52,182 nt of DNA from a virus, in the IMG/VR virus record IMGVR_UViG_3300024262_004288, positions 1-52,182 of that record; one strand, written 5' to 3'. The translations under genes were made by a program, and so were the position numbers. How positions within the stretch are numbered: position 1 is the first letter of the stretch; each line of letters begins with the position of its first letter. Shown one piece after another: positions 1-52,182 of the stretch. The notes under the pieces are model-generated. The model was not told where the DNA came from, made no database searches, and saw only the letters and a list, made by a program, of their open reading frames with translations.

Positions 1-572
1 ATAGGACCAAGCCCCGCGGTCGCGTGGATATCACCTTTGCCGATCCTGGGACGCATAAGGTGATTTCAGTATCGGTTCCTCGCACAAGATTGCCCGTCTG
101 TCTATCCGACGAGGTTCCGGCGTCTGCCATTCAGTCTAGTACAGACTTTAGGCGTTTTCTGGGCAAGAAGATTTTGGAGTTAGTAGATCCCGAGGTTGCC
201 ACAAAAGAGCTAGATACCGATGATGCACGAGAAGAACTCGCTGCACTATCGGAGTCTCAGTATGCTAGCTCTGGTGCCGCTCCTGCCTTTGGTCCGGGTG
301 GTCCTCTACAGCCGAATAATGCTAACAATGCGGATGACTTTGAGTTCGAAAATCTGCAAGACGATATGATTAATGCCAGGGTATTGCAGATTGTCGCTAG
401 TTTGGATACGGAGGATATGCAGGTTCGTCAGGCATTACAGGAATTGCGTGCAATGGAAGATGAGCTAACAATGGAAGACTGCTCTTACATCATTGCGCGT
501 GGTCGTGCCGGTCAGGTGCGTAAGCTAGCACAAAAGGTTCTATCATCACTTACATCTAAGGACGTTTCATAA
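1..572 (+). CDS. Hypothetical protein, 5' end cut by the window edge
   Basis: The reading frame is open back to base 1, so the true start lies upstream; a GTG at 24 is only the first possible start inside the window. The visible part has no family I recognise. It has a low-complexity Gly/Pro/Asn-rich linker near residues 85-100 (counted from the GTG) followed by a helical C-terminal domain rich in Glu, Leu and Arg. The stop overlaps the AAGGAG ribosome site of the next gene, so the two are probably co-transcribed and translationally linked. Since the next gene looks like a tail component, this may also be a virion or assembly protein, but nothing in the protein itself proves it. Confidence 0.6.
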   Translation, partial: RTKPRGRVDITFADPGTHKVISVSVPRTRLPVCLSDEVPASAIQSSTDFRRFLGKKILELVDPEVATKELDTDDAREELAALSESQYASSGAAPAFGPGGPLQPNNANNADDFEFENLQDDMINARVLQIVASLDTEDMQVRQALQELRAMEDELTMEDCSYIIARGRAGQVRKLAQKVLSSLTSKDVS

Positions 573-581
573 GGAGCTAGC

Positions 582-1307
582 ATGGCTGGTGTCACAGAAG
601 TTATAGTTGATGATATTGAGCAACTACTAGAGAAGTATACAGCAGATTCTTCTGTAGATACCAGCTATCGTAAGCGTCTTCCATTTATTATGACAAGAGA
701 GTCCTGGCTTACCGCAGATTATGCGGGCACTGGTGATATTGATGTTGCGGCGATTAGGGCTGCTGCTGAGAGGGAGTCCTCAATGGGCCTTGTCAGCGGC
801 TCCTATATCGTTGCAAACATCAATCCCAGTGAAGTGTCCTTTAGACTTGCTCTAAGATCTACAGAACAAAAGGTTCGTGGAGGTACAGTTACGCATACTT
901 GGTTTGATCGAACAAGAGGAACATTTTTTGATGAGCCTGTCTTGTCCTTTACATTCCAATCGGGTAACTGTATGCCTGTTCGCATGGAAAATGGTGAGCT
1001 ATCAATGCCTCGGGGATTGAATGCTTTTCATTCATTCATGAACTTGCTAGATACCGAAAATACGCTACCCGACGGCAGACCTAACTACGTATATATTATC
1101 TATAATAGCTTAAAGTTTCCAACATTAACATTGGTTGGATTCTTTGCGCCAGGTGGAATTAGTTTTACGGACTCTTCGCAGAGCGCCAGTGAGATGTCCT
1201 GGTCGGCAGATTTTATCTGCCATTTTACCAGTCCTAAACTAACATCTTCTACGGAATTACGTCAACGCTTTGTTGAGGTCCACACTGAACTTGGGACTGT
1301 CCGTTAG
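582..1307 (+). CDS. Probable phage tail/baseplate-type structural protein
   Basis: A 241-residue protein with a strong AAGGAG site 5 nt before ATG. It is beta-rich with many aromatic and polar strand patterns; phrases such as IVANINPSEVSF, GGTVTHTWFD and SLKFPTLTLVGFFAPGG resemble tail or baseplate hub-associated proteins of contractile-tailed phages, which often carry NP-S-V and FPT-type strands. This is recognition by pattern, not by a catalytic motif. It follows another likely structural gene. Its last 51 bases overlap the 3' end of the minus-strand primase gene, so the two genes converge and share coding sequence. An alternative is an unrelated assembly protein. Confidence 0.45.
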   Translation: MAGVTEVIVDDIEQLLEKYTADSSVDTSYRKRLPFIMTRESWLTADYAGTGDIDVAAIRAAAERESSMGLVSGSYIVANINPSEVSFRLALRSTEQKVRGGTVTHTWFDRTRGTFFDEPVLSFTFQSGNCMPVRMENGELSMPRGLNAFHSFMNLLDTENTLPDGRPNYVYIIYNSLKFPTLTLVGFFAPGGISFTDSSQSASEMSWSADFICHFTSPKLTSSTELRQRFVEVHTELGTVR

Positions 1308-2177
1308 AGCAGTTACTCTATCTTTTAGCCATAGCAAGTAATCTTCTCCGATAGAACCTGGATCTTCTCCCTCAGGCAATGTGACACTGAACAACTTAAA
1401 AGTGTCCCTAGCATCATTTTCTATTTGATGTTGCATTGCTCTGCCACTTTCATCCCCATCAGGTAGAATAATAAGTGTGTCTACACCCAACGTTGTTAGA
1501 TCACTTTGGCTAATACTACTCCACTGCCCTGCCCCCAGCAGAGCTACGGCAGGTATCTTGTAAAACTGTAGACGAAGGGCATCGTAGGGGCCTTCGACAA
1601 TAACAGCAACATTATTTGTAATCTTGTTAAAGGGAAATAGCACGCGATGTGCATCAAGGCCCATACTATTACGATACTTAGGAAACACCTTGTCGGTGCT
1701 GTCTATCTTTGCAGCTACCCATCCTAACAGATCATCCCAGATATGGATAGGAAAGAGAATACGGTATCCATGGGAAGAGTCATCGTACCATCGATATGCA
1801 GGTAGCTCTCTAAGCCATTCTTCACTAATACTACGCCAAGCACCATGCTTCCAGCGAACCAACCCTAGTGGTAGTTCGGGCTCTCTCAGTCCCTTTTCCT
1901 CATGCATGCTCAACTTATTACGTAATAAAGAGAACTCATCGATATCTTGGTCATTAAGGGCCTTACCTCCAATTTCAGCCGCTAAGGTGTTCCAGTTACC
2001 TTTCCATCCACAATGCGGAACCCAGCAGCGCGCCATAGATCCTGATTTATGAATCCATAGCTTAAATCCAAAACTCTTGTGAAATGGGCATGGAATGGAG
2101 ATATCATTCTTACGTACTTCAAAGGGAAGACCGAGCCTAGTTAACTCAGCTAAGATATGCTGCTCTGTGGTTAACAT
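1257..2177 (-). CDS. DnaG-type DNA primase (zinc finger plus Toprim)
   Basis: A 306-residue primase that would make RNA primers for phage DNA replication. The N-terminus carries a CHC2-type zinc site: CPFH near residue 31, then a paired Cys in CWVPHC near residue 51. The Toprim core follows, with EGPYDAL as the acidic motif, LLGAGQ, and DGDESGR as the DxD metal site. It is much shorter than bacterial DnaG (about 600 residues) and has no evident helicase-binding C-terminal domain, as in many phage primases. It lies on the minus strand, overlaps the convergent tail-like gene at its 3' end, and its start overlaps the stop of a small upstream minus-strand frame. The DnaB-like helicase at 39.2 kb is its likely partner. 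Confidence 0.9.
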   Translation of the reverse strand: MLTTEQHILAELTRLGLPFEVRKNDISIPCPFHKSFGFKLWIHKSGSMARCWVPHCGWKGNWNTLAAEIGGKALNDQDIDEFSLLRNKLSMHEEKGLREPELPLGLVRWKHGAWRSISEEWLRELPAYRWYDDSSHGYRILFPIHIWDDLLGWVAAKIDSTDKVFPKYRNSMGLDAHRVLFPFNKITNNVAVIVEGPYDALRLQFYKIPAVALLGAGQWSSISQSDLTTLGVDTLIILPDGDESGRAMQHQIENDARDTFKLFSVTLPEGEDPGSIGEDYLLWLKDRVTALTDSPKFSVDLNKALT

Positions 2178-2335
2178 CTTTCAATCCACAAGTCATCGTT
2201 TTTCGCGCACCAGAATCGAAATTCCAGCGCTTGTACTTTGCAGTATATCTTAGCAGCTTCTGCTTTTGCCTGCACTATATTATCTACTATTAGTAGGCGC
2301 GGTTTTACTTCAACAATAACTTTTTTTGTCTTCAT
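2171..2335 (-). CDS. Small ORF with nuclease-like VIVEVKP motif (TnsA/VRR-like fragment)
   Basis: A 54-residue frame starting at ATG 2335 and ending 7 nt inside the primase start. It reads MKTKKVIVEVKP and then a helix with AEAAKIYC and a Phe/Trp-rich strand. The EVKP motif followed by an Ala/Lys helix is the second half of the PD-(D/E)XK fold as found in TnsA- and VRR-type nucleases. The same frame stays open upstream without ATG/GTG/TTG as far as 2424, giving a TYPSVGYQEKYS lead-in that resembles the missing first half. It could be a real small gene using a rare start, or a decayed nuclease. No good ribosome site precedes ATG 2335. Confidence 0.35.
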   Translation of the reverse strand: MKTKKVIVEVKPRLLIVDNIVQAKAEAAKIYCKVQALEFRFWCAKNDDLWIERC

Positions 2336-2426
2336 ACTGTATTTTTCTTGATATCCGACACTCGGATAAGTGTCTGCAAGATAAGCAAATGTCTCTACTA
2401 TCTGCCAAATAATTATGTAATGTCAT
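2310..2426 (-). CDS. Possible 38-residue Cys-containing peptide
   Basis: A short minus-strand frame whose ATG is preceded by AGGAG at 3 nt spacing. It contains CLSCRHLSEC, a compact Cys pattern. It overlaps the nuclease-like small frame in another register, so only one of the two may be real; alternatively the good ribosome site here marks the start of an originally longer gene that has frameshifted. Very short and unsupported by homology that I can see. Confidence 0.2.
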   Translation of the reverse strand: MTLHNYLADSRDICLSCRHLSECRISRKIQYEDKKSYC

Positions 2427-2441
2427 ATTCTCCTAACCAGA

Positions 2442-2447
2442 TATAAT
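2442..2447 (+). promoter_or_regulatory. Probable promoter -10 box for the nuclease/DpdA genes
   Basis: A perfect TATAAT lies 32 nt before the ATG of the PD-(D/E)XK nuclease, in a non-coding gap between divergently oriented genes. A small AT-rich stem (GTAAA/TTTAC, 2458-2470) follows. No convincing -35 box is seen, which is also the case for the other two TATAAT sites in this window. Confidence 0.45.
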
Positions 2448-2479
2448 GTTCTATCATGTAAATATTTTACAGGGAACAT

Positions 2480-3331
2480 ATGAAAGATTATACCACCAAC
2501 AAGGGTACGCCCAAGTCTTCTATTTACATACTTCTAAATGATGTCTTAAAAGAGGTGAAAAAGGCTGCTCGGCCTGCTGCTGCTCGGTGGGACTTTCGGG
2601 CTAGTGGTCAGCCCATTTGTGCACGAGATTTTGTCTTTTGGCAATTGACTGAGGATGGTAAGAGACCACCAGACGAAGAATCCTTCCGTATGGATTTTTA
2701 TACAGAGATCGGCACCGCCGTACACTCTGTTATGCAACGATGGTTGGGCCGAGTCAATCAAATCTACGGTAACTGGTCTTGCCAGAATCCCAAATGCCAG
2801 TACTACGAAGCAGTTGTTATCAAAAACCACTTAGGTGTAGGTCCTTGTCCGCATTGTGACAGAGAAACTATCTACGAGGAGTATTTACTAACGCACTCTT
2901 CTGGGTTGTCTGCTCATCCCGATGGATTACTTCCCTACGAAGATGGTTATCTCTTGTGGGAGTTCAAGACAACTGGTCTATTATCTAAGTTGAGTTTTCC
3001 CCGACATAGTTATCTTCTACAGACAAACATCTACGCAGCTCTGTTGGAAGACGCGGGGATGCCTATTAAGAAAATAGCCATTGTATACATTTCACGACTC
3101 AATCCCGAGTTTAAGGTATTCTTACTGAAACCTAATAGAGATGTTTTCAATGAGATAGTTGAACGTTACTTACTTGCAAAGAAAGCCCTGCATGAGGGGG
3201 AAGTTCCCATTGGATTATGCTTTACTCCTGCAGAAGCTGTTATGTATGAGTGTCCTTGGAAGGAATATTGCTTTGACCAAGATCCCTACGCAGTGCTGAG
3301 TAAGTTGCATAATTCCCGAGGCAATCAGTAA
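2480..3331 (+). CDS. PD-(D/E)XK nuclease, RecB/Cas4-like
   Basis: A 283-residue nuclease of the RecB/Cas4 type, likely acting on DNA ends during replication or recombination. The catalytic core is visible: HPDG with Asp148, WEFKT with Glu161 and Lys163, and the QTNIYAALL helix with its Gln near 181. A four-cysteine zinc ribbon is inserted before the core (CQNPKC near residue 98, CPHC near 117), and two more Cys occur near the C-terminus in YECPWKEYC, as in the iron-sulfur-associated Cys of Cas4/AddB-type proteins. It is the first gene after a TATAAT promoter and is followed at 31 nt by the DpdA-like gene. There is no CRISPR array, so a CRISPR role is not suggested. Confidence 0.82.
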   Translation: MKDYTTNKGTPKSSIYILLNDVLKEVKKAARPAAARWDFRASGQPICARDFVFWQLTEDGKRPPDEESFRMDFYTEIGTAVHSVMQRWLGRVNQIYGNWSCQNPKCQYYEAVVIKNHLGVGPCPHCDRETIYEEYLLTHSSGLSAHPDGLLPYEDGYLLWEFKTTGLLSKLSFPRHSYLLQTNIYAALLEDAGMPIKKIAIVYISRLNPEFKVFLLKPNRDVFNEIVERYLLAKKALHEGEVPIGLCFTPAEAVMYECPWKEYCFDQDPYAVLSKLHNSRGNQ

Positions 3332-3362
3332 AAAACAGGGAACATTTTCGTTGGGAGAATAG

Positions 3363-4757
3363 ATGTACACATGGGTGCCCGCTGGCTGTTGGAAAAATGG
3401 CATAACGGACGGTTTTGTCTATATAAAATACGGCAAGACCGGTGTTACACATATTGAGGTAACTGATGACCCTACGATTGGTCAGGGTGGAAAGATCCGA
3501 CTTCCCGATCGTGAGATCGTCGTTTCACATCATCAAGATAAACGCCCTATCGATTGGGATTTTGATGAATGCCTTTGCACGAGTATTTACTCTGAAGGGG
3601 GCTTGGGAGAACGCTATCTCAAATATATTCTGATTAGTGCACATAATGGATTCGAGCAGAAGATCAAGAACAGGGATTGGTTAAAGAATGATCTAAAACT
3701 CATAGGGGACTCAGGGGGTGCACAATTAAAAGGTGGGTCTTCTGATTGGATTGATCCCTACCGGGTTATTGATTGGCATAATCGTGTTGTCGATATTGGG
3801 GCGACTCTAGATGTTCCTCCTCGGCCCATTGATCATGGGGACAATCGAGTCATCAGAGCTCTGGCCGAAGTGCAGCTTCGCAACAACAAAATCTTTTTGG
3901 AACATAAACGAAAAGACCTCAAACTATTTAATGTCATCCATGGTTATGATCACCAACAATCCAGTGATTGGGCCAAGCATGTAGCTAACGACGAGTTTTA
4001 TGGCTGGGCTGCTGGTGCCGATAACTATGGGTCTGATCTAGCCAACTTCAGAAATCTATTAACCGCTATCTTGGAGCAACCTCGTGTTCCGCATTACCAT
4101 TTCTTCGGTGTTAGTGGTGGACAGCGTATGCCAGCGATTGCTTGGATTGGTAGTTATGTTGATTGTATTACCGCAGATTCTACAGTCTACTTGCAGGGTA
4201 CCAACAAAATGATGTATTGGTTGACCCCTGACATGAAACTCAAGCAGTTGAATGTTGGTGATAAGTCAACTCTCTATTGGGATCATCTAACCCCTTTGCC
4301 TTGTAGTTGCGAAGCTTGTTCTCGTGTGCGATATTGGCAGGTCTATAGTTTGCCTGCTAACTATGGTACATCTTTCTTGTTGGCTTGGCATAATCTAACA
4401 GTCGTGGCTAGACAAGCTATGTACTGGAATGCGCTTGCCCAGAAGTTAAGCTACCAAGACTATATCAAAATTGTGGAAGCGACTTATGGTGCTACCTCTG
4501 CGGCGTATAGGCGCACCGAGTACGTAGAACGAGTTTTTCAAGATGGTATCGAAAAGGCAGACGCCCGCTATTCAGCAAAAGACTTAGGAAGCCAGCCATT
4601 ACGTGCAGGTCGAATGGCTATGCTATTTGAAGCGGCCGAGGAAAAGAAACAGAACTTTCTTAACCTGCCAGATCGTGAGAGTATTATTGAGAAGGTTCTC
4701 CCTCGCTATCTAACGGCACAAGAAATCGCGGATTTTGGTATTAAGATTAGGGCTTGA
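3363..4757 (+). CDS. dpdA: DpdA-like DNA-guanine transglycosylase (TGT family)
   Basis: This TGT-superfamily enzyme would exchange guanine in DNA for a 7-deazaguanine base made by the FolE/QueC pathway. Visible family features: DSGGAQ with Asp116 (substrate-binding Asp), a strand with ATLDVPP, an HG site near 194, FGVSGG as the GVG-type loop, and SYVDCITADS placing the nucleophile Asp at 267. The zinc site is complete: CSCEAC (Cys314, 316, 319) followed about 26 residues later by His in AWHNL, as in bacterial TGT. At 464 residues it is longer than tRNA TGT (about 380) because of an N-terminal extension and a helical C-terminal tail. FolE and QueC in the same genome favour the phage DpdA role over tRNA modification. 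Confidence 0.85.
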   Translation: MYTWVPAGCWKNGITDGFVYIKYGKTGVTHIEVTDDPTIGQGGKIRLPDREIVVSHHQDKRPIDWDFDECLCTSIYSEGGLGERYLKYILISAHNGFEQKIKNRDWLKNDLKLIGDSGGAQLKGGSSDWIDPYRVIDWHNRVVDIGATLDVPPRPIDHGDNRVIRALAEVQLRNNKIFLEHKRKDLKLFNVIHGYDHQQSSDWAKHVANDEFYGWAAGADNYGSDLANFRNLLTAILEQPRVPHYHFFGVSGGQRMPAIAWIGSYVDCITADSTVYLQGTNKMMYWLTPDMKLKQLNVGDKSTLYWDHLTPLPCSCEACSRVRYWQVYSLPANYGTSFLLAWHNLTVVARQAMYWNALAQKLSYQDYIKIVEATYGATSAAYRRTEYVERVFQDGIEKADARYSAKDLGSQPLRAGRMAMLFEAAEEKKQNFLNLPDRESIIEKVLPRYLTAQEIADFGIKIRA

Positions 4758-5259
4758 GTAGCTTTTTAATATCTGGTGGGAGTTGGTGTTTTCGACGACC
4801 AATATATTGGTTACGTCGTCTACTAACAACGGCAGCCGCAACTTGCTGCAGTTTAGGTTGAACCACAGTAGCTGGTCGTGCAGCAAAATAAGCATGTTTG
4901 CATAAATGCGGTACGAACTTGGGATTACGAATGCGAGGAAAGTTTCCGTTACTATCTAGTACAGTAGATGATCCCCTAGCGGCTAGGGCTACTTCAATAT
5001 AATAGGTGAAATACTCACATGAACAATGTACCCATAGAGGTTCATCAATGTATGTTGCCAACGATGAACCAGAAGGACCATAAAAACGATAACGTACTAG
5101 CCTTGGATCAGTAGTGCATCCTACTTGCATGTGCACTTCTTTATACTTGCCGTTGTCATCGTTCCCCTCGAATGCCGTTACAACCCGAATACGACATCCC
5201 CGGATGTTCTGTCGAATATTCTTAGGTGTCGTCATCATAAGTTGTCTTAGCGTCAGCAT
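4747..5259 (-). CDS. SWIM zinc-finger protein
   Basis: A 170-residue protein with a SWIM-type zinc signature: HCSCEYF near residue 78 and LCKH near residue 120, that is CxC followed by CxH. SWIM fingers bind nucleic acid or protein. The C-terminus is basic (RRRNQYIGRRKHQLPP), which suits nucleic-acid binding. AGGAG stands 7 nt before the ATG, which sets the start. Its 3' end overlaps the DpdA-like gene by 11 nt in convergent orientation and its 5' end is divergent from the sigma-factor gene, so the 5260-5300 gap probably holds promoters for both directions. A link to DNA modification is suggested only by position. Confidence 0.7.
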   Translation of the reverse strand: MLTLRQLMMTTPKNIRQNIRGCRIRVVTAFEGNDDNGKYKEVHMQVGCTTDPRLVRYRFYGPSGSSLATYIDEPLWVHCSCEYFTYYIEVALAARGSSTVLDSNGNFPRIRNPKFVPHLCKHAYFAARPATVVQPKLQQVAAAVVSRRRNQYIGRRKHQLPPDIKKLLKP

Positions 5260-5298
5260 TTGAGTCTCCTAGACTTCTATTATATAACCCTTGATGGA

Positions 5299-6564
5299 AT
5301 GATGATGGACAACACAGGTGTAAGCGCAATTAGTCAGTTATATAAGGAGATATTTCGATATCCCTTACTTAGTAAAACACACATGCGTGTGCTCTTTTCG
5401 GAGTTTGAGGCAATAATCTTTCGGGCTTCCGATGAGCTACTGAATCAAGGTGATTTTGTTGAACATTACATCGCTGATCTACTTGTAGAAGTGTCTGCAG
5501 GAATCACGCGGGGTCGGACATTATTTATCCAACAAAAGGCTAAAGATAAATCCGATGAGCGACTATACGATGACACTCAGATAGCTGCTCTTTCTCGGGG
5601 AATGTGCTGGATGAATTTATTATCTTCAGGCAAGCCATCTATTGCCGCGACTAAACAGTGTCTTGATGATTTGCAATTTACCCGAGCTGTTTATGAGAGT
5701 ATGCTTGAGCTATTTGCCGAAGTAGTTAAGGACTATCCTGAGCAGCTATTGGAAGCTATGGAAATTCGTCAACAGATAGAAGATGGTCTTGAAGAAGAAG
5801 AAAGATATGCAGGCATCAATCAATCCTTGCTATTAACGGAGAGGGCCGCGCATATCAATAGATATGAGCTTTATCAGTTATGCCAATCTATTGATCAGAC
5901 ATTTTTGGAGCTAAAAAGTATTCGAGGGAAAGTCATGCGCCCCTACTTACGCCTGGTCTTCAAAATAGCTCGGGGTCATTCCGCTAGTGAGCAACAAATA
6001 CTGGACAATTTCCAGAATGGCGCAACGGGATTAATGCGCGCTGTTTCATATTTCGACTTTCATAACTATTCCAACTTTTCTTCTTACGCCCGTTGGTGGG
6101 TTAGTCAATCGATCTTGCTATTGTTAAAAGAACAGGCTAACTTCATTCGTCTTCCAATAGGCGTCTGGCAAAACTATAACTGGTTGGAAACAGTTAGGTC
6201 TAAGATCACCGCAGAGCAGGGTGGTTGTTCGACCGGCGTGTTAGCCAAGGAGACTGGTTATTCCATTGACCAGCTTCATTCAATCTATGAAGGTGTTGGA
6301 ACAAGTAATGTTTGTTCCTTAGATTATTTCATAGACCAAGACGAGAAAGTCCCACTTAGTAGTGTCATAGCAGATGAAACTATTAAGCAGCCCGATGAGC
6401 TAGAAGTTCCAATTACACAGTATTTAAGTTTCCTTGATGATGAACTTCGTAAGATAATCTGTTTGCATCATGGACTCTTAGAATACGTACCTCGCGATCC
6501 CTTGTCCAGATTAGATATCTACAAGGAACGCTTACGCCAACGCTGGAGGAGTGATGTCAACTAA
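5299..6564 (+). CDS. Phage RNA polymerase sigma-70-family factor
   Basis: A sigma factor that would direct host RNA polymerase to phage promoters. Region 2 is clear at about residues 236-290: FQNGATGLMRAVSYFDF is the core-binding helix, followed by FSSYARWWVSQSI, the -10 melting and recognition helix with the Trp pair. A region 3-like helix-turn-helix follows (GVLAKETGYSIDQLHSIY). Region 4 at the C-terminus is weak, ending in LDIYKERLRQRW, so -35 recognition may be reduced; this fits the phage TATAAT sites that lack an obvious -35. The N-terminal 200 residues are helical and unfamiliar. The frame is open to a TTG at 5260, but that codon directly abuts the divergent gene; ATG 5299, 5302 or 5305 is more likely. 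Confidence 0.82.
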   Translation: MMMDNTGVSAISQLYKEIFRYPLLSKTHMRVLFSEFEAIIFRASDELLNQGDFVEHYIADLLVEVSAGITRGRTLFIQQKAKDKSDERLYDDTQIAALSRGMCWMNLLSSGKPSIAATKQCLDDLQFTRAVYESMLELFAEVVKDYPEQLLEAMEIRQQIEDGLEEEERYAGINQSLLLTERAAHINRYELYQLCQSIDQTFLELKSIRGKVMRPYLRLVFKIARGHSASEQQILDNFQNGATGLMRAVSYFDFHNYSNFSSYARWWVSQSILLLLKEQANFIRLPIGVWQNYNWLETVRSKITAEQGGCSTGVLAKETGYSIDQLHSIYEGVGTSNVCSLDYFIDQDEKVPLSSVIADETIKQPDELEVPITQYLSFLDDELRKIICLHHGLLEYVPRDPLSRLDIYKERLRQRWRSDVN

Positions 6565-7207
6565 CGATGATCCCAGAATGATTATTGCGGATCCTGATGA
6601 TATATTTAACAAACTAAAAGAGTATATAATTGAAGTAGCCGAAGCTGATGGCACAGATGGTTCTAAAATAGCATTGGGAGATGAGAGCAATAATATTACA
6701 TACTCTCGTCCGAATAATCCCAACGGAGACAAAATAATAGAAACGGGTCAGACCTGGAAGGAAAGTCTAGATGAAGATGGCCATTCCTACATTCCTCCTA
6801 AATACAAGCCATTTTATGTTTTGATCAAGGGTATTGCCGCTTGGTTGGCGGATTTTGCCTGGCAGGGCGTTGGCGGTGTATACCATTGCGCTGCATCTAT
6901 TTCGATAGGAAAAGCTGTATATGTTTACAATAATGATAGTATTACTTTGGCTGATGCCTCTGCTGTAGGTACAATGCCAGCTATTGGCATCGTAATTGCT
7001 AAGCCATCCGATAGCAGAGCAATAGTACAGTTCGTGGGAGAGGTGGATTTTGGTACAGCATTGTTTGTGGCCGGTGCCCCTTACTTCTTAGCTAATGTTG
7101 CTGGAGATTTGGCGGCAGCGCCCGGTGTCATCCCCCAACGAGTAGGCACCGCTAAGTCGACATCTGTCTTAATTCTAGATGGTGTGTCTCAGGTTACGAC
7201 GTTCTAA
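6554..7207 (+). CDS. Putative virion decoration / tail-fibre-type protein
   Basis: A 217-residue protein. The C-terminal 110 residues form a beta-rich module (GKAVYVYNNDSITLADAS, PAIGIVIAKP, QFVGEVDFGTALFVAGAPYF) seen in head-fibre and tail-fibre decoration proteins, where V-Y-Y...A-A-S...P-A-I-G-x-V...V-x-F-x-G-E repeats are common. The first 90 residues look like a flexible attachment region. GGAGGA lies just before; ATG 6554 gives better spacing than GTG 6551. It overlaps the sigma-factor stop by 11 nt. A structural gene inside an enzyme cluster is unusual, so the function is a pattern-based guess. Confidence 0.45.
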   Translation: MSTNDDPRMIIADPDDIFNKLKEYIIEVAEADGTDGSKIALGDESNNITYSRPNNPNGDKIIETGQTWKESLDEDGHSYIPPKYKPFYVLIKGIAAWLADFAWQGVGGVYHCAASISIGKAVYVYNNDSITLADASAVGTMPAIGIVIAKPSDSRAIVQFVGEVDFGTALFVAGAPYFLANVAGDLAAAPGVIPQRVGTAKSTSVLILDGVSQVTTF

Positions 7208-8025
7208 TGCCTGAATTGCCAGAAGTACAAACTGTTGTTAATGATCTGCAAAGTCTTAATGGTTTTGTGATCAAGACCGCTAAATTTCCTCGAGAGCAGT
7301 TGAAAAAGCATTGGATAGGTCAACAAGTGCTTGGCCAGAAGCTTCTATCTATTTCTCGTCGAGGGAAGTATATTATCATGAACTTTCAACCGGGAGTTCT
7401 TGCTATACATTTAGGAATGTCTGGTAGGCTTGTATTCAAAGAAATAAAGCATACCAGAGCTAGCTTCGAGTTTGTACATTATAATAAGGGATTAGTCACC
7501 AAGCAGATTGTTTGTTACTTCGATGACATTCGCTGCTTCGGAAGATTATATACTTACGACAATGCCCTGGTTTATCACCAAGCATTTGATATCGGCCCCG
7601 ATGTTTACGAAATCGATGCAGAAGACTTTGTTAAACGCCTTAGGTTACGAAACAACCAAAGTATCAAATGCGCATTACTTGATCAGTCGATAATATCGGG
7701 TTACGGCAATATCTATGCAGCTGAGGCGTGTTTTATGACGGGCGTAGATCCGGCAACTAAGGTAGTTAACTGTTCGGATGAGATTTTGCAGATACTTTAT
7801 CGTTTGAGTAGTTCTATGTTTGATACGGCTATTGCCCTTCGTGGAACTACTTTCGATGCCTATCGTGGGGTTGATGGTCAGCCTGGATTAGCCTTAAATG
7901 CGTTATATGTTTATGGAAAGACCCGCTGCATTTGCTGCGGTAGCCCTATCAATAAGATAAAACAAGAAGGGCGTACTACTTGGTATTGCCCCACTTGTCA
8001 GGCTGGAGATTGTCATGCTAGTTGA
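7207..8025 (+). CDS. mutM: Formamidopyrimidine-DNA glycosylase (Fpg/MutM)
   Basis: A complete 272-residue Fpg/Nei-family base-excision enzyme that removes oxidised purines and cuts the strand by beta,delta-elimination. It begins MPELPEVQTV, so after Met removal Pro is the catalytic N-terminus and Glu the partner acid. LGMSGRL carries the conserved loop, IISGYGNIYAAEACF is the helix-two-turn-helix, and the C-terminal zinc finger is complete (CICCG, then CPTC). Length matches the family. It overlaps the preceding gene by one base (TAATG) and the next gene by 11 bases. Rare in phages; its presence beside a DNA-base modification gene may matter. Confidence 0.93.
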   Translation: MPELPEVQTVVNDLQSLNGFVIKTAKFPREQLKKHWIGQQVLGQKLLSISRRGKYIIMNFQPGVLAIHLGMSGRLVFKEIKHTRASFEFVHYNKGLVTKQIVCYFDDIRCFGRLYTYDNALVYHQAFDIGPDVYEIDAEDFVKRLRLRNNQSIKCALLDQSIISGYGNIYAAEACFMTGVDPATKVVNCSDEILQILYRLSSSMFDTAIALRGTTFDAYRGVDGQPGLALNALYVYGKTRCICCGSPINKIKQEGRTTWYCPTCQAGDCHAS

Positions 8026-8779
8026 GCTAGAAGATGCTAAGATTGCAGCGTTACAGCAAGAAGATCGTGTCTTAGCTAAAAAGATAGATGCTCAGCTATT
8101 ACTAGCTCATAGCAAGTTATCTGATAGAGTCTCCGATATGTTGGGTGAGTTCATTGAATCTGGCGGCGCAGCCGAGCTGATTTGGAGTTCACTCAAAGGC
8201 CTGACTCGTGAGATCATTAAAGAGTTACTCCGGCAAAAAGATAAGGATTTTGGTAAGCCCCTGGGAAAAGAGTCAGAAGAAGATATCAAGAAGACCCTTG
8301 ATGGTTTGTCAAATGAAGAGATTGAACGCCTACACAAAGTCCTACTAAATTTGGGTGTGAGTGCTCAAGAAGTAGTAGATCGTATACATAATCTATTGGT
8401 TAAGTGGCTACCTAGTTATGTAAAAGATATCTTAGGTTGGAGAATAAAGGAACGTCGTCCCTTTATCCGAGCTATTAGAGCCAGACAAGGCTCAGGTTTG
8501 GGTTTATCGATGACAATCAAACAAGAGGCTGAAATTCGATTACCGGGAGAGAAACAATATAGACAGTTAGTTATAACAATCATTGGGCACAGTTGGACAG
8601 ATAATGGCGCCAAAGCTACAGCTGTTCTTGATAAATGGAAAGCGTCGCATGACTTAATCTATCATGGCATGAAATATCCGGGCCATGGAGCAAGCTGGGA
8701 TTTTGAATATCAATTCACAAGAGCAATGCAAGATAGTATTACCGTCGTCCTGCAACGAATCAAAACAGATATCCTGTAA
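8015..8779 (+). CDS. Hypothetical protein (helical N-terminus)
   Basis: A 254-residue protein that I do not recognise. The N-terminal two thirds are charged and helical, with several short amphipathic helices (for example IERLHKVLLNLGVSAQEVVDRI). The C-terminal third is more mixed, with a strand pattern YRQLVITIIGHSW and a His-rich stretch (HDLIYHGMKYPGHG). It begins 11 nt inside mutM and is the last gene before a 71-nt gap, so it may close an operon that starts at the sigma factor. Confidence 0.55.
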   Translation: MLVELEDAKIAALQQEDRVLAKKIDAQLLLAHSKLSDRVSDMLGEFIESGGAAELIWSSLKGLTREIIKELLRQKDKDFGKPLGKESEEDIKKTLDGLSNEEIERLHKVLLNLGVSAQEVVDRIHNLLVKWLPSYVKDILGWRIKERRPFIRAIRARQGSGLGLSMTIKQEAEIRLPGEKQYRQLVITIIGHSWTDNGAKATAVLDKWKASHDLIYHGMKYPGHGASWDFEYQFTRAMQDSITVVLQRIKTDIL

Positions 8780-8850
8780 AGGAAAATCATTAATAGATCC
8801 GATTCAAACCCCGGATCACTTTTAAACTACGTTCCACTAGGAGATTCAAA

Positions 8851-9675
8851 ATGGGTATGAAAGGCTGGAAGTCCGCTACTAGTTATAATCAAGAAGAAAA
8901 ATGGGAAGACAATGTTCGTTGGGGAGATTTTGCGAACAAGTTTAAGTCGTTTCGCCCCGTTGGAGGTATTTGGCCCGTAGCTCGCCATTGGATCGAAGCC
9001 AAGTCTGGCAAGTTCTTTCCCATGTGGTGTCCCAAATACAACGCAGATACCGAGGAATTTGAGGAGGGCCGTGATTGCGCCGCTCACGATGCTGGTCTTC
9101 GTGCAACTCGAATGGCTCTAGGTAACTTCATCGATCGTGAACTTCAGCAGAAAGGCGACACAAATCCTATCGTTGTTCTTTCGCTTCCCACAACCGTGAT
9201 GCAAGCTATCTCCGGAATCATCGACCTAATCGGCGTGGATCCAGCAGATCCCGTGAATGGCGTGGATCTTTACTTTAAGTATGACGCTAGCCAGTCCGGT
9301 ACGGATAAGTATAGTGTGCAGCGCGGAGATAAATGTACGCTAACTACTGAAGAGGCTGCTTACGATTTATTCCCCTTGGATGAGATCTATCAGCCAGCCA
9401 AGAATGCCGATATCAAAGAGGCGCTTCGTCGCCATGGTTATTATGAGAACGTGGAACCTGCTTCAACGACGGAGTCTGTTCCGATATCTACGGACCTTGG
9501 TAGTCCCCCACCCCCGGCTCCCGTTAAGCCTGTAACTCAAGTCAAGGCACCTTCCCCACCAGTTGCAGTCTCTGGGGAGCTACCCGAATGCTTCAAGCAG
9601 TATAATGGCACACAGCGTTGTTTGCGCTGTCCGGTCAAGCATGACTGTATTGACTCTACTGACGATGACGACTAA
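8851..9675 (+). CDS. Probable single-stranded DNA-binding protein (gp32-like)
   Basis: A 274-residue protein with the general build of T4 gp32-type SSB: a basic, aromatic N-terminal half (FKSFRPVGGIWPVARHWIEA), a Cys/His-containing loop (MWCPKYN, GRDCAAH) in an OB-like strand region, a Pro-rich linker near residues 215-245, and a very acidic last stretch ending DSTDDDD. An acidic tail is the partner-binding hallmark of SSBs. Just before the tail is a compact four-Cys cluster (residues 249-272). The gene has a TAGGAG site, its own 71-nt leader and richer codon use than its neighbours, consistent with high expression. It stands just upstream of the topoisomerase/RecA block. Function is inferred from architecture, not from a diagnostic motif. 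Confidence 0.45.
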   Translation: MGMKGWKSATSYNQEEKWEDNVRWGDFANKFKSFRPVGGIWPVARHWIEAKSGKFFPMWCPKYNADTEEFEEGRDCAAHDAGLRATRMALGNFIDRELQQKGDTNPIVVLSLPTTVMQAISGIIDLIGVDPADPVNGVDLYFKYDASQSGTDKYSVQRGDKCTLTTEEAAYDLFPLDEIYQPAKNADIKEALRRHGYYENVEPASTTESVPISTDLGSPPPPAPVKPVTQVKAPSPPVAVSGELPECFKQYNGTQRCLRCPVKHDCIDSTDDDD

Positions 9676-9752
9676 GTTAAGTCTGCTTCAGCCAAGGTTA
9701 CGGTTTGCATTAACAAGGACGCATTTTAAGCGAAAGCTTCATAGTAGTTTTT

Positions 9753-10079
9753 ATGTCTTTGTTGACAGAATCACAGATTTCTCAGATAGATCTAGCGGAA
9801 CTAAAAAATCTGCACTCAAAGATTGTACTATTCTGTGATGAGTCGGAACTTTGCAAAAAGTTCCTAAGCGCAATAGTAGAGTCCAATAATGCAGGTCATC
9901 TTTGGCTGGGCAGGTTTGAGTTATTCTTCCATCTAATCACTTCGGATAACGCGCACTTAATTCCAATCTTGCGCGTTCCTCAAATTAGAGTCTATCAAAA
10001 TGGAGCAGTCATTGGTAAGGTTGAGGGCTTCTGCGGTTACGAAGAAATAAACATATTGCTGGAGAAGCTCAATGAGTAA
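9753..10079 (+). CDS. Thioredoxin-like fold protein without CxxC
   Basis: A 108-residue protein with the thioredoxin order of elements: a strand KIVLFCDESELCKKFL where the active site should be, a middle helix-strand, then VPQIRVYQNGAVIGKVEGF, which contains the conserved cis-Pro and G-x-x-x-G-x pattern, and a final helix. The two Cys (about residues 28 and 34) are spaced CxxxxxC, not CxxC, so classical disulfide exchange is doubtful. No strong ribosome site precedes the ATG. The 77-nt gap before it holds nothing I can identify. It overlaps the Hfq-like gene by 8 nt. Confidence 0.6.
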   Translation: MSLLTESQISQIDLAELKNLHSKIVLFCDESELCKKFLSAIVESNNAGHLWLGRFELFFHLITSDNAHLIPILRVPQIRVYQNGAVIGKVEGFCGYEEINILLEKLNE

Positions 10080-10311
10080 GTTAACGAATAGATTCATTCC
10101 TGGAGAGAAGTTACAGATTTTTGTTCATTCCGGTCTTCCAATTGAAGGAGAGATAACGGATGTAGGTGATGATTTTATTTGTGTAATAAAACCCGATGGC
10201 ACAAATGTGACTATTGAGAAGCATGCTTTAATTTCAACAGTAAGAGATTCTCATGAAGCTTCTGATCGTAGAAAGTCCCACCAAAGCAAAGAAGATAAGC
10301 GGTATTCTTAA
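10072..10311 (+). CDS. Hfq/LSm-like RNA-binding protein
   Basis: A 79-residue protein matching the Sm fold as seen in Hfq: EKLQIFVHSGLPIEGEITDV aligns with the Sm1 segment (V-x-I-x-L-x-x-G-x-x-L-x-G-x-I), DDFICVIK with the D-x-F-x-V-x-L strand, and VTIEKHALISTV with the Hfq Sm2 signature YKHAISTV, carrying one extra residue. A charged, basic tail (about 22 residues) follows, like the disordered tail of Hfq. Hfq forms hexameric rings that bind U- and A-rich RNA. It is translationally coupled to both neighbours: it overlaps the thioredoxin-like gene by 8 nt and the topoisomerase gene by 59 nt. A generic Sm-like fold without Hfq function is the alternative. Confidence 0.65.
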   Translation: MSKLTNRFIPGEKLQIFVHSGLPIEGEITDVGDDFICVIKPDGTNVTIEKHALISTVRDSHEASDRRKSHQSKEDKRYS

Positions 10312-12124
10312 ATACCTCTATCCCAATGATACTTGGGAAGTAGTGGCTTCTATTGGCCATCTAATTGATCTTCCACACGATGAGATAGCCGTTGATGTAG
10401 ATAAGAATTTTAATGCTACGTTTATAGTGACCAATAAACAAGCTCTCGATAAAATCGTTGACAAAGCTAGTAAGGCTACCGAAATTTACTTAGGTGCAGA
10501 TGCAGACGTTGAGGGTGAGGGCATAGCTAGACGTATTCATGACCAATTGCTATCACTAGGCAAGCCTCTACATCGAGTTCGTTTTAACGCGATTACAGCT
10601 AATGTTATCAAAAAGGCAATTGATGCTCCCGAACAACTTGACTGGTCCTTAGCTGAAGCACAGGCTGCTCGTCGAATTTTGGATCGTATTATCGGGTACA
10701 AGATAAGTCCGGTGCTTTGGCACCAGTTGGGTGGTCAGCTATCCGCAGGACGAGTACAGAGTTGTGCCTTAAAGTTGCTAGTTGATCGCACGGTAGCACG
10801 TAGAAATTTCAAGCCCGAAGAATTTTGGCAATTGGCAATTAAACTATCCGACGGCACAGTTGCCTATAGTGATAGATTTGATACTAAAGTAGAAGTCCAA
10901 GTATTACAGGCTAAGTTACCTTCTGCTACATTACAAATCACTGTAACGCCTGATCAAGTTAAACCGGCACCCCCGTTCACCACCGCCGGTTTATTACAAT
11001 TTGCTACAGGCTATCTTCGTAAATCAAGTAAAGAAGTAATGGGACTATGTCAAACACTTTTTCAAAAAGGTGCCATAACGTATCATCGGACAGAATCTAT
11101 CGGCCTAGCTCCCTACTTTATTCAAGAAGCTCGCAATTATATTGATACCCAACTTGGCAAGGCTTTGCTAAATCCCAAGCAACGCTTTTATCCTTCGAAG
11201 GGTGCACATGAGGCCATTCGTCCTACGAAGGCAGATGTTACAGCCACACAATTACAAGGTGTTTCTAAAGATGGCGAACAATTATACCGCGCTATTTGGG
11301 CACGCTCTTTAGCAACACAAGCTATCCCCGCAGATATCGAACGTCAGCATGCCGTTATTACTGCTAGTGATGGTCAGATTCTTGCTAAAGCGTCTGGCGT
11401 TAAACTTGTGACTCCTGGGTGGTACCAAGTTAGTCTAAATCTATTTACACCAAAATATCACGCAATTGATCCGAATGCTAATATTGACTCCAATAGCATT
11501 GTTTCTAGTTGGACAGAACCGCCCCAACGATATTCTGAATCCCGATTAATTCGTAAGCTAGAAAAAGAAGGAGTAGGGCGTCCATCTACTTACGCTACGA
11601 TCGTTAGTTCACTTTTTAAGCATAGTTACGTATTATACAAAAAAGGTGGCATGGACTCGACTGCTCGTGGAGAGCTACTTACAATGTTCATGCAAAGTTG
11701 CTTTCCTGATCTACTACAGATGAACTTCACCGCAGAAATGGAAGAGTGGCTAGATCGTTTAGCTAGTGGTGAAGATAGTGTTTTAAGTAGAACTATCTTA
11801 CTACAGCGATATTGGGAATGGTTACTTCCTCTACTAAACTCCGCAGCCACACATATTATATCAACTGCAGATGTTTGCTCCTGTGGAAAAGACCTGCAAG
11901 TCTTTGTTTCTAGAAAGGGTGCGCCCTACTTAAAGTGCTCAACTTGTGGAACGTTTCATGGATTCGATGTAGATGAGCAAGGGGACATCCGAATATTCAA
12001 GCCAGCTAAATTAACAGGCACTTGCTCCAAGTGTGGAGCAGACGATTTATACTCGGCCCAAAGCCAATATGGTCGTTACATTCGTTGCCACTCTTGCAAC
12101 ACGGCACACAAGGATAATCAATGA
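10253..12124 (+). CDS. topA: DNA topoisomerase I (type IA)
   Basis: A 623-residue type IA topoisomerase that relaxes negative supercoils by single-strand passage. The Toprim start MKLLIVESPTKAKKI carries the catalytic Glu7; the metal site reads GADADVEGEG (residues 81-90), a variant of the usual DPDREGE that keeps the D-x-D-x-E acids but loses the Arg. The active tyrosine is Tyr277 in ITYHRTES. Later blocks HEAIRPT and EGVGRPSTYATI are typical. Two C-terminal four-Cys zinc ribbons follow. The gene overlaps the Hfq-like gene by 59 nt, so the start could also be slightly later, but the ESPTKA block fixes the frame from the first codons. It overlaps recA by 4 nt. Confidence 0.95.
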   Translation: MKLLIVESPTKAKKISGILKYLYPNDTWEVVASIGHLIDLPHDEIAVDVDKNFNATFIVTNKQALDKIVDKASKATEIYLGADADVEGEGIARRIHDQLLSLGKPLHRVRFNAITANVIKKAIDAPEQLDWSLAEAQAARRILDRIIGYKISPVLWHQLGGQLSAGRVQSCALKLLVDRTVARRNFKPEEFWQLAIKLSDGTVAYSDRFDTKVEVQVLQAKLPSATLQITVTPDQVKPAPPFTTAGLLQFATGYLRKSSKEVMGLCQTLFQKGAITYHRTESIGLAPYFIQEARNYIDTQLGKALLNPKQRFYPSKGAHEAIRPTKADVTATQLQGVSKDGEQLYRAIWARSLATQAIPADIERQHAVITASDGQILAKASGVKLVTPGWYQVSLNLFTPKYHAIDPNANIDSNSIVSSWTEPPQRYSESRLIRKLEKEGVGRPSTYATIVSSLFKHSYVLYKKGGMDSTARGELLTMFMQSCFPDLLQMNFTAEMEEWLDRLASGEDSVLSRTILLQRYWEWLLPLLNSAATHIISTADVCSCGKDLQVFVSRKGAPYLKCSTCGTFHGFDVDEQGDIRIFKPAKLTGTCSKCGADDLYSAQSQYGRYIRCHSCNTAHKDNQ

Positions 12125-13350
12125 AAAACTATAGGGCGGTAGCTAAGGCTACAGAATTCAATTTCGAGGACGCGGTTAACGCAATAGGCAAAGACTTGGA
12201 TATGGATCCAGTATCCTTAGATAGAAAGTCTTTCGTCGATGGTTCCATTAGCTTAGATAGTTTGACACTAGATTTGATTATGGGAGGAGGAATAGCTCCA
12301 CGACGCTGGACTACCTTCTTCGGATTTGAGGGCAGCGGGAAGTCGACAGCGGCTTTCCATGGAATGCGTTCTGCGGTCAATATGAAGATCCCTTGTTTAT
12401 TCTTTGATTATGAGGGAGCCGATCCCCTATATCTATCCCGTATTGGGCTTGATATTAAGAATCCCTTGCTAAAGATTTTCCATCCAACTACTGGTGAGCA
12501 GACGTATCGCTTTATTAAACGTTTTGCATCGTTACTTCCAGAACAGCATTCTGGTCAGGTGCAAGCAGCTTTCTTCATTGATTCCTTCACGGCCATGCTA
12601 CCAGAGGCTATTGATGAAAATGATGAATTTGGTCAGCGCGCAGTTGCAGCCTCAATGCATTCTTCGAAGATTCCCCTTATCCGTAGCATGCTAAACCGCA
12701 AGTCCTGTGCCCTAGTAGGAACCAATCAGTTGCGACTTTCTCCACAGGCCATGTTTGGTAGCCCTGAATATGAGCCTGGTGGTGAAGCCCTCAAGTTCTA
12801 TAGTGACGTACGCCTTCGCATGCAGATGATTAGTCCTCGAACCGTGGGTGCTACTCCCATGACAGAGGCTGGTAAAACCAAGCTGGAAGAAGAGCCCTGC
12901 GTCGTGGGTAAGGGAGTTGATCGCTATACGTACTCAACCGCACGTACGGTCAAGAATAAAGCGTTTTCGCCTTTCCGAACAAGTTTCCTTCGGTTCTGGA
13001 CGGAGCATCGAGGAATGCCTGGCCATGGTATTGACCCTGTTTATGATACCTATCAGTTCTTGGTAGAAACTGGACAGGCAGTATACAAACGTGGTCGCAT
13101 GAATATTAGTATTCAAGGTTTCAATGATAAATCTTTTACGTGGCTAGAATTCAAGAAATTAATCATTGATGACGAAGATGAGGTGTTAAATAACGAAGGA
13201 TTGACCCTTCGTGAAGTTTGTCGTTCGCAAATTGCTGATAGCACCGCCTTTGAGATGTTCTTTAATGTTTCTGGTGGGCTGGGACTTGTCAGCAATGAAA
13301 AGGAAACTGGAAGAGATGACGAAGATGGAAGTTTCGCTCCGGAGGAATAA
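12121..13350 (+). CDS. RecA/UvsX-family recombinase
   Basis: A 409-residue strand-exchange ATPase. Walker A is GFEGSGKST (Lys74), Walker B is the hydrophobic strand FFIDSFTAML, and the downstream LVGTNQLRL matches the RecA motif that senses ATP and leads into loop L2, followed by EPGGEALKFYSDVRLRM. It probably coats ssDNA with the gp32-like protein and acts with Mre11-Rad50 in recombination-dependent replication. The C-terminus is acidic (GRDDEDGSFAPEE), as in RecA. It overlaps topoisomerase by the ATGA junction and the following gene by one base, so it sits in one operon. Confidence 0.93.
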   Translation: MKNYRAVAKATEFNFEDAVNAIGKDLDMDPVSLDRKSFVDGSISLDSLTLDLIMGGGIAPRRWTTFFGFEGSGKSTAAFHGMRSAVNMKIPCLFFDYEGADPLYLSRIGLDIKNPLLKIFHPTTGEQTYRFIKRFASLLPEQHSGQVQAAFFIDSFTAMLPEAIDENDEFGQRAVAASMHSSKIPLIRSMLNRKSCALVGTNQLRLSPQAMFGSPEYEPGGEALKFYSDVRLRMQMISPRTVGATPMTEAGKTKLEEEPCVVGKGVDRYTYSTARTVKNKAFSPFRTSFLRFWTEHRGMPGHGIDPVYDTYQFLVETGQAVYKRGRMNISIQGFNDKSFTWLEFKKLIIDDEDEVLNNEGLTLREVCRSQIADSTAFEMFFNVSGGLGLVSNEKETGRDDEDGSFAPEE

Positions 13351-13625
13351 TGAGTAAGAAAGATGAAGTTCAGCACTCGATAGGAACCATTGGAGATAGA
13401 GTTCCTATTAACTCGGCAGCAGCTCATCGTATGCACGCCATATACAACTACCAGGTTGGAACCTTTAGATCAGTAAAGGGAGGATTGGACGCTACTCTTT
13501 ATCAGTCACGTGAAGGAATCAGATACGTCGTAGGTACCTTGCAACTGCGTAATCAGATTGCAGGGTCTTTTGATCGCTCACATTATTCTATGCTTGATGT
13601 GCCTATTCCTGAACAATTTCAATAG
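13350..13625 (+). CDS. Hypothetical protein, 91 residues
   Basis: A small basic protein directly coupled to the recombinase (TAATG junction, with GGAGG upstream of the start). It has no recognised family. The middle reads YNYQVGTFRSVKGGLDATLY and suggests a small beta-rich domain. Placement between recA and queC implies co-expression only. Confidence 0.6.
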   Translation: MSKKDEVQHSIGTIGDRVPINSAAAHRMHAIYNYQVGTFRSVKGGLDATLYQSREGIRYVVGTLQLRNQIAGSFDRSHYSMLDVPIPEQFQ

Positions 13626-13633
13626 GAAAAGAT

Positions 13634-14410
13634 ATGTCTAACTCTGTAGTAATGTTGCTATCTGGTGGAATAGATTCCACCGTTGTTGCTACCAATCTAA
13701 AGCTTGCACATGCTAAAATCCATGCGGTATTTCTTCAGCAGGAGTTGGTGCGGCATAGGCAACAGACAGAGCACATTGTTCAGTATCTTAATGAAAATTT
13801 TGAGGGCCCCGATATCGAATTTCATGCAGCCGATGTACAATCGTTACTACATATGCTCAAGTTACCAGATACAGGCTATGTACCTGGGTATCAGTTATTC
13901 AATCATTTGGTAGCTTTGGCTATGGCCGATAAATACGATACTACATTCATCTACACGGGAGAAATCCATAATGCAGTATTTGTCAGTAATAGTACGGAGG
14001 AAGATGCCGACCATCATATGTATTTAGACTTCCTAGGCAAGGAAGATGATACATTCTACGAAGCTCATTATAGTACACGAGACAAAATGGCAGAGGCATA
14101 TTCCTACGCCTATAGCGGTCATACCTGGGGCTATCGTTTTATTGATCCTTTGCTAGGATTAACAAAGTCGCAGGTTACTAAACTGGGAGTACATTTAGGT
14201 GCTCCCTTACAATTATCGGTAACCTGTCGTGCTCCCGATATGGATGAATGGTCATCCGATGACGTCTTTCATTGTGGTCGTAGTAACTGTTACTTCTGCT
14301 GTCATCGCCGCTTGGGATATCTTCGTGCAGAAATTGATGATTCAGTCAAGTATCATGTTATCGAGGATCTTCCGCCAGATATTCAGGCATTAGTTAATAT
14401 TAAGGATTGA
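13634..14410 (+). CDS. queC: QueC-like 7-cyano-7-deazaguanine synthase
   Basis: An ATP-dependent enzyme converting 7-carboxy-7-deazaguanine to preQ0, the base that DpdA-type enzymes insert. The PP-loop is intact (LSGGIDSTVV, residues 9-18). GYVPGYQLFNHLVALAMA corresponds to the QueC block YVPGRN with its following helix, although Arg-Asn is replaced. The C-terminal zinc site is present: Cys198, then HCGRSNC and FCCHRR. At 258 residues it is slightly longer than bacterial QueC (about 230). It stands 8 nt after a small gene and 1 nt before a DUF2156-like gene. Other PP-loop ATPases are possible but the Cys pattern fits QueC best. Confidence 0.8.
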   Translation: MSNSVVMLLSGGIDSTVVATNLKLAHAKIHAVFLQQELVRHRQQTEHIVQYLNENFEGPDIEFHAADVQSLLHMLKLPDTGYVPGYQLFNHLVALAMADKYDTTFIYTGEIHNAVFVSNSTEEDADHHMYLDFLGKEDDTFYEAHYSTRDKMAEAYSYAYSGHTWGYRFIDPLLGLTKSQVTKLGVHLGAPLQLSVTCRAPDMDEWSSDDVFHCGRSNCYFCCHRRLGYLRAEIDDSVKYHVIEDLPPDIQALVNIKD

Positions 14411-14411
14411 T

Positions 14412-15353
14412 GTGTTCAAGCTATTAGATAATCTGGATTTAATTTGGGCAATGAATGATGAATTGTCACATGCCTGTTGGCAAAACTGTCCTTTGCTGGG
14501 ATGGCTCTTTGTTAAGACGGGCCTTTGTGAAATACAGCCGATGGTAGATATTATCAGCTTTCTTTACAAGCATCCAGAGTCTGCTCCAGAGGGACTTTTA
14601 GTTAACAAGAGTTTTATGTTACCTCGGACGGGCGATCGCCAGAAAATTAGTAGGGCACTATTGCAAACGGCACTTCCTATAGAATGCATCTCAGATCCAC
14701 AACTCATTGCATCGTGGCCTTTTGCTACCCAGCTACAAGATTTTGAACCGATGCTTGAGACTAAAAAACTGCTAAACTTGCCTGGTGGTAAATTAGCTAA
14801 AGAACGTAATGGGATCAAACGTTGGTCGACAAAGTGGATTACGACTATTGCTGAGTATGATATAGACAAAGCGATTGTTATGTATGATCAATGGGTCTCC
14901 GATATGAAAGGTAAGGTAGAAGCTAATTCTATTGTCTTCCAGCGTTATCTTTTATCCAATCTTCCCCAGATCTCTACTATCTATCCCATTACCCTAGCTT
15001 GCTTAGAAAGAGATGGCGAGTATCTTTCGGTGTCTATTGGAGCCAAAGTTAGTATCTCTACTTGGACTTCGTTAGTACGGATTAGTCGCCGTGGTAAGGA
15101 CTTTCAGTATGCCTCCGACGCTGCCTTTGTCCAGATAGCCCGGCAATCCACTCAACAGTTCGAAGCAGATGGTTGGATGGGGTATTATGATGAAGAGATA
15201 TTCGGAGGATTAATTCGTTATAAAAAGAAGTTTTTATCGATAGGAAGGGCTAAGCCCTTGTATGCACTGTCTTCTACTCCATTGAAGAAGAATAGTGTTT
15301 TAATCAATCCGGCAGTTGAAAAATCCGGTATTTGGGAGATTGAAAATGGCTAA
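14412..15353 (+). CDS. DUF2156-like putative acyl/aminoacyl transferase
   Basis: A 313-residue protein starting at GTG one base after the queC stop. In its middle, LLNLPGGKLAKERNGIKRW resembles the G-K-x-x-x-K-R-N-x-I-x-x-F block of DUF2156, the GNAT-fold domain of phosphatidylglycerol lysyltransferases. Near the C-terminus the pattern SIGRAKPLYAL resembles the matching substrate-binding end. Proteins of that family transfer acyl or aminoacyl groups. Coupling to queC raises the possibility that it acts on a modified base, but this is inference; the assignment rests on one motif block. Confidence 0.4.
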   Translation: MFKLLDNLDLIWAMNDELSHACWQNCPLLGWLFVKTGLCEIQPMVDIISFLYKHPESAPEGLLVNKSFMLPRTGDRQKISRALLQTALPIECISDPQLIASWPFATQLQDFEPMLETKKLLNLPGGKLAKERNGIKRWSTKWITTIAEYDIDKAIVMYDQWVSDMKGKVEANSIVFQRYLLSNLPQISTIYPITLACLERDGEYLSVSIGAKVSISTWTSLVRISRRGKDFQYASDAAFVQIARQSTQQFEADGWMGYYDEEIFGGLIRYKKKFLSIGRAKPLYALSSTPLKKNSVLINPAVEKSGIWEIENG

Positions 15354-15627
15354 GTGGGCAAAAGTTGGCGTCCTTTGGAATCGTCCTAGTGGATACTCGG
15401 GATCGATTAGTTTAGGTATTCTGGGTGAGATCAATATCCAGATCAAGCCCAATTCAGACAAGCGCAACGACAATGAGCCAGACTATAATATTATTGCCCT
15501 GCGAGGGGAACTTCCACTAAATCAGCTTGGTCGTGATACTAGCATCTCTATTCGAGAGTTAACTCCTTGTGCAGGCAAAGGCACCATCAAGGCCCACGAA
15601 GACTGGAGGAAAACAGATGCGGAGTAA
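15346..15627 (+). CDS. DUF736-like small protein
   Basis: A 93-residue protein whose start at ATG 15346 is supported by GGGAGA and overlaps the preceding gene by 8 nt. The order KVGVLWNRPSGYSGSISLGI, INIQIKPNSDK and EPDYNIIAL resembles DUF736, a small beta-barrel family with a conserved PN/PDY element. Function unknown; small beta-barrels of this kind may bind nucleic acid. Confidence 0.5.
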   Translation: MAKWAKVGVLWNRPSGYSGSISLGILGEINIQIKPNSDKRNDNEPDYNIIALRGELPLNQLGRDTSISIRELTPCAGKGTIKAHEDWRKTDAE

Positions 15628-16210
15628 GCTTCTAGAATTATATCGTAAGCTATATAAAGCAACCTCTGATATTACTATTGGTTGTGGTAGCTACGGTTGT
15701 GGTAGACTTTGCGAAGAAGGGCCCGATGCCTTTGACCTATTAAAGCCAGGAGAGTGTTGGGTTCCTTGGGAGTTCTATCTTCTACCATGGGAGCACGAAC
15801 TTCTAGCAGAGGTAGCAGAAGAGAAAGAAACACGATTTTCTGTTGTTAATATTGGCGGCATGCCCATTGCTACTGTAAAGTTTGATGATTATTGTCCTTA
15901 CTACACTTTGGGCGCAGGACTGTGCCAAATATTTGACGAGCGGCCTATGATTTGTCGTAGTTATCCTTTGTGGCCGCATATCAACTTAACTAAACGCTCT
16001 GTATCGTTTTCACAAATTGACTTCTGTCCTGCAAAACTGGCACCAGAGTTTATCAGTCGTTACACAGATATTTACAATCAATTAATTCCGGAAGTGTCTG
16101 AGACATACTGGCGTTTCCACAACGTTTTGGGAGAAGGATCGCTTGTTCCCCTCTCTACCAAACATACCAGTGACTGGTATACCCGATTCAAGAACCGGAA
16201 GAAGAAATGA
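15617..16210 (+). CDS. YkgJ-type Cys-cluster (zinc/iron) protein
   Basis: A 197-residue member of the YkgJ/CxxxCxxCC superfamily of proteins that bind a metal through clustered cysteines. Features seen: GCGSYGCGRLC at residues 16-26 and CPYY...GLCQIFDERPMICRSYP near residues 94-115, the standard G-x-C-x-I-Y/F-x-x-RP-x-x-CR-x-Y-P end. GGAGG lies 7 nt before ATG 15617, so the longer frame from 15569 is not needed. It is the first of three such proteins in the window. It overlaps the phosphatase gene by 4 nt. Biochemical role unknown. Confidence 0.75.
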   Translation: MRSKLLELYRKLYKATSDITIGCGSYGCGRLCEEGPDAFDLLKPGECWVPWEFYLLPWEHELLAEVAEEKETRFSVVNIGGMPIATVKFDDYCPYYTLGAGLCQIFDERPMICRSYPLWPHINLTKRSVSFSQIDFCPAKLAPEFISRYTDIYNQLIPEVSETYWRFHNVLGEGSLVPLSTKHTSDWYTRFKNRKKK

Positions 16211-16827
16211 AAAAGATTTACTTTGTCCGGCATGCTGAATGCGAAAGTGATATTCAGCATATTCTAGCTGGTCAATATAATTACGTACTGACTCCTCGTG
16301 GACATCAGCAGGCTGCAAAGTTTGCTACTAGTATTCCCAAGGATATGCGGGCACTTACTAGTCCATTAGCGCGGGCTACTGAAACCGCGTCTCCTTATAG
16401 GGATAGCGCAAGAGGACAGTTACTGGAACATAATATGGATCTTCGTGAGCGTAGTTGGGGTCTGTTTGATGGTAAGACACGCTCCTCCTTCACTGATGCT
16501 GAGAAAGTGTTGATGAAGAGACTTCGTGATCCATTGGATGATCTGCAGGGATCGATCACTAGTCGTGCCCTAGAAGTCGAAGAGCGATCCGCTGTTTTCA
16601 ATAGAATGTTTGCTATACTAAAATCATTGACAACGGGGCAAGTTGAAAATACTGTCTGTTTTTCACATGGACATGCTATTGCAACTTTAGTCGAAGGAAT
16701 GACAGGACTGGCAGTTCCTTTGATTGGTCCTTGCGGCTATGTAATATTCACATTTAGTGATTATGGGGAATGTTACGGATATGAGGTTTTTACAAACCGC
16801 GGATCTTCATCTGGGAAAGTCGCGTAA
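16207..16827 (+). CDS. Histidine phosphatase (phosphoglycerate-mutase/CobC-like)
   Basis: A 206-residue histidine phosphatase. YFVRHAE near the N-terminus carries the phospho-acceptor His, LTPRGHQQA and TSPLARATETA are the second and third blocks, LRERSWGLFDG supplies the acid region, and CFSHGHAI the second catalytic His. Members remove phosphate from nucleotides, sugars or cofactor intermediates; the substrate is not visible. It overlaps the Mre11-like gene by 47 nt. Confidence 0.88.
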   Translation: MKKIYFVRHAECESDIQHILAGQYNYVLTPRGHQQAAKFATSIPKDMRALTSPLARATETASPYRDSARGQLLEHNMDLRERSWGLFDGKTRSSFTDAEKVLMKRLRDPLDDLQGSITSRALEVEERSAVFNRMFAILKSLTTGQVENTVCFSHGHAIATLVEGMTGLAVPLIGPCGYVIFTFSDYGECYGYEVFTNRGSSSGKVA

Positions 16828-17779
16828 GCTCCCCGATTACTTACCTAGGCAACAGCAAATGTTGCGTCAGATCTTTAGTCTTGCCAAACAGGAGCAAGTT
16901 GATGCTCTGGTAATCGCTGGGGATATTTACGATCGAACAGATTTACGAGATGAAGAACGAAATATCTTTCTGGAAATCTTACTGCAGTATGATGGTAAAT
17001 TTCCCATCTTAATTATCAATGGTAACCATTGTATGCATGGACATGAACAGTTGACTGCTCTACATTTTCTAAAGACCCTAGAGAATCATGACAAGTTTAA
17101 GTCTGTGCATATCGCAGAATTAGAGCCACGCATAGTATCTATTATGGGAGTAGATTTTGCTTTATTGCCTTATCGATACTATAATAGCCAAACTTTTGCT
17201 ACTGCGGCTAGGTCCTTGGTTGCACAAGCCACCGAAGATAAGATTGTGGTAGTTTGTCACGAGTGTATCAATGGGGCATCCACCGATACTGGATGGAAAG
17301 CTTCACATGGCTTCATTGAGTTGCCCAATATACCAGAAGTTACTTTCTGGGCGTTAGGCGATATTCATAAGCAGCAAGCCGTGCGCAAGAATGCCCACTA
17401 TCCAGGTAGCCCTATACAGCATACCTTCGGAGATGCCCCAACCGGTAAAGGAGTATTGTTAGTCGATACCGATCATCCTACCACGATTCAAAAGATTCCT
17501 TTGCTAGGAATCAAGCCCTTATTGACACTAACTGAAGTGCCAGATGAATGGCCAGATGCATATATTCGTATCGTGGGAATTAAAGAAGTACCGCGAGATC
17601 TACCTGATGATGTAATTTACACATCTCCACAAGAACAGGAGCCTATTGATATCGCTGTGCAGGATGATATCCTTCAAGGCTTGATTGAAGTCTTAGCGGA
17701 TCGTGGGCTAAAAGGTCAGCATCAGGCCGAGGCTATTGAATTAGCTACAGGCTTACTTAAAAGTATCAACGTTGACTAG
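16781..17779 (+). CDS. sbcD: Mre11/SbcD-like nuclease subunit (T4 gp47 type)
   Basis: A calcineurin-like metallophosphoesterase, 332 residues from ATG 16781. The metal ligands are in order: ADLHLG (Asp8, His10), AGDIYDR (Asp48), NGNHCMHG, a late CHE motif and GDIHKQ. With Rad50/SbcC encoded 1.4 kb downstream it would form the end-processing complex that resects DNA ends for the RecA-type recombinase, as T4 gp46/gp47 do. The start overlaps the phosphatase gene; a longer frame from 16757 exists but the first strand starts right at MRFLQTADLH. Confidence 0.92.
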   Translation: MRFLQTADLHLGKSRKLPDYLPRQQQMLRQIFSLAKQEQVDALVIAGDIYDRTDLRDEERNIFLEILLQYDGKFPILIINGNHCMHGHEQLTALHFLKTLENHDKFKSVHIAELEPRIVSIMGVDFALLPYRYYNSQTFATAARSLVAQATEDKIVVVCHECINGASTDTGWKASHGFIELPNIPEVTFWALGDIHKQQAVRKNAHYPGSPIQHTFGDAPTGKGVLLVDTDHPTTIQKIPLLGIKPLLTLTEVPDEWPDAYIRIVGIKEVPRDLPDDVIYTSPQEQEPIDIAVQDDILQGLIEVLADRGLKGQHQAEAIELATGLLKSINVD

Positions 17780-17790
17780 TTGGAGAATTC

Positions 17791-18915
17791 ATGGAAAGTT
17801 ATGAACCTATGGCTTTGCGGTACCGACCGCAAACTATTGACCAGCTCATTGGGCAACCTACTGTTGCTAAGTCCTTGCGTGGAATGGTTAGTAGCCAGCG
17901 CATAACAAGAACGTTACTAATTCATGGCCCATTCGGTTCGGGAAAGACTACAACTGCTCGGCTAATCGCAAGATATGTCAATTGTGAAGCGAGGGAGCCC
18001 TCCGGAGATCCTTGTGGAGTTTGTGCTTCGTGCACCACAATGGCAGATGGTAACCATCCCGATGTTGTAGAGCTAAATGCGGCAGATGCTCGTGGCATTG
18101 ATACGATCCGAGAGATTATTGAGCACGCTAACTTCTCCCCGCGGCATGTCTACCGTTGCTATATACTCGACGAAGTACATCAGCTTACTCCGCAAGCGGT
18201 ACAAGCGATGCTTAAAATTTTAGAGGAACCACCCAGCAAGACTATCTTTATGCTAGTCACAACTGAGCCGGGGAGGCTACCTTTTACTATTCGTAGCCGC
18301 TGCGTCCAGCTTAAACTAATGCCTGTCGAGCCCGAAGTTACAGCAAAGCATTTGGGAAACATCTGTACTGCCGAAGGGATCGAGGGCGTTGATTCCGAAA
18401 TTCTTTTAGAGATAGCCAGGGCCGTTAATGGTCATCCACGCGATGCTTTGTCTGCACTAGAGCAAGTCATTCATCACCTAGATACACTGGCAGATAAGTC
18501 TCAGATAAAGGCAATGCTACCACAAGTGATTGAAGAAGTGGTAGGCATACCTCCTGAGGTACAGGTTATGAAATACCTTATCTCTATTCTACGAGGAAGA
18601 GAAGGATTGGCCTTACGGATGATTCGTGGTATCAAAAATCCCGATGCCTTTCTTCACCAAAGTATTAAGTTAATTCAGCAAGTTCTTTTTGATAGTGTTT
18701 CTACGACATTATCCGATCAATATTACCGTAAGTTTTTCGACGAACTTGATAAGAAAGAAGTAATTGCTTCTATCAGTGTATTAGCCAAATTACTTGAGCT
18801 TCATATGTCTTCGTATGAAAAAGCTAAGACATACGTCTTAGAAGCCGAGGATCTATTGATTCTTACGGCAGTTAAAAGTACTGAGATTGTTAAGGCGCAC
18901 TCTAGTGAATTGTGA
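17791..18915 (+). CDS. dnaX: DnaX-like clamp-loader ATPase (DNA polymerase III gamma/tau type)
   Basis: A 374-residue AAA+ ATPase that would open a sliding clamp onto primed DNA. It shows ALRYRPQTIDQLIGQ, Walker A HGPFGSGKTTTAR (Lys52), the four-Cys zinc insert typical of gamma/tau (Cys65 region, then CGVCASC), Walker B CYILDEVHQL, and sensor FTIRSRC. Length matches the gamma form and not tau, so the polymerase- and helicase-binding tail is absent. A ribosome site GGAGAA precedes the ATG. No clamp or polymerase gene lies in this window. Confidence 0.93.
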   Translation: MESYEPMALRYRPQTIDQLIGQPTVAKSLRGMVSSQRITRTLLIHGPFGSGKTTTARLIARYVNCEAREPSGDPCGVCASCTTMADGNHPDVVELNAADARGIDTIREIIEHANFSPRHVYRCYILDEVHQLTPQAVQAMLKILEEPPSKTIFMLVTTEPGRLPFTIRSRCVQLKLMPVEPEVTAKHLGNICTAEGIEGVDSEILLEIARAVNGHPRDALSALEQVIHHLDTLADKSQIKAMLPQVIEEVVGIPPEVQVMKYLISILRGREGLALRMIRGIKNPDAFLHQSIKLIQQVLFDSVSTTLSDQYYRKFFDELDKKEVIASISVLAKLLELHMSSYEKAKTYVLEAEDLLILTAVKSTEIVKAHSSEL

Positions 18916-19180
18916 TAATTGTCCAGCACCTTGCTGCGGTGAGGGATATCTTTCCTTACTAGATCATAAAGCTAGGATCGGCGGCCAATACGAAATCATG
19001 CCCGTTAGACCCGAGTTCGGTTTGTACGCCTTAAAGCAAATTGATGGTAAATGTGTTTACTATAACGAGGGTTGTACTATTTACGAGGAGCGCCCAAGAC
19101 ACTGTCGTGAGTATGATTGTCGTTTAGATACGAGAAAGCCAACTACTAGTAAATACTGGCCATTTGATGATAACGTTTGA
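18905..19180 (+). CDS. Short YkgJ-type Cys-cluster protein
   Basis: A 91-residue protein from GTG 18905 (a TTG at 18887 would add six residues). The N-terminus holds NCDNCPAPCC, and the C-terminal half GKCVYYNEGC followed by IYEERPRHCREYDC, the standard metal-binding pattern of the YkgJ superfamily. It is a compact form of the same family as the 15.6-kb and 33.3-kb proteins. It sits between the two subunits of the Mre11-Rad50 and clamp-loader block, overlapping the genes on both sides by about a dozen bases. Confidence 0.7.
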   Translation: MNCDNCPAPCCGEGYLSLLDHKARIGGQYEIMPVRPEFGLYALKQIDGKCVYYNEGCTIYEERPRHCREYDCRLDTRKPTTSKYWPFDDNV

Positions 19181-21551
19181 GAAAATATCATTTCGAAATG
19201 CTCTATCCTGGTTACAGGGAGATATTCAATTAGCTGATCAGGGTCTAGTTCTAATTTGTGGGGAGAACCGCGACGCTAGTCGTAATCAAGGTAGCTCTAA
19301 CGGCGCAGGTAAAAGCTCTATCTTTGAATTATTGACACATGTATTCTATCATCAGACTAGTAAGGGGATTAAACTCGAAGCTGTTGTCAACGCAATGGTC
19401 AACGAAGATTGCGAAATTGCCGTTGATTTTAGTGTAGGTTCTAAGAAATGTAGGATTGAGCAATTTCAGGCTTCTAGAAAGCATGGTAACAAAACATTCA
19501 TTAAAGAGGACAACAAATCTGTTACTCCCCATACTCGCACCGATGCCAAGAAGTATATTCCCGATTTATTGGGATTATCCTTAGAAGAATTTCTTGGTGT
19601 TATTTACTTAAGTCAGGGATCCATTCATACCTTGATCGAGGGAACGGGTGGACTTCGGATGGATTATATCGGTCGTCTATTTCAGCTATATAGATATGAT
19701 CGCTTAGTTGAAGAGCTAAAAAACATCAGAGATACAATGAGTCCTCGCATTAATGTGTTAGAGGTAGCTGCTATCAAAGCAAGGCATATTAATGATAGAC
19801 TTGCCAATATTCCTAAGACAACACATTTAGCGGAACAAATAGATTTGATTGAAAAGGGAATTCAGCAAGCAGCAAGCCAGAAGCATGACTGGTCACGACA
19901 TGTCATTGATTTACGCATGCTTATTGAACAATTAAAAGAAAGAGAGTGTATTGAAAGTCAGGGTGCCTCTGCAGATGCCGCAGAGCAGTTGATTCGCAAA
20001 GAACAGCGCAAGGCAACGCTAGATAGTTCTATTGCTGCCATGGAACAAATGCGAACGCAGACAGTTGAAAGAAAATCTCTGGTTGCTAAGCTGGGTGATT
20101 TGAATGATATTGATCTAACGGAAATAACAAGTGAGTTAGCTGCTAGTCGTGCAATCAAAGAAGAATTGCCTCGTAAGATAACCAAAGCCAATGAAAGAGC
20201 CCGACTGGAACAGGCTGTTAGATCTGCGATAGTTGAAGCTTCTTTCGACGCTTGTGACTCTACTACATTGACTAATCTAGAGCAGACTGTAGAGAAACTA
20301 ACTAAGGAATTGGCAGGATCTCGCACCGATCTTAAACGCGATAAAGAGACTTTGCAGAATCTATCGGCAATCGATTCAACGACTTGTCCCACGTGCTTGC
20401 AAAGTGTATCTCCAGAATATCTGGGCCCCCAGCGAACCCATTATCAAGATCATGTTTCTCAGCTAGAAAAAGATGTCGCTATAGCTAAGTCTAATCTTGA
20501 TCAATTAAAGCAGGATTTGGGGATAGCCCGTCAAGTTAACAGTTGGCAAAATCAAATGCTGGGTCTACCAGCAGAAAGTCCTTTGGAACTACAGCAACAG
20601 TTTTCTTCTCTTGAAAGAAGAATAAAAGAACTGTCCGAGCAGTCTAGTGTGGCTAAGGATATTCATCTAATTAAAAGTCGCTTAGAGGTTCTACCTAATG
20701 AAGAGGTTTCTACAATTGATGAAGATCTAACTCTACTCAGAAAAAAGATTACAATTCTACAAGATGCTATCCATCGTTTAAATGCGGAGAAGTCTAGACA
20801 CGATCTCCTACAAAGATTACCCGCCGGTTCCATTAGTAGTTGCAATGATGATCTGCAGCGAGTAGAATCTTTACTTAGAGAGATCGAAAGTCTTTTGCAT
20901 GAAGCTGCTCAGATATCTGCTGCACAGAAGAGTTCATTGGAAGAGCGAACAAGGCTAGAGGACGAGCTTACTCCACTGGAAACGGATCTATCGGAATTAA
21001 AATCATTGCAACATAAGCACTACCTTTGCCAGGAGTTAATTCGAGCAATAGGAGTACTTAAACAAAAGCGCACCCGTGGAATCTTATCGGCTATTCAGAG
21101 TATCTTGCCCGCATATACGCAAATGATGTTTTCTGAACCAGGACTATCTTTTATGCTGGCAGATGATCTTGAAGAAAATTCCATTGATATTCTTGTTAAG
21201 AGATATACAAAGGTTAAAGGCAAACTAATTCCTCACACATTTCCTATTAAGAGACTAAGTGGGGGAGAGAAAAAACGCTTGGGTGTAGCTTTACTGTTTA
21301 CCTTGCAGCGAGTTCTTAGTCCAGGTAAGCAATCTAACATCTTAGTATTGGATGAAGCTGATACTGGATTAGATACCTTGGGTCGAGAAGCATTTATTCA
21401 GGCGGTACGAAGTTTGACAGGATATAGCAGTGTGTTCGTTATCACTCAAACACCAGAGATGGCTGAGGATCATTACTTCGATCAAACATGGACAATCATC
21501 AAGGAAAATGGAACTAGTAGATTGAAAATCAATAGGCCGGCTATCCTGTAA
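19167..21551 (+). CDS. sbcC: Rad50/SbcC-like ATPase (T4 gp46 type)
   Basis: A 794-residue SMC-type ATPase. Walker A is SSNGAGKSS (Lys49); long coiled-coil arms fill residues 180-640; the zinc hook CPTC (Cys407, Cys410) lies at the apex; the ABC signature LSGGEKKRLG and Walker B LVLDEADTGLD are near the C-terminus. It partners the Mre11/SbcD-like protein for DNA-end processing. Shorter than E. coli SbcC (1048) but longer than T4 gp46 (560). ATG 19167 is chosen over TTG 19164. Confidence 0.93.
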   Translation: MITFEKISFRNALSWLQGDIQLADQGLVLICGENRDASRNQGSSNGAGKSSIFELLTHVFYHQTSKGIKLEAVVNAMVNEDCEIAVDFSVGSKKCRIEQFQASRKHGNKTFIKEDNKSVTPHTRTDAKKYIPDLLGLSLEEFLGVIYLSQGSIHTLIEGTGGLRMDYIGRLFQLYRYDRLVEELKNIRDTMSPRINVLEVAAIKARHINDRLANIPKTTHLAEQIDLIEKGIQQAASQKHDWSRHVIDLRMLIEQLKERECIESQGASADAAEQLIRKEQRKATLDSSIAAMEQMRTQTVERKSLVAKLGDLNDIDLTEITSELAASRAIKEELPRKITKANERARLEQAVRSAIVEASFDACDSTTLTNLEQTVEKLTKELAGSRTDLKRDKETLQNLSAIDSTTCPTCLQSVSPEYLGPQRTHYQDHVSQLEKDVAIAKSNLDQLKQDLGIARQVNSWQNQMLGLPAESPLELQQQFSSLERRIKELSEQSSVAKDIHLIKSRLEVLPNEEVSTIDEDLTLLRKKITILQDAIHRLNAEKSRHDLLQRLPAGSISSCNDDLQRVESLLREIESLLHEAAQISAAQKSSLEERTRLEDELTPLETDLSELKSLQHKHYLCQELIRAIGVLKQKRTRGILSAIQSILPAYTQMMFSEPGLSFMLADDLEENSIDILVKRYTKVKGKLIPHTFPIKRLSGGEKKRLGVALLFTLQRVLSPGKQSNILVLDEADTGLDTLGREAFIQAVRSLTGYSSVFVITQTPEMAEDHYFDQTWTIIKENGTSRLKINRPAIL

Positions 21552-21571
21552 AATATGTTTGGAGGACTTAA

Positions 21572-22351
21572 ATGTTAGGGTTCGCTTATACTAGCCCAGA
21601 GGTTGTACATATCACCTTGGACCGTTCACGCTTTAAGCTATTTGTAGCTACGAAGGATGATCTATCTATCGTAGAAACTGATGGGCGTAAAGCCGTGCTA
21701 TTGGTACCTTCAATTAAGGCGCTACGCAATCTCGATCTTAAACCGTTTGGCGCGGTTGTCATTTTCGATACACCACAACTACTTTCCCGTCTTCCAGAAG
21801 TTACCATTGTTGATGCTAAACAGCATGATGGTAGCGTCTGGAATAAGCAGACGTTGGATATCTCTATTATCAACGATGCTGTTGATGGTAAGCTTAGCGG
21901 AGCACCGGCGGAGGTGGACTTGACTGTTGTGGATACAGTCTTGGCTGATTACAAGCCCCCACCAAAGAAGCGTGGTCGTTCCCGTAGCGGTTTCAGTGAG
22001 GCACTATCCAGTGTCTTAGAAAGTATGAAAGATAGCTCAGACAAAGCCGAACTAGAATTAGCCTCATGTCGTTATGTCACAGGCTTGGCGCAGGTTAAAG
22101 ACTATAATGCTGCTAAGAAGGCTGCTCTGGCTGCTGGTGCGGAAAAAGATTCTCTTGACAAGCTGCTGCGTACAATGAATGGTAAAACAGGCCAGTGCCT
22201 CTTCTCAGCATATTACCATCATTGCATGTCGGGAAAGTCTATTGCCGATGCCGCAACGGAATATAAAGTCGAAGTCGATGACCTGAACTATCTGGCCGAG
22301 ATAATCCCACCTTCAGATAAGCTCTCCTTCTTGGCCACTCCCCCCAAATAG
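21572..22351 (+). CDS. Hypothetical protein with AT-hook-like basic linker
   Basis: A 259-residue protein with a TTGGAGGA ribosome site. I do not recognise a family. Residues 1-110 look like an alpha/beta domain (for example PFGAVVIFDTPQLLSRLPEV), residues 125-140 are a basic linker PPPKKRGRSRSGF that resembles an AT-hook, and the remaining part is helical and Ala-rich. It is the last gene before the promoter/hairpin island. Confidence 0.55.
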   Translation: MLGFAYTSPEVVHITLDRSRFKLFVATKDDLSIVETDGRKAVLLVPSIKALRNLDLKPFGAVVIFDTPQLLSRLPEVTIVDAKQHDGSVWNKQTLDISIINDAVDGKLSGAPAEVDLTVVDTVLADYKPPPKKRGRSRSGFSEALSSVLESMKDSSDKAELELASCRYVTGLAQVKDYNAAKKAALAAGAEKDSLDKLLRTMNGKTGQCLFSAYYHHCMSGKSIADAATEYKVEVDDLNYLAEIIPPSDKLSFLATPPK

Positions 22352-22371
22352 ATTTCTTAACCCTTTCCAAG

Positions 22372-22377
22372 TATAAT
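22372..22377 (+). promoter_or_regulatory. Promoter -10 box (CAAGTATAATA type), site 1
   Basis: TATAAT within CCAAGTATAATA. The same CAAGTATAATA string recurs at 22883-22893. No clear -35 box. A start about 7 nt downstream would fall at 22384, exactly the first base of a 20-bp hairpin. Confidence 0.55.
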
Positions 22378-22383
22378 AGATAT

Positions 22384-22428
22384 AGAAGGGTCGGGTGAAG
22401 TTTGTTTTAAACTTCACCTGATCCTTCT
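22384..22428 (+). promoter_or_regulatory. 20-bp hairpin at predicted transcript 5' end
   Basis: Inverted arms 22384-22403 and 22409-22428 with a 5-nt loop GTTTT; all 20 positions pair, two as G-U. The core reads GGTGAAGT / ACTTCACC. No run of T follows, so a simple intrinsic terminator is less likely than a 5' protective stem-loop, though bidirectional termination between genes cannot be excluded. Confidence 0.6.
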
Positions 22429-22475
22429 TGTTGTACAGCTGAAACCGCGCAAACCACTCACGGGGAGATACGCAG

Positions 22476-22844
22476 ATGCGCCGTAGCGAACGGAACTTGG
22501 ATGGAGTTATTGTCTTGGTTCGGGGTCCTGGTAGGGAGTATGTACTACGAAATGAACGTCCTTGTCTGGTAGGATTGCCCAGCATCTTCGACTTAATATT
22601 ACAGCCACGCAGTGATATCGCACGAATATATTTCTTGCGTGTTGTGGCGGCTGGACAGAAATTGACAGCAGCACAGGCCAAGAAGATCGTCGGTTTGTTC
22701 AGAGGAACCGAGGCGAAGATCTTCGCCTGCACTATCCTGTACGAAACCGTACAAGATGAAGAAAATTGGGCGACAACTTTGAGCATCTTACCCACAGTAC
22801 ATGATGCTGATCGCGTTGCCAATTTATTGGGAATGGGGACGTAA
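22476..22844 (+). CDS. Hypothetical protein, 122 residues
   Basis: A basic protein with a GGGGAG ribosome site, transcribed from its own promoter-hairpin leader. The first 20 residues (MRRSERNLDGVIVLVRGPGR) are basic and the rest alternates helices with hydrophobic strands such as IARIYFLRVVAAG. No family recognised. It is bracketed by two nearly matching promoter-hairpin units, so it may be expressed independently of the replication operon. Confidence 0.55.
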   Translation: MRRSERNLDGVIVLVRGPGREYVLRNERPCLVGLPSIFDLILQPRSDIARIYFLRVVAAGQKLTAAQAKKIVGLFRGTEAKIFACTILYETVQDEENWATTLSILPTVHDADRVANLLGMGT

Positions 22845-22886
22845 ATAATGATAGGTAATTAATCCTTTTATTACATATTTATCAAG

Positions 22887-22892
22887 TATAAT
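22887..22892 (+). promoter_or_regulatory. Promoter -10 box (CAAGTATAATA type), site 2
   Basis: TATAAT in TCAAGTATAATATT, the second copy of the motif at 22371. The predicted start falls at about 22899, inside the first arm of a perfect 24-bp hairpin. It would serve the small membrane protein at 23044. Confidence 0.55.
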
Positions 22893-22895
22893 ATT

Positions 22896-22957
22896 AATAG
22901 GAATAGGTTAGGTGAAGTATGTTTGATTTAATCTACTTCACCTAACCTATTCCTATT
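22896..22957 (+). promoter_or_regulatory. Perfect 24-bp hairpin in leader
   Basis: Arms 22896-22919 and 22934-22957 are exact reverse complements, with a 14-nt loop that itself can pair GATT/AATC. The core GGTGAAGT / ACTTCACC is the same as in the hairpin at 22384. A short T-rich run TTTTC follows the second arm, so it could also act as a terminator; its position at the predicted transcript start argues for a 5' structure. Confidence 0.6.
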
Positions 22958-23043
22958 TTCTTTGAGGCCAAGAACAACAAATTTACTTCCGGCGATGGCC
23001 TCCGTAGTGCGCCGGTGGTATAACTTGGGGATGGAGTATCATC

Positions 23044-23463
23044 ATGGACGGAATCAAAATCGGAATCGCTGCGACCGCAACAGTCGTCGCGGTCGTTGGC
23101 ACCCTTCTTGGCGTCAAGGCAGTGAAGGGCAGGGACAAGGAGGCCAAGGCCATCCACGGCGAGCGCGCCGATGCCCGCCACTCCGCCAAGGCCACCTGCA
23201 AGGACGCGACGCACGGTGCCAAGTCCACCTGCAAGGAGGCCATCAGGTCCGCGAAGGATGAGCGGGATGCCAAGATCCGCGACGCGGTCACCCAGAGGAA
23301 CGAGGCCATCAAGGCCGCCAAGTCCGCGAAGTCCGAAGCGTTCATCGCAGCGGATGACGCGCACCAGTCAGCCCTGATGGCCTTGAAGGCGTCGCGGAAC
23401 GAGAATGAGAAGAAGGACGAGGAGCCCAAGGCCGCCAAGGGCAAGAAGTCCAAGGCCGCATAG
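23044..23463 (+). CDS. Membrane-anchored Lys/Ala-rich protein
   Basis: A 139-residue protein with one N-terminal membrane segment (residues 5-26, IGIAATATVVAVVGTLLGV) followed by a long, highly charged helix with repeating A-K-x-x-C-K/R units (ATCKDATHGAKSTCKEAIRSAK) and a Lys/Ala tail KAAKGKKSKAA like histone H1. Coding is strikingly GC-rich against its AT-rich surroundings, pointing to strong expression. GGATGGAG precedes the ATG. It could bind nucleic acid at the membrane or be a virion-membrane or lysis-related component; no family recognised. A hairpin closes the gene. Confidence 0.6.
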   Translation: MDGIKIGIAATATVVAVVGTLLGVKAVKGRDKEAKAIHGERADARHSAKATCKDATHGAKSTCKEAIRSAKDERDAKIRDAVTQRNEAIKAAKSAKSEAFIAADDAHQSALMALKASRNENEKKDEEPKAAKGKKSKAA

Positions 23464-23474
23464 TTCACCTGAAC

Positions 23475-23512
23475 GTGGATGGGCTCTCGAGATTACTTGG
23501 GAGCCCATCCAC
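23475..23512 (+). terminator. 12-bp GC-rich hairpin after the membrane protein gene
   Basis: Arms GTGGATGGGCTC and GAGCCCATCCAC pair perfectly over 12 bp with a 14-nt loop. It starts 12 nt after the stop. There is no T-run, so it may be a 3' stabilising or processing element as well as a terminator. Confidence 0.55.
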
Positions 23513-23580
23513 ACAGGAGTTATTAAATTAACTAATACTAATACTAAACTACAATTCAAATAGTATTTAATATATCTTTG

Positions 23581-24300
23581 GGATGTGTGCCCAGCGGGCT
23601 GCGAAAGCGGCCTGCCCGGCAGGGTGTTAGCTCACTTTTCTGTTGCCAAATAGGCAATGGATTAATCCTCCTTCATGAGGTGTCTTTGGACAGTAGCTCT
23701 TTGAGATACGATCTAAATACTTAGATCCTTCCAACGAGGGACTGAGGAGGGGTAGCTTGCTACCTAAGCTCCAAAGAACTTTTCGCACAACGAGAAAAAC
23801 CGTGTAGTCGAGAGTCTTTCTTGAAGACGGAGAAACCTCCGGGGAAAGACAAGGACATCTTGACTATGTAACCAACGGGAAACAGTGGAGAGCGATACCG
23901 CCAGTATCGCCAGTAGCGGATTTCTTCTCCGCGATGGATTACCCCCACTGGAAGGATGATGGCCAATGACCTGCGCCTCAGGTATCGGAAAGGTGGCGTC
24001 ATTGTGATCCCCTACTCCGAAGAGTCCTCAACTTCAGAGTTAGCCGACGATCCTTTCTCATCAGTTGTGCGTCAAACCGTGGATAAGTGGGTGCGAAGTT
24101 CCTAGGCCCACACCTACCATTAGTAGGTCAAAGCGGAGGCGCTATTAAATTCTTGAATTGAATTATCGAAATTGAATTAAACTGAACAAACAAGTGGGTA
24201 CAAAACATCGTGGTACTACCTGAGGGTTACCCGCCACATCAGGGGATGCGGTGAAGCCACGATCGGCAAAACCTGGGTGCCGATCATAAAACCCGGTGAA
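23581..24300 (+). ncRNA. Candidate giant structured noncoding RNA (GOLLD/ROOL-like)
   Basis: About 720 bases without a credible gene but dense in helices. Seen directly: a 9-bp stem with GAAA tetraloop (23594-23602/23607-23615); TTGCC/GGCAA (23643-23657); GATCTAA/TTAGATC with loop ATAC (23710-23727); a three-part arm made of 9 bp (23805-23813/23858-23866), 7 bp (23814-23820/23844-23850) and 5 bp (23828-23832/23837-23841); a junction closed by CAGTGG/CCACTG (23883-23888/23945-23950) holding GCGATAC/GTATCGC and GCGGA/TCCGC; CAATGAC/GTCATTG (23964-23970/23998-24004); ACCTAC/GTAGGT (24112-24128); ATCGTGG/CCACGAT (24207-24213/24257-24263); and a 3' hairpin whose loop CTGGG can pair with CCCGG (24292-24296) as a pseudoknot. 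Size, tetraloop, junctions and phage setting fit the giant phage RNA classes. Ends are approximate; an AT-rich stretch at 23521-23575 may hold the promoter. Confidence 0.7.
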
Positions 24301-24317
24301 AGCAGAAAAAAGTAGAA

Positions 24318-25403
24318 ATGACTCAGTTGAAAGATGCGTTCGATAAAGCGGCGGACAAAGACGGTAATAAGGCCATCAAGGCCGCCGTCACTCGTGCGGG
24401 TGTGAATCCGACTAATTACGACGAGAATGCTCGGCTCGTATTCAGCACTCGTAGTGAGTGGCTACGCTTTGCGAATCGTGAGCGCGAGCTTTCCGAACAG
24501 CAGAGATCATTACAGCAGGCTATTCAGCCCAACGCACTGCGTGCTCTCGCAGAGGCGTTGGAAGTGGAGGAGATCACCGAGCTCACAGATGAGCTCGGAA
24601 ATAAGATGGCTTCTATGGACAAGTCCAAGCTCAAAGCCGCAGAGCAGAATTGGAAGGCCGCAGAGCAGCACTTCGCCGCACGCGATGCGTTGGTCCAGAT
24701 TTCAATGGAACTAAGCGCTCTCCGCAAGGAGATGAACCAGCATAAGCGGGAGCAGTTCGTCCCGCTACGCCGGAATCTGTCGAATATCCTGCGGGATCTT
24801 CCCCGTACGGAGTCATGCGGCAAGTACGCGCATGGGGCAAACGATCCCACCATTTGCGACACTTGTCGCGAGGCACTGAAGATGCGGTCCGGACCGGGTA
24901 AGATCACGAAGCAGGCTAAGAAGGCTTCGGATCAGAAGATGTTGGAATGTACCAACATGTATCCCGATTTGACCATGGCCGCCAGGCAGTCTGGATTTAT
25001 TAATACTGGCTCCATGCCCTGGGGTCAGGTCCGCAAGTACTACTTGGAAGAGGTTGGTACCTCGCCACAGCAGGGAGCACTCGAGATAGGCGAGCAGTCG
25101 GCCGTCGATCCCATCGTCTCGTGTGCGTTGCAGATCAAGTCCCTGCAACGACAGCTCGGGGCCTGCGAGACCGTCGAAGTTCCCGGCAACCTTCCGCAGC
25201 AGCTCGGCAAGGCCCGCAAGGCCGTGGAGACGAAGCGCGAGGAACTCGATGTCGCGGAGGCCAAACTCGCGGAACTCGAAGAGTTGCAGACCCGCTCCGA
25301 GCGGCCGGCTCAACTCAAGGATGAGCTCGTGGAGCAGCAGCAGGAGATGATGCGGCTCATGAACGATTCCGAGACCCCCAACGACAACAACGGGGCCGAC
25401 TAG
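24318..25403 (+). CDS. Coiled-coil protein of unknown function
   Basis: A 361-residue, GC-rich gene that begins 18 nt after the structured RNA. Coiled-coil helices dominate residues 50-155 and 290-350 (EQQRSLQQAIQ; KREELDVAEAKLAELEEL). In the middle lies a four-Cys cluster: SCGKYAH near 165 and ICDTC near 178, then a basic GPGKITKQAKK segment. The ribosome site is weak (AAAAAAG). Codon use resembles the other presumed high-expression genes. No family recognised; a structural or nucleoid-type role is possible. Confidence 0.6.
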   Translation: MTQLKDAFDKAADKDGNKAIKAAVTRAGVNPTNYDENARLVFSTRSEWLRFANRERELSEQQRSLQQAIQPNALRALAEALEVEEITELTDELGNKMASMDKSKLKAAEQNWKAAEQHFAARDALVQISMELSALRKEMNQHKREQFVPLRRNLSNILRDLPRTESCGKYAHGANDPTICDTCREALKMRSGPGKITKQAKKASDQKMLECTNMYPDLTMAARQSGFINTGSMPWGQVRKYYLEEVGTSPQQGALEIGEQSAVDPIVSCALQIKSLQRQLGACETVEVPGNLPQQLGKARKAVETKREELDVAEAKLAELEELQTRSERPAQLKDELVEQQQEMMRLMNDSETPNDNNGAD

Positions 25404-25702
25404 ACAACTATCCTCTGGCTATCCTGACGTCGTATATTCTACGATGATTGGTTAACCAGAGGTTAACCTGAGGGTGTACCTAATGGCGCGAAAAGAGTTG
25501 CTGATACAGCACAAGAGTTGCCACCCTCTAACTACAACTATGCCATTATTCGAAAGTGTCAAGGAACAGACTCGCCTCTAGCCCCTGACATATTTCCCAC
25601 GTTCCCCGGCGCTACCAGCGCCGGGGAGCCTAGGGAGGGTGGGTTTCCATCCAGGACGTTTAGTCCCTAACGCCAACCGACTTTTTCTCTGGCGAGGAGC
25701 CT
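25404..25702 (+). ncRNA. Second structured intergenic RNA / long leader candidate
   Basis: Some 300 bases between genes with successive helices: CCTCTGG/CCAGAGG (25412-25418/25456-25462) enclosing CGTCGTA/TACGATG (25428-25434/25440-25446); GAGGGTG/CACCCTC (25470-25476/25522-25528) enclosing TGCTG/CAGCA; a 10-bp CCCCGGCGCT/AGCGCCGGGG stem with loop ACC (25604-25626); GGGTGG/CCATCC (25637-25652); GGAC/GTCC; and CGCCA/TGGCG (25671-25694) ending beside the GAGGAG ribosome site of the next gene. GGTTAACC occurs twice at 25450-25468. It could be a separate RNA, an attenuator or a regulatory leader. Confidence 0.5.
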
Positions 25703-25963
25703 TTGAACGACACATCTGAAAAGGAGATTACTATAACTCTACGAGGAAATAAAATAGCAATCGACAAGATTCTAATACTAGTTGGACTTATGGAAGTTGC
25801 TGGTAATCGTACGATTGATATTGCATTATGTTCTCTAAATACTGATAAGCTAGTTAGTGATTTACCACCAGCCTTATCTGATATAGAAATGGAACTTATT
25901 CTTAATAATCAGAGAGTTATTCTTTACGATAAAAGAGGGCAGGTCCTTCTGCTGCCAGGATGA
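25703..25963 (+). CDS. Hypothetical protein, 86 residues
   Basis: A small protein starting at TTG with GAGGAG 3 nt before it. Hydrophobic strands and a Leu-rich helix (KILILVGLMEVAG) are seen, but no family. The ribosome site adjoins a 5-bp hairpin (25671-25694), so translation may be modulated by the upstream structure. It overlaps the ligase gene by 4 nt. Confidence 0.55.
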   Translation: MNDTSEKEITITLRGNKIAIDKILILVGLMEVAGNRTIDIALCSLNTDKLVSDLPPALSDIEMELILNNQRVILYDKRGQVLLLPG

Positions 25964-26916
25964 CTTTCCAATTTAGGGGCTGTCAGTTAGCCCGAAAGTA
26001 TACTCCATCAGATGCTATTCCCTTTCCGGTATTTGTTGAACCAAAGATTGATGGGGGCCGGTTAATCATAGCCATTGATAAGCATAAGCCAGAAGGATTT
26101 AGTCGAAGTGGTAATCCCAAACCGGGACTACTTCCTATTCTCGAACCTTTAACTGCAATTAATGGTTGGGTATTTGATTCCGAAGGATGGCGCAATAGTT
26201 GGGGCGAAACAATGAGTGTTTTCCAACGAGCCAATCCCAATCCTCAGCATCTAAAAGAGTTCCAGGTTTTCGTTTTTGATTTGATTCCAATTGCTACTTA
26301 TCCTCGGGGCGCTTGGGGAACAGATCAACGGCAACGAAAGAGTCTTCTCAAGAATGCCTTATCGCGTTTAGGTACGATGCAATTGGTCATCGATCTGGAT
26401 GCTGGAGAAGTTAATACAATTCCTTTAGGTTCTAGGGTAAGGGCGCCTAACATAGTTTACGTCAATCATGTTGAGGTAAATAACCATCGTGATATTCGAG
26501 ATGCTTACTTACTTTTCAGAGAAAAGGGTTTTGAGGGTGCGATGATTAAAGCACCACAAGCTGGTTACATGTTAGATCGTGTAGGAGCTTGGAGAAAGGT
26601 CAAACCTTTCAAAATGATCTCAGGTATAATAACTCGCTGTGTCGAGGGTGACGGCAAGAATGTTGGTCGCTTAGGATCTTTTAGGGCTCGTCTTCCCGAA
26701 GGTGGAGAATGTGGAGTGGGAACTTTCTTGATGGGTTGCTTAAAGAATGCTGAGGGCACTCCCTTAAATGATGCGGACGTTCGACAATACTTTTGGGATC
26801 GTCGAGCTATGCTAATAGGAAAAAGAATCAACTTCAAAGTTCAAGACGATAATACCCCTGTTAGTGAAGCAAGGCACCCTATCTTTGTGTCTATCGAGGA
26901 GGATAATGGCCAATAA
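25960..26916 (+). CDS. ATP-dependent DNA ligase (short form)
   Basis: A 318-residue nucleotidyltransferase ligase. Motif I is EPKIDGGR with Lys29 as the AMP-accepting lysine; motif III is VFDSEGW; motif IV EGAMIKAP; motif V WRKVKPFK. A C-terminal OB-like domain follows motif V. No N-terminal DNA-binding domain is present, as in T7-type small ligases. It is the first of two DNA ligases in the window and overlaps the following zinc protein by 11 nt. The two may act at different nick types or times. Confidence 0.88.
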   Translation: MTFQFRGCQLARKYTPSDAIPFPVFVEPKIDGGRLIIAIDKHKPEGFSRSGNPKPGLLPILEPLTAINGWVFDSEGWRNSWGETMSVFQRANPNPQHLKEFQVFVFDLIPIATYPRGAWGTDQRQRKSLLKNALSRLGTMQLVIDLDAGEVNTIPLGSRVRAPNIVYVNHVEVNNHRDIRDAYLLFREKGFEGAMIKAPQAGYMLDRVGAWRKVKPFKMISGIITRCVEGDGKNVGRLGSFRARLPEGGECGVGTFLMGCLKNAEGTPLNDADVRQYFWDRRAMLIGKRINFKVQDDNTPVSEARHPIFVSIEEDNGQ

Positions 26917-28072
26917 GTGTGGGGAATGTGCTTGGTTAGAACAGAAATCTCGGGGCAAGACTTGCATTGACCGCGGTAAGTCAGCAGAAGATGATGCCTG
27001 CCCTGACTTTGAGGGAGCCAAGCCAGCTAGTAAAAATGCCGTGTTAATCACGGAGATGTCTGATACTGCCGGAGCTTATTTACTGATTTCTGGAGATGAA
27101 GCCAAGAAGGTTTACTCCAAACGTAAAGAGCTAACTACTCTGGGTTGGAAATGGTTTAAGAAGGATACCTATTGGTGGCACGATAAGCCAGCAGATCCTG
27201 TTGGGATCACGAATCTTCTAGAGGAACTAGAAGATATCAAGATCGAATATGATATAGGGTTCGAGTACGTAGCAGAGGACAAACCCTCTATCACTGTTAG
27301 CGAAGAGATCGGTGACATTGGTGGAATAGCTGAGAACAGTAATTGCTCTGATTGTCGTTTCTTCCGAGAGAGTGGTGCTTACCACAAAACGGACTCATGT
27401 CGGGATATGGGCAAGAAGCCTACTAATTATTGTCCGAAGTTTGAGTTAGAAGTTCGAATTGATATTGCCGATACTGGCATGGCCGAACATGAAAAGGTAA
27501 AACTAGATCACTTGGTTGATGATAAAGTTGCAATCGATGAAGAAGTAAAAGATATCAATCGTCGCTGGGAAGAGAACAAAGATGAGCTCATGACTTTCAT
27601 GTTGAGTCACGGCACGGTCACGGAGCCCAAAGAAACTTCCGTTCAAGGCGAAACTAATCCCGGGTCCCGGGTATTATTCAGCAATGGTTGGAAGGTCCTG
27701 CTTTCCTACGTTGCTAAAATGACATATAGTGAAGCTACTGCAATTAAGTATTGTACTGACCATAAACTAGATGCAGTTGCATCCAAACCAATTTTAGACT
27801 GGGATCGCTGGGAGGCCCTCCGCTTGGAGGGCAAGATTCCTAGTCAGGTAGTTAATAAGGTAGCCAAACCCAAACCACATTACACTCTAAGGTTGTTTGC
27901 AACTAAGGAGCAGGAGTGTCCTGCTTGCGGGCAAATTGTGGACAAGTCTTCTACTTTCTGTTCCCACTGTGGAACCAATATGAAAGAAAAAATTAAAGTA
28001 TGCTCCTCTTGTGGAGGCCAGCTCACGGTTAATATGGCATTCTGTGGGCAGTGTGGGACAAAGGCGGCTTAG
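26906..28072 (+). CDS. Multi-zinc-ribbon protein with YWW module
   Basis: A 388-residue mosaic. Two Cys-rich modules of the type C-x2-C...T/S-C...C-P-x-F lie near residues 5-34 (CGECAWLEQ...) and 145-175 (CSDCRFFRE...). Between them is a module with LGWKWFKKDTYWWHDKP. A central helical part follows, then two C-terminal zinc ribbons (CPACG with FCSHCG, and CSSCGG with FCGQCG). GAGGAGG precedes ATG 26906. Similar Cys modules occur in the 35.6- and 38.9-kb proteins, and similar YWW modules in the 31.8-kb protein. Nucleic-acid or protein binding is likely; no enzyme motif. Confidence 0.6.
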   Translation: MANKCGECAWLEQKSRGKTCIDRGKSAEDDACPDFEGAKPASKNAVLITEMSDTAGAYLLISGDEAKKVYSKRKELTTLGWKWFKKDTYWWHDKPADPVGITNLLEELEDIKIEYDIGFEYVAEDKPSITVSEEIGDIGGIAENSNCSDCRFFRESGAYHKTDSCRDMGKKPTNYCPKFELEVRIDIADTGMAEHEKVKLDHLVDDKVAIDEEVKDINRRWEENKDELMTFMLSHGTVTEPKETSVQGETNPGSRVLFSNGWKVLLSYVAKMTYSEATAIKYCTDHKLDAVASKPILDWDRWEALRLEGKIPSQVVNKVAKPKPHYTLRLFATKEQECPACGQIVDKSSTFCSHCGTNMKEKIKVCSSCGGQLTVNMAFCGQCGTKAA

Positions 28073-28281
28073 TGCGTGTTTTCGACCCCAAAGTTGCGAT
28101 ACCCCTTGCCTCTAAGGTCAAAATACTTTTGCAACTCCTTCCCGTAAAATTAGATATAAGTGTACCCGGTAACTCTGGTGCAATTATCTCTTTCAATGTT
28201 AGGTTAAAGGTAGAACCCATCGATATGGTCAATCCAGACACGAAACCTGCCGAAAAGAAAGAAGAGGAGAAGAGTGAGTAA
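28072..28281 (+). CDS. Small protein with acidic tail
   Basis: A 69-residue protein whose GTG overlaps the preceding TAG by one base. It forms beta strands (KLDISVPGNSGAIISF) and ends in a charged tail PAEKKEEEKSE. It overlaps the MoxR gene by 8 nt and so is likely translated together with it. Unrecognised. Confidence 0.5.
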   Translation: MRVFDPKVAIPLASKVKILLQLLPVKLDISVPGNSGAIISFNVRLKVEPIDMVNPDTKPAEKKEEEKSE

Positions 28282-29494
28282 CATTTTGACAAAGATTGGC
28301 ATCATCGGTTGGGACGATTGCTCCGCAGTCGTGATGTCGGCATTGACCGCGAAGTTACCCATTTGCTTCGTGGGAGAACACGGCACGAATAAGACAGATG
28401 GTTCTGGTGAGATTGCTCGTGCAGTATTAGGTAATTGTCGTTTTACGAAATATGACGTTCCTCTCCTAAATATTGACGATCTTCTGGGATATCCCGATCC
28501 CTCTTCCTTGGCTGATCCAAAGAGCGAGGAAGTACGGTTCAAGGGTACGCCTACTTCAATTTGGAAATGTGATGCGGTCTTGTTCGATGAGATCAACCGC
28601 GCTTCCCCTTTCATTGGAGCAAAGTTGATTGAAGTCGTCCGCACCGGTAGGGTGATGGGTAAGCAGACGAACGTTCAATTAGTCTTTGCTGCAATCAATC
28701 CTCCAGACAAATATGATTCCGCCTTTATGGATTTGGCACAAGCCAGTCGATTCGTATATGTGAAGGTTCCATCCCTGGGACAAATGACTTCTTCCGAACA
28801 GCAGGCCATTCTGGATATGCATACTAGAGGATCTCATTCGACGGGTGCAGAATTTCTGGAGACTATTACCGAGGCCCGTAAGGTGATGGAGCAGTTCTCC
28901 TTGGAAGATTTGGCTACCACCAAGCATACGGTATTGAAATGTACACAAGTTATCAATACTCAAAAGAGGGGTATTATTTATAGTGCCAGACAAGCTCAGT
29001 ATTTGGTGAGGCTATTCCTGGCAGCACAGGCACTAAAAGTGGTAGACCCTAATTCCTACAATTGGTCGGATTCCGATTATTGTAGTCTGGTAGTGGCCAC
29101 TACTCCCGAAGTCAATGGCATTGTCCGTAAGATTGTTAATCCCGCAGATATCAGTGGTCCAATTCAGCAAGTATTGGTCGGTTTCAAACTGAACGATCCT
29201 TTGACAACAGCAAGGTCGTTGAGAGACTTGCTCAGGATCAGAATCTCCGATCAGATGGCCTGGGCAGGTACTACCAAGGAATTCATTGAAAAAGAAAAAG
29301 ATGGAGACATTTTACGCGAAGCGATACAGAATATTGTGGAGCGTCAGTCACGGGGTGATGTCGAGAAAGAACTCTGTAACAGCCTATGCAAGGCCGCCGC
29401 GGGCAAGTTGCTAACAACCGGAACATTGCAGGACTTCCCATTCTCCCTTCGTAATCTGAATGACGAAACGCTGAAAATGCTAGGAGTCAAATGA
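28274..29494 (+). CDS. MoxR-type AAA+ ATPase
   Basis: A 406-residue AAA+ ATPase starting at GTG with GAGGAGA upstream. Walker A is GEHGTNKTDGSG (Lys40), Walker B VLFDEINRASPF, and a MoxR-style sensor FAAINPPDKYD follows. MoxR ATPases act with VWA-domain proteins as chaperone-like machines that insert metals or remodel complexes, and a VWA protein follows 475 nt downstream. The C-terminal half is helical and phage-specific. It overlaps the next gene at ATGA. Confidence 0.82.
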   Translation: MSNILTKIGIIGWDDCSAVVMSALTAKLPICFVGEHGTNKTDGSGEIARAVLGNCRFTKYDVPLLNIDDLLGYPDPSSLADPKSEEVRFKGTPTSIWKCDAVLFDEINRASPFIGAKLIEVVRTGRVMGKQTNVQLVFAAINPPDKYDSAFMDLAQASRFVYVKVPSLGQMTSSEQQAILDMHTRGSHSTGAEFLETITEARKVMEQFSLEDLATTKHTVLKCTQVINTQKRGIIYSARQAQYLVRLFLAAQALKVVDPNSYNWSDSDYCSLVVATTPEVNGIVRKIVNPADISGPIQQVLVGFKLNDPLTTARSLRDLLRIRISDQMAWAGTTKEFIEKEKDGDILREAIQNIVERQSRGDVEKELCNSLCKAAAGKLLTTGTLQDFPFSLRNLNDETLKMLGVK

Positions 29495-29967
29495 GTTTTC
29501 ATCATATCAAAGTAGACTTGGGCGAGCCTTTCCGCAACTTGGCCCAAGACAAGGTTTGGCGATTCTTCGATCCCAAATCCGTCGTTAAGATTGCCAATAA
29601 AGATCTTCCTTGCAAGGAAGTTGGCCCAAAAGAGTCCGACGATCCCGAAAAAAGGGAACCTGATATCACTGAGGACGAAGTTCGTCAACTTATGGGATCT
29701 ACGATCATTGTCATTCATGTTGATGACTTGTTGTACATTATTGATCCAGCAGAAGACAATATTCGCTACTTCAATCAGGATGGCACTACTGATAGTGATT
29801 CTTGGGGACTATACCACGAGTATGGCATCTGTACTTTCTGTCCCGATCCCAGTAATTCGATACTTCATTCCTTTGTGGCCAATCCTTCCTGGATGGACAT
29901 ACAACAAATGGGCTTCGGTGACATTCTAAAAAATTATGTCATGGAGAATCTGGAATTCACTGATTAA
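29491..29967 (+). CDS. Hypothetical protein between MoxR and VWA
   Basis: A 158-residue acidic protein translationally coupled to the MoxR gene. It has an acidic stretch DITEDEVRQLMG followed by an alternating strand pattern STIIVIHVDDLLYIIDP. No family recognised; its fixed place between the ATPase and VWA gene suggests a third part of the same module. Confidence 0.6.
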   Translation: MSFHHIKVDLGEPFRNLAQDKVWRFFDPKSVVKIANKDLPCKEVGPKESDDPEKREPDITEDEVRQLMGSTIIVIHVDDLLYIIDPAEDNIRYFNQDGTTDSDSWGLYHEYGICTFCPDPSNSILHSFVANPSWMDIQQMGFGDILKNYVMENLEFTD

Positions 29968-29968
29968 T

Positions 29969-31804
29969 ATGCTAAAAATTTCAGCGGAAGCGGCGGCTCG
30001 CACCCAGAGGCAGCAGATAGATAAGATCAAAAGGCTTCTGCTGAGCGATCGTCCCCATGAAGCAGCATCTGCACTATACATGCTACTATTTAATCGTACC
30101 ACATTACGAGTATGGGAATTGGCTGTCGCGGACGGTAGTCGACTGCCACAGATACTAAACTATCTACGTAGGATAGAATTCAAGAATAAAGGAGTACCCA
30201 CCGCAGGAGTGAATCTACGAACGGGTCTACTAGTAATTGGTAGTAAGTTCTTTGTTGACTTTATCGAAGACACCTTCGATATCTTCTGGTTGCTTTTGCA
30301 TGAACGCAATCATGTGATTATTCGCGATATTTTAGATCTGCCCGTTCCTTCAATGACACATTCATTGATTAACTTTGCAGAAGATGCTTATATTAATGCC
30401 GTTGCTCGCAAGCAGATTCCATCGGGGATGCCCGAGCGATTTTACGCAGATCAACGGATACTAGAAAAGATATTAGCCGAAGCCCAGAAAGAAAAGGGTG
30501 AGGAAGAATTAACTGAAGAAGAAAAACAGGTGCTAGAAGAGCGTATGTCTCGACTGCATCAAATGTTAACTACGCGCTCTGATATTGTCAGTGAAGTCGT
30601 GCGTGAGCCCTTCGCTTTAACAGATCGAGTTAAGATTTCTGATAGTCTTTGTGATGCCTTAGTTGGTGCTCATCATGCACTTTACAAGGATACCGTTGTA
30701 GGTAAACAATACTTTGATAATAATCCCTTCACTCCTAATGGTGGTCATTATTACGCTGACTACGGCGCTTGGATGAAGGCATTTTACGAATGGTGGCGTA
30801 AACTAAACGATGAGGCTAAGAAGCAGTTTGAGAAAGTGCTAGCTCAACTTCCTCCACTAGTTAAAAGTGGATCTTGTCAAAATCAGCATGGAGATTATGG
30901 CCCGGAATTCGATATACCGGGAATGAATGAAGGACAAGGAGGAGAAGATCCGAAGGAGCCCGGAGAGGAAGACTTCGATCCCGATGCCTTTGAAGATCAA
31001 TATGACATTCCGGAGCAGAAGAAAGAAGACATCCCCATTAAAACAGCTGAAGATTGCGGTGACGATGAGACACACGGCAATGGTGTGTCTCATCAAGGAC
31101 GCGATATTCAAGGACATCCATTCCAATCAGTCAAGCCTTGTTCCTTTGAGCATGGCCTATTAAGCAGTACTTTCGATCAGCAAGATGATGCCCGCAACTT
31201 CGGTTCCATGATGAGCGCTATTAGTTCCACTAACTTGGATAAGATTGGGGAAGTCTGTGGAACTATCCTTAGTCTTCGTTCCGTGGAATCAATAATGGAG
31301 GGATCGACCTTTTATCCTCCTAGTAGTTTGAGTCGTCGCGATCTGGCCTTGCTTGCTTGCGGCCACACCCCCGTACTCTATCGCTTTGGTCTGGGTATTA
31401 CTCAGCCGCGACTAAAAGTCTACATGGATGTTAGTGGATCCATGCATGCTTATTTACCCTACATTCCTTTTATCTCCGAACAACTAAAAGAACATGCTGA
31501 TCGCTTCTTCCAGTTTTCCACCGAGCTAGTAGAAGTTGACGCGGATGAGAAATATTATTATTCAACCGGTGGAACACGATATGATATTGTAGCAAAGCAC
31601 ATTTTGCGAAATAGCTTTAGATCTGTCATCATTGTTACAGATGAGACGGATAGTATCAGCCCCGAGTTGAAAGAGCAGTTAAAAGTCAATGTTGAGGAGC
31701 TATATCTTGTGGTTACACCTTGCGGTTGGGGCGATAATAGCCGAGGTTTCACCGCTTTGGCTACACATCTTTCCAAGATTACCGACACTGAACAATGCGA
31801 TTAA
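29969..31804 (+). CDS. VWA-domain protein with HExxH metallopeptidase-like domain
   Basis: A 611-residue protein. The N-terminal half carries LLLHERNHVI with HExxH (residues 111-115) followed by NFAEDAYINAV, the pattern of DUF2201-type putative metallopeptidases. An acidic low-complexity linker with many Glu/Asp occurs around residues 310-380. The C-terminal VWA domain has the MIDAS DVSGS (Asp487) with TGGTRYD and TDE as later metal residues. MoxR plus VWA pairs are a known machine type. An earlier ATG at 29936 is possible, adding 11 residues; neither start has a clear ribosome site. Confidence 0.8.
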   Translation: MLKISAEAAARTQRQQIDKIKRLLLSDRPHEAASALYMLLFNRTTLRVWELAVADGSRLPQILNYLRRIEFKNKGVPTAGVNLRTGLLVIGSKFFVDFIEDTFDIFWLLLHERNHVIIRDILDLPVPSMTHSLINFAEDAYINAVARKQIPSGMPERFYADQRILEKILAEAQKEKGEEELTEEEKQVLEERMSRLHQMLTTRSDIVSEVVREPFALTDRVKISDSLCDALVGAHHALYKDTVVGKQYFDNNPFTPNGGHYYADYGAWMKAFYEWWRKLNDEAKKQFEKVLAQLPPLVKSGSCQNQHGDYGPEFDIPGMNEGQGGEDPKEPGEEDFDPDAFEDQYDIPEQKKEDIPIKTAEDCGDDETHGNGVSHQGRDIQGHPFQSVKPCSFEHGLLSSTFDQQDDARNFGSMMSAISSTNLDKIGEVCGTILSLRSVESIMEGSTFYPPSSLSRRDLALLACGHTPVLYRFGLGITQPRLKVYMDVSGSMHAYLPYIPFISEQLKEHADRFFQFSTELVEVDADEKYYYSTGGTRYDIVAKHILRNSFRSVIIVTDETDSISPELKEQLKVNVEELYLVVTPCGWGDNSRGFTALATHLSKITDTEQCD

Positions 31805-31831
31805 AAACATAAAACCCGTAAAAAGAGAAGT

Positions 31832-33223
31832 ATGAATGGTGTAGATTTAACTGAATTACTTCGGCGTGTCATAAAACTTGTGCATAAGCACATTAAAAAG
31901 GAGACTGCATCTCTTACAACGTTTGCAGTTCCAGATGATATGCTGGACATTTTGGAATTACTTGAGAACTCTTTCGAGTTCATTCATATGACTGATTCTC
32001 ATTATTTATATAGGCAGCCGGGGGTTGGGGATATAGACTTACATCTGGCCGACGGAATCGGAACGTTCGAGTTGCGACTCCGAAAAGTCCTTCCACCCGA
32101 ACTTCAACTCGAACTAGATAAGCAATTAGAGATTTGGCGGGGGCCGGAATTTTCCGATTCCCTACTCAGTCTATCCCCCCGATCATTTATTATCGAATAC
32201 ATCACACAACAGCAGTCCGGCCCACATAACGAGCTATTCCGAATCCATCGTGAACTCGTGTGGGACTATCTAAACAAAGAGCTACACAAAGAGGAGAGCT
32301 CAGAAACCATGTCGACCGCAATCACTCTACACAAGACCGAAGACAAAGATGGAAAGTACCTCCAGACCGACAAGGGACTGGCGGACAATGACGACGTCGT
32401 GAAGGCGCTCGAAGCAAGCGGCTTCGCGGTCTACGGCAAGCAGAAGCGGGCTCAGCTCTGGTGGATCGCGCGTCCCGAAGAGGACAAGGGTATCGCTACC
32501 CTGGTCAAGACGCTGAAGAAGGCTGGCGTCGAGGCCACCCTCGAGGAGCCGCCCGTTGCCAAGAAGCGGGGTCGTCCGACGAAGGACGATGAGGCCAAGG
32601 ACGATGAGGCCAAGGCCGAAGCCGCGCCGGAGCCCGAGGTGGAAACCAAGGAGCCCGAGGTGGAAACCAAGGCCGTCGAGTCCAAGGTGGAGTCCGCCGC
32701 TGCCGAACCAGAAGTCGTCGAGCCCGAGGCCAAGCCCATCGAGAAGGCCAATGGCGAGGTCATCCGTCTCTCCCGTGACACCTCCGGCAAGGAGGACTTC
32801 CTCTTCACGACCAATGACCCCGAGGATCTCAAGGACATCCTAGGAGTCCTGGAAGCGGCAGGATTCTCCCACTTCGAGAAGGATTACAAGAAGGCTCCGA
32901 AGGCCGACTACTGGTGGATTCAGACCCCCGAGAACGTCGGAGTGCTGATGACTCAGCTTCAGGAGCTGGGCACCGCGCCGGAGCTCGAAGGCTTCGCCGC
33001 CGGAAAGGCCGCGAAGGAGATTCTGCAGACCCTATTCGATGCCGCCGGCGTCAAGGCCCACATCAAAGGCAAGCTGTCGGATCCCACGGCCGAGATGAAT
33101 GGTGTGACGGTCGCGGTTCAGGAAAGTGGCTTCTTCAGTGTTGCCATCAAGACCGAGATCAACACGGCAACTACCAATATCGATGCCGTCGCGGAGTTCC
33201 TTCGCGTGGCTTCGGGCCTGTAG
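31832..33223 (+). CDS. Two-part protein: AT-rich N-terminal region fused to GC-rich repeat region with AT-hook
   Basis: A continuous 463-residue frame with an abrupt change in base and codon use at about 32309. Residues 1-159 are an unrecognised helical domain written in AT-rich codons. From Met160 (ATG 32309, with GAGGAGAG 10-12 nt upstream) the coding is GC-rich and contains two related modules ending in WWIARPEEDKGI and YWWIQTPENVGV, separated by an acidic EPEVE linker. The linker has 15-bp (32582-32611) and 21-bp (32630-32671) tandem repeats and an AT-hook-like KKRGRPTKD. The shorter internal product could be the main, highly made protein. Nucleic-acid binding is suggested by the AT-hook only. 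Confidence 0.6.
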   Translation: MNGVDLTELLRRVIKLVHKHIKKETASLTTFAVPDDMLDILELLENSFEFIHMTDSHYLYRQPGVGDIDLHLADGIGTFELRLRKVLPPELQLELDKQLEIWRGPEFSDSLLSLSPRSFIIEYITQQQSGPHNELFRIHRELVWDYLNKELHKEESSETMSTAITLHKTEDKDGKYLQTDKGLADNDDVVKALEASGFAVYGKQKRAQLWWIARPEEDKGIATLVKTLKKAGVEATLEEPPVAKKRGRPTKDDEAKDDEAKAEAAPEPEVETKEPEVETKAVESKVESAAAEPEVVEPEAKPIEKANGEVIRLSRDTSGKEDFLFTTNDPEDLKDILGVLEAAGFSHFEKDYKKAPKADYWWIQTPENVGVLMTQLQELGTAPELEGFAAGKAAKEILQTLFDAAGVKAHIKGKLSDPTAEMNGVTVAVQESGFFSVAIKTEINTATTNIDAVAEFLRVASGL

Positions 33224-33249
33224 ACTCGATCCGTAAATAGAAGATGGAG

Positions 33250-33276
33250 GCCTCGCCAGGAATTGCCTGGCGGGGC
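33250..33276 (+). terminator. 11-bp hairpin after GC-rich gene
   Basis: Arms 33250-33260 and 33266-33276 pair over 11 bp (one G-T) around loop AATTG, 26 nt after the stop. No T-run. It lies at the boundary from a GC-rich gene to an AT-rich gene. Confidence 0.5.
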
Positions 33277-33289
33277 ACCCCATCAACCT

Positions 33290-33886
33290 ATGACCAATCA
33301 AACAAGAGAAGCATTTGATGCTATTTTAACTCTGCGGGAAGTTGTTGATGCTAAAACCGCAGAGCTGGAAGAGCAAATTTTAATCCCTTGCAAACGTGGG
33401 TGTTCTCGTTGCTGTTACCAGCCGATTAGTTTGTACCTAGTCGAATACCTTCTAATCAGGGAATCTTGTCGCCAGCTAAAACGGGACAAATGGTTAAGAG
33501 TTTTATCGCAAGCTGAAAAGGCTTGCCGTAAAATAGATAAGTTTATACAAGTAAATAGATTGTCAGAGTCTACAGCGGATATGCACCGCTTAGAATTAGA
33601 ATGTGAAATTCGTTGTCCTTTCCTATTTCATAACGACTGTATGATTTATGAGTATAGACCTATTTGTTGCCGTGTTTATGGTTGGCCTCAATCTTTAGGT
33701 GATGGATCGTTCTTTGGTTGCGCTTGGATCGAGGGCCCAACAAAAGTAGATATCTCCATCTCGATGGAAGCCTACATTGGAATTCAAAGCGATGCAAATA
33801 AAAGATTACACCAATCCTCAAGAATCCACGCCCCTTCCGTTTCACTGCTTCCACAATACTTGCGAGACTTGCCAGATGATTCATAA
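33290..33886 (+). CDS. YkgJ-type Cys-cluster protein, third copy
   Basis: A 198-residue protein from ATG 33290. It has CKRGCSRCC near residue 37, then CPFLFHNDCMIYEYRPICC in the second half, the metal-binding signature of the YkgJ superfamily. The region between is helical. It differs in length and spacing from the copies at 15.6 and 18.9 kb, so they are probably old paralogues and not recent duplicates. It overlaps the following ligase by about 11 nt. Confidence 0.72.
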   Translation: MTNQTREAFDAILTLREVVDAKTAELEEQILIPCKRGCSRCCYQPISLYLVEYLLIRESCRQLKRDKWLRVLSQAEKACRKIDKFIQVNRLSESTADMHRLELECEIRCPFLFHNDCMIYEYRPICCRVYGWPQSLGDGSFFGCAWIEGPTKVDISISMEAYIGIQSDANKRLHQSSRIHAPSVSLLPQYLRDLPDDS

Positions 33887-35195
33887 AGCTTTCGATGCCC
33901 TTGCCTTGTTAGAGGCGGACAATAGTCGTAACGCTAAACTGGCAGTGCTAAGGGACCAAAAAGACAATAGCGTCCTTAAGCGAATATTCCAGTTAGCCTA
34001 CGATTGGATGACGCCTTACAATATTGCTCAATTAGAGAAAACCACTCCTATGGATATGCCTAGTGTTGGAGAGTGGTGTATGGCGGCCAGCTTCAAGGAG
34101 TTCGAAGAATTACTGACTGCCTTGAATAAGCGAACAATTACGGGGAATGTTGCTCGCGAACAGGTTAGCTCATTTCTATCTTCAGTATCTCCTATTGAGC
34201 ATATGTGGTATCAACGGATATTACTTCGAGACTTGCGAGTAGGGGCTAAGGAAGGAACCTTCCTCAAGGTCTGGCCGAATTTAATTGCGCAATGGGATAT
34301 CATGCTTGCGGATACTTACAAAAATCAAGCATTGACTTATCCTCTTATTGTTGAGCCCAAATTAGATGGCGTACGTATTACTATTGTCGTTAAAGACGGC
34401 AAGGGTATCGCTATGACGCGTGGCCGTCAAGATCACAGCGAACGCATGTCGCATATTATCGATCAGATTACTGCAGTTGTTCCCGGTGATAATGTTTGGG
34501 ATGGAGAATTCTTTTTCGAAACTTGGAATAAATCCATTTCGATTCTTCGTTCCAAAACAATGACACCAGCAAAAATCGCAGATTTGGCCAAGGCAAAGTT
34601 CCACTTGTTTGATTGTCTGTCCCTGGAGGAATTCAAGGCAGGCGTTAGCAAGTCTCCTTTGACCGAGAGGCGGAAGACAATTGAACGTGTCTTGGCTTAT
34701 TGGAAAGATCCTGCTAACTGGGCAGTCGGTACACCCAGAACTATTAACTTGACGGGTGTTGATCAGCATTGGGCCAAGACTGAGGAAGAGGTCATGGAAT
34801 ATTACGACCTTTTCTTAGAACAAGGTTTCGAGGGGATCATGATCAAAGATCCCCGTGGCTTATATGTCTGCAAGCGAGGGGATGCTTGGTTAAAGTATAA
34901 ACCGGAAGAAACTATTGATCTTGAGATCGTCAGAGTCAATCTAGGTAACGGTCGTCATTCGGGCCGTTTGGGTGCCTTCGATTGTCTGACCGTGGATGGG
35001 GAAGAAGTTCGTGTTGGTGGAGGATTCTCCGACCAGCAAAGAGATGAGTTTTGGGCGAAGCGAGGCGAATTGCTTGGTACAATTATTGAAGCTAAGCAGC
35101 AAAAAGAAAAAGTTAAAGTTGCTAAAGCTAGATTTCCAATATTTAAGTGTATAAGATATGATAGAGCCAAGTTTGAATTTTCTGCGAGGACTTGA
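33876..35195 (+). CDS. ATP-dependent DNA ligase (long form)
   Basis: A ligase of 439 residues from ATG 33876. Motif I is EPKLDGVR (Lys162 from this start), motif III NVWDGEFFF, motif IV EGIMIKDPRG, motif V WLKYKPEE, and an OB-fold with GRLGAFD follows. An N-terminal helical region of about 150 residues precedes the catalytic domain, as in T4-like and archaeal-eukaryotic ligases. ATG 33792 would extend it into the preceding gene; the 11-nt overlap from 33876 fits the usual spacing here. This is the main replicative ligase candidate, since it has the DNA-binding region the 26-kb ligase lacks. Confidence 0.9.
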   Translation: MIHKAFDALALLEADNSRNAKLAVLRDQKDNSVLKRIFQLAYDWMTPYNIAQLEKTTPMDMPSVGEWCMAASFKEFEELLTALNKRTITGNVAREQVSSFLSSVSPIEHMWYQRILLRDLRVGAKEGTFLKVWPNLIAQWDIMLADTYKNQALTYPLIVEPKLDGVRITIVVKDGKGIAMTRGRQDHSERMSHIIDQITAVVPGDNVWDGEFFFETWNKSISILRSKTMTPAKIADLAKAKFHLFDCLSLEEFKAGVSKSPLTERRKTIERVLAYWKDPANWAVGTPRTINLTGVDQHWAKTEEEVMEYYDLFLEQGFEGIMIKDPRGLYVCKRGDAWLKYKPEETIDLEIVRVNLGNGRHSGRLGAFDCLTVDGEEVRVGGGFSDQQRDEFWAKRGELLGTIIEAKQQKEKVKVAKARFPIFKCIRYDRAKFEFSART

Positions 35196-35587
35196 TGGCA
35201 TTTCATCTACAGGTTGTAGCGGAACGAAGAAAAAAGTTCCGCTTCCTAGTACGAGGAGAAGCATTCGATAAACGCGTTGTTGATTTTATTGCGCAGAATC
35301 TTGGCATGGAAACGACGATTGCACAAATTATCGAACTTGCGCGAGTAGACCATGGAACCTGGCTACCGGAGATCGGTAAAATAACAAGGTCAATTGCTAG
35401 ACAATATGGGGCAGAAGTTCCCGTAGGAAATGCTAATTATCAGGGGAAAATAATTTCTCCCTTAGTGTTTGATCTATCAACAGTTTTACTTTGCACCAAT
35501 TGCGGGCGTGTAGGCTCTGCGGAATGTCTCGCAGAAGGCTTCCTAGTAGATAGTCCCGCCTGTGCATATCATCGAACAAGGAGATGA
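35195..35587 (+). CDS. Hypothetical protein, 130 residues
   Basis: A basic protein coupled to the ligase (stop and start overlap by one base, GCGAGGA upstream). The N-terminus FHLQVVAERRKKFRFLVR is strongly basic; near the C-terminus LLCTNCGRVGSAECLAEG and PACAYH give a four-Cys/His pattern that could bind zinc. No family recognised. Confidence 0.55.
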   Translation: MAFHLQVVAERRKKFRFLVRGEAFDKRVVDFIAQNLGMETTIAQIIELARVDHGTWLPEIGKITRSIARQYGAEVPVGNANYQGKIISPLVFDLSTVLLCTNCGRVGSAECLAEGFLVDSPACAYHRTRR

Positions 35588-35589
35588 TA

Positions 35590-36528
35590 ATGGCTAAGCA
35601 GAAGATATTTTATTGTAAGTGCAGCGACTGCATTTGGTGGAACCTTGTTGAGTGGAGGAAGTCCACTTGTGAAGGACGCCACAAGGATGGTAAGCTAACA
35701 GGAGTTGATCCTGACTTGGGTTGCAGCAATTTCAAACTGATTTCCTCTACCGTATTCTGCAGAGATTGCGCCGGCTTCGATGAGAAACCCCATCGCGGCA
35801 AGACATGCAAGGATCGGGGGTTTGATCCCAATACTCCCGTCACTGAAGTGGCCGATCGTCCTTGCCGTAGCAAGTCGAATGAAGATGGTCGCTTCGAGCA
35901 GAAGCTTGCCGTTAATATTGTCGACAATACGGACTTCTTCTATGATGGAGCCTTGGCGACAGTGGTCGTTTGTAAAAACCCACAGCCGGTGTGCATCAAG
36001 ATGGGATCTTCCGCACTGGTGGTCGTCCCACAGCGGGTGGATGATGACATCAGATTTAAGGCTTGCTTCTTCGACATGTCCAGCGAGCCTGCTGGTTGTG
36101 TTCCAATAATCATTGATGGTGCTTCGGGGCCTGTGGTCGTGACACCAGAACCCGTAGTGTCTTCGGAAGCCCCTGGACCCGTAGTCGAGGCATCTGAGGA
36201 GCCCGAGGTCGAGCCAGAGCCTGAAGTCGCGCCCGAGGTCGAGCCAGAGCCTGAAGTCGCGCCCGAGGTCGAGCCAGAGCCTGAAGTCGCGCCCGAGGTT
36301 GAGACTACCCCCGCGGTGGCTGTAGAGCCCGAAGAAGAAGAAGGATTTCCTTCCTGGCTAGATGCCAAGAAATTCAAGGACACCGTTACTCAGATGAAGG
36401 ATCTGATCGGTAAGGGTGTTCCCGGGGCGAAGGCGGTCAATCGCATGGTTCGTCTCTTCGCCACTGAGAATAGCATTGATGACGGCCAGCAGGACAAGCT
36501 ATCGGAGCTACTACTGGCCGAGCAGTAG
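35590..36528 (+). CDS. Cys-rich module protein with EPEPEVAPEV repeats
   Basis: A 312-residue protein; ATG 35590 has AAGGAG at 6 nt and is preferred over ATG 35584. Two N-terminal Cys modules (CKCSDCIWW... and CRDCAGFDEK..GKTCKDRG) match those in the 26.9-kb protein. A beta domain follows, then a Pro/Glu/Val linker with three exact-length 10-residue repeats, and a C-terminal helical domain near KFKDTVTQMKDLIGKG. GC-rich codon use suggests high expression. The linker length may vary between relatives. A strong hairpin follows the stop. Confidence 0.6.
   Translation: MAKQKIFYCKCSDCIWWNLVEWRKSTCEGRHKDGKLTGVDPDLGCSNFKLISSTVFCRDCAGFDEKPHRGKTCKDRGFDPNTPVTEVADRPCRSKSNEDGRFEQKLAVNIVDNTDFFYDGALATVVVCKNPQPVCIKMGSSALVVVPQRVDDDIRFKACFFDMSSEPAGCVPIIIDGASGPVVVTPEPVVSSEAPGPVVEASEEPEVEPEPEVAPEVEPEPEVAPEVEPEPEVAPEVETTPAVAVEPEEEEGFPSWLDAKKFKDTVTQMKDLIGKGVPGAKAVNRMVRLFATENSIDDGQQDKLSELLLAEQ
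36211..36300 (+). repeat. Three 30-bp tandem repeats in coding sequence
   Basis: Copies at 36211-36240, 36241-36270 and 36271-36300 differ only in the last base of the third. Each encodes EPEPEVAPEV. Near-identity at DNA level points to recent expansion by slippage or unequal recombination. Confidence 0.95.
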
Positions 36529-36541
36529 AAAGTAAACGAGG

Positions 36542-36569
36542 GCCCGGCGGAACTAGATTTCCGCCGGGC
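36542..36569 (+). terminator. 11-bp GC-rich hairpin after the repeat protein gene
   Basis: GCCCGGCGGAA and TTCCGCCGGGC pair perfectly around loop CTAGAT, 14 nt after the stop and 8 nt before the next ATG. Only a weak T pair follows. Confidence 0.55.
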
Positions 36570-36577
36570 ATTGTATA

Positions 36578-36835
36578 ATGTCACGCAAAAGAACTCGCCC
36601 CACATTTGAAGCGTCTTTTCGTCTGTATCATAAAGACGTACAGCTAGCGGATATTTTGGTACGTCTTGTACAATCGGGACACGTCGAGAGTATTCCGGCA
36701 TTAATTAGACGATCGTTACTCCTCTATTTGCAAAATGTTGGGATGATAACTTCCGATGGACAAATAGACAAAGCGGCTTATAATAGTTTAGTGGCTGCAA
36801 CGGACAAGCCTCTAAAAATGACTAAGCTTTTCTAA
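36578..36835 (+). CDS. Small basic protein, possible ribbon-helix-helix type
   Basis: An 85-residue protein with a basic N-terminus (MSRKRTRPTFEASFRLY) followed by two helices, LADILVRLVQSG and SIPALIRRSLLLYLQNVG. A short strand, helix, helix order is seen in ribbon-helix-helix DNA-binding proteins. No ribosome site other than the upstream hairpin region. Overlaps the next gene by one base. Tentative. Confidence 0.5.
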   Translation: MSRKRTRPTFEASFRLYHKDVQLADILVRLVQSGHVESIPALIRRSLLLYLQNVGMITSDGQIDKAAYNSLVAATDKPLKMTKLF

Positions 36836-37398
36836 TGCGAAAAACAGTTGATTATTACAAGGCTAGTCCCGCCGAGAAGATTTTGTACTTGGCAGGAATT
36901 CCCAAACGCTACTGGCATATTGATCATTCGATCCTGGTACCGCGACCCATTGTTACAGAAAGAACAGTCATCAATGCAGAGCGACAACAGGAATGGCTAG
37001 ACAAAATGCAAGAACCAGAAAAACTATCCGGTGTGATTATTGGTATAGGCTCCGATCCCACGGACGATCTAGCATTAGCTGCTGGCTTTAGTGCGGTGCG
37101 TTCCATGGTTCAGCAGAGAAGCGATACTGGTGATGTACTCGTCGTGGATCCAGCCAATACTCAATATGATACAATGATCAATCCTAAAATAGTGATGATT
37201 CATAACGTAACAGTTGATTCGACTCGTCCTAGAGTCCAGGACGTACGAGATTGGCTGCGGTGTTATGAGGGAGTACCTCGCATTGTGGCTGTTGCTGGAA
37301 TGGATCCGGTAACTTTCTTTGACACCCGGCTATATAGTATTTTGCATTATGCATTGTACTTCGAAGGCAAGTTGACACAAAGACATAGAAACCTGTAG
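36835..37398 (+). CDS. Possible DnaC-like helicase loader with degenerate P-loop
   Basis: A 187-residue protein. The start has PAEKILYLAGIPKRYWHID, similar to the IP-x-R-Y/F segment that leads into the ATPase domain of DnaC/DnaI-type loaders. A strand-turn-helix SGVIIGIGSDPTDDLALAA sits where Walker A should be but lacks G-K-T/S. A second strand KIVMIHNVTVD and a later ARR-less helix follow. It is encoded 1.8 kb before the DnaB-like helicase. The assignment is a guess from element order. Confidence 0.3.
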   Translation: MRKTVDYYKASPAEKILYLAGIPKRYWHIDHSILVPRPIVTERTVINAERQQEWLDKMQEPEKLSGVIIGIGSDPTDDLALAAGFSAVRSMVQQRSDTGDVLVVDPANTQYDTMINPKIVMIHNVTVDSTRPRVQDVRDWLRCYEGVPRIVAVAGMDPVTFFDTRLYSILHYALYFEGKLTQRHRNL

Positions 37399-37409
37399 GA
37401 GAAAACATT

Positions 37410-38474
37410 TTGGACAGATCTCAGTTCCAGAACAATCTCGAGTCCATACTGACTCGTTCGCAAGACATTGATACAATTCTTGAGCAATTGCTCAATCATT
37501 GGAAGTTCGATTTGTTCAGTCGTAGTCCCCATCGTGGCGCGGATAGCATTATCGATCTAGACCTGGCTTGCTTCATGGCAGCCCTGGTGGATCGTGGCGC
37601 CGTCATCAATATTCCAGCATACAAGAGTGCACGGGGACGTACCCGCCGTGAAGGTGAGCATGTCGTCAGTGCAGGCAATCGCCACGGCAAGATGATGGGA
37701 TTGGTCTCCAACAAGGACGTCTTCTCGTTCAGCGTTCGAATCGATGACGCTAACGTAATGACAACCGATTCGGTGGGAGCACCCCGTAATTTCATGATCG
37801 TCGGACTCGATGGTGAATGGTACGATGGTTGGAAGACCATCGAATTCTTGCCCTCCGCGAAGGAGAACAACTTCCTGGATGCGGCAGATGCCTGGGATGG
37901 CTATGTCGATGGCAGGATCACATTCAAGCACTTCGTTCATCCCAATAGGTGGACATCCTTCTACGGCAGGCATTACTTCCTCAGTAAGACGATGATCGTC
38001 AGGCTGACCGAATATGCAAAGTTCTGCAAGAATGAGGTCGAGCGACTTCTGTCCGTTGGGGTCACCTTCCCACTGGGTGAGAAGTCCGCTCCCAAGGAAT
38101 GGCCCAAGTCTACCAGAGACGCCACAGTCGCCAAGACGTTCACAGCTTTCGAGGCTGAGGTGGAGACTCCTCCGGTGGATGGCGAGTTCGCTTCCTTCGA
38201 TGAAACGCAGGAAGATCTGGTTCGTGCTTCCCGTGAGCGTCGTCGGATGGAGGGCGCCCTGGCCCAGCTCCGCTTCGCGACTCGAGCCACGGAGCTGGCC
38301 TATTACCGACATGGATTGGGCAATAAGGTTCCAGTGTGGATCGAAGGCTCCTGGACCGAAAACTATCGAGAGGCTGGCAAGCGCAAGAACTGGAACCGCC
38401 TGCTACCCTTCGAGGATTCATCCATTGCTCTTCGCTGGCGGGCCTGGGACAAGTCCGAACGAGTAGCTCCGTAG
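37410..38474 (+). CDS. Large GC-rich gene of unknown function
   Basis: A 354-residue protein beginning at TTG with AGGAG 8 nt upstream. Features: a charged helical N-terminus, a beta-rich region with NFMIVGLDGEWYDGWKTIEF, and a helical, Arg-rich C-terminal half (VRASRERRRMEGALAQLRFA). Codon use is strongly biased toward C/G endings, unlike the preceding gene. Closed by a perfect 11-bp hairpin. Probably abundant; virion or nucleoid role possible but unproven. Confidence 0.6.
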   Translation: MDRSQFQNNLESILTRSQDIDTILEQLLNHWKFDLFSRSPHRGADSIIDLDLACFMAALVDRGAVINIPAYKSARGRTRREGEHVVSAGNRHGKMMGLVSNKDVFSFSVRIDDANVMTTDSVGAPRNFMIVGLDGEWYDGWKTIEFLPSAKENNFLDAADAWDGYVDGRITFKHFVHPNRWTSFYGRHYFLSKTMIVRLTEYAKFCKNEVERLLSVGVTFPLGEKSAPKEWPKSTRDATVAKTFTAFEAEVETPPVDGEFASFDETQEDLVRASRERRRMEGALAQLRFATRATELAYYRHGLGNKVPVWIEGSWTENYREAGKRKNWNRLLPFEDSSIALRWRAWDKSERVAP

Positions 38475-38485
38475 ATTAGGTAGGG

Positions 38486-38516
38486 AGCCCCGTCCGGTAT
38501 TTGTTCGGACGGGGCT
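38486..38516 (+). terminator. Strong 11-bp hairpin terminator
   Basis: AGCCCCGTCCG and CGGACGGGGCT pair perfectly with a 9-nt loop, 12 nt after the stop; TTTCC follows, the best terminator-like tail in the window. The start codon of the HNH gene lies only 8 nt further on. Confidence 0.65.
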
Positions 38517-38524
38517 TTCCGCCC

Positions 38525-38959
38525 ATGTTCGTAAAACAGCATATTGGAAGACATACTAGAATAATCCACATAATTCAAAACGATAATCCTTGTAGTAAGT
38601 CTTTTGCAGGTGCGTTGGCTTTATGGCAACAATTACGATCACAAGATTCAGAATATTTAAGGACACATTGGCGTACCTGGTTACATTTTCGTAATCGTTG
38701 GATGAGAACACAGGAGAAATCTTACAAGGGTACGTTACAATGTGTTTATTGTGGGAAGAGAGTTTTTCGCAAGTACAAAACGTTGGGCCTATTAGCGACG
38801 GTTGATCATGTCCAACCGATAAGTAAAGGCGGGGAAAGATATAATCCGGACAATTTAGCAATAGCATGTTTTGGATGCAATCACCGAAAAGGTGATGAAG
38901 TTTGGGAGCTAAAGCATGGACGAGAACAAACGAGCGGTACTAAAGAAGCTTCAATATAA
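38525..38959 (+). CDS. HNH endonuclease
   Basis: A 144-residue HNH nuclease. CVYCGKR and CFGCNHRKGD form the zinc ribbon around the HNH core ATVDHVQPISKGG, with NPDNLAIAC preceding the final His. The N-terminal 70 residues are basic and rich in Trp and Arg. It may be a homing-type free-standing nuclease or a packaging-associated HNH protein. It starts just after a terminator hairpin with no ribosome site visible, and overlaps the next small gene by 44 nt. Confidence 0.85.
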   Translation: MFVKQHIGRHTRIIHIIQNDNPCSKSFAGALALWQQLRSQDSEYLRTHWRTWLHFRNRWMRTQEKSYKGTLQCVYCGKRVFRKYKTLGLLATVDHVQPISKGGERYNPDNLAIACFGCNHRKGDEVWELKHGREQTSGTKEASI

Positions 38960-39158
38960 AATTCAGCCCTGCTGCTTCCTGTGTTCACATGCAAGCTTGA
39001 CCGGAATATGGGGCACTTGTAGTAAGCATGCTTATATGCATCTTAAACATTCTGAAGCATTAAGAGAGTTGAGTATTTCACAAGTTGGTCATTGTGATGG
39101 CTTTGAAGAATCTTCTCAAAAGATATTGGCGTTAGGAAAGTTTGCCGAATTCTTCTAA
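38916..39158 (+). CDS. Small Cys-module protein
   Basis: An 80-residue protein with CCFLCSHASL, GTCSKHA and GHCDGFEE, matching the Cys-module pattern C-x2-C...T-C...C-x2-F found in the 26.9- and 35.6-kb proteins. Likely zinc-binding. Its start lies inside the HNH gene. Confidence 0.6.
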   Translation: MDENKRAVLKKLQYKIQPCCFLCSHASLTGIWGTCSKHAYMHLKHSEALRELSISQVGHCDGFEESSQKILALGKFAEFF

Positions 39159-39185
39159 ATAGGTAGATCTGTAAAGTAAATAATA

Positions 39186-40490
39186 ATGCGGAAATTCAAT
39201 TCTAAGGCAGAGGTCATTGCTATCAAGACTATACTTGACGGCAAGGATGCTCTTAGAAATAAATTACTAACCATTTGTTGGCGTGACCATTTTGGATATC
39301 AGCCCTCTTTAGAGGTATTCGATCGAATCTCTTCCTTAATGCAAGCGGGTAACGAACTTCCATCCAGCATCATCTTTTCCACCGACCCCATCCTTAGTGA
39401 CTCCGCAAGAGCATTACTTGCGGGAGACACCTTAAAAGCCGTACACACTGAAGAGGACGCTCAAGCAATCTTTCGGACGTTGGATGAGCATCGCAAGGTC
39501 AGACATCTTCTTAGTGCGGCTTCTCAGATTGCAGACACGTATGCTGGTTCAGGAGAAGCGGCAGCAGAAGAAGGATTAAATGTCTTAGAGACAGAATTAG
39601 TTGCCGCCCGGCGCAGTAGCGAGGGTATTAAGATGCTACATGCTGGCATGGGCAGCAACGCTGAGGAAAAGATTAAGAAGATTCTAGAGTCGTCCAAGCC
39701 ACCCTTAATCCGCACGGGATTTAAGGTCTTCGATACGAAGACTGGGGGTTTTGCCCGAGGTAACCTAGTAATCTTAGCATCAAATTATGGTGGCGGAAAG
39801 TCAGTCACCGGCATGCAGATGGCACTTAACATGTACTACAACCCCGCAAGGGTTGCTCTCGTCACTCTGGAAATGGATGAAGATGAGTACATGGAAAGGG
39901 TTCTGGCGAACGTTAGTGGAGTTCAGCACGACCTACTACGACGAAGAGCCTATAGTGTTACACAGAAACTAAAAATCTATAAAGCATGGAAGGAGTTCGA
40001 AGATTACGGGGAACTAAACGAAGCAAGGTTCACAGTATTCGCTCAGCCTGGGTTGTCCACTGGTGAATTACTGATGTACTTTAAGCCCCTAGCTCCCGAT
40101 GTATTAATTGTTGATTACTTAAATCTACTAGATTCACCCAAAAGTGGTGCACAACAATGGGAAGAGCTAGGAGCTACGGCTAGACAGCTAAAGATCCTGG
40201 GGGGACAACTTAATTGTGTAGTGGTTGCATTGACGCAGATGAATGAAGATATGCAAGTTAAGTATTCGAGAGCGATTGCGGAACATGCCAATTATGTCTG
40301 GATGTGGCGGTACACGGACGACGAACGTGCTACTCATATCATCCGGGTAATTCAGCATAAGGCCAGAAATGCTCCCTTGTACGATTTCTATTTATCCGAA
40401 GATTTTGCTACAATGTCCGTCAATCATCATGACGGTCCAGCCGACTACACACTAGCAGATGAAGATGATGACGAAGAACAAGCCATCTAA
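39186..40490 (+). CDS. DnaB-like replicative helicase
   Basis: A 434-residue RecA-fold hexameric helicase. Walker A reads ASNYGGGKSVTG (Lys near 205), Walker B DVLIVDYLNLL, with the conserved LVTLEMDEDEYMERVL block and Gln motif VVALTQMNED. The N-terminal 150 residues form the DnaB-type N-domain and linker helix. It would unwind DNA at the fork with the DnaG-type primase at 1.3 kb. The C-terminal tail is acidic. ATG has a weak upstream site. Confidence 0.9.
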   Translation: MRKFNSKAEVIAIKTILDGKDALRNKLLTICWRDHFGYQPSLEVFDRISSLMQAGNELPSSIIFSTDPILSDSARALLAGDTLKAVHTEEDAQAIFRTLDEHRKVRHLLSAASQIADTYAGSGEAAAEEGLNVLETELVAARRSSEGIKMLHAGMGSNAEEKIKKILESSKPPLIRTGFKVFDTKTGGFARGNLVILASNYGGGKSVTGMQMALNMYYNPARVALVTLEMDEDEYMERVLANVSGVQHDLLRRRAYSVTQKLKIYKAWKEFEDYGELNEARFTVFAQPGLSTGELLMYFKPLAPDVLIVDYLNLLDSPKSGAQQWEELGATARQLKILGGQLNCVVVALTQMNEDMQVKYSRAIAEHANYVWMWRYTDDERATHIIRVIQHKARNAPLYDFYLSEDFATMSVNHHDGPADYTLADEDDDEEQAI

Positions 40491-40505
40491 CAGGAGGCCC
40501 GAAAG

Positions 40506-40802
40506 ATGAGTTCTAACGAGATGACCCTAGAAGACGTTATTCATGGAATTATTTGTAAATTAGTAGACAAGCCCGAAGAAGTTAAAGTCGCAATTACAGC
40601 ATCTAAGTATTCCGGTATCGTGGAAATTGAAGTTGATCCCGAAGATGTCGGAAAAGTGATTGGCAAGCTTGGGCATACGGCTGGAGCCTTGCGGCATCTA
40701 ATTTCCGCTTTTGGCGGTTGCCAGAAGAAGCGACTTATTATGGAATTAGTCAACGAGAGGAAAGATGGAACCACTGTTCGGAACGACGACTATCGCAACT
40801 AA
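40506..40802 (+). CDS. KhpA-like KH-domain RNA-binding protein
   Basis: A 98-residue single KH-domain protein. EDVGKVIGKLGHTAGALRHL carries the GxxG loop (GKLG) flanked by helices, as in bacterial KhpA/YlqC; the lead strand VAITASKYSGIVEIEVD matches as well. Ribosome site AGGAGG is strong. KhpA acts with KhpB as a global RNA chaperone in Gram-positive hosts. Phage copies are unusual. It overlaps the exonuclease gene by 38 nt. Confidence 0.8.
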   Translation: MSSNEMTLEDVIHGIICKLVDKPEEVKVAITASKYSGIVEIEVDPEDVGKVIGKLGHTAGALRHLISAFGGCQKKRLIMELVNERKDGTTVRNDDYRN

Positions 40803-41676
40803 TTCGCTGAGCAAAGCGGATATTGCTCTGGTTATTGATGTCAGCAATTTGGCCTGGCGCCAGTCTACGGCAAACCAATGGTCCAAAACTTCCACCCGAA
40901 AATTTTCGGGTCATATTTATGGAACTATGAATTCACTATTGTCAATACTGGGTTCAGCAATTGGTGGATTCGCAGCCCCGCAACGAACAGCGATGTTTGT
41001 ATTCGTTACTGATGGTACTCCCGTTCGGGCCAAGAAAGCGTATCCCGAGTACAAGGCTGGACGAATTAAACCATCATTTAGTCCCGTGGCCGATGTGGTT
41101 GAATTATGTAAAGCTATTCCAGGAATATGGTTACATAACGCAGTAGAAGAAGCTGATTTCGTTATCGCTTCGTTTGTGCGGCAGCAGAGCATACCTTGTC
41201 AAATCATTACCACCGATCATGATATGTGGCAGCTAATGAACGCACAAGTTGATATTGTGGGATTGCAGCAGAGGACAATTCGCATGGATGATTTGGAAGC
41301 GTACTTTGGAGGTATAGGTCCTCAGCATATTCCATTATACAAAGCAATTTATGGAGACAAATCCGACAACATTCCATCGGTTACGGGTCTTGGTCGAAAG
41401 AAACATGCCCATATTGTTCCGCTAATTCGACAAGCAACCAACCCCTCAGAGTTCTTTGACTTGGCCGATGATGATTTGGACCTTCCTCTAGAAGTGTATG
41501 GTTCATTATATAATCAGCGTAAGCAGATTGAGACTATGTTTGATATTGTCAGTCTTGCTCGCGATGTTTCATACGATACCATCATCACAGGCGATCTTGC
41601 TCGTCTTGCTAAAATTATGCAGGAGTATGAATGCCGTTCATTGGTTACACGCATAGGAGAAGCCTTTAAGGAATAG
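40765..41676 (+). CDS. 5'-3' exonuclease / flap endonuclease
   Basis: A 303-residue FEN-family nuclease. Metal ligands appear in DVSNLAWRQ, VFVTDGTPVRAKKAY, EEADFVIA, TTDHDMWQL and GDKSDNIPSVTG; the last block is the helix-hairpin-helix with K+ site. It would remove RNA primers and flaps before ligation, as T4 RNase H does. GAGAGGAAAG precedes the ATG, which supports this start within the KH gene. Confidence 0.9.
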   Translation: MEPLFGTTTIATNSLSKADIALVIDVSNLAWRQSTANQWSKTSTRKFSGHIYGTMNSLLSILGSAIGGFAAPQRTAMFVFVTDGTPVRAKKAYPEYKAGRIKPSFSPVADVVELCKAIPGIWLHNAVEEADFVIASFVRQQSIPCQIITTDHDMWQLMNAQVDIVGLQQRTIRMDDLEAYFGGIGPQHIPLYKAIYGDKSDNIPSVTGLGRKKHAHIVPLIRQATNPSEFFDLADDDLDLPLEVYGSLYNQRKQIETMFDIVSLARDVSYDTIITGDLARLAKIMQEYECRSLVTRIGEAFKE

Positions 41677-41681
41677 TAGTA

Positions 41682-42059
41682 ATGCGGTGGAATACATTAC
41701 CATTGTGGAATATTATCCAATTACAAAATACATACGTCCTCAAGGTTGATGAGACGATTGAGGATACCCTTGTAACGGATTCCCCTGGAGATTCCTCTGT
41801 CTCACTAGAAGTACATCATACTACAAATGGAAAACTGGTAGGATATCAGTTATCGTACCAAGATAATCCTCGCTTGATAATTAAACGATGGTATCTTGGG
41901 ATGTTCTATCGTATTGATCCCAAAGATGATCAAACTATAACTATCTTGTATCACGACCAACAAACTCGTTTACTTAGCTTTGGTAAAGATGCTAAAGATT
42001 ATTTATGGGTTGCTCGCTGGCATCCCGACCCTTTCAGGAGTAATGATGACTCATCATAA
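41682..42059 (+). CDS. Hypothetical protein, 125 residues
   Basis: A protein with alternating beta strands (SVSLEVHHTTNGKLVGYQLS, LIIKRWYLGMFYRI). No known family. The gene ends inside the folE start. Likely co-expressed with folE and the exonuclease. Confidence 0.55.
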   Translation: MRWNTLPLWNIIQLQNTYVLKVDETIEDTLVTDSPGDSSVSLEVHHTTNGKLVGYQLSYQDNPRLIIKRWYLGMFYRIDPKDDQTITILYHDQQTRLLSFGKDAKDYLWVARWHPDPFRSNDDSS

Positions 42060-42789
42060 GAAGTTGACTACAGCCTATAGTAAGATTGTTGACACAATGA
42101 AGGAGATGGGCTATTCCTCTCCTAATGATGTTGCCAACTTTGAGGGAACACCCGAGCGGGCAGCAAAGGCATTGCTGCAGTTGATTCAGCCACGGAGCGT
42201 TATCCACACAGAGATTGATGGCATGCTTGCGAAGATATTTCCCGCAGGTAACATGCGAGACATGATCATCTCACAAGGCAACTTGGTATTTGGCATGTGT
42301 CCACATCATCTGCTTCCCGTCATCTATCGAGTGACAATTGCATATGTCCCCAAAGACAAGGTAATTGGTATTTCAAAACTAACTCGTATTGCAAAGTTAT
42401 TAGCTGGTCGTCCTGTACTGCAGGAACAGTTTACACATGATCTAGCTAATGTATTTTACTATGAGCCCGATCCTAATCAGCAAGTGCAGCTACAAGCTAA
42501 GATGGAAGAACTTGCTCAGAAGGTAGATGTTAATAAGGAAGAGCGGGCACAGCAGCTCGTTGATTTTAGTGCTGAACTAGTTGACCAGTTTCGAACATTT
42601 CCCTCAATGCAGACGGTAGGGTCCGCAGTATATACGGAGGCACTACACATGTGTATGGCATGTCGTGGGGCAGAGCATCCCGAAGTTAGGATTAAGACTT
42701 CCGCCGTTCGCGGAATTTTCCGCACGCAGCCAGAGACCCGGAAAGAATTCTTTGATCAGATTAATTTGACAACTAGCTTGCTTCCTTGA
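42046..42789 (+). CDS. folE: GTP cyclohydrolase I (FolE)
   Basis: A 247-residue FolE converting GTP to dihydroneopterin triphosphate, the first step of preQ0 and 7-deazaguanine synthesis. Motifs: FEGTPERAAKALL, MCPHHLLPV (zinc Cys near 85 and His), KVIGISKLTRIAKLLAGRPVLQEQFT, and EALHMCMACRGAE (second zinc Cys). Between VLQEQFTHDLANVF and FSAELVDQF lies an extra charged segment of about 40 residues not usual in bacterial FolE. ATG 42046 gives good spacing to AGGAG. Together with QueC and DpdA it defines a modification pathway. Confidence 0.92.
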   Translation: MTHHKKLTTAYSKIVDTMKEMGYSSPNDVANFEGTPERAAKALLQLIQPRSVIHTEIDGMLAKIFPAGNMRDMIISQGNLVFGMCPHHLLPVIYRVTIAYVPKDKVIGISKLTRIAKLLAGRPVLQEQFTHDLANVFYYEPDPNQQVQLQAKMEELAQKVDVNKEERAQQLVDFSAELVDQFRTFPSMQTVGSAVYTEALHMCMACRGAEHPEVRIKTSAVRGIFRTQPETRKEFFDQINLTTSLLP

Positions 42790-43445
42790 CACTACCTGCT
42801 GACCTAGAAAAGATCAATAAACTTCTATCCGCAACTAGATCATTAGTTTCATTCTCATTCCAGCTACACAATTTATTGCCGCCTTCCCATAGATTCTACC
42901 CTGCGCATGTGCAACGTGGATTTAATCGTAGGGCAACTGAGAAGGTGCAAAATCTTGCTCCCTGGCAAGTGCATTTCTATCTTAAGCGATTACGACAGTT
43001 CAAAAAGTTGTCTGCCGAGGTAGATAGCCTGGTCACAAGATATATTGCCTTGCTAGAAGAAGATTGTGCCCAGCGTCCCTATGCGGCAGCTCCCTCAGGC
43101 ATAGCACATCCCAGCCAACTAGACAATCTAATTAAGTCCTTGAACGATGTCAAGCCTGCTCACGGCATCCTAGCTAAATCGCAGCGTGCTTGGTACGTAT
43201 ACCTCGAAACACATTCCGCTGGCCTACAGCCCATTTCAATTAAAGCAATTAGGCATTCGATGAGTTTTAATCATCAACATTATCGTCTTCGATATGTCAG
43301 TTGTCCGGGCTCGAAGGTCGATTTTTGTATGGAGCATGGTCGTGTTGGTTTTCAGCCTGTCACTAAGGTGGAATTCATTAATGTAATCCGTCGGGGTGGA
43401 GGACCGCTAAAACGAATGCTACAGTTTTATATAGGAGAAACATGA
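42786..43445 (+). CDS. Hypothetical protein, 219 residues
   Basis: A basic protein starting at TTG that overlaps the folE stop (TTGA). Helical first half (FYLKRLRQFKKLSAEVDSLV), mixed second half with HYRLRYVSCPGSKVDFC. No family recognised. Coupling to folE and to the next gene (ATGA) suggests one operon. Confidence 0.5.
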   Translation: MTLPADLEKINKLLSATRSLVSFSFQLHNLLPPSHRFYPAHVQRGFNRRATEKVQNLAPWQVHFYLKRLRQFKKLSAEVDSLVTRYIALLEEDCAQRPYAAAPSGIAHPSQLDNLIKSLNDVKPAHGILAKSQRAWYVYLETHSAGLQPISIKAIRHSMSFNHQHYRLRYVSCPGSKVDFCMEHGRVGFQPVTKVEFINVIRRGGGPLKRMLQFYIGET

Positions 43446-43720
43446 TAACGATAACTCTTCGTAGATATTTTGAACACGTGGGTAGCCCTCGGGATTTGAT
43501 AATTGCGGCGGAAGAACTAGCAGCAGCTGCTGAGATGTTAGAAGATCAAGATGAAGACATGGACCTTATGTTTGTCATGGACGATCATGATCCTCGCATC
43601 GAAGAGGTTACGGATCCTCATCGGACATTGCCTGCTAATGCGATTCCTCCTCGCCAAATATTACCCGAGGATCCGCTTTGGTCCAATGTTGACTGGACTC
43701 CCATCGTACTAAAGAAGTAA
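43442..43720 (+). CDS. Hypothetical acidic protein, 92 residues
   Basis: Begins with a short strand MITITLRRYF, followed by an Ala/Glu helix and a very acidic loop (EDQDEDMDLMFVMDDHDP), and a Pro-rich tail. Overlaps both neighbours by one to four bases. Function unknown. Confidence 0.5.
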   Translation: MITITLRRYFEHVGSPRDLIIAAEELAAAAEMLEDQDEDMDLMFVMDDHDPRIEEVTDPHRTLPANAIPPRQILPEDPLWSNVDWTPIVLKK

Positions 43721-44106
43721 TGCCGAGCAGTCAAGATTTTGTTATCATCATAGCTCAGATGGTTCGTGGTAAGTCATCTGGGCCTAAAGGATTCTCACGA
43801 TACAAACCATTCAAGTATAAAAATTCATACAACAGCCATCCCATTGTTTACGCAAATGTTTTATTCGACTGCGATGGTCCCTCCGCTATTGCCCAAGCAA
43901 AGATAGCCTACAGGGAGATGCGTAGTATTTTTAGTTCCAATAGAGGACGCGATATTAAATCGTGGGGATTGGTTTTGCATGATGTTCGATACGATCACGC
44001 CGTGCCGTTATTTATGAAGCATGATAGCCTATCGGATGATGGCTATTTGTACGATGGCACCAATAGTTATAACAACTTACTTAGAAAGTGGCATATCCTG
44101 GGATGA
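43720..44106 (+). CDS. Hypothetical protein, 128 residues
   Basis: A basic, Tyr-rich protein (GFSRYKPFKYKNSYNSHP) with a possible mixed fold. No family recognised. One-base overlap upstream and 4-base overlap downstream. Confidence 0.5.
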   Translation: MPSSQDFVIIIAQMVRGKSSGPKGFSRYKPFKYKNSYNSHPIVYANVLFDCDGPSAIAQAKIAYREMRSIFSSNRGRDIKSWGLVLHDVRYDHAVPLFMKHDSLSDDGYLYDGTNSYNNLLRKWHILG

Positions 44107-44378
44107 CCGAAAAACGAAGACCGTTGACTGAAGATGAAGAAGAAGCCTTGCAGGCCTTGCGGGGCAACTTTAAAGAAGATTTACATATTGATGTTCGAGC
44201 AAAATTTGCCCGTCAGGTAGCGCAGCATGAAGCTAATTATGGCATACGCTTCCAAGATTTGGTTCCTCTGGAAATGTGGTCTTTCATGGACATTGTCATC
44301 CAATGGGAAGATGTGTATCGTGACCAGATGATTGGTGTCATTGATGCTCTGCTAGCGAATGGGGTTGAGGATAAATGA
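44103..44378 (+). CDS. Hypothetical helical acidic protein, 91 residues
   Basis: ATG 44103 overlaps the preceding stop (ATGA). Charged helices (TEDEEEALQALRGNF) and a Trp-rich amphipathic helix (LEMWSFMDIVIQWEDVYRDQ). Unrecognised. Confidence 0.5.
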   Translation: MTEKRRPLTEDEEEALQALRGNFKEDLHIDVRAKFARQVAQHEANYGIRFQDLVPLEMWSFMDIVIQWEDVYRDQMIGVIDALLANGVEDK

Positions 44379-44494
44379 CTTTCCTATGGGAACGTCTTTT
44401 TCCTGAGATTTTTCCTGTTGTCGGTCGTCTACATGCTTATGGATATTTACTGGGAACTATAATACTAGCCACCTGTTTTTGGAGAGGACGATGA
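44375..44494 (+). CDS. Short single-pass membrane peptide, 39 residues
   Basis: A 39-residue frame whose ATG overlaps the preceding stop (ATGA) and whose TGA overlaps the next ATG. It holds one hydrophobic segment (LHAYGYLLGTIILATCFW) ended by positive residues (RGR). Perfect coupling on both sides makes it likely real; small phage membrane peptides include lysis and superinfection proteins, but no function can be assigned. Confidence 0.55.
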   Translation: MTFLWERLFPEIFPVVGRLHAYGYLLGTIILATCFWRGR

Positions 44495-44967
44495 TCATCA
44501 ACCTCAATGATCGCGACGCCGTCGAATGGTTCCAGCAGCATCTATCCACGGTGAATGGGGTCGTGGGGATGACTAGCGGGGGCTGGGATCTCTTCCATTA
44601 CATGCACTTGGTTTACTTGGAACGCTGTCGCAGACGTTGCGCTCTGCTGATTGTCGGTGTTGACAGTGATGACACGTTACGGAATGGTAAGGGTGATGAT
44701 CGACCCTTCGTGCCCGAGCATATGCGCATGGCCATTGTAGATGCCCTTCGATACGTGGGCGCCGTATTCATTATGGAGGGGCTGGATGACTGGCGTCGAG
44801 CACTTGACCTGTTCCAGCCGAATAGGGTCTTCAAGAATGATGAGTTCAAGCCGGAAGATGTCATTGCGGGGAAAGCCGAAATCGTGATCATTCCTGATGT
44901 CTACGCACCACTAAATACCACAGGGATAGCAGCTGAGATCGCGAGGCGGTATGCCACCAAGGTTTAG
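44491..44967 (+). CDS. Nucleotidyltransferase-fold protein (cytidylyl/adenylyltransferase-like)
   Basis: A 158-residue protein of the HIGH nucleotidyltransferase superfamily. GGWDLFHYMHLVYLERCRR corresponds to the G-x-F-D-x-x-H-x-G-H block with His-x-x-His kept; LIVGVDSDDTLR and the KGDDRPFVPEHMRMAIVDAL block follow the RfaE/glycerol-phosphate cytidylyltransferase pattern; NTTGIAAEI is the C-terminal S/T-rich loop. Substrate unknown; NMN, sugar-phosphate or alcohol-phosphate are options. GGAGAGG precedes ATG 44491. Codon use is GC-rich, unlike the small genes around it. Confidence 0.72.
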   Translation: MIINLNDRDAVEWFQQHLSTVNGVVGMTSGGWDLFHYMHLVYLERCRRRCALLIVGVDSDDTLRNGKGDDRPFVPEHMRMAIVDALRYVGAVFIMEGLDDWRRALDLFQPNRVFKNDEFKPEDVIAGKAEIVIIPDVYAPLNTTGIAAEIARRYATKV

Positions 44968-45226
44968 CAAAGATCCTTACGGAGCAGGGTTACATATGTT
45001 GGGATCCATTGACGAAATCTTACTGATGGCCTATGATGCGGGGGTAACACCTGCGGGTGTGTTTACAGGTAGACACCCCGTCAGGTCTCGTAGCGAGGGA
45101 TTCGACGAACCTTATGCATCACTAAGCATAAAGCTGCAGCCTATTGACTTCGAGGAGGGTTTGCAACAAGCTCTGGCTTTTATTGCAGAGCATCGGGATA
45201 AGGCCATTCTTGTGGAGACTACGTAA
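44951..45226 (+). CDS. Hypothetical protein, 91 residues
   Basis: Starts 17 nt inside the nucleotidyltransferase gene. Basic loop FTGRHPVRSRSEG in the middle and an Ala-rich C-terminal helix (GLQQALAFIAEHRDKAILVE). No family recognised. Confidence 0.5.
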   Translation: MPPRFSKDPYGAGLHMLGSIDEILLMAYDAGVTPAGVFTGRHPVRSRSEGFDEPYASLSIKLQPIDFEEGLQQALAFIAEHRDKAILVETT

Positions 45227-45474
45227 TGGGCGGCTGGGAAGTATTGCGCAAGAAAGAAAATGAAAATAAAGTCCTCAAAAGAGGAGATAGAGTATCAGAC
45301 AGTAATGGACATAAGGGGGTTGTAGTAAAAATTGTAAAAGGTACTGATAATCAAAATCACGGAACAATCTACGTGTGGCAAGAAGATAGATATAGTTATG
45401 GTGCTGATAATTGTGAGCACTATGCAGAAATTAACTGGAAATCCTCGTTAAAGATATTAGATGAAGAAGCTTGA
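45226..45474 (+). CDS. Small SH3/KOW-like protein, 82 residues
   Basis: LKRGDRVSDSNGHKGVVVKIV resembles a KOW or SH3-like barrel start (G-D-x-V...G-x-x-G-x-V), followed by a Trp/Tyr-rich strand. Such small barrels often bind RNA or protein. One-base overlap with the preceding gene. The 67-nt gap after it has a small CATGG/CCATG stem and an AGGAG site for the next gene. Confidence 0.5.
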   Translation: MGGWEVLRKKENENKVLKRGDRVSDSNGHKGVVVKIVKGTDNQNHGTIYVWQEDRYSYGADNCEHYAEINWKSSLKILDEEA

Positions 45475-45541
45475 AGCAAAGCCGTGTGTAGTTACATGGT
45501 CGAGCCATGATCCAGAAAACCTGTTCTAGGAGAAGAAGACG

Positions 45542-46219
45542 ATGATCGAAGGCAAAAAGGGCGAACTGATCGAGACAACTCGTTCCGGACTCAAGGTGGG
45601 TGGAGACATCCAATTCACTCGTAAGGACTTGGCCACCGTGGCGGTCTCGCGCTACGAAACGCAATTGATGAAGCGCCGCTCCGAGCTGGAGGCGCGGGTT
45701 CACCAGACCAATAGCAAGCGGATGCGGGCCCAGCGCGAAGCGAAGGATCTGCTCAAGACGACGGCAGATTCCCTGTTGGTGGAGGAAATGAAGAAAGCCG
45801 AAGATGCCCTGAACGCCATGGGCTTCAATATCAATACGAATCGTACGCATATCGTCAAAGATGATAAGCTGCAGGTCAACTTCGTCTTGAAGTCCGACTC
45901 CGGCGAGAATCGGAGTTACAACCAATTGTCCCTCACGCGTACCTACGATCTGCCCGAGGGATTCGCCGCATTGGAGGCCAGGATTGAGGACGCCACCAAC
46001 TACCTGCGTACCTTGGGAGAGAATATCTCCACCGTGCAGCAGGGTCTGGCAAACATGGGAGCACTGGAGCGGCGCGCCACCGCGGCACTGACTGAGGCAG
46101 TGTTGAATGAGTCGGAGGAAGGCCAGCGCCTGGCCGCGAGTCTGACCTCTTTGGATGTCGATGGCATCATTCCGAGCCTTCCCGAATTGGAAGCGCCCGG
46201 AGCTGACGACAAAGGCTGA
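45542..46219 (+). CDS. GC-rich gene for a helical protein of unknown function
   Basis: A 225-residue protein with a long charged coiled-coil-like region (residues 38-90, ETQLMKRRSELEARVHQTNS), a beta segment KLQVNFVLKSDSGE, and a second helical region. AGGAG lies 11 nt upstream. The GC-rich coding contrasts with the AT-rich following gene. Reminiscent of virion scaffold or core proteins, but no family is recognised. Confidence 0.55.
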   Translation: MIEGKKGELIETTRSGLKVGGDIQFTRKDLATVAVSRYETQLMKRRSELEARVHQTNSKRMRAQREAKDLLKTTADSLLVEEMKKAEDALNAMGFNINTNRTHIVKDDKLQVNFVLKSDSGENRSYNQLSLTRTYDLPEGFAALEARIEDATNYLRTLGENISTVQQGLANMGALERRATAALTEAVLNESEEGQRLAASLTSLDVDGIIPSLPELEAPGADDKG

Positions 46220-47260
46220 GTGGCCAACGACACACTAAGACCTGACGTCGACCCCGAGGTGCAGCGTATACTGCATTCGGTCGGGGTCGACATCAGTGTC
46301 GGTTCAACTCCGGAAGAAGTCCCTTGGTTACCACCAAATCCGGAGGATACTAATGTAAAGGAATTAGAAAAGATTTATGATAGTAATTTGTCGGACTCCG
46401 CCCACGAACCTCATGTCAGAGAAATTTGGCGTATTAAACAGTCTATTGGTTATTATGACAGTACGAAAAGCGTACTAAGAATTATTACAACGGAAGATCC
46501 CTATAAGACATTATCTGACATGAATCCTTGTGATGTGGGTAGCTTTGTATTAAAGAGCTTCGCGAGCTACACCGTACTAGATACACCAATATTTCTGCAG
46601 ATCGATGCAGATACTATTGCCATGACAAAGCGTTTGGGTAAAGTGCTGTTGAATTCCAGACCTAATATTAACAAATGCATTAGATTGGGTCAGTATTCAG
46701 AAACACTATTCTTAAAAGAAGATACCGCTATTGTGATTCGGACTAAGACTAACAATAATAGTTACTTAGAAGTATCCTATGAGCCATCCGCATATAGTCG
46801 TACTGTCAAGTCTTTAGCAGAAAAAAGCAAGAAGAAGGTAGCCTCTGGTAATATTCCTATTAGCCTTCTGGTTACTTTGTGTAAAGGATTAAAGCCGTAC
46901 ATTGAGAATACCATCCCTGCAATGTTATTACAACATATTAGATTTATTGCCCCCGGTCGTGCTAGAGTTAGTAAATTCCAGTATATTATGGGAGCCACTA
47001 CATTAATCAAGAATCTAAATAGTCGGAAGTGCTTTTACCGTAACAAAGATTTTTGTGATTTAATTATTACTCTACAGCCATATATTAAAGGGCTTTTGGA
47101 TTATACGCCAGCATTAGATAAGACAGAGAGTCCTTGTTACGGCCAAAGACAAAAAGTAATGAGACCCGAAAGCTCAGTTGAGCGAGATAAAAGAATAGCG
47201 AAAGAGTTCGGTGAATGGCTCAAGACAGAAGTGCGCGCGGCTAGGCGCCAAAGGAGATAG
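46220..47260 (+). CDS. Hypothetical protein, 346 residues
   Basis: Starts at GTG directly after the previous stop. The first 80 bases are GC-rich and form a hairpin (46247-46291); after that the coding is AT-rich. The protein is basic toward the end (TEVRAARRQRR), helical, and contains a repeated pattern of strands near the middle (TAIVIRTKTNNNSYLEVSYE). No family recognised. Confidence 0.55.
   Translation: MANDTLRPDVDPEVQRILHSVGVDISVGSTPEEVPWLPPNPEDTNVKELEKIYDSNLSDSAHEPHVREIWRIKQSIGYYDSTKSVLRIITTEDPYKTLSDMNPCDVGSFVLKSFASYTVLDTPIFLQIDADTIAMTKRLGKVLLNSRPNINKCIRLGQYSETLFLKEDTAIVIRTKTNNNSYLEVSYEPSAYSRTVKSLAEKSKKKVASGNIPISLLVTLCKGLKPYIENTIPAMLLQHIRFIAPGRARVSKFQYIMGATTLIKNLNSRKCFYRNKDFCDLIITLQPYIKGLLDYTPALDKTESPCYGQRQKVMRPESSVERDKRIAKEFGEWLKTEVRAARRQRR
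46247..46291 (+). promoter_or_regulatory. Nested inverted repeat inside the start of a gene
   Basis: GTCGACCCCGA (46247-46257) and TCGGGGTCGAC (46281-46291) are perfect 11-bp arms; inside them TGCAG/CTGCA pairs around CGTATA. It is coding sequence for residues 10-24, yet its strength and its position right after a GC-rich gene match the hairpins that follow other GC-rich genes. Confidence 0.6.
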
Positions 47261-47261
47261 T

Positions 47262-49310
47262 GTGATAACATTCAGAAGTAACAAAGATATTATCGACGGT
47301 GCTGTTGAAAAATGTGTCATCGATCTTACTGCTAGTGCGCAGGTTCTGGCCTTCAGGGATAAAGAAGGTAACCTTCAAGTAGCATCCTCGAACGAAGCTT
47401 CTTGGTGGCTTGAGGAGATTCCCGATAGCAAGTCTCCCTTCATAGCAGTCGTTCCTGAAGGAGAAGCATATCACAAGGATAACCAAGAGTGGTACTACGC
47501 CACCGACGCTTTCTATCGCAAGGGATATAACCGTGGCGAAAAAGTTCCTTGGAATTATATCAAGCTAAAGGTAACAGATTTAGTTACAAAGGAATCAGCT
47601 ATAGGTGAATTGCGATTCCATTATCCCATTCCAACAGCCCTGCAAAAGGATGGTTCGGGCATTTCCGAATTCTTTGGCAAGTCACGCCCAGTAAGCGTGA
47701 ATCTTGACTCATTGGCAGTCGTACAGCATATTGACGCGCACGGCACGTACGAACTAGGCAACGATAAGCTCTGGTTGCGCTTCTTAGAGACTCACACTAT
47801 TGAACCCATTGATAAGACTGCGTTGAAGGCTGTGGAGAAACGTAAAGACATCGCAGCAATATTGGCCAAGCTCCCAGAAGAGCCAATGCTATATGCCTGC
47901 TATAATATGCTGCATTATGGAAAGTCCTCCGGAGGAGTCAGTAATAATCAATTGATCGCTGCCATGCTCAAGCAGTGTAAGAAATATGAAGATTTGGCGG
48001 CGGCATTGAATTCAGTTATGAATCAATTGAGGACGCACAAGAAGGATGATCCCTTCCGGCATAGGGGCTATCGCGAGGCAAGGACTGGGCAAGAACTCAT
48101 TCGGGAGTTGTGTGTGGGAATGCCTGGCGCACAGGAACTAGTTGTTGCGAAAGATAAGAAGAAAAATTGGGCCAAGCTGAAGAGCAATGCCGACAAGGCT
48201 TCCATGCTGGGCATCGATGAGAAGCGCCATAAGTTGACCCATGCGGCAATCTCCGCAGGCAAGCTTCCTGCTGCTCTTTTCCACGAACCAGGCAAAGAGA
48301 ATCAGCTGGTCAATATCGAATTCGATTTGTGGGAGAAGTCACTCAAGCGCAAGGGTTGGGCTGAAGTGCTCTTCGAGATTGCCGCACGCGCAGCAACGCG
48401 TGGGACATACACCCATCGCATGAGTTCATACATGGCCTTCATGTTCAAATTGGAGAATTTTCTTCAGCGTCATACTGAAGGACGCAAGCGTTGGAAGTGT
48501 ATGCCGCGCTTCGTGCAGTCCGAATCGGAATTGTCCATGACCGACACCAATGACAATGGCACGGTCAAGGAACGATCGGCATTGACTCCGCAAGCCAACC
48601 TGGAAACACGTGTGGTTACGGTGCCTTACGCCGCGTTACGAATCTACGGTTTCGGTACTTCCTACTGCTACTCCGACCGCTTCGTCTTATTCGAAGAAGG
48701 AATGAATGATCCTGGTGACTTCACCAGTAGTACCGGGGGCGTCGTCGAACACGACTTGGCCGAGAAGCTCAACGGCCGAGATGACTATGGTTTGATGTAC
48801 TACACATTGACGGGCACGGCTCGCAACCAGGGCTACCCTACATTCCTCATCATCTTCGAACGGACGAACCGACATGGTACCAGGGTGCACTTCCACAGAG
48901 TCCATCCCAATCGTTCCAAGAATGGTAATCCTACTCCCTCTTGCCGATTGATCGAAGAGTGTTATCGATTCATGGCAGGCAACGTCCGTGCCGAGAATAT
49001 TGATGCCCAGCAGGGCGACTTGATTTTCACCAAGAAGGAAAGTTTTGGTCAGAAGGTTTCTGATCCTCGACCAGTAGCTTCCTTTGAGAGCCACGCATTT
49101 ATTCCCGTAACTGGGGTCGTCACCTTGCGGGAAAGCACCAAGAAGACGAAGGGCAATCTATTGGGTTGGATTGAGTCGGCTGCTGCCTTTATGGTGGATC
49201 ATCCCGAGCATGAGCCCCTGGAAGAAATGTCCGCGGGCATCTGGGAAATTCGTCGCTGCAAATCGTTCGAGGCCAATCCCAATGCTACTTGGTCTGGGAC
49301 GATTGATTAA
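47262..49310 (+). CDS. Large hypothetical protein, 682 residues
   Basis: GTG 47262 has AAGGAG at 5 nt and follows the previous stop by one base. The protein is mixed alpha/beta. Its second half is written in GC-rich codons and holds His/Arg-rich strands (ERTNRHGTRVHFHRVHPNRS). The C-terminus has AAFMVDHPEHEPLEEMSAG followed by an IWEIRRCKSFE strand, a pattern often seen at the end of unknown phage proteins together with HxPEHxP. No catalytic motif is recognised. Second-largest gene of the window, so it may be an important virion or early protein. Confidence 0.6.
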   Translation: MITFRSNKDIIDGAVEKCVIDLTASAQVLAFRDKEGNLQVASSNEASWWLEEIPDSKSPFIAVVPEGEAYHKDNQEWYYATDAFYRKGYNRGEKVPWNYIKLKVTDLVTKESAIGELRFHYPIPTALQKDGSGISEFFGKSRPVSVNLDSLAVVQHIDAHGTYELGNDKLWLRFLETHTIEPIDKTALKAVEKRKDIAAILAKLPEEPMLYACYNMLHYGKSSGGVSNNQLIAAMLKQCKKYEDLAAALNSVMNQLRTHKKDDPFRHRGYREARTGQELIRELCVGMPGAQELVVAKDKKKNWAKLKSNADKASMLGIDEKRHKLTHAAISAGKLPAALFHEPGKENQLVNIEFDLWEKSLKRKGWAEVLFEIAARAATRGTYTHRMSSYMAFMFKLENFLQRHTEGRKRWKCMPRFVQSESELSMTDTNDNGTVKERSALTPQANLETRVVTVPYAALRIYGFGTSYCYSDRFVLFEEGMNDPGDFTSSTGGVVEHDLAEKLNGRDDYGLMYYTLTGTARNQGYPTFLIIFERTNRHGTRVHFHRVHPNRSKNGNPTPSCRLIEECYRFMAGNVRAENIDAQQGDLIFTKKESFGQKVSDPRPVASFESHAFIPVTGVVTLRESTKKTKGNLLGWIESAAAFMVDHPEHEPLEEMSAGIWEIRRCKSFEANPNATWSGTID

Positions 49311-49597
49311 TGCCTCCGGGATTCAAAGGATACACCAATAGCGAACCACAAATGTCCTCGCGAAAGGCAGAGAGGGAAATCGCTATTATTAATGAAGGAT
49401 GTATTGTTCCATCATTAGATGTTGCGGCTTTAGTTGCTGCTTGCGAATCCTATGATGAAGGACCTGGCACCGTACTTGGCTGCGGAGGACAGGGCACCGA
49501 GGAAGCCCAGAAGATGCTCTTACAGTTTCTCGGTGTAACTATTTCATGGGATACTATTAGTGTGCTGGCCGATGCCGCGGGATACTACGACAAGTAA
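49310..49597 (+). CDS. Hypothetical protein, 95 residues
   Basis: TAATG junction with the large gene upstream. Central segment AALVAACESYDEGPGTVLGCGGQGTEE is Gly-rich; the C-terminus is helical. It is the first of three small genes coupled by short overlaps or gaps. No family recognised. Confidence 0.5.
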   Translation: MPPGFKGYTNSEPQMSSRKAEREIAIINEGCIVPSLDVAALVAACESYDEGPGTVLGCGGQGTEEAQKMLLQFLGVTISWDTISVLADAAGYYDK

Positions 49598-49848
49598 TGG
49601 CAGATGATCCACAAGGTTTTCGCGTCAGGCAGGAAGCTCTGGAAGAACAACTAGACGAAGCCCGCGTCGATCTGGAAGCAGGTGAAGTCACTGTAAATAT
49701 GTTATCCCACGGAGGCGCCAATGTTATTGCACGGATTCGTGGAATAGATACCGTGCATACGGCCGTGATTGACGCCGAAGCGATGGGATTAGGGGAGTTC
49801 ACGGAAGTGGCTATCGATGGAGATGACATAGTCTTCAAAGTGAGGTAA
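49597..49848 (+). CDS. Small acidic protein, 83 residues
   Basis: One-base overlap with the previous gene. An N-terminal acidic helix (QEALEEQLDEARVDLEAGEV) leads into strands (VNMLSHGGANVIARIRGI). Unrecognised. Confidence 0.5.
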   Translation: MADDPQGFRVRQEALEEQLDEARVDLEAGEVTVNMLSHGGANVIARIRGIDTVHTAVIDAEAMGLGEFTEVAIDGDDIVFKVR

Positions 49849-49849
49849 C

Positions 49850-50104
49850 ATGCCAGACGATGGAGCAGCATTTGATAAGTTGAAGGAGTTGAAGGAACTG
49901 TTAGCTACACGCCACATTAATTCCCGTTTTCAAAATCCGGGTGAGTTAGTGGTAGATACAGGACATATTGCGACTTGGAAAGCTGATCGGGGGTTTGCGC
50001 TAACTATTCAAGATATGTTTGACTCTACTACTGAGGTTGTTGCATTCCTAGGAGACGCATGGGATGACGCCTCTGACAGGGATTGGGATGAACTAAACCC
50101 GTAA
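49850..50104 (+). CDS. Small acidic protein, 84 residues
   Basis: GAGG 4 nt before ATG. Helical start (DKLKELKELLATRHI), strands in the middle, acidic end (GDAWDDASDRDWDELNP). It ends 11 nt before the tRNA genes. Unrecognised. Confidence 0.5.
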   Translation: MPDDGAAFDKLKELKELLATRHINSRFQNPGELVVDTGHIATWKADRGFALTIQDMFDSTTEVVAFLGDAWDDASDRDWDELNP

Positions 50105-50115
50105 AGTAAAGAGAA

Positions 50116-50188
50116 GCCGGAGTAGCTCAGTTGGCAGAGCAACTGACCTGTAATCAGTAGGCCAGGGGTTCGAACCCCCTCTCCGGCC
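50116..50188 (+). tRNA. tRNA-Thr, anticodon TGT
   Basis: Complete cloverleaf: acceptor GCCGGAG/CTCCGGC, D-arm around AGCTCAGTTGGCAGAGC, anticodon stem ACTGA/TCAGT with loop CCTGTAA (anticodon TGT at 50149-50151, reads ACA), T-arm AGGGG-TTCGAAC-CCCCT. Position 33, just before the anticodon, is C where U is nearly universal. The CCA end is not encoded. Confidence 0.95.
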
Positions 50189-50200
50189 CTCTTACCAAAT

Positions 50201-50274
50201 GCCCATGTAGCTCAGCCCGGTAGAGCAGCGTACTCGTAATACGCAGGTCGCTGGTTCGATTCCAGTCATGGGCC
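50201..50274 (+). tRNA. tRNA-Thr, anticodon CGT
   Basis: Cloverleaf with acceptor GCCCATG/CATGGGC, anticodon stem GCGTA/TACGC, loop CTCGTAA (anticodon CGT at 50235-50237, reads ACG) and T-arm CTGG-TTCGATT-CCAG. U33 is normal. Similar to bacterial tRNA-Thr(CGT). No genuine CCA end is encoded. It stands 12 nt after the first tRNA. Confidence 0.95.
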
Positions 50275-50291
50275 CAGTCTTAGGAGTCTTA

Positions 50292-50573
50292 GTGCAAGCA
50301 TCAGAGTATGATGACATTCAGGATCAGTATGAGCAGCTACTACGTGACGGAAAACTCGTCACGCGCCAAACATTACATTTAGTCATGTATCCCGGAGATA
50401 TCGATGGTAACGATTTTATTACCACCGATCTGACTACTATTGCTCCCCACACTCCTGTGACCTTTCACCTCAAGAGCCGAGGAGTTCTTTTGGTGAAATT
50501 CTCAGACGAAATTGCAGCACTACAAAACGATGCAGATCTATCCGATCTATTTCAGGAGAAGAAAGATGCTTAA
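50292..50573 (+). CDS. Hypothetical protein, 93 residues
   Basis: An upstream ATG at 50268 lies inside the tRNA; GTG 50292 with AGGAG at 5 nt is the sensible start. Strands such as VTFHLKSRGVLLVKF and an acidic end are seen. It overlaps the RNA ligase gene by 8 nt. No family recognised. Confidence 0.55.
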   Translation: MQASEYDDIQDQYEQLLRDGKLVTRQTLHLVMYPGDIDGNDFITTDLTTIAPHTPVTFHLKSRGVLLVKFSDEIAALQNDADLSDLFQEKKDA

Positions 50574-52104
50574 CAAGAATGACGCTATTATCAAAGCCGT
50601 CAAGGCTTTGCATTTCGATGATTTATATCTGCACGACAGGGTCAAGGCATTTGGGTTGCATCCCAACATGCTGACATACGAAGTGATGTTACTGGGTGAG
50701 GCCGGGGGCTATTCTCCTCGTGCGCAGCTTTGGAACATCAAGGGAATCCGCATGGACCGCGCGGAGCCTCAAACGGTTACTTCCGTCTTGGCCCGGAACG
50801 TGCCGGGCCCAGGTTACACTCATTACGAAAAGCATGGAATTTGGACGAAGGCATTGCCCTTCAATGGAGACACTGAAGACGAGCGTCGAATGATCGATGC
50901 TGCAACGTTGTTGGGGGCTGTTGCGTCAACGATGCAGAACTTCGACAACGTCGAAGATCCTTTCAATCAAGGCAATACATTAACTGGCAGTCTTTGTCGG
51001 CAAGGAGACTTCCGTTACGGTGCGTTGGTCATCACGGCCGTCAATGGTGCCGCAGTGCCGCCACAGGTTATCTATGGCACGACAAAACTAGCCTATCCCT
51101 TTACCACTTCTTCGAAGGGTGAAGAGAATCGCGATTACCAACGATTCCCAGCAAAGGTCATCTCGGTGCATGCATACGAGAAGTTGGATGGTACCAACAT
51201 CCTCCAGTATTCGTATACGGACGTGCTTGGCCGGCGTTACGTAACTTACAAGACACGGCTCTCTCCTGTGCTACAGGAGAGTCGCTTCGGAAACTTCATT
51301 GCTCTTTGGAAAGAGATGCTGGAAAAGTATCCCGAGATTGATGTAAATCCAATTGTACGATCCGGAGAATATACTTGCTCGTACGAATTGTACGGTGCTC
51401 GTAATCATCATACTATTCTTTACGAGGATGACCTTGAGACCCGATTGCTCTTCGCTGTCCGTCAGGAAGATGCTAAGTTAACTACTCCTGCTGATATCAT
51501 GCAGAACATTGGAGTTCCCAAATTACAGATTCTGGAAACATGTCGAAATGCAGATGACCTATTGGCACTATACGAAAGACTCCGATTAGAATCCAATGAG
51601 ACCAACCGTAAGGTCAATGCCCAGCGAGATGATCCCAAGGCAGAGGGTGATGCCTACGTTATTGGCACCGAGGGTTACGTCTTTTACGTACTAGGCACCA
51701 ACAAGGATGACGACCTACCCAAGTGGTATCCCTTCAAGTGCAAGCCCGAGATGATCGAGGCGATGCATTGGACGACATCCTCAATTCCTGAGTCAATTAT
51801 TCTACCCACCATTCGTAACTCCTTCGAGCATTTGGATATTCCTACTGTCGATGACATCAAGGAGATGTTGGCAGAAGAGTTTACAACTCAGCAGATTGCC
51901 AAATCTGAGATTCGCATTGGGCATTGCCTCCAAATTGTTCTGGAGCAGCGGACTTTCCAAGTGAGGCTACGGGAATTATTTGAGGACATTGAGGACAAAT
52001 CAAATACGGGTTCGATTATGCGCGCACTTTCTCAGCATTTGCCCCGAGAGAAAATGAATTCTGCCTTTACTGCTCTAGAGAAGATGGGATTGGTGAAACG
52101 CTGA
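50566..52104 (+). CDS. RNA ligase (ATP-dependent nucleotidyltransferase family)
   Basis: A 512-residue protein from ATG 50566 (AGGAGAAG upstream). The nucleotidyltransferase motifs are complete: motif I YEKLDGTN with Lys206 as AMP acceptor, motif III SYELYGARN, motif IV EGYVFYV, motif V WYPFKCKP. K-x-D-G-T-N and ELYG are characteristic of T4 Rnl2/DraRnl-type RNA ligases, not DNA ligases. A 200-residue N-terminal region and a helical C-terminal domain are additional. Directly downstream of the tRNA genes, it may repair tRNAs cut by host anticodon nucleases. Confidence 0.87.
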   Translation: MLNKNDAIIKAVKALHFDDLYLHDRVKAFGLHPNMLTYEVMLLGEAGGYSPRAQLWNIKGIRMDRAEPQTVTSVLARNVPGPGYTHYEKHGIWTKALPFNGDTEDERRMIDAATLLGAVASTMQNFDNVEDPFNQGNTLTGSLCRQGDFRYGALVITAVNGAAVPPQVIYGTTKLAYPFTTSSKGEENRDYQRFPAKVISVHAYEKLDGTNILQYSYTDVLGRRYVTYKTRLSPVLQESRFGNFIALWKEMLEKYPEIDVNPIVRSGEYTCSYELYGARNHHTILYEDDLETRLLFAVRQEDAKLTTPADIMQNIGVPKLQILETCRNADDLLALYERLRLESNETNRKVNAQRDDPKAEGDAYVIGTEGYVFYVLGTNKDDDLPKWYPFKCKPEMIEAMHWTTSSIPESIILPTIRNSFEHLDIPTVDDIKEMLAEEFTTQQIAKSEIRIGHCLQIVLEQRTFQVRLRELFEDIEDKSNTGSIMRALSQHLPREKMNSAFTALEKMGLVKR

Positions 52105-52182
52105 TGGAAATAGTCGAGGGTTAAGCGTGGCTATCTGGGAATAGGGTAGCCGAGACACTTGCGATGAATACTTATTAGTTGA

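Follow-up and report, generated by a model that had tools for sequence, protein, structure and literature searches.

Does the longest ORF-poor stretch in a fragment of a large phage genome encode a giant structured RNA, and, if so, does that RNA belong to a class already described? To our knowledge, the large structured RNAs known from phages are very few in number, and a clear function has been assigned to none of them. The window analysed here covers one virus record in full (52,182 bases). It is a piece of a large-phage genome, and its plus strand carries nearly all genes, including the neighbours of the gap in question. It encodes a clamp loader, SbcCD, a UvsX-like recombinase, a DnaB-like helicase, two ATP-dependent ligases and a topoisomerase. 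Among named phages, the PaBG-like ones and large phages of Erwinia, Dickeya and Xanthomonas come nearest, at ~30% protein identity; the closest relatives in the viral collection reach ~35–40% identity in the proteins that they share with the window, and the nearest virus contig with several genes in common is a 388-kb record. The phage belongs to a lineage distant from the PaBG-like large phages. This relative also shares two genes from 28274–31804 of the window, one for an AAA ATPase of 406 aa and, after it, one for a 622-aa protein that weakly matches a CoxE-type VWA; in the 388-kb record their order is reversed.

Extent and folding of the gap

The gap (23464–24317) comprises 854 nt without a plus-strand ORF of at least 60 aa, making it the most extended ORF-poor stretch of the window. 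When both strands are searched for ORFs of at least 81 aa, the longest free gap is 849 nt and the next are 299–302 nt; the first-pass annotation, which had called this the longest non-coding stretch, was therefore correct (849–854 nt against 302 nt for the next gap).

Folding energies were expressed as z-scores against dinucleotide shuffles (n = 200). Nearly the whole of the region originally proposed (23584–24311) scores −4.06. The plus strand of 23584–23960 reaches −5.15, with 0/200 shuffles folding as well, against −1.13 for 23961–24317, where 30/200 shuffles were as good. Among 136 other 377-nt windows from the same fragment (mean z −1.0, sd 1.4), only two score −5.15 or lower, one containing an intergenic palindrome (22896–22957) and the other the hairpin that follows gene 31832–33223. 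Set against this background, the two values mark the 5′ part as exceptional and the 3′ part as unexceptional, so that the earlier view of ~720 nt of exceptional structure holds for 23584–23960 and fails for 23961–24317. Over the same 5′ domain the minus strand folds less strongly (z −2.89), as expected if G–U pairing in RNA contributes to the plus-strand structure. A structured RNA is well supported, for ~380 nt only: the non-coding domain at 23584–23960 is the only part that folds well beyond chance (z about −5), and the element is a real structured RNA, smaller than first claimed and without known relatives.

Almost all of the helices listed at first reading are present, mostly with high pair probabilities in the ensemble. 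A GAAA-tetraloop hairpin of 13 bp in two segments (23588–23621, P 0.98) includes the 9-bp stem already noted, found at 23594–23615 (P 0.98). The three-segment arm is likewise recovered by ensemble folding at 23804–23867, with 19 bp (23804–23822/23846–23867) and an inner 5-bp hairpin at 23828–23841, as is the junction closed by CAGTGG/CCACTG (23883–23888/23945–23950, P 0.96), a three-way junction spanning 23883–23950 with hairpins at 23892–23910 and 23916–23932 (P 0.94–0.96). One proposed pairing, ATCGTGG with CCACGAT (24207/24257), loses in the ensemble to 23993–24013/24241–24260.

The 5′ domain is closed by an anti-Shine–Dalgarno-like segment, ATCCTCCTTC (23665–23674), which pairs with 23951–23960 (P 0.63–0.81). 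The latter, GAAGGATGAT, comprises the Shine–Dalgarno and start region of a small ORF, and the GGAAGGA stretch at that start has an unpaired probability of 0.01–0.15 in the ensemble. By itself the pairing is not striking, since 68/1000 shuffles pair equally well. A second segment complementary to the masked start region lies at 23725–23732 and could compete with the anti-Shine–Dalgarno pairing; complementarity of this kind is what those 68/1000 shuffles show.

The small ORF in question is a possible 48-aa gene at 23959–24105 (MANDLRLRYRKGGVIVIPYSEESSTSELADDPFSSVVRQTVDKWVRSS; alternative ATG at 23956). GGAAGG stands just upstream at suboptimal spacing, too short for an ideal ribosome site. In codon usage the ORF ranks above 95% of 78 spurious ORFs from the same genome, though within the lower 16% of true gene segments; AlphaFold, run on the single sequence without relatives, predicts a beta-beta-alpha fold (mean pLDDT 67), and searches for relatives, including a protein scan of viral contigs, found none. 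From these features, the chances that the ORF is a real gene appear about even. The earlier statement that the region holds no convincing gene is consequently doubtful: it missed this ORF. In 23584–23955 no plus-strand ORF with a start has a useful length, and the stop-free frames score as non-coding.

Downstream, an AT-rich spacer (24141–24193) has TATTAAATT in common with the AT-rich stretch that precedes the 5′ domain, and the 3′ part folds no better than shuffles, apart from an H-type pseudoknot at 24261–24296. The stem of this pseudoknot (24261–24268/24278–24285) is the GATCGGC/GCCGATC hairpin seen at first reading, whose loop can indeed pair with ACCCGG (24291–24296), bases 24273–24277 meeting 24292–24296. 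A search pattern drawn up after the pseudoknot had been seen returns it as the sole match in 52 kb, both strands included. It is predicted to end 21 nt upstream of the ATG at 24318, and the bases before this ATG are only partly unpaired in the ensemble.

Flanking genes and the putative transcription unit

The ATG at 24318, a start without a Shine–Dalgarno sequence, opens a gene (24318–25403) for a 361-aa protein, mostly helical and coiled-coil-like according to a low-confidence model, which carries a Cys/His cluster (C-x4-H-x7-C-x2-C). Protein scans of viral contigs found no relatives of it, and the ORF adjoining the gap gave no match to a reverse transcriptase or an endonuclease domain. The genes on either side of the gap show some of the strongest codon bias in the fragment: 23044–23463 ranks first (GC3 0.86) and 24318–25403 third (GC3 0.70), most genes lying at 0.33–0.48. 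All six genes with GC3 of at least 0.58, the most codon-biased of the fragment, end (at 23463, 25403, 33223, 36528, 38474 and 46219) ahead of a strong hairpin that is GC-rich and lacks a clear U-tract; for 24318–25403 this hairpin is located ~200 nt downstream (25601–25629); most other genes of the fragment have no such strong 3′ GC-rich hairpin. From their positions, these hairpins may mark the 3′ ends of strongly expressed transcription units.

Just after gene 23044–23463, a GC-rich 17-nt inverted repeat (23475–23512), again a hairpin without a U-tract, is probably the 3′ end of the preceding unit, and the hairpin at 25601–25629 is probably that of the unit containing 24318–25403. Codon-biased flanks, together with hairpins read as unit ends, suggest that the gap RNA opens a single, strongly expressed unit, which we infer to run from somewhere in 23513–23583 to ~25,636, with 24318–25403 as its only sizeable gene. 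The AT-rich stretch at 23513–23583 contains a sigma-70-like TTAACT-16-TACAAT (23528–23555), a weak candidate promoter; sigma-70-like matches are no commoner in the sequence than in shuffles, and no promoter stands above chance.

The upstream gene, 23044–23463, encodes a basic protein of 139 aa, rich in Ala and Lys and hydrophobic over a stretch at its N-terminus. AAG encodes 21 of its 22 Lys residues, Pfam and PHROG give no match, and it is probably very strongly expressed. On the other side, the 3′ non-coding segment at 25404–25702 (z −4.8) is dominated by the hairpin at 25601–25629, which is GC-rich and 13 bp long. The structure of the segment is closed by GACTAGAC/GTTTAGTC, overlapping the stop codon of the 361-aa gene, and it includes a possible 32-aa ORF with a start near 25482.

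Known RNA classes and homologue searches

GOLLD forms a multimeric RNA cage with a conserved 3′ region. Like GOLLD and ROOL, the gap RNA is a sizeable structured region of a phage genome without ORFs, and its length is comparable once the gap is taken in full (the ROOL model, RF03087, has 574 positions). The first-pass annotation had accordingly suggested one of these classes or a new one. The models RF02032 and RF03087, searched by accession in the window and 14 related records, gave no match at E ≤ 1, with the control genomes equally silent; by these searches the RNA is not GOLLD or ROOL. The other half of the suggestion, a new giant phage RNA as defined by covarying helices and an independent transcript, may still apply. 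Here only ~380 nt fold beyond chance, and no homologues were found. GOLLD is often over 800 nt, and many GOLLD and ROOL RNAs occur near tRNA islands, an association that is frequent but not absolute (PMC12286853). The gap RNA, by comparison, is not near a tRNA island: at curated (gathering) thresholds, Rfam identifies in the whole window only two tRNA-Thr genes (50.1–50.3 kb), 26 kb from the gap, with no tRNA array nearby. A general Rfam scan of the gap gave nothing credible at E ≤ 5, including no riboswitch or leader family.

BLASTN of the gap yielded chance matches only, in phage records at E ≤ 10 and in plasmid records at E ≤ 1; when the viral collection was scanned for exact patterns, one match came up, inside a coding region and attributable to chance; single-sequence covariance models of two sub-domains and the 3′ segment matched none of 35 other records, and whole-record DNA searches of related records found no homologue of the gap RNA. 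Single-protein scans of viral contigs found no relatives of the genes adjoining the gap. An alignment search with the clamp loader retrieved 80 distant loci, the closest with shared neighbours being the 388-kb contig, which was also the only hit of an ATPase alignment among viral contigs; the same alignment found nothing among genome contigs. Read whole, the 388-kb relative has as its two longest ORF-poor gaps a stretch of tRNA genes and an unrelated 606-nt stretch, and apart from these no gap comparable to that of the window.

Two kinds of regulatory system offer further parallels. T4 gene 32 is repressed by the single-strand-binding protein that it encodes. At its operator a pseudoknot serves as the nucleation site from which this protein binds the start region, where structure is weaker (PMC535899). 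The gap recalls this layout: a predicted pseudoknot comes first, then A-rich sequence that appears less structured, with bases only partly unpaired in the ensemble, and then the start codon of a gene that looks strongly expressed. The pseudoknot-to-start distance is ~21 nt here and >40 in T4, the gap has an extra large RNA domain upstream, and the 361-aa protein is, in its low-confidence model, helical and coiled-coil rather than a gp32-like OB-fold. With bacterial and phage mRNA leaders that mask ribosome-binding sites, the gap RNA has in common the long-range pairing over the GGAAGGATGAT start region and a second complementary segment; it is much longer than these, and without an Rfam riboswitch or leader match.

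A proposed structured leader and its alternatives

A structured mRNA leader explains this anatomy at least as well as a new giant phage RNA. We tentatively favour, at somewhat under an even chance, the reading that the region would be the 5′ leader, long and structured, of a phage transcription unit with strong expression. It lies downstream of the hairpin that closes off the preceding gene and upstream of the gene for the 361-aa protein, which is codon-biased and has a 3′ hairpin of its own. The masked start of the small ORF (P 0.81) and the pseudoknot beside a start without a Shine–Dalgarno sequence, unique by the pattern drawn up afterwards, argue for it, as do the confinement of the structure to 23584–23960, the codon bias and 3′ hairpins of the neighbouring genes and an orientation common to nearly all genes. 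Against it count the length of ~750 nt, very long for a leader, the unremarkable anti-Shine–Dalgarno pairing, the unproven 48-aa ORF with its short spacing and lack of homologues, the retrospective pseudoknot pattern, a protein unlike gp32 in its low-confidence model, and the failure of any promoter to exceed chance. What the sequence provides is the anatomy, from which we infer all the regulatory steps. Transcription would start in the AT-rich stretch, near 23528–23583; the 5′ domain would then close through pairing of 23665–23674 with the ribosome site of the possible 48-aa ORF, and translation, or mRNA stability, would depend on its opening. The pseudoknot, together with the presumed single-stranded A-rich bases that precede ATG 24318, could act as a second control point, arranged like the T4 gene 32 operator, probably bound by a phage protein, and the hairpin at 25601–25629 would terminate the unit or protect its 3′ end.

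The main alternative is a structured phage RNA that would stand by itself and act in trans, a member of a new class, 380–730 nt long, with its own promoter, possibly processed and serving as a scaffold or cage, as GOLLD- and ROOL-type RNAs may. The compact, strongly folded multi-helix domain, its bounding by AT-rich stretches and an upstream hairpin, the exceptional length of the ORF-poor stretch and its position in a strongly expressed-looking island would all suit such an RNA, but the 3′ part lacks significant folding, no tRNA array is near and no collection searched yielded a homologue, and we regard it as rather unlikely. The more specific proposal, a new large class (~380 to 730 nt) that shares no sequence relationship with GOLLD or ROOL and that a rare lineage of large phages would express abundantly as an RNA of its own, is unlikely. 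Were the gap only seemingly empty, holding several short unrecognised genes (<60 codons) with ordinary mRNA hairpins, the gene-like codon usage and beta-beta-alpha prediction of the 48-aa ORF and the insignificant structure of the 3′ part would be accounted for; 23584–23955, with no useful plus-strand ORF and with non-coding stop-free frames, makes this improbable.

Inverted repeats acting as DNA, as a replication origin or a packaging or recombination site, would fit the AT-rich stretches, yet GC skew is unchanged at the gap, there are no iterons, and with RNA parameters the plus strand outfolds the minus strand (z −5.15 against −2.89), leaving a DNA-level element very improbable. The lowest probability falls to a group II intron, decayed or strongly diverged, or to a comparable mobile ribozyme. 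The likeness of group II introns to the gap RNA is a GTGYGCCC-like 5′ motif: GTGTGCCCAG at 23585 carries the GTGYG motif of group II introns, a weak one of five bases, and together with GGGTGTTA at 23622 resembles the 5′ ends of group II introns. This motif led to a search for the domain V hairpin, which is absent from 23001–27500 on both strands; Rfam gives no match to group I or group II introns at thresholds as loose as E ≤ 5, the adjoining ORF has neither a reverse transcriptase nor an endonuclease domain, and an intron is thus largely refuted.

The gap RNA is a concrete, well-bounded candidate for a large structured phage RNA; without homologues it is a candidate and not a class. Even as the leader that we favour, it would be an unusually long regulatory RNA before a strongly expressed-looking gene of a 361-aa protein, and a trans-acting RNA of a new class, if true, would be the more interesting outcome. 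Upstream of the gap, two paralogous elements (22368–22428 and 22883–22957) stand 515 nt apart, both containing CAAGTATAATA (two exact matches against 0.01 expected). In each, a long near-perfect or perfect palindrome follows directly, with GGTGAAGT/ACTTCACC common to both and differing outer stem bases. For genes 22476 and 23044 the elements may be a promoter with a 5′ hairpin or a site of regulation.
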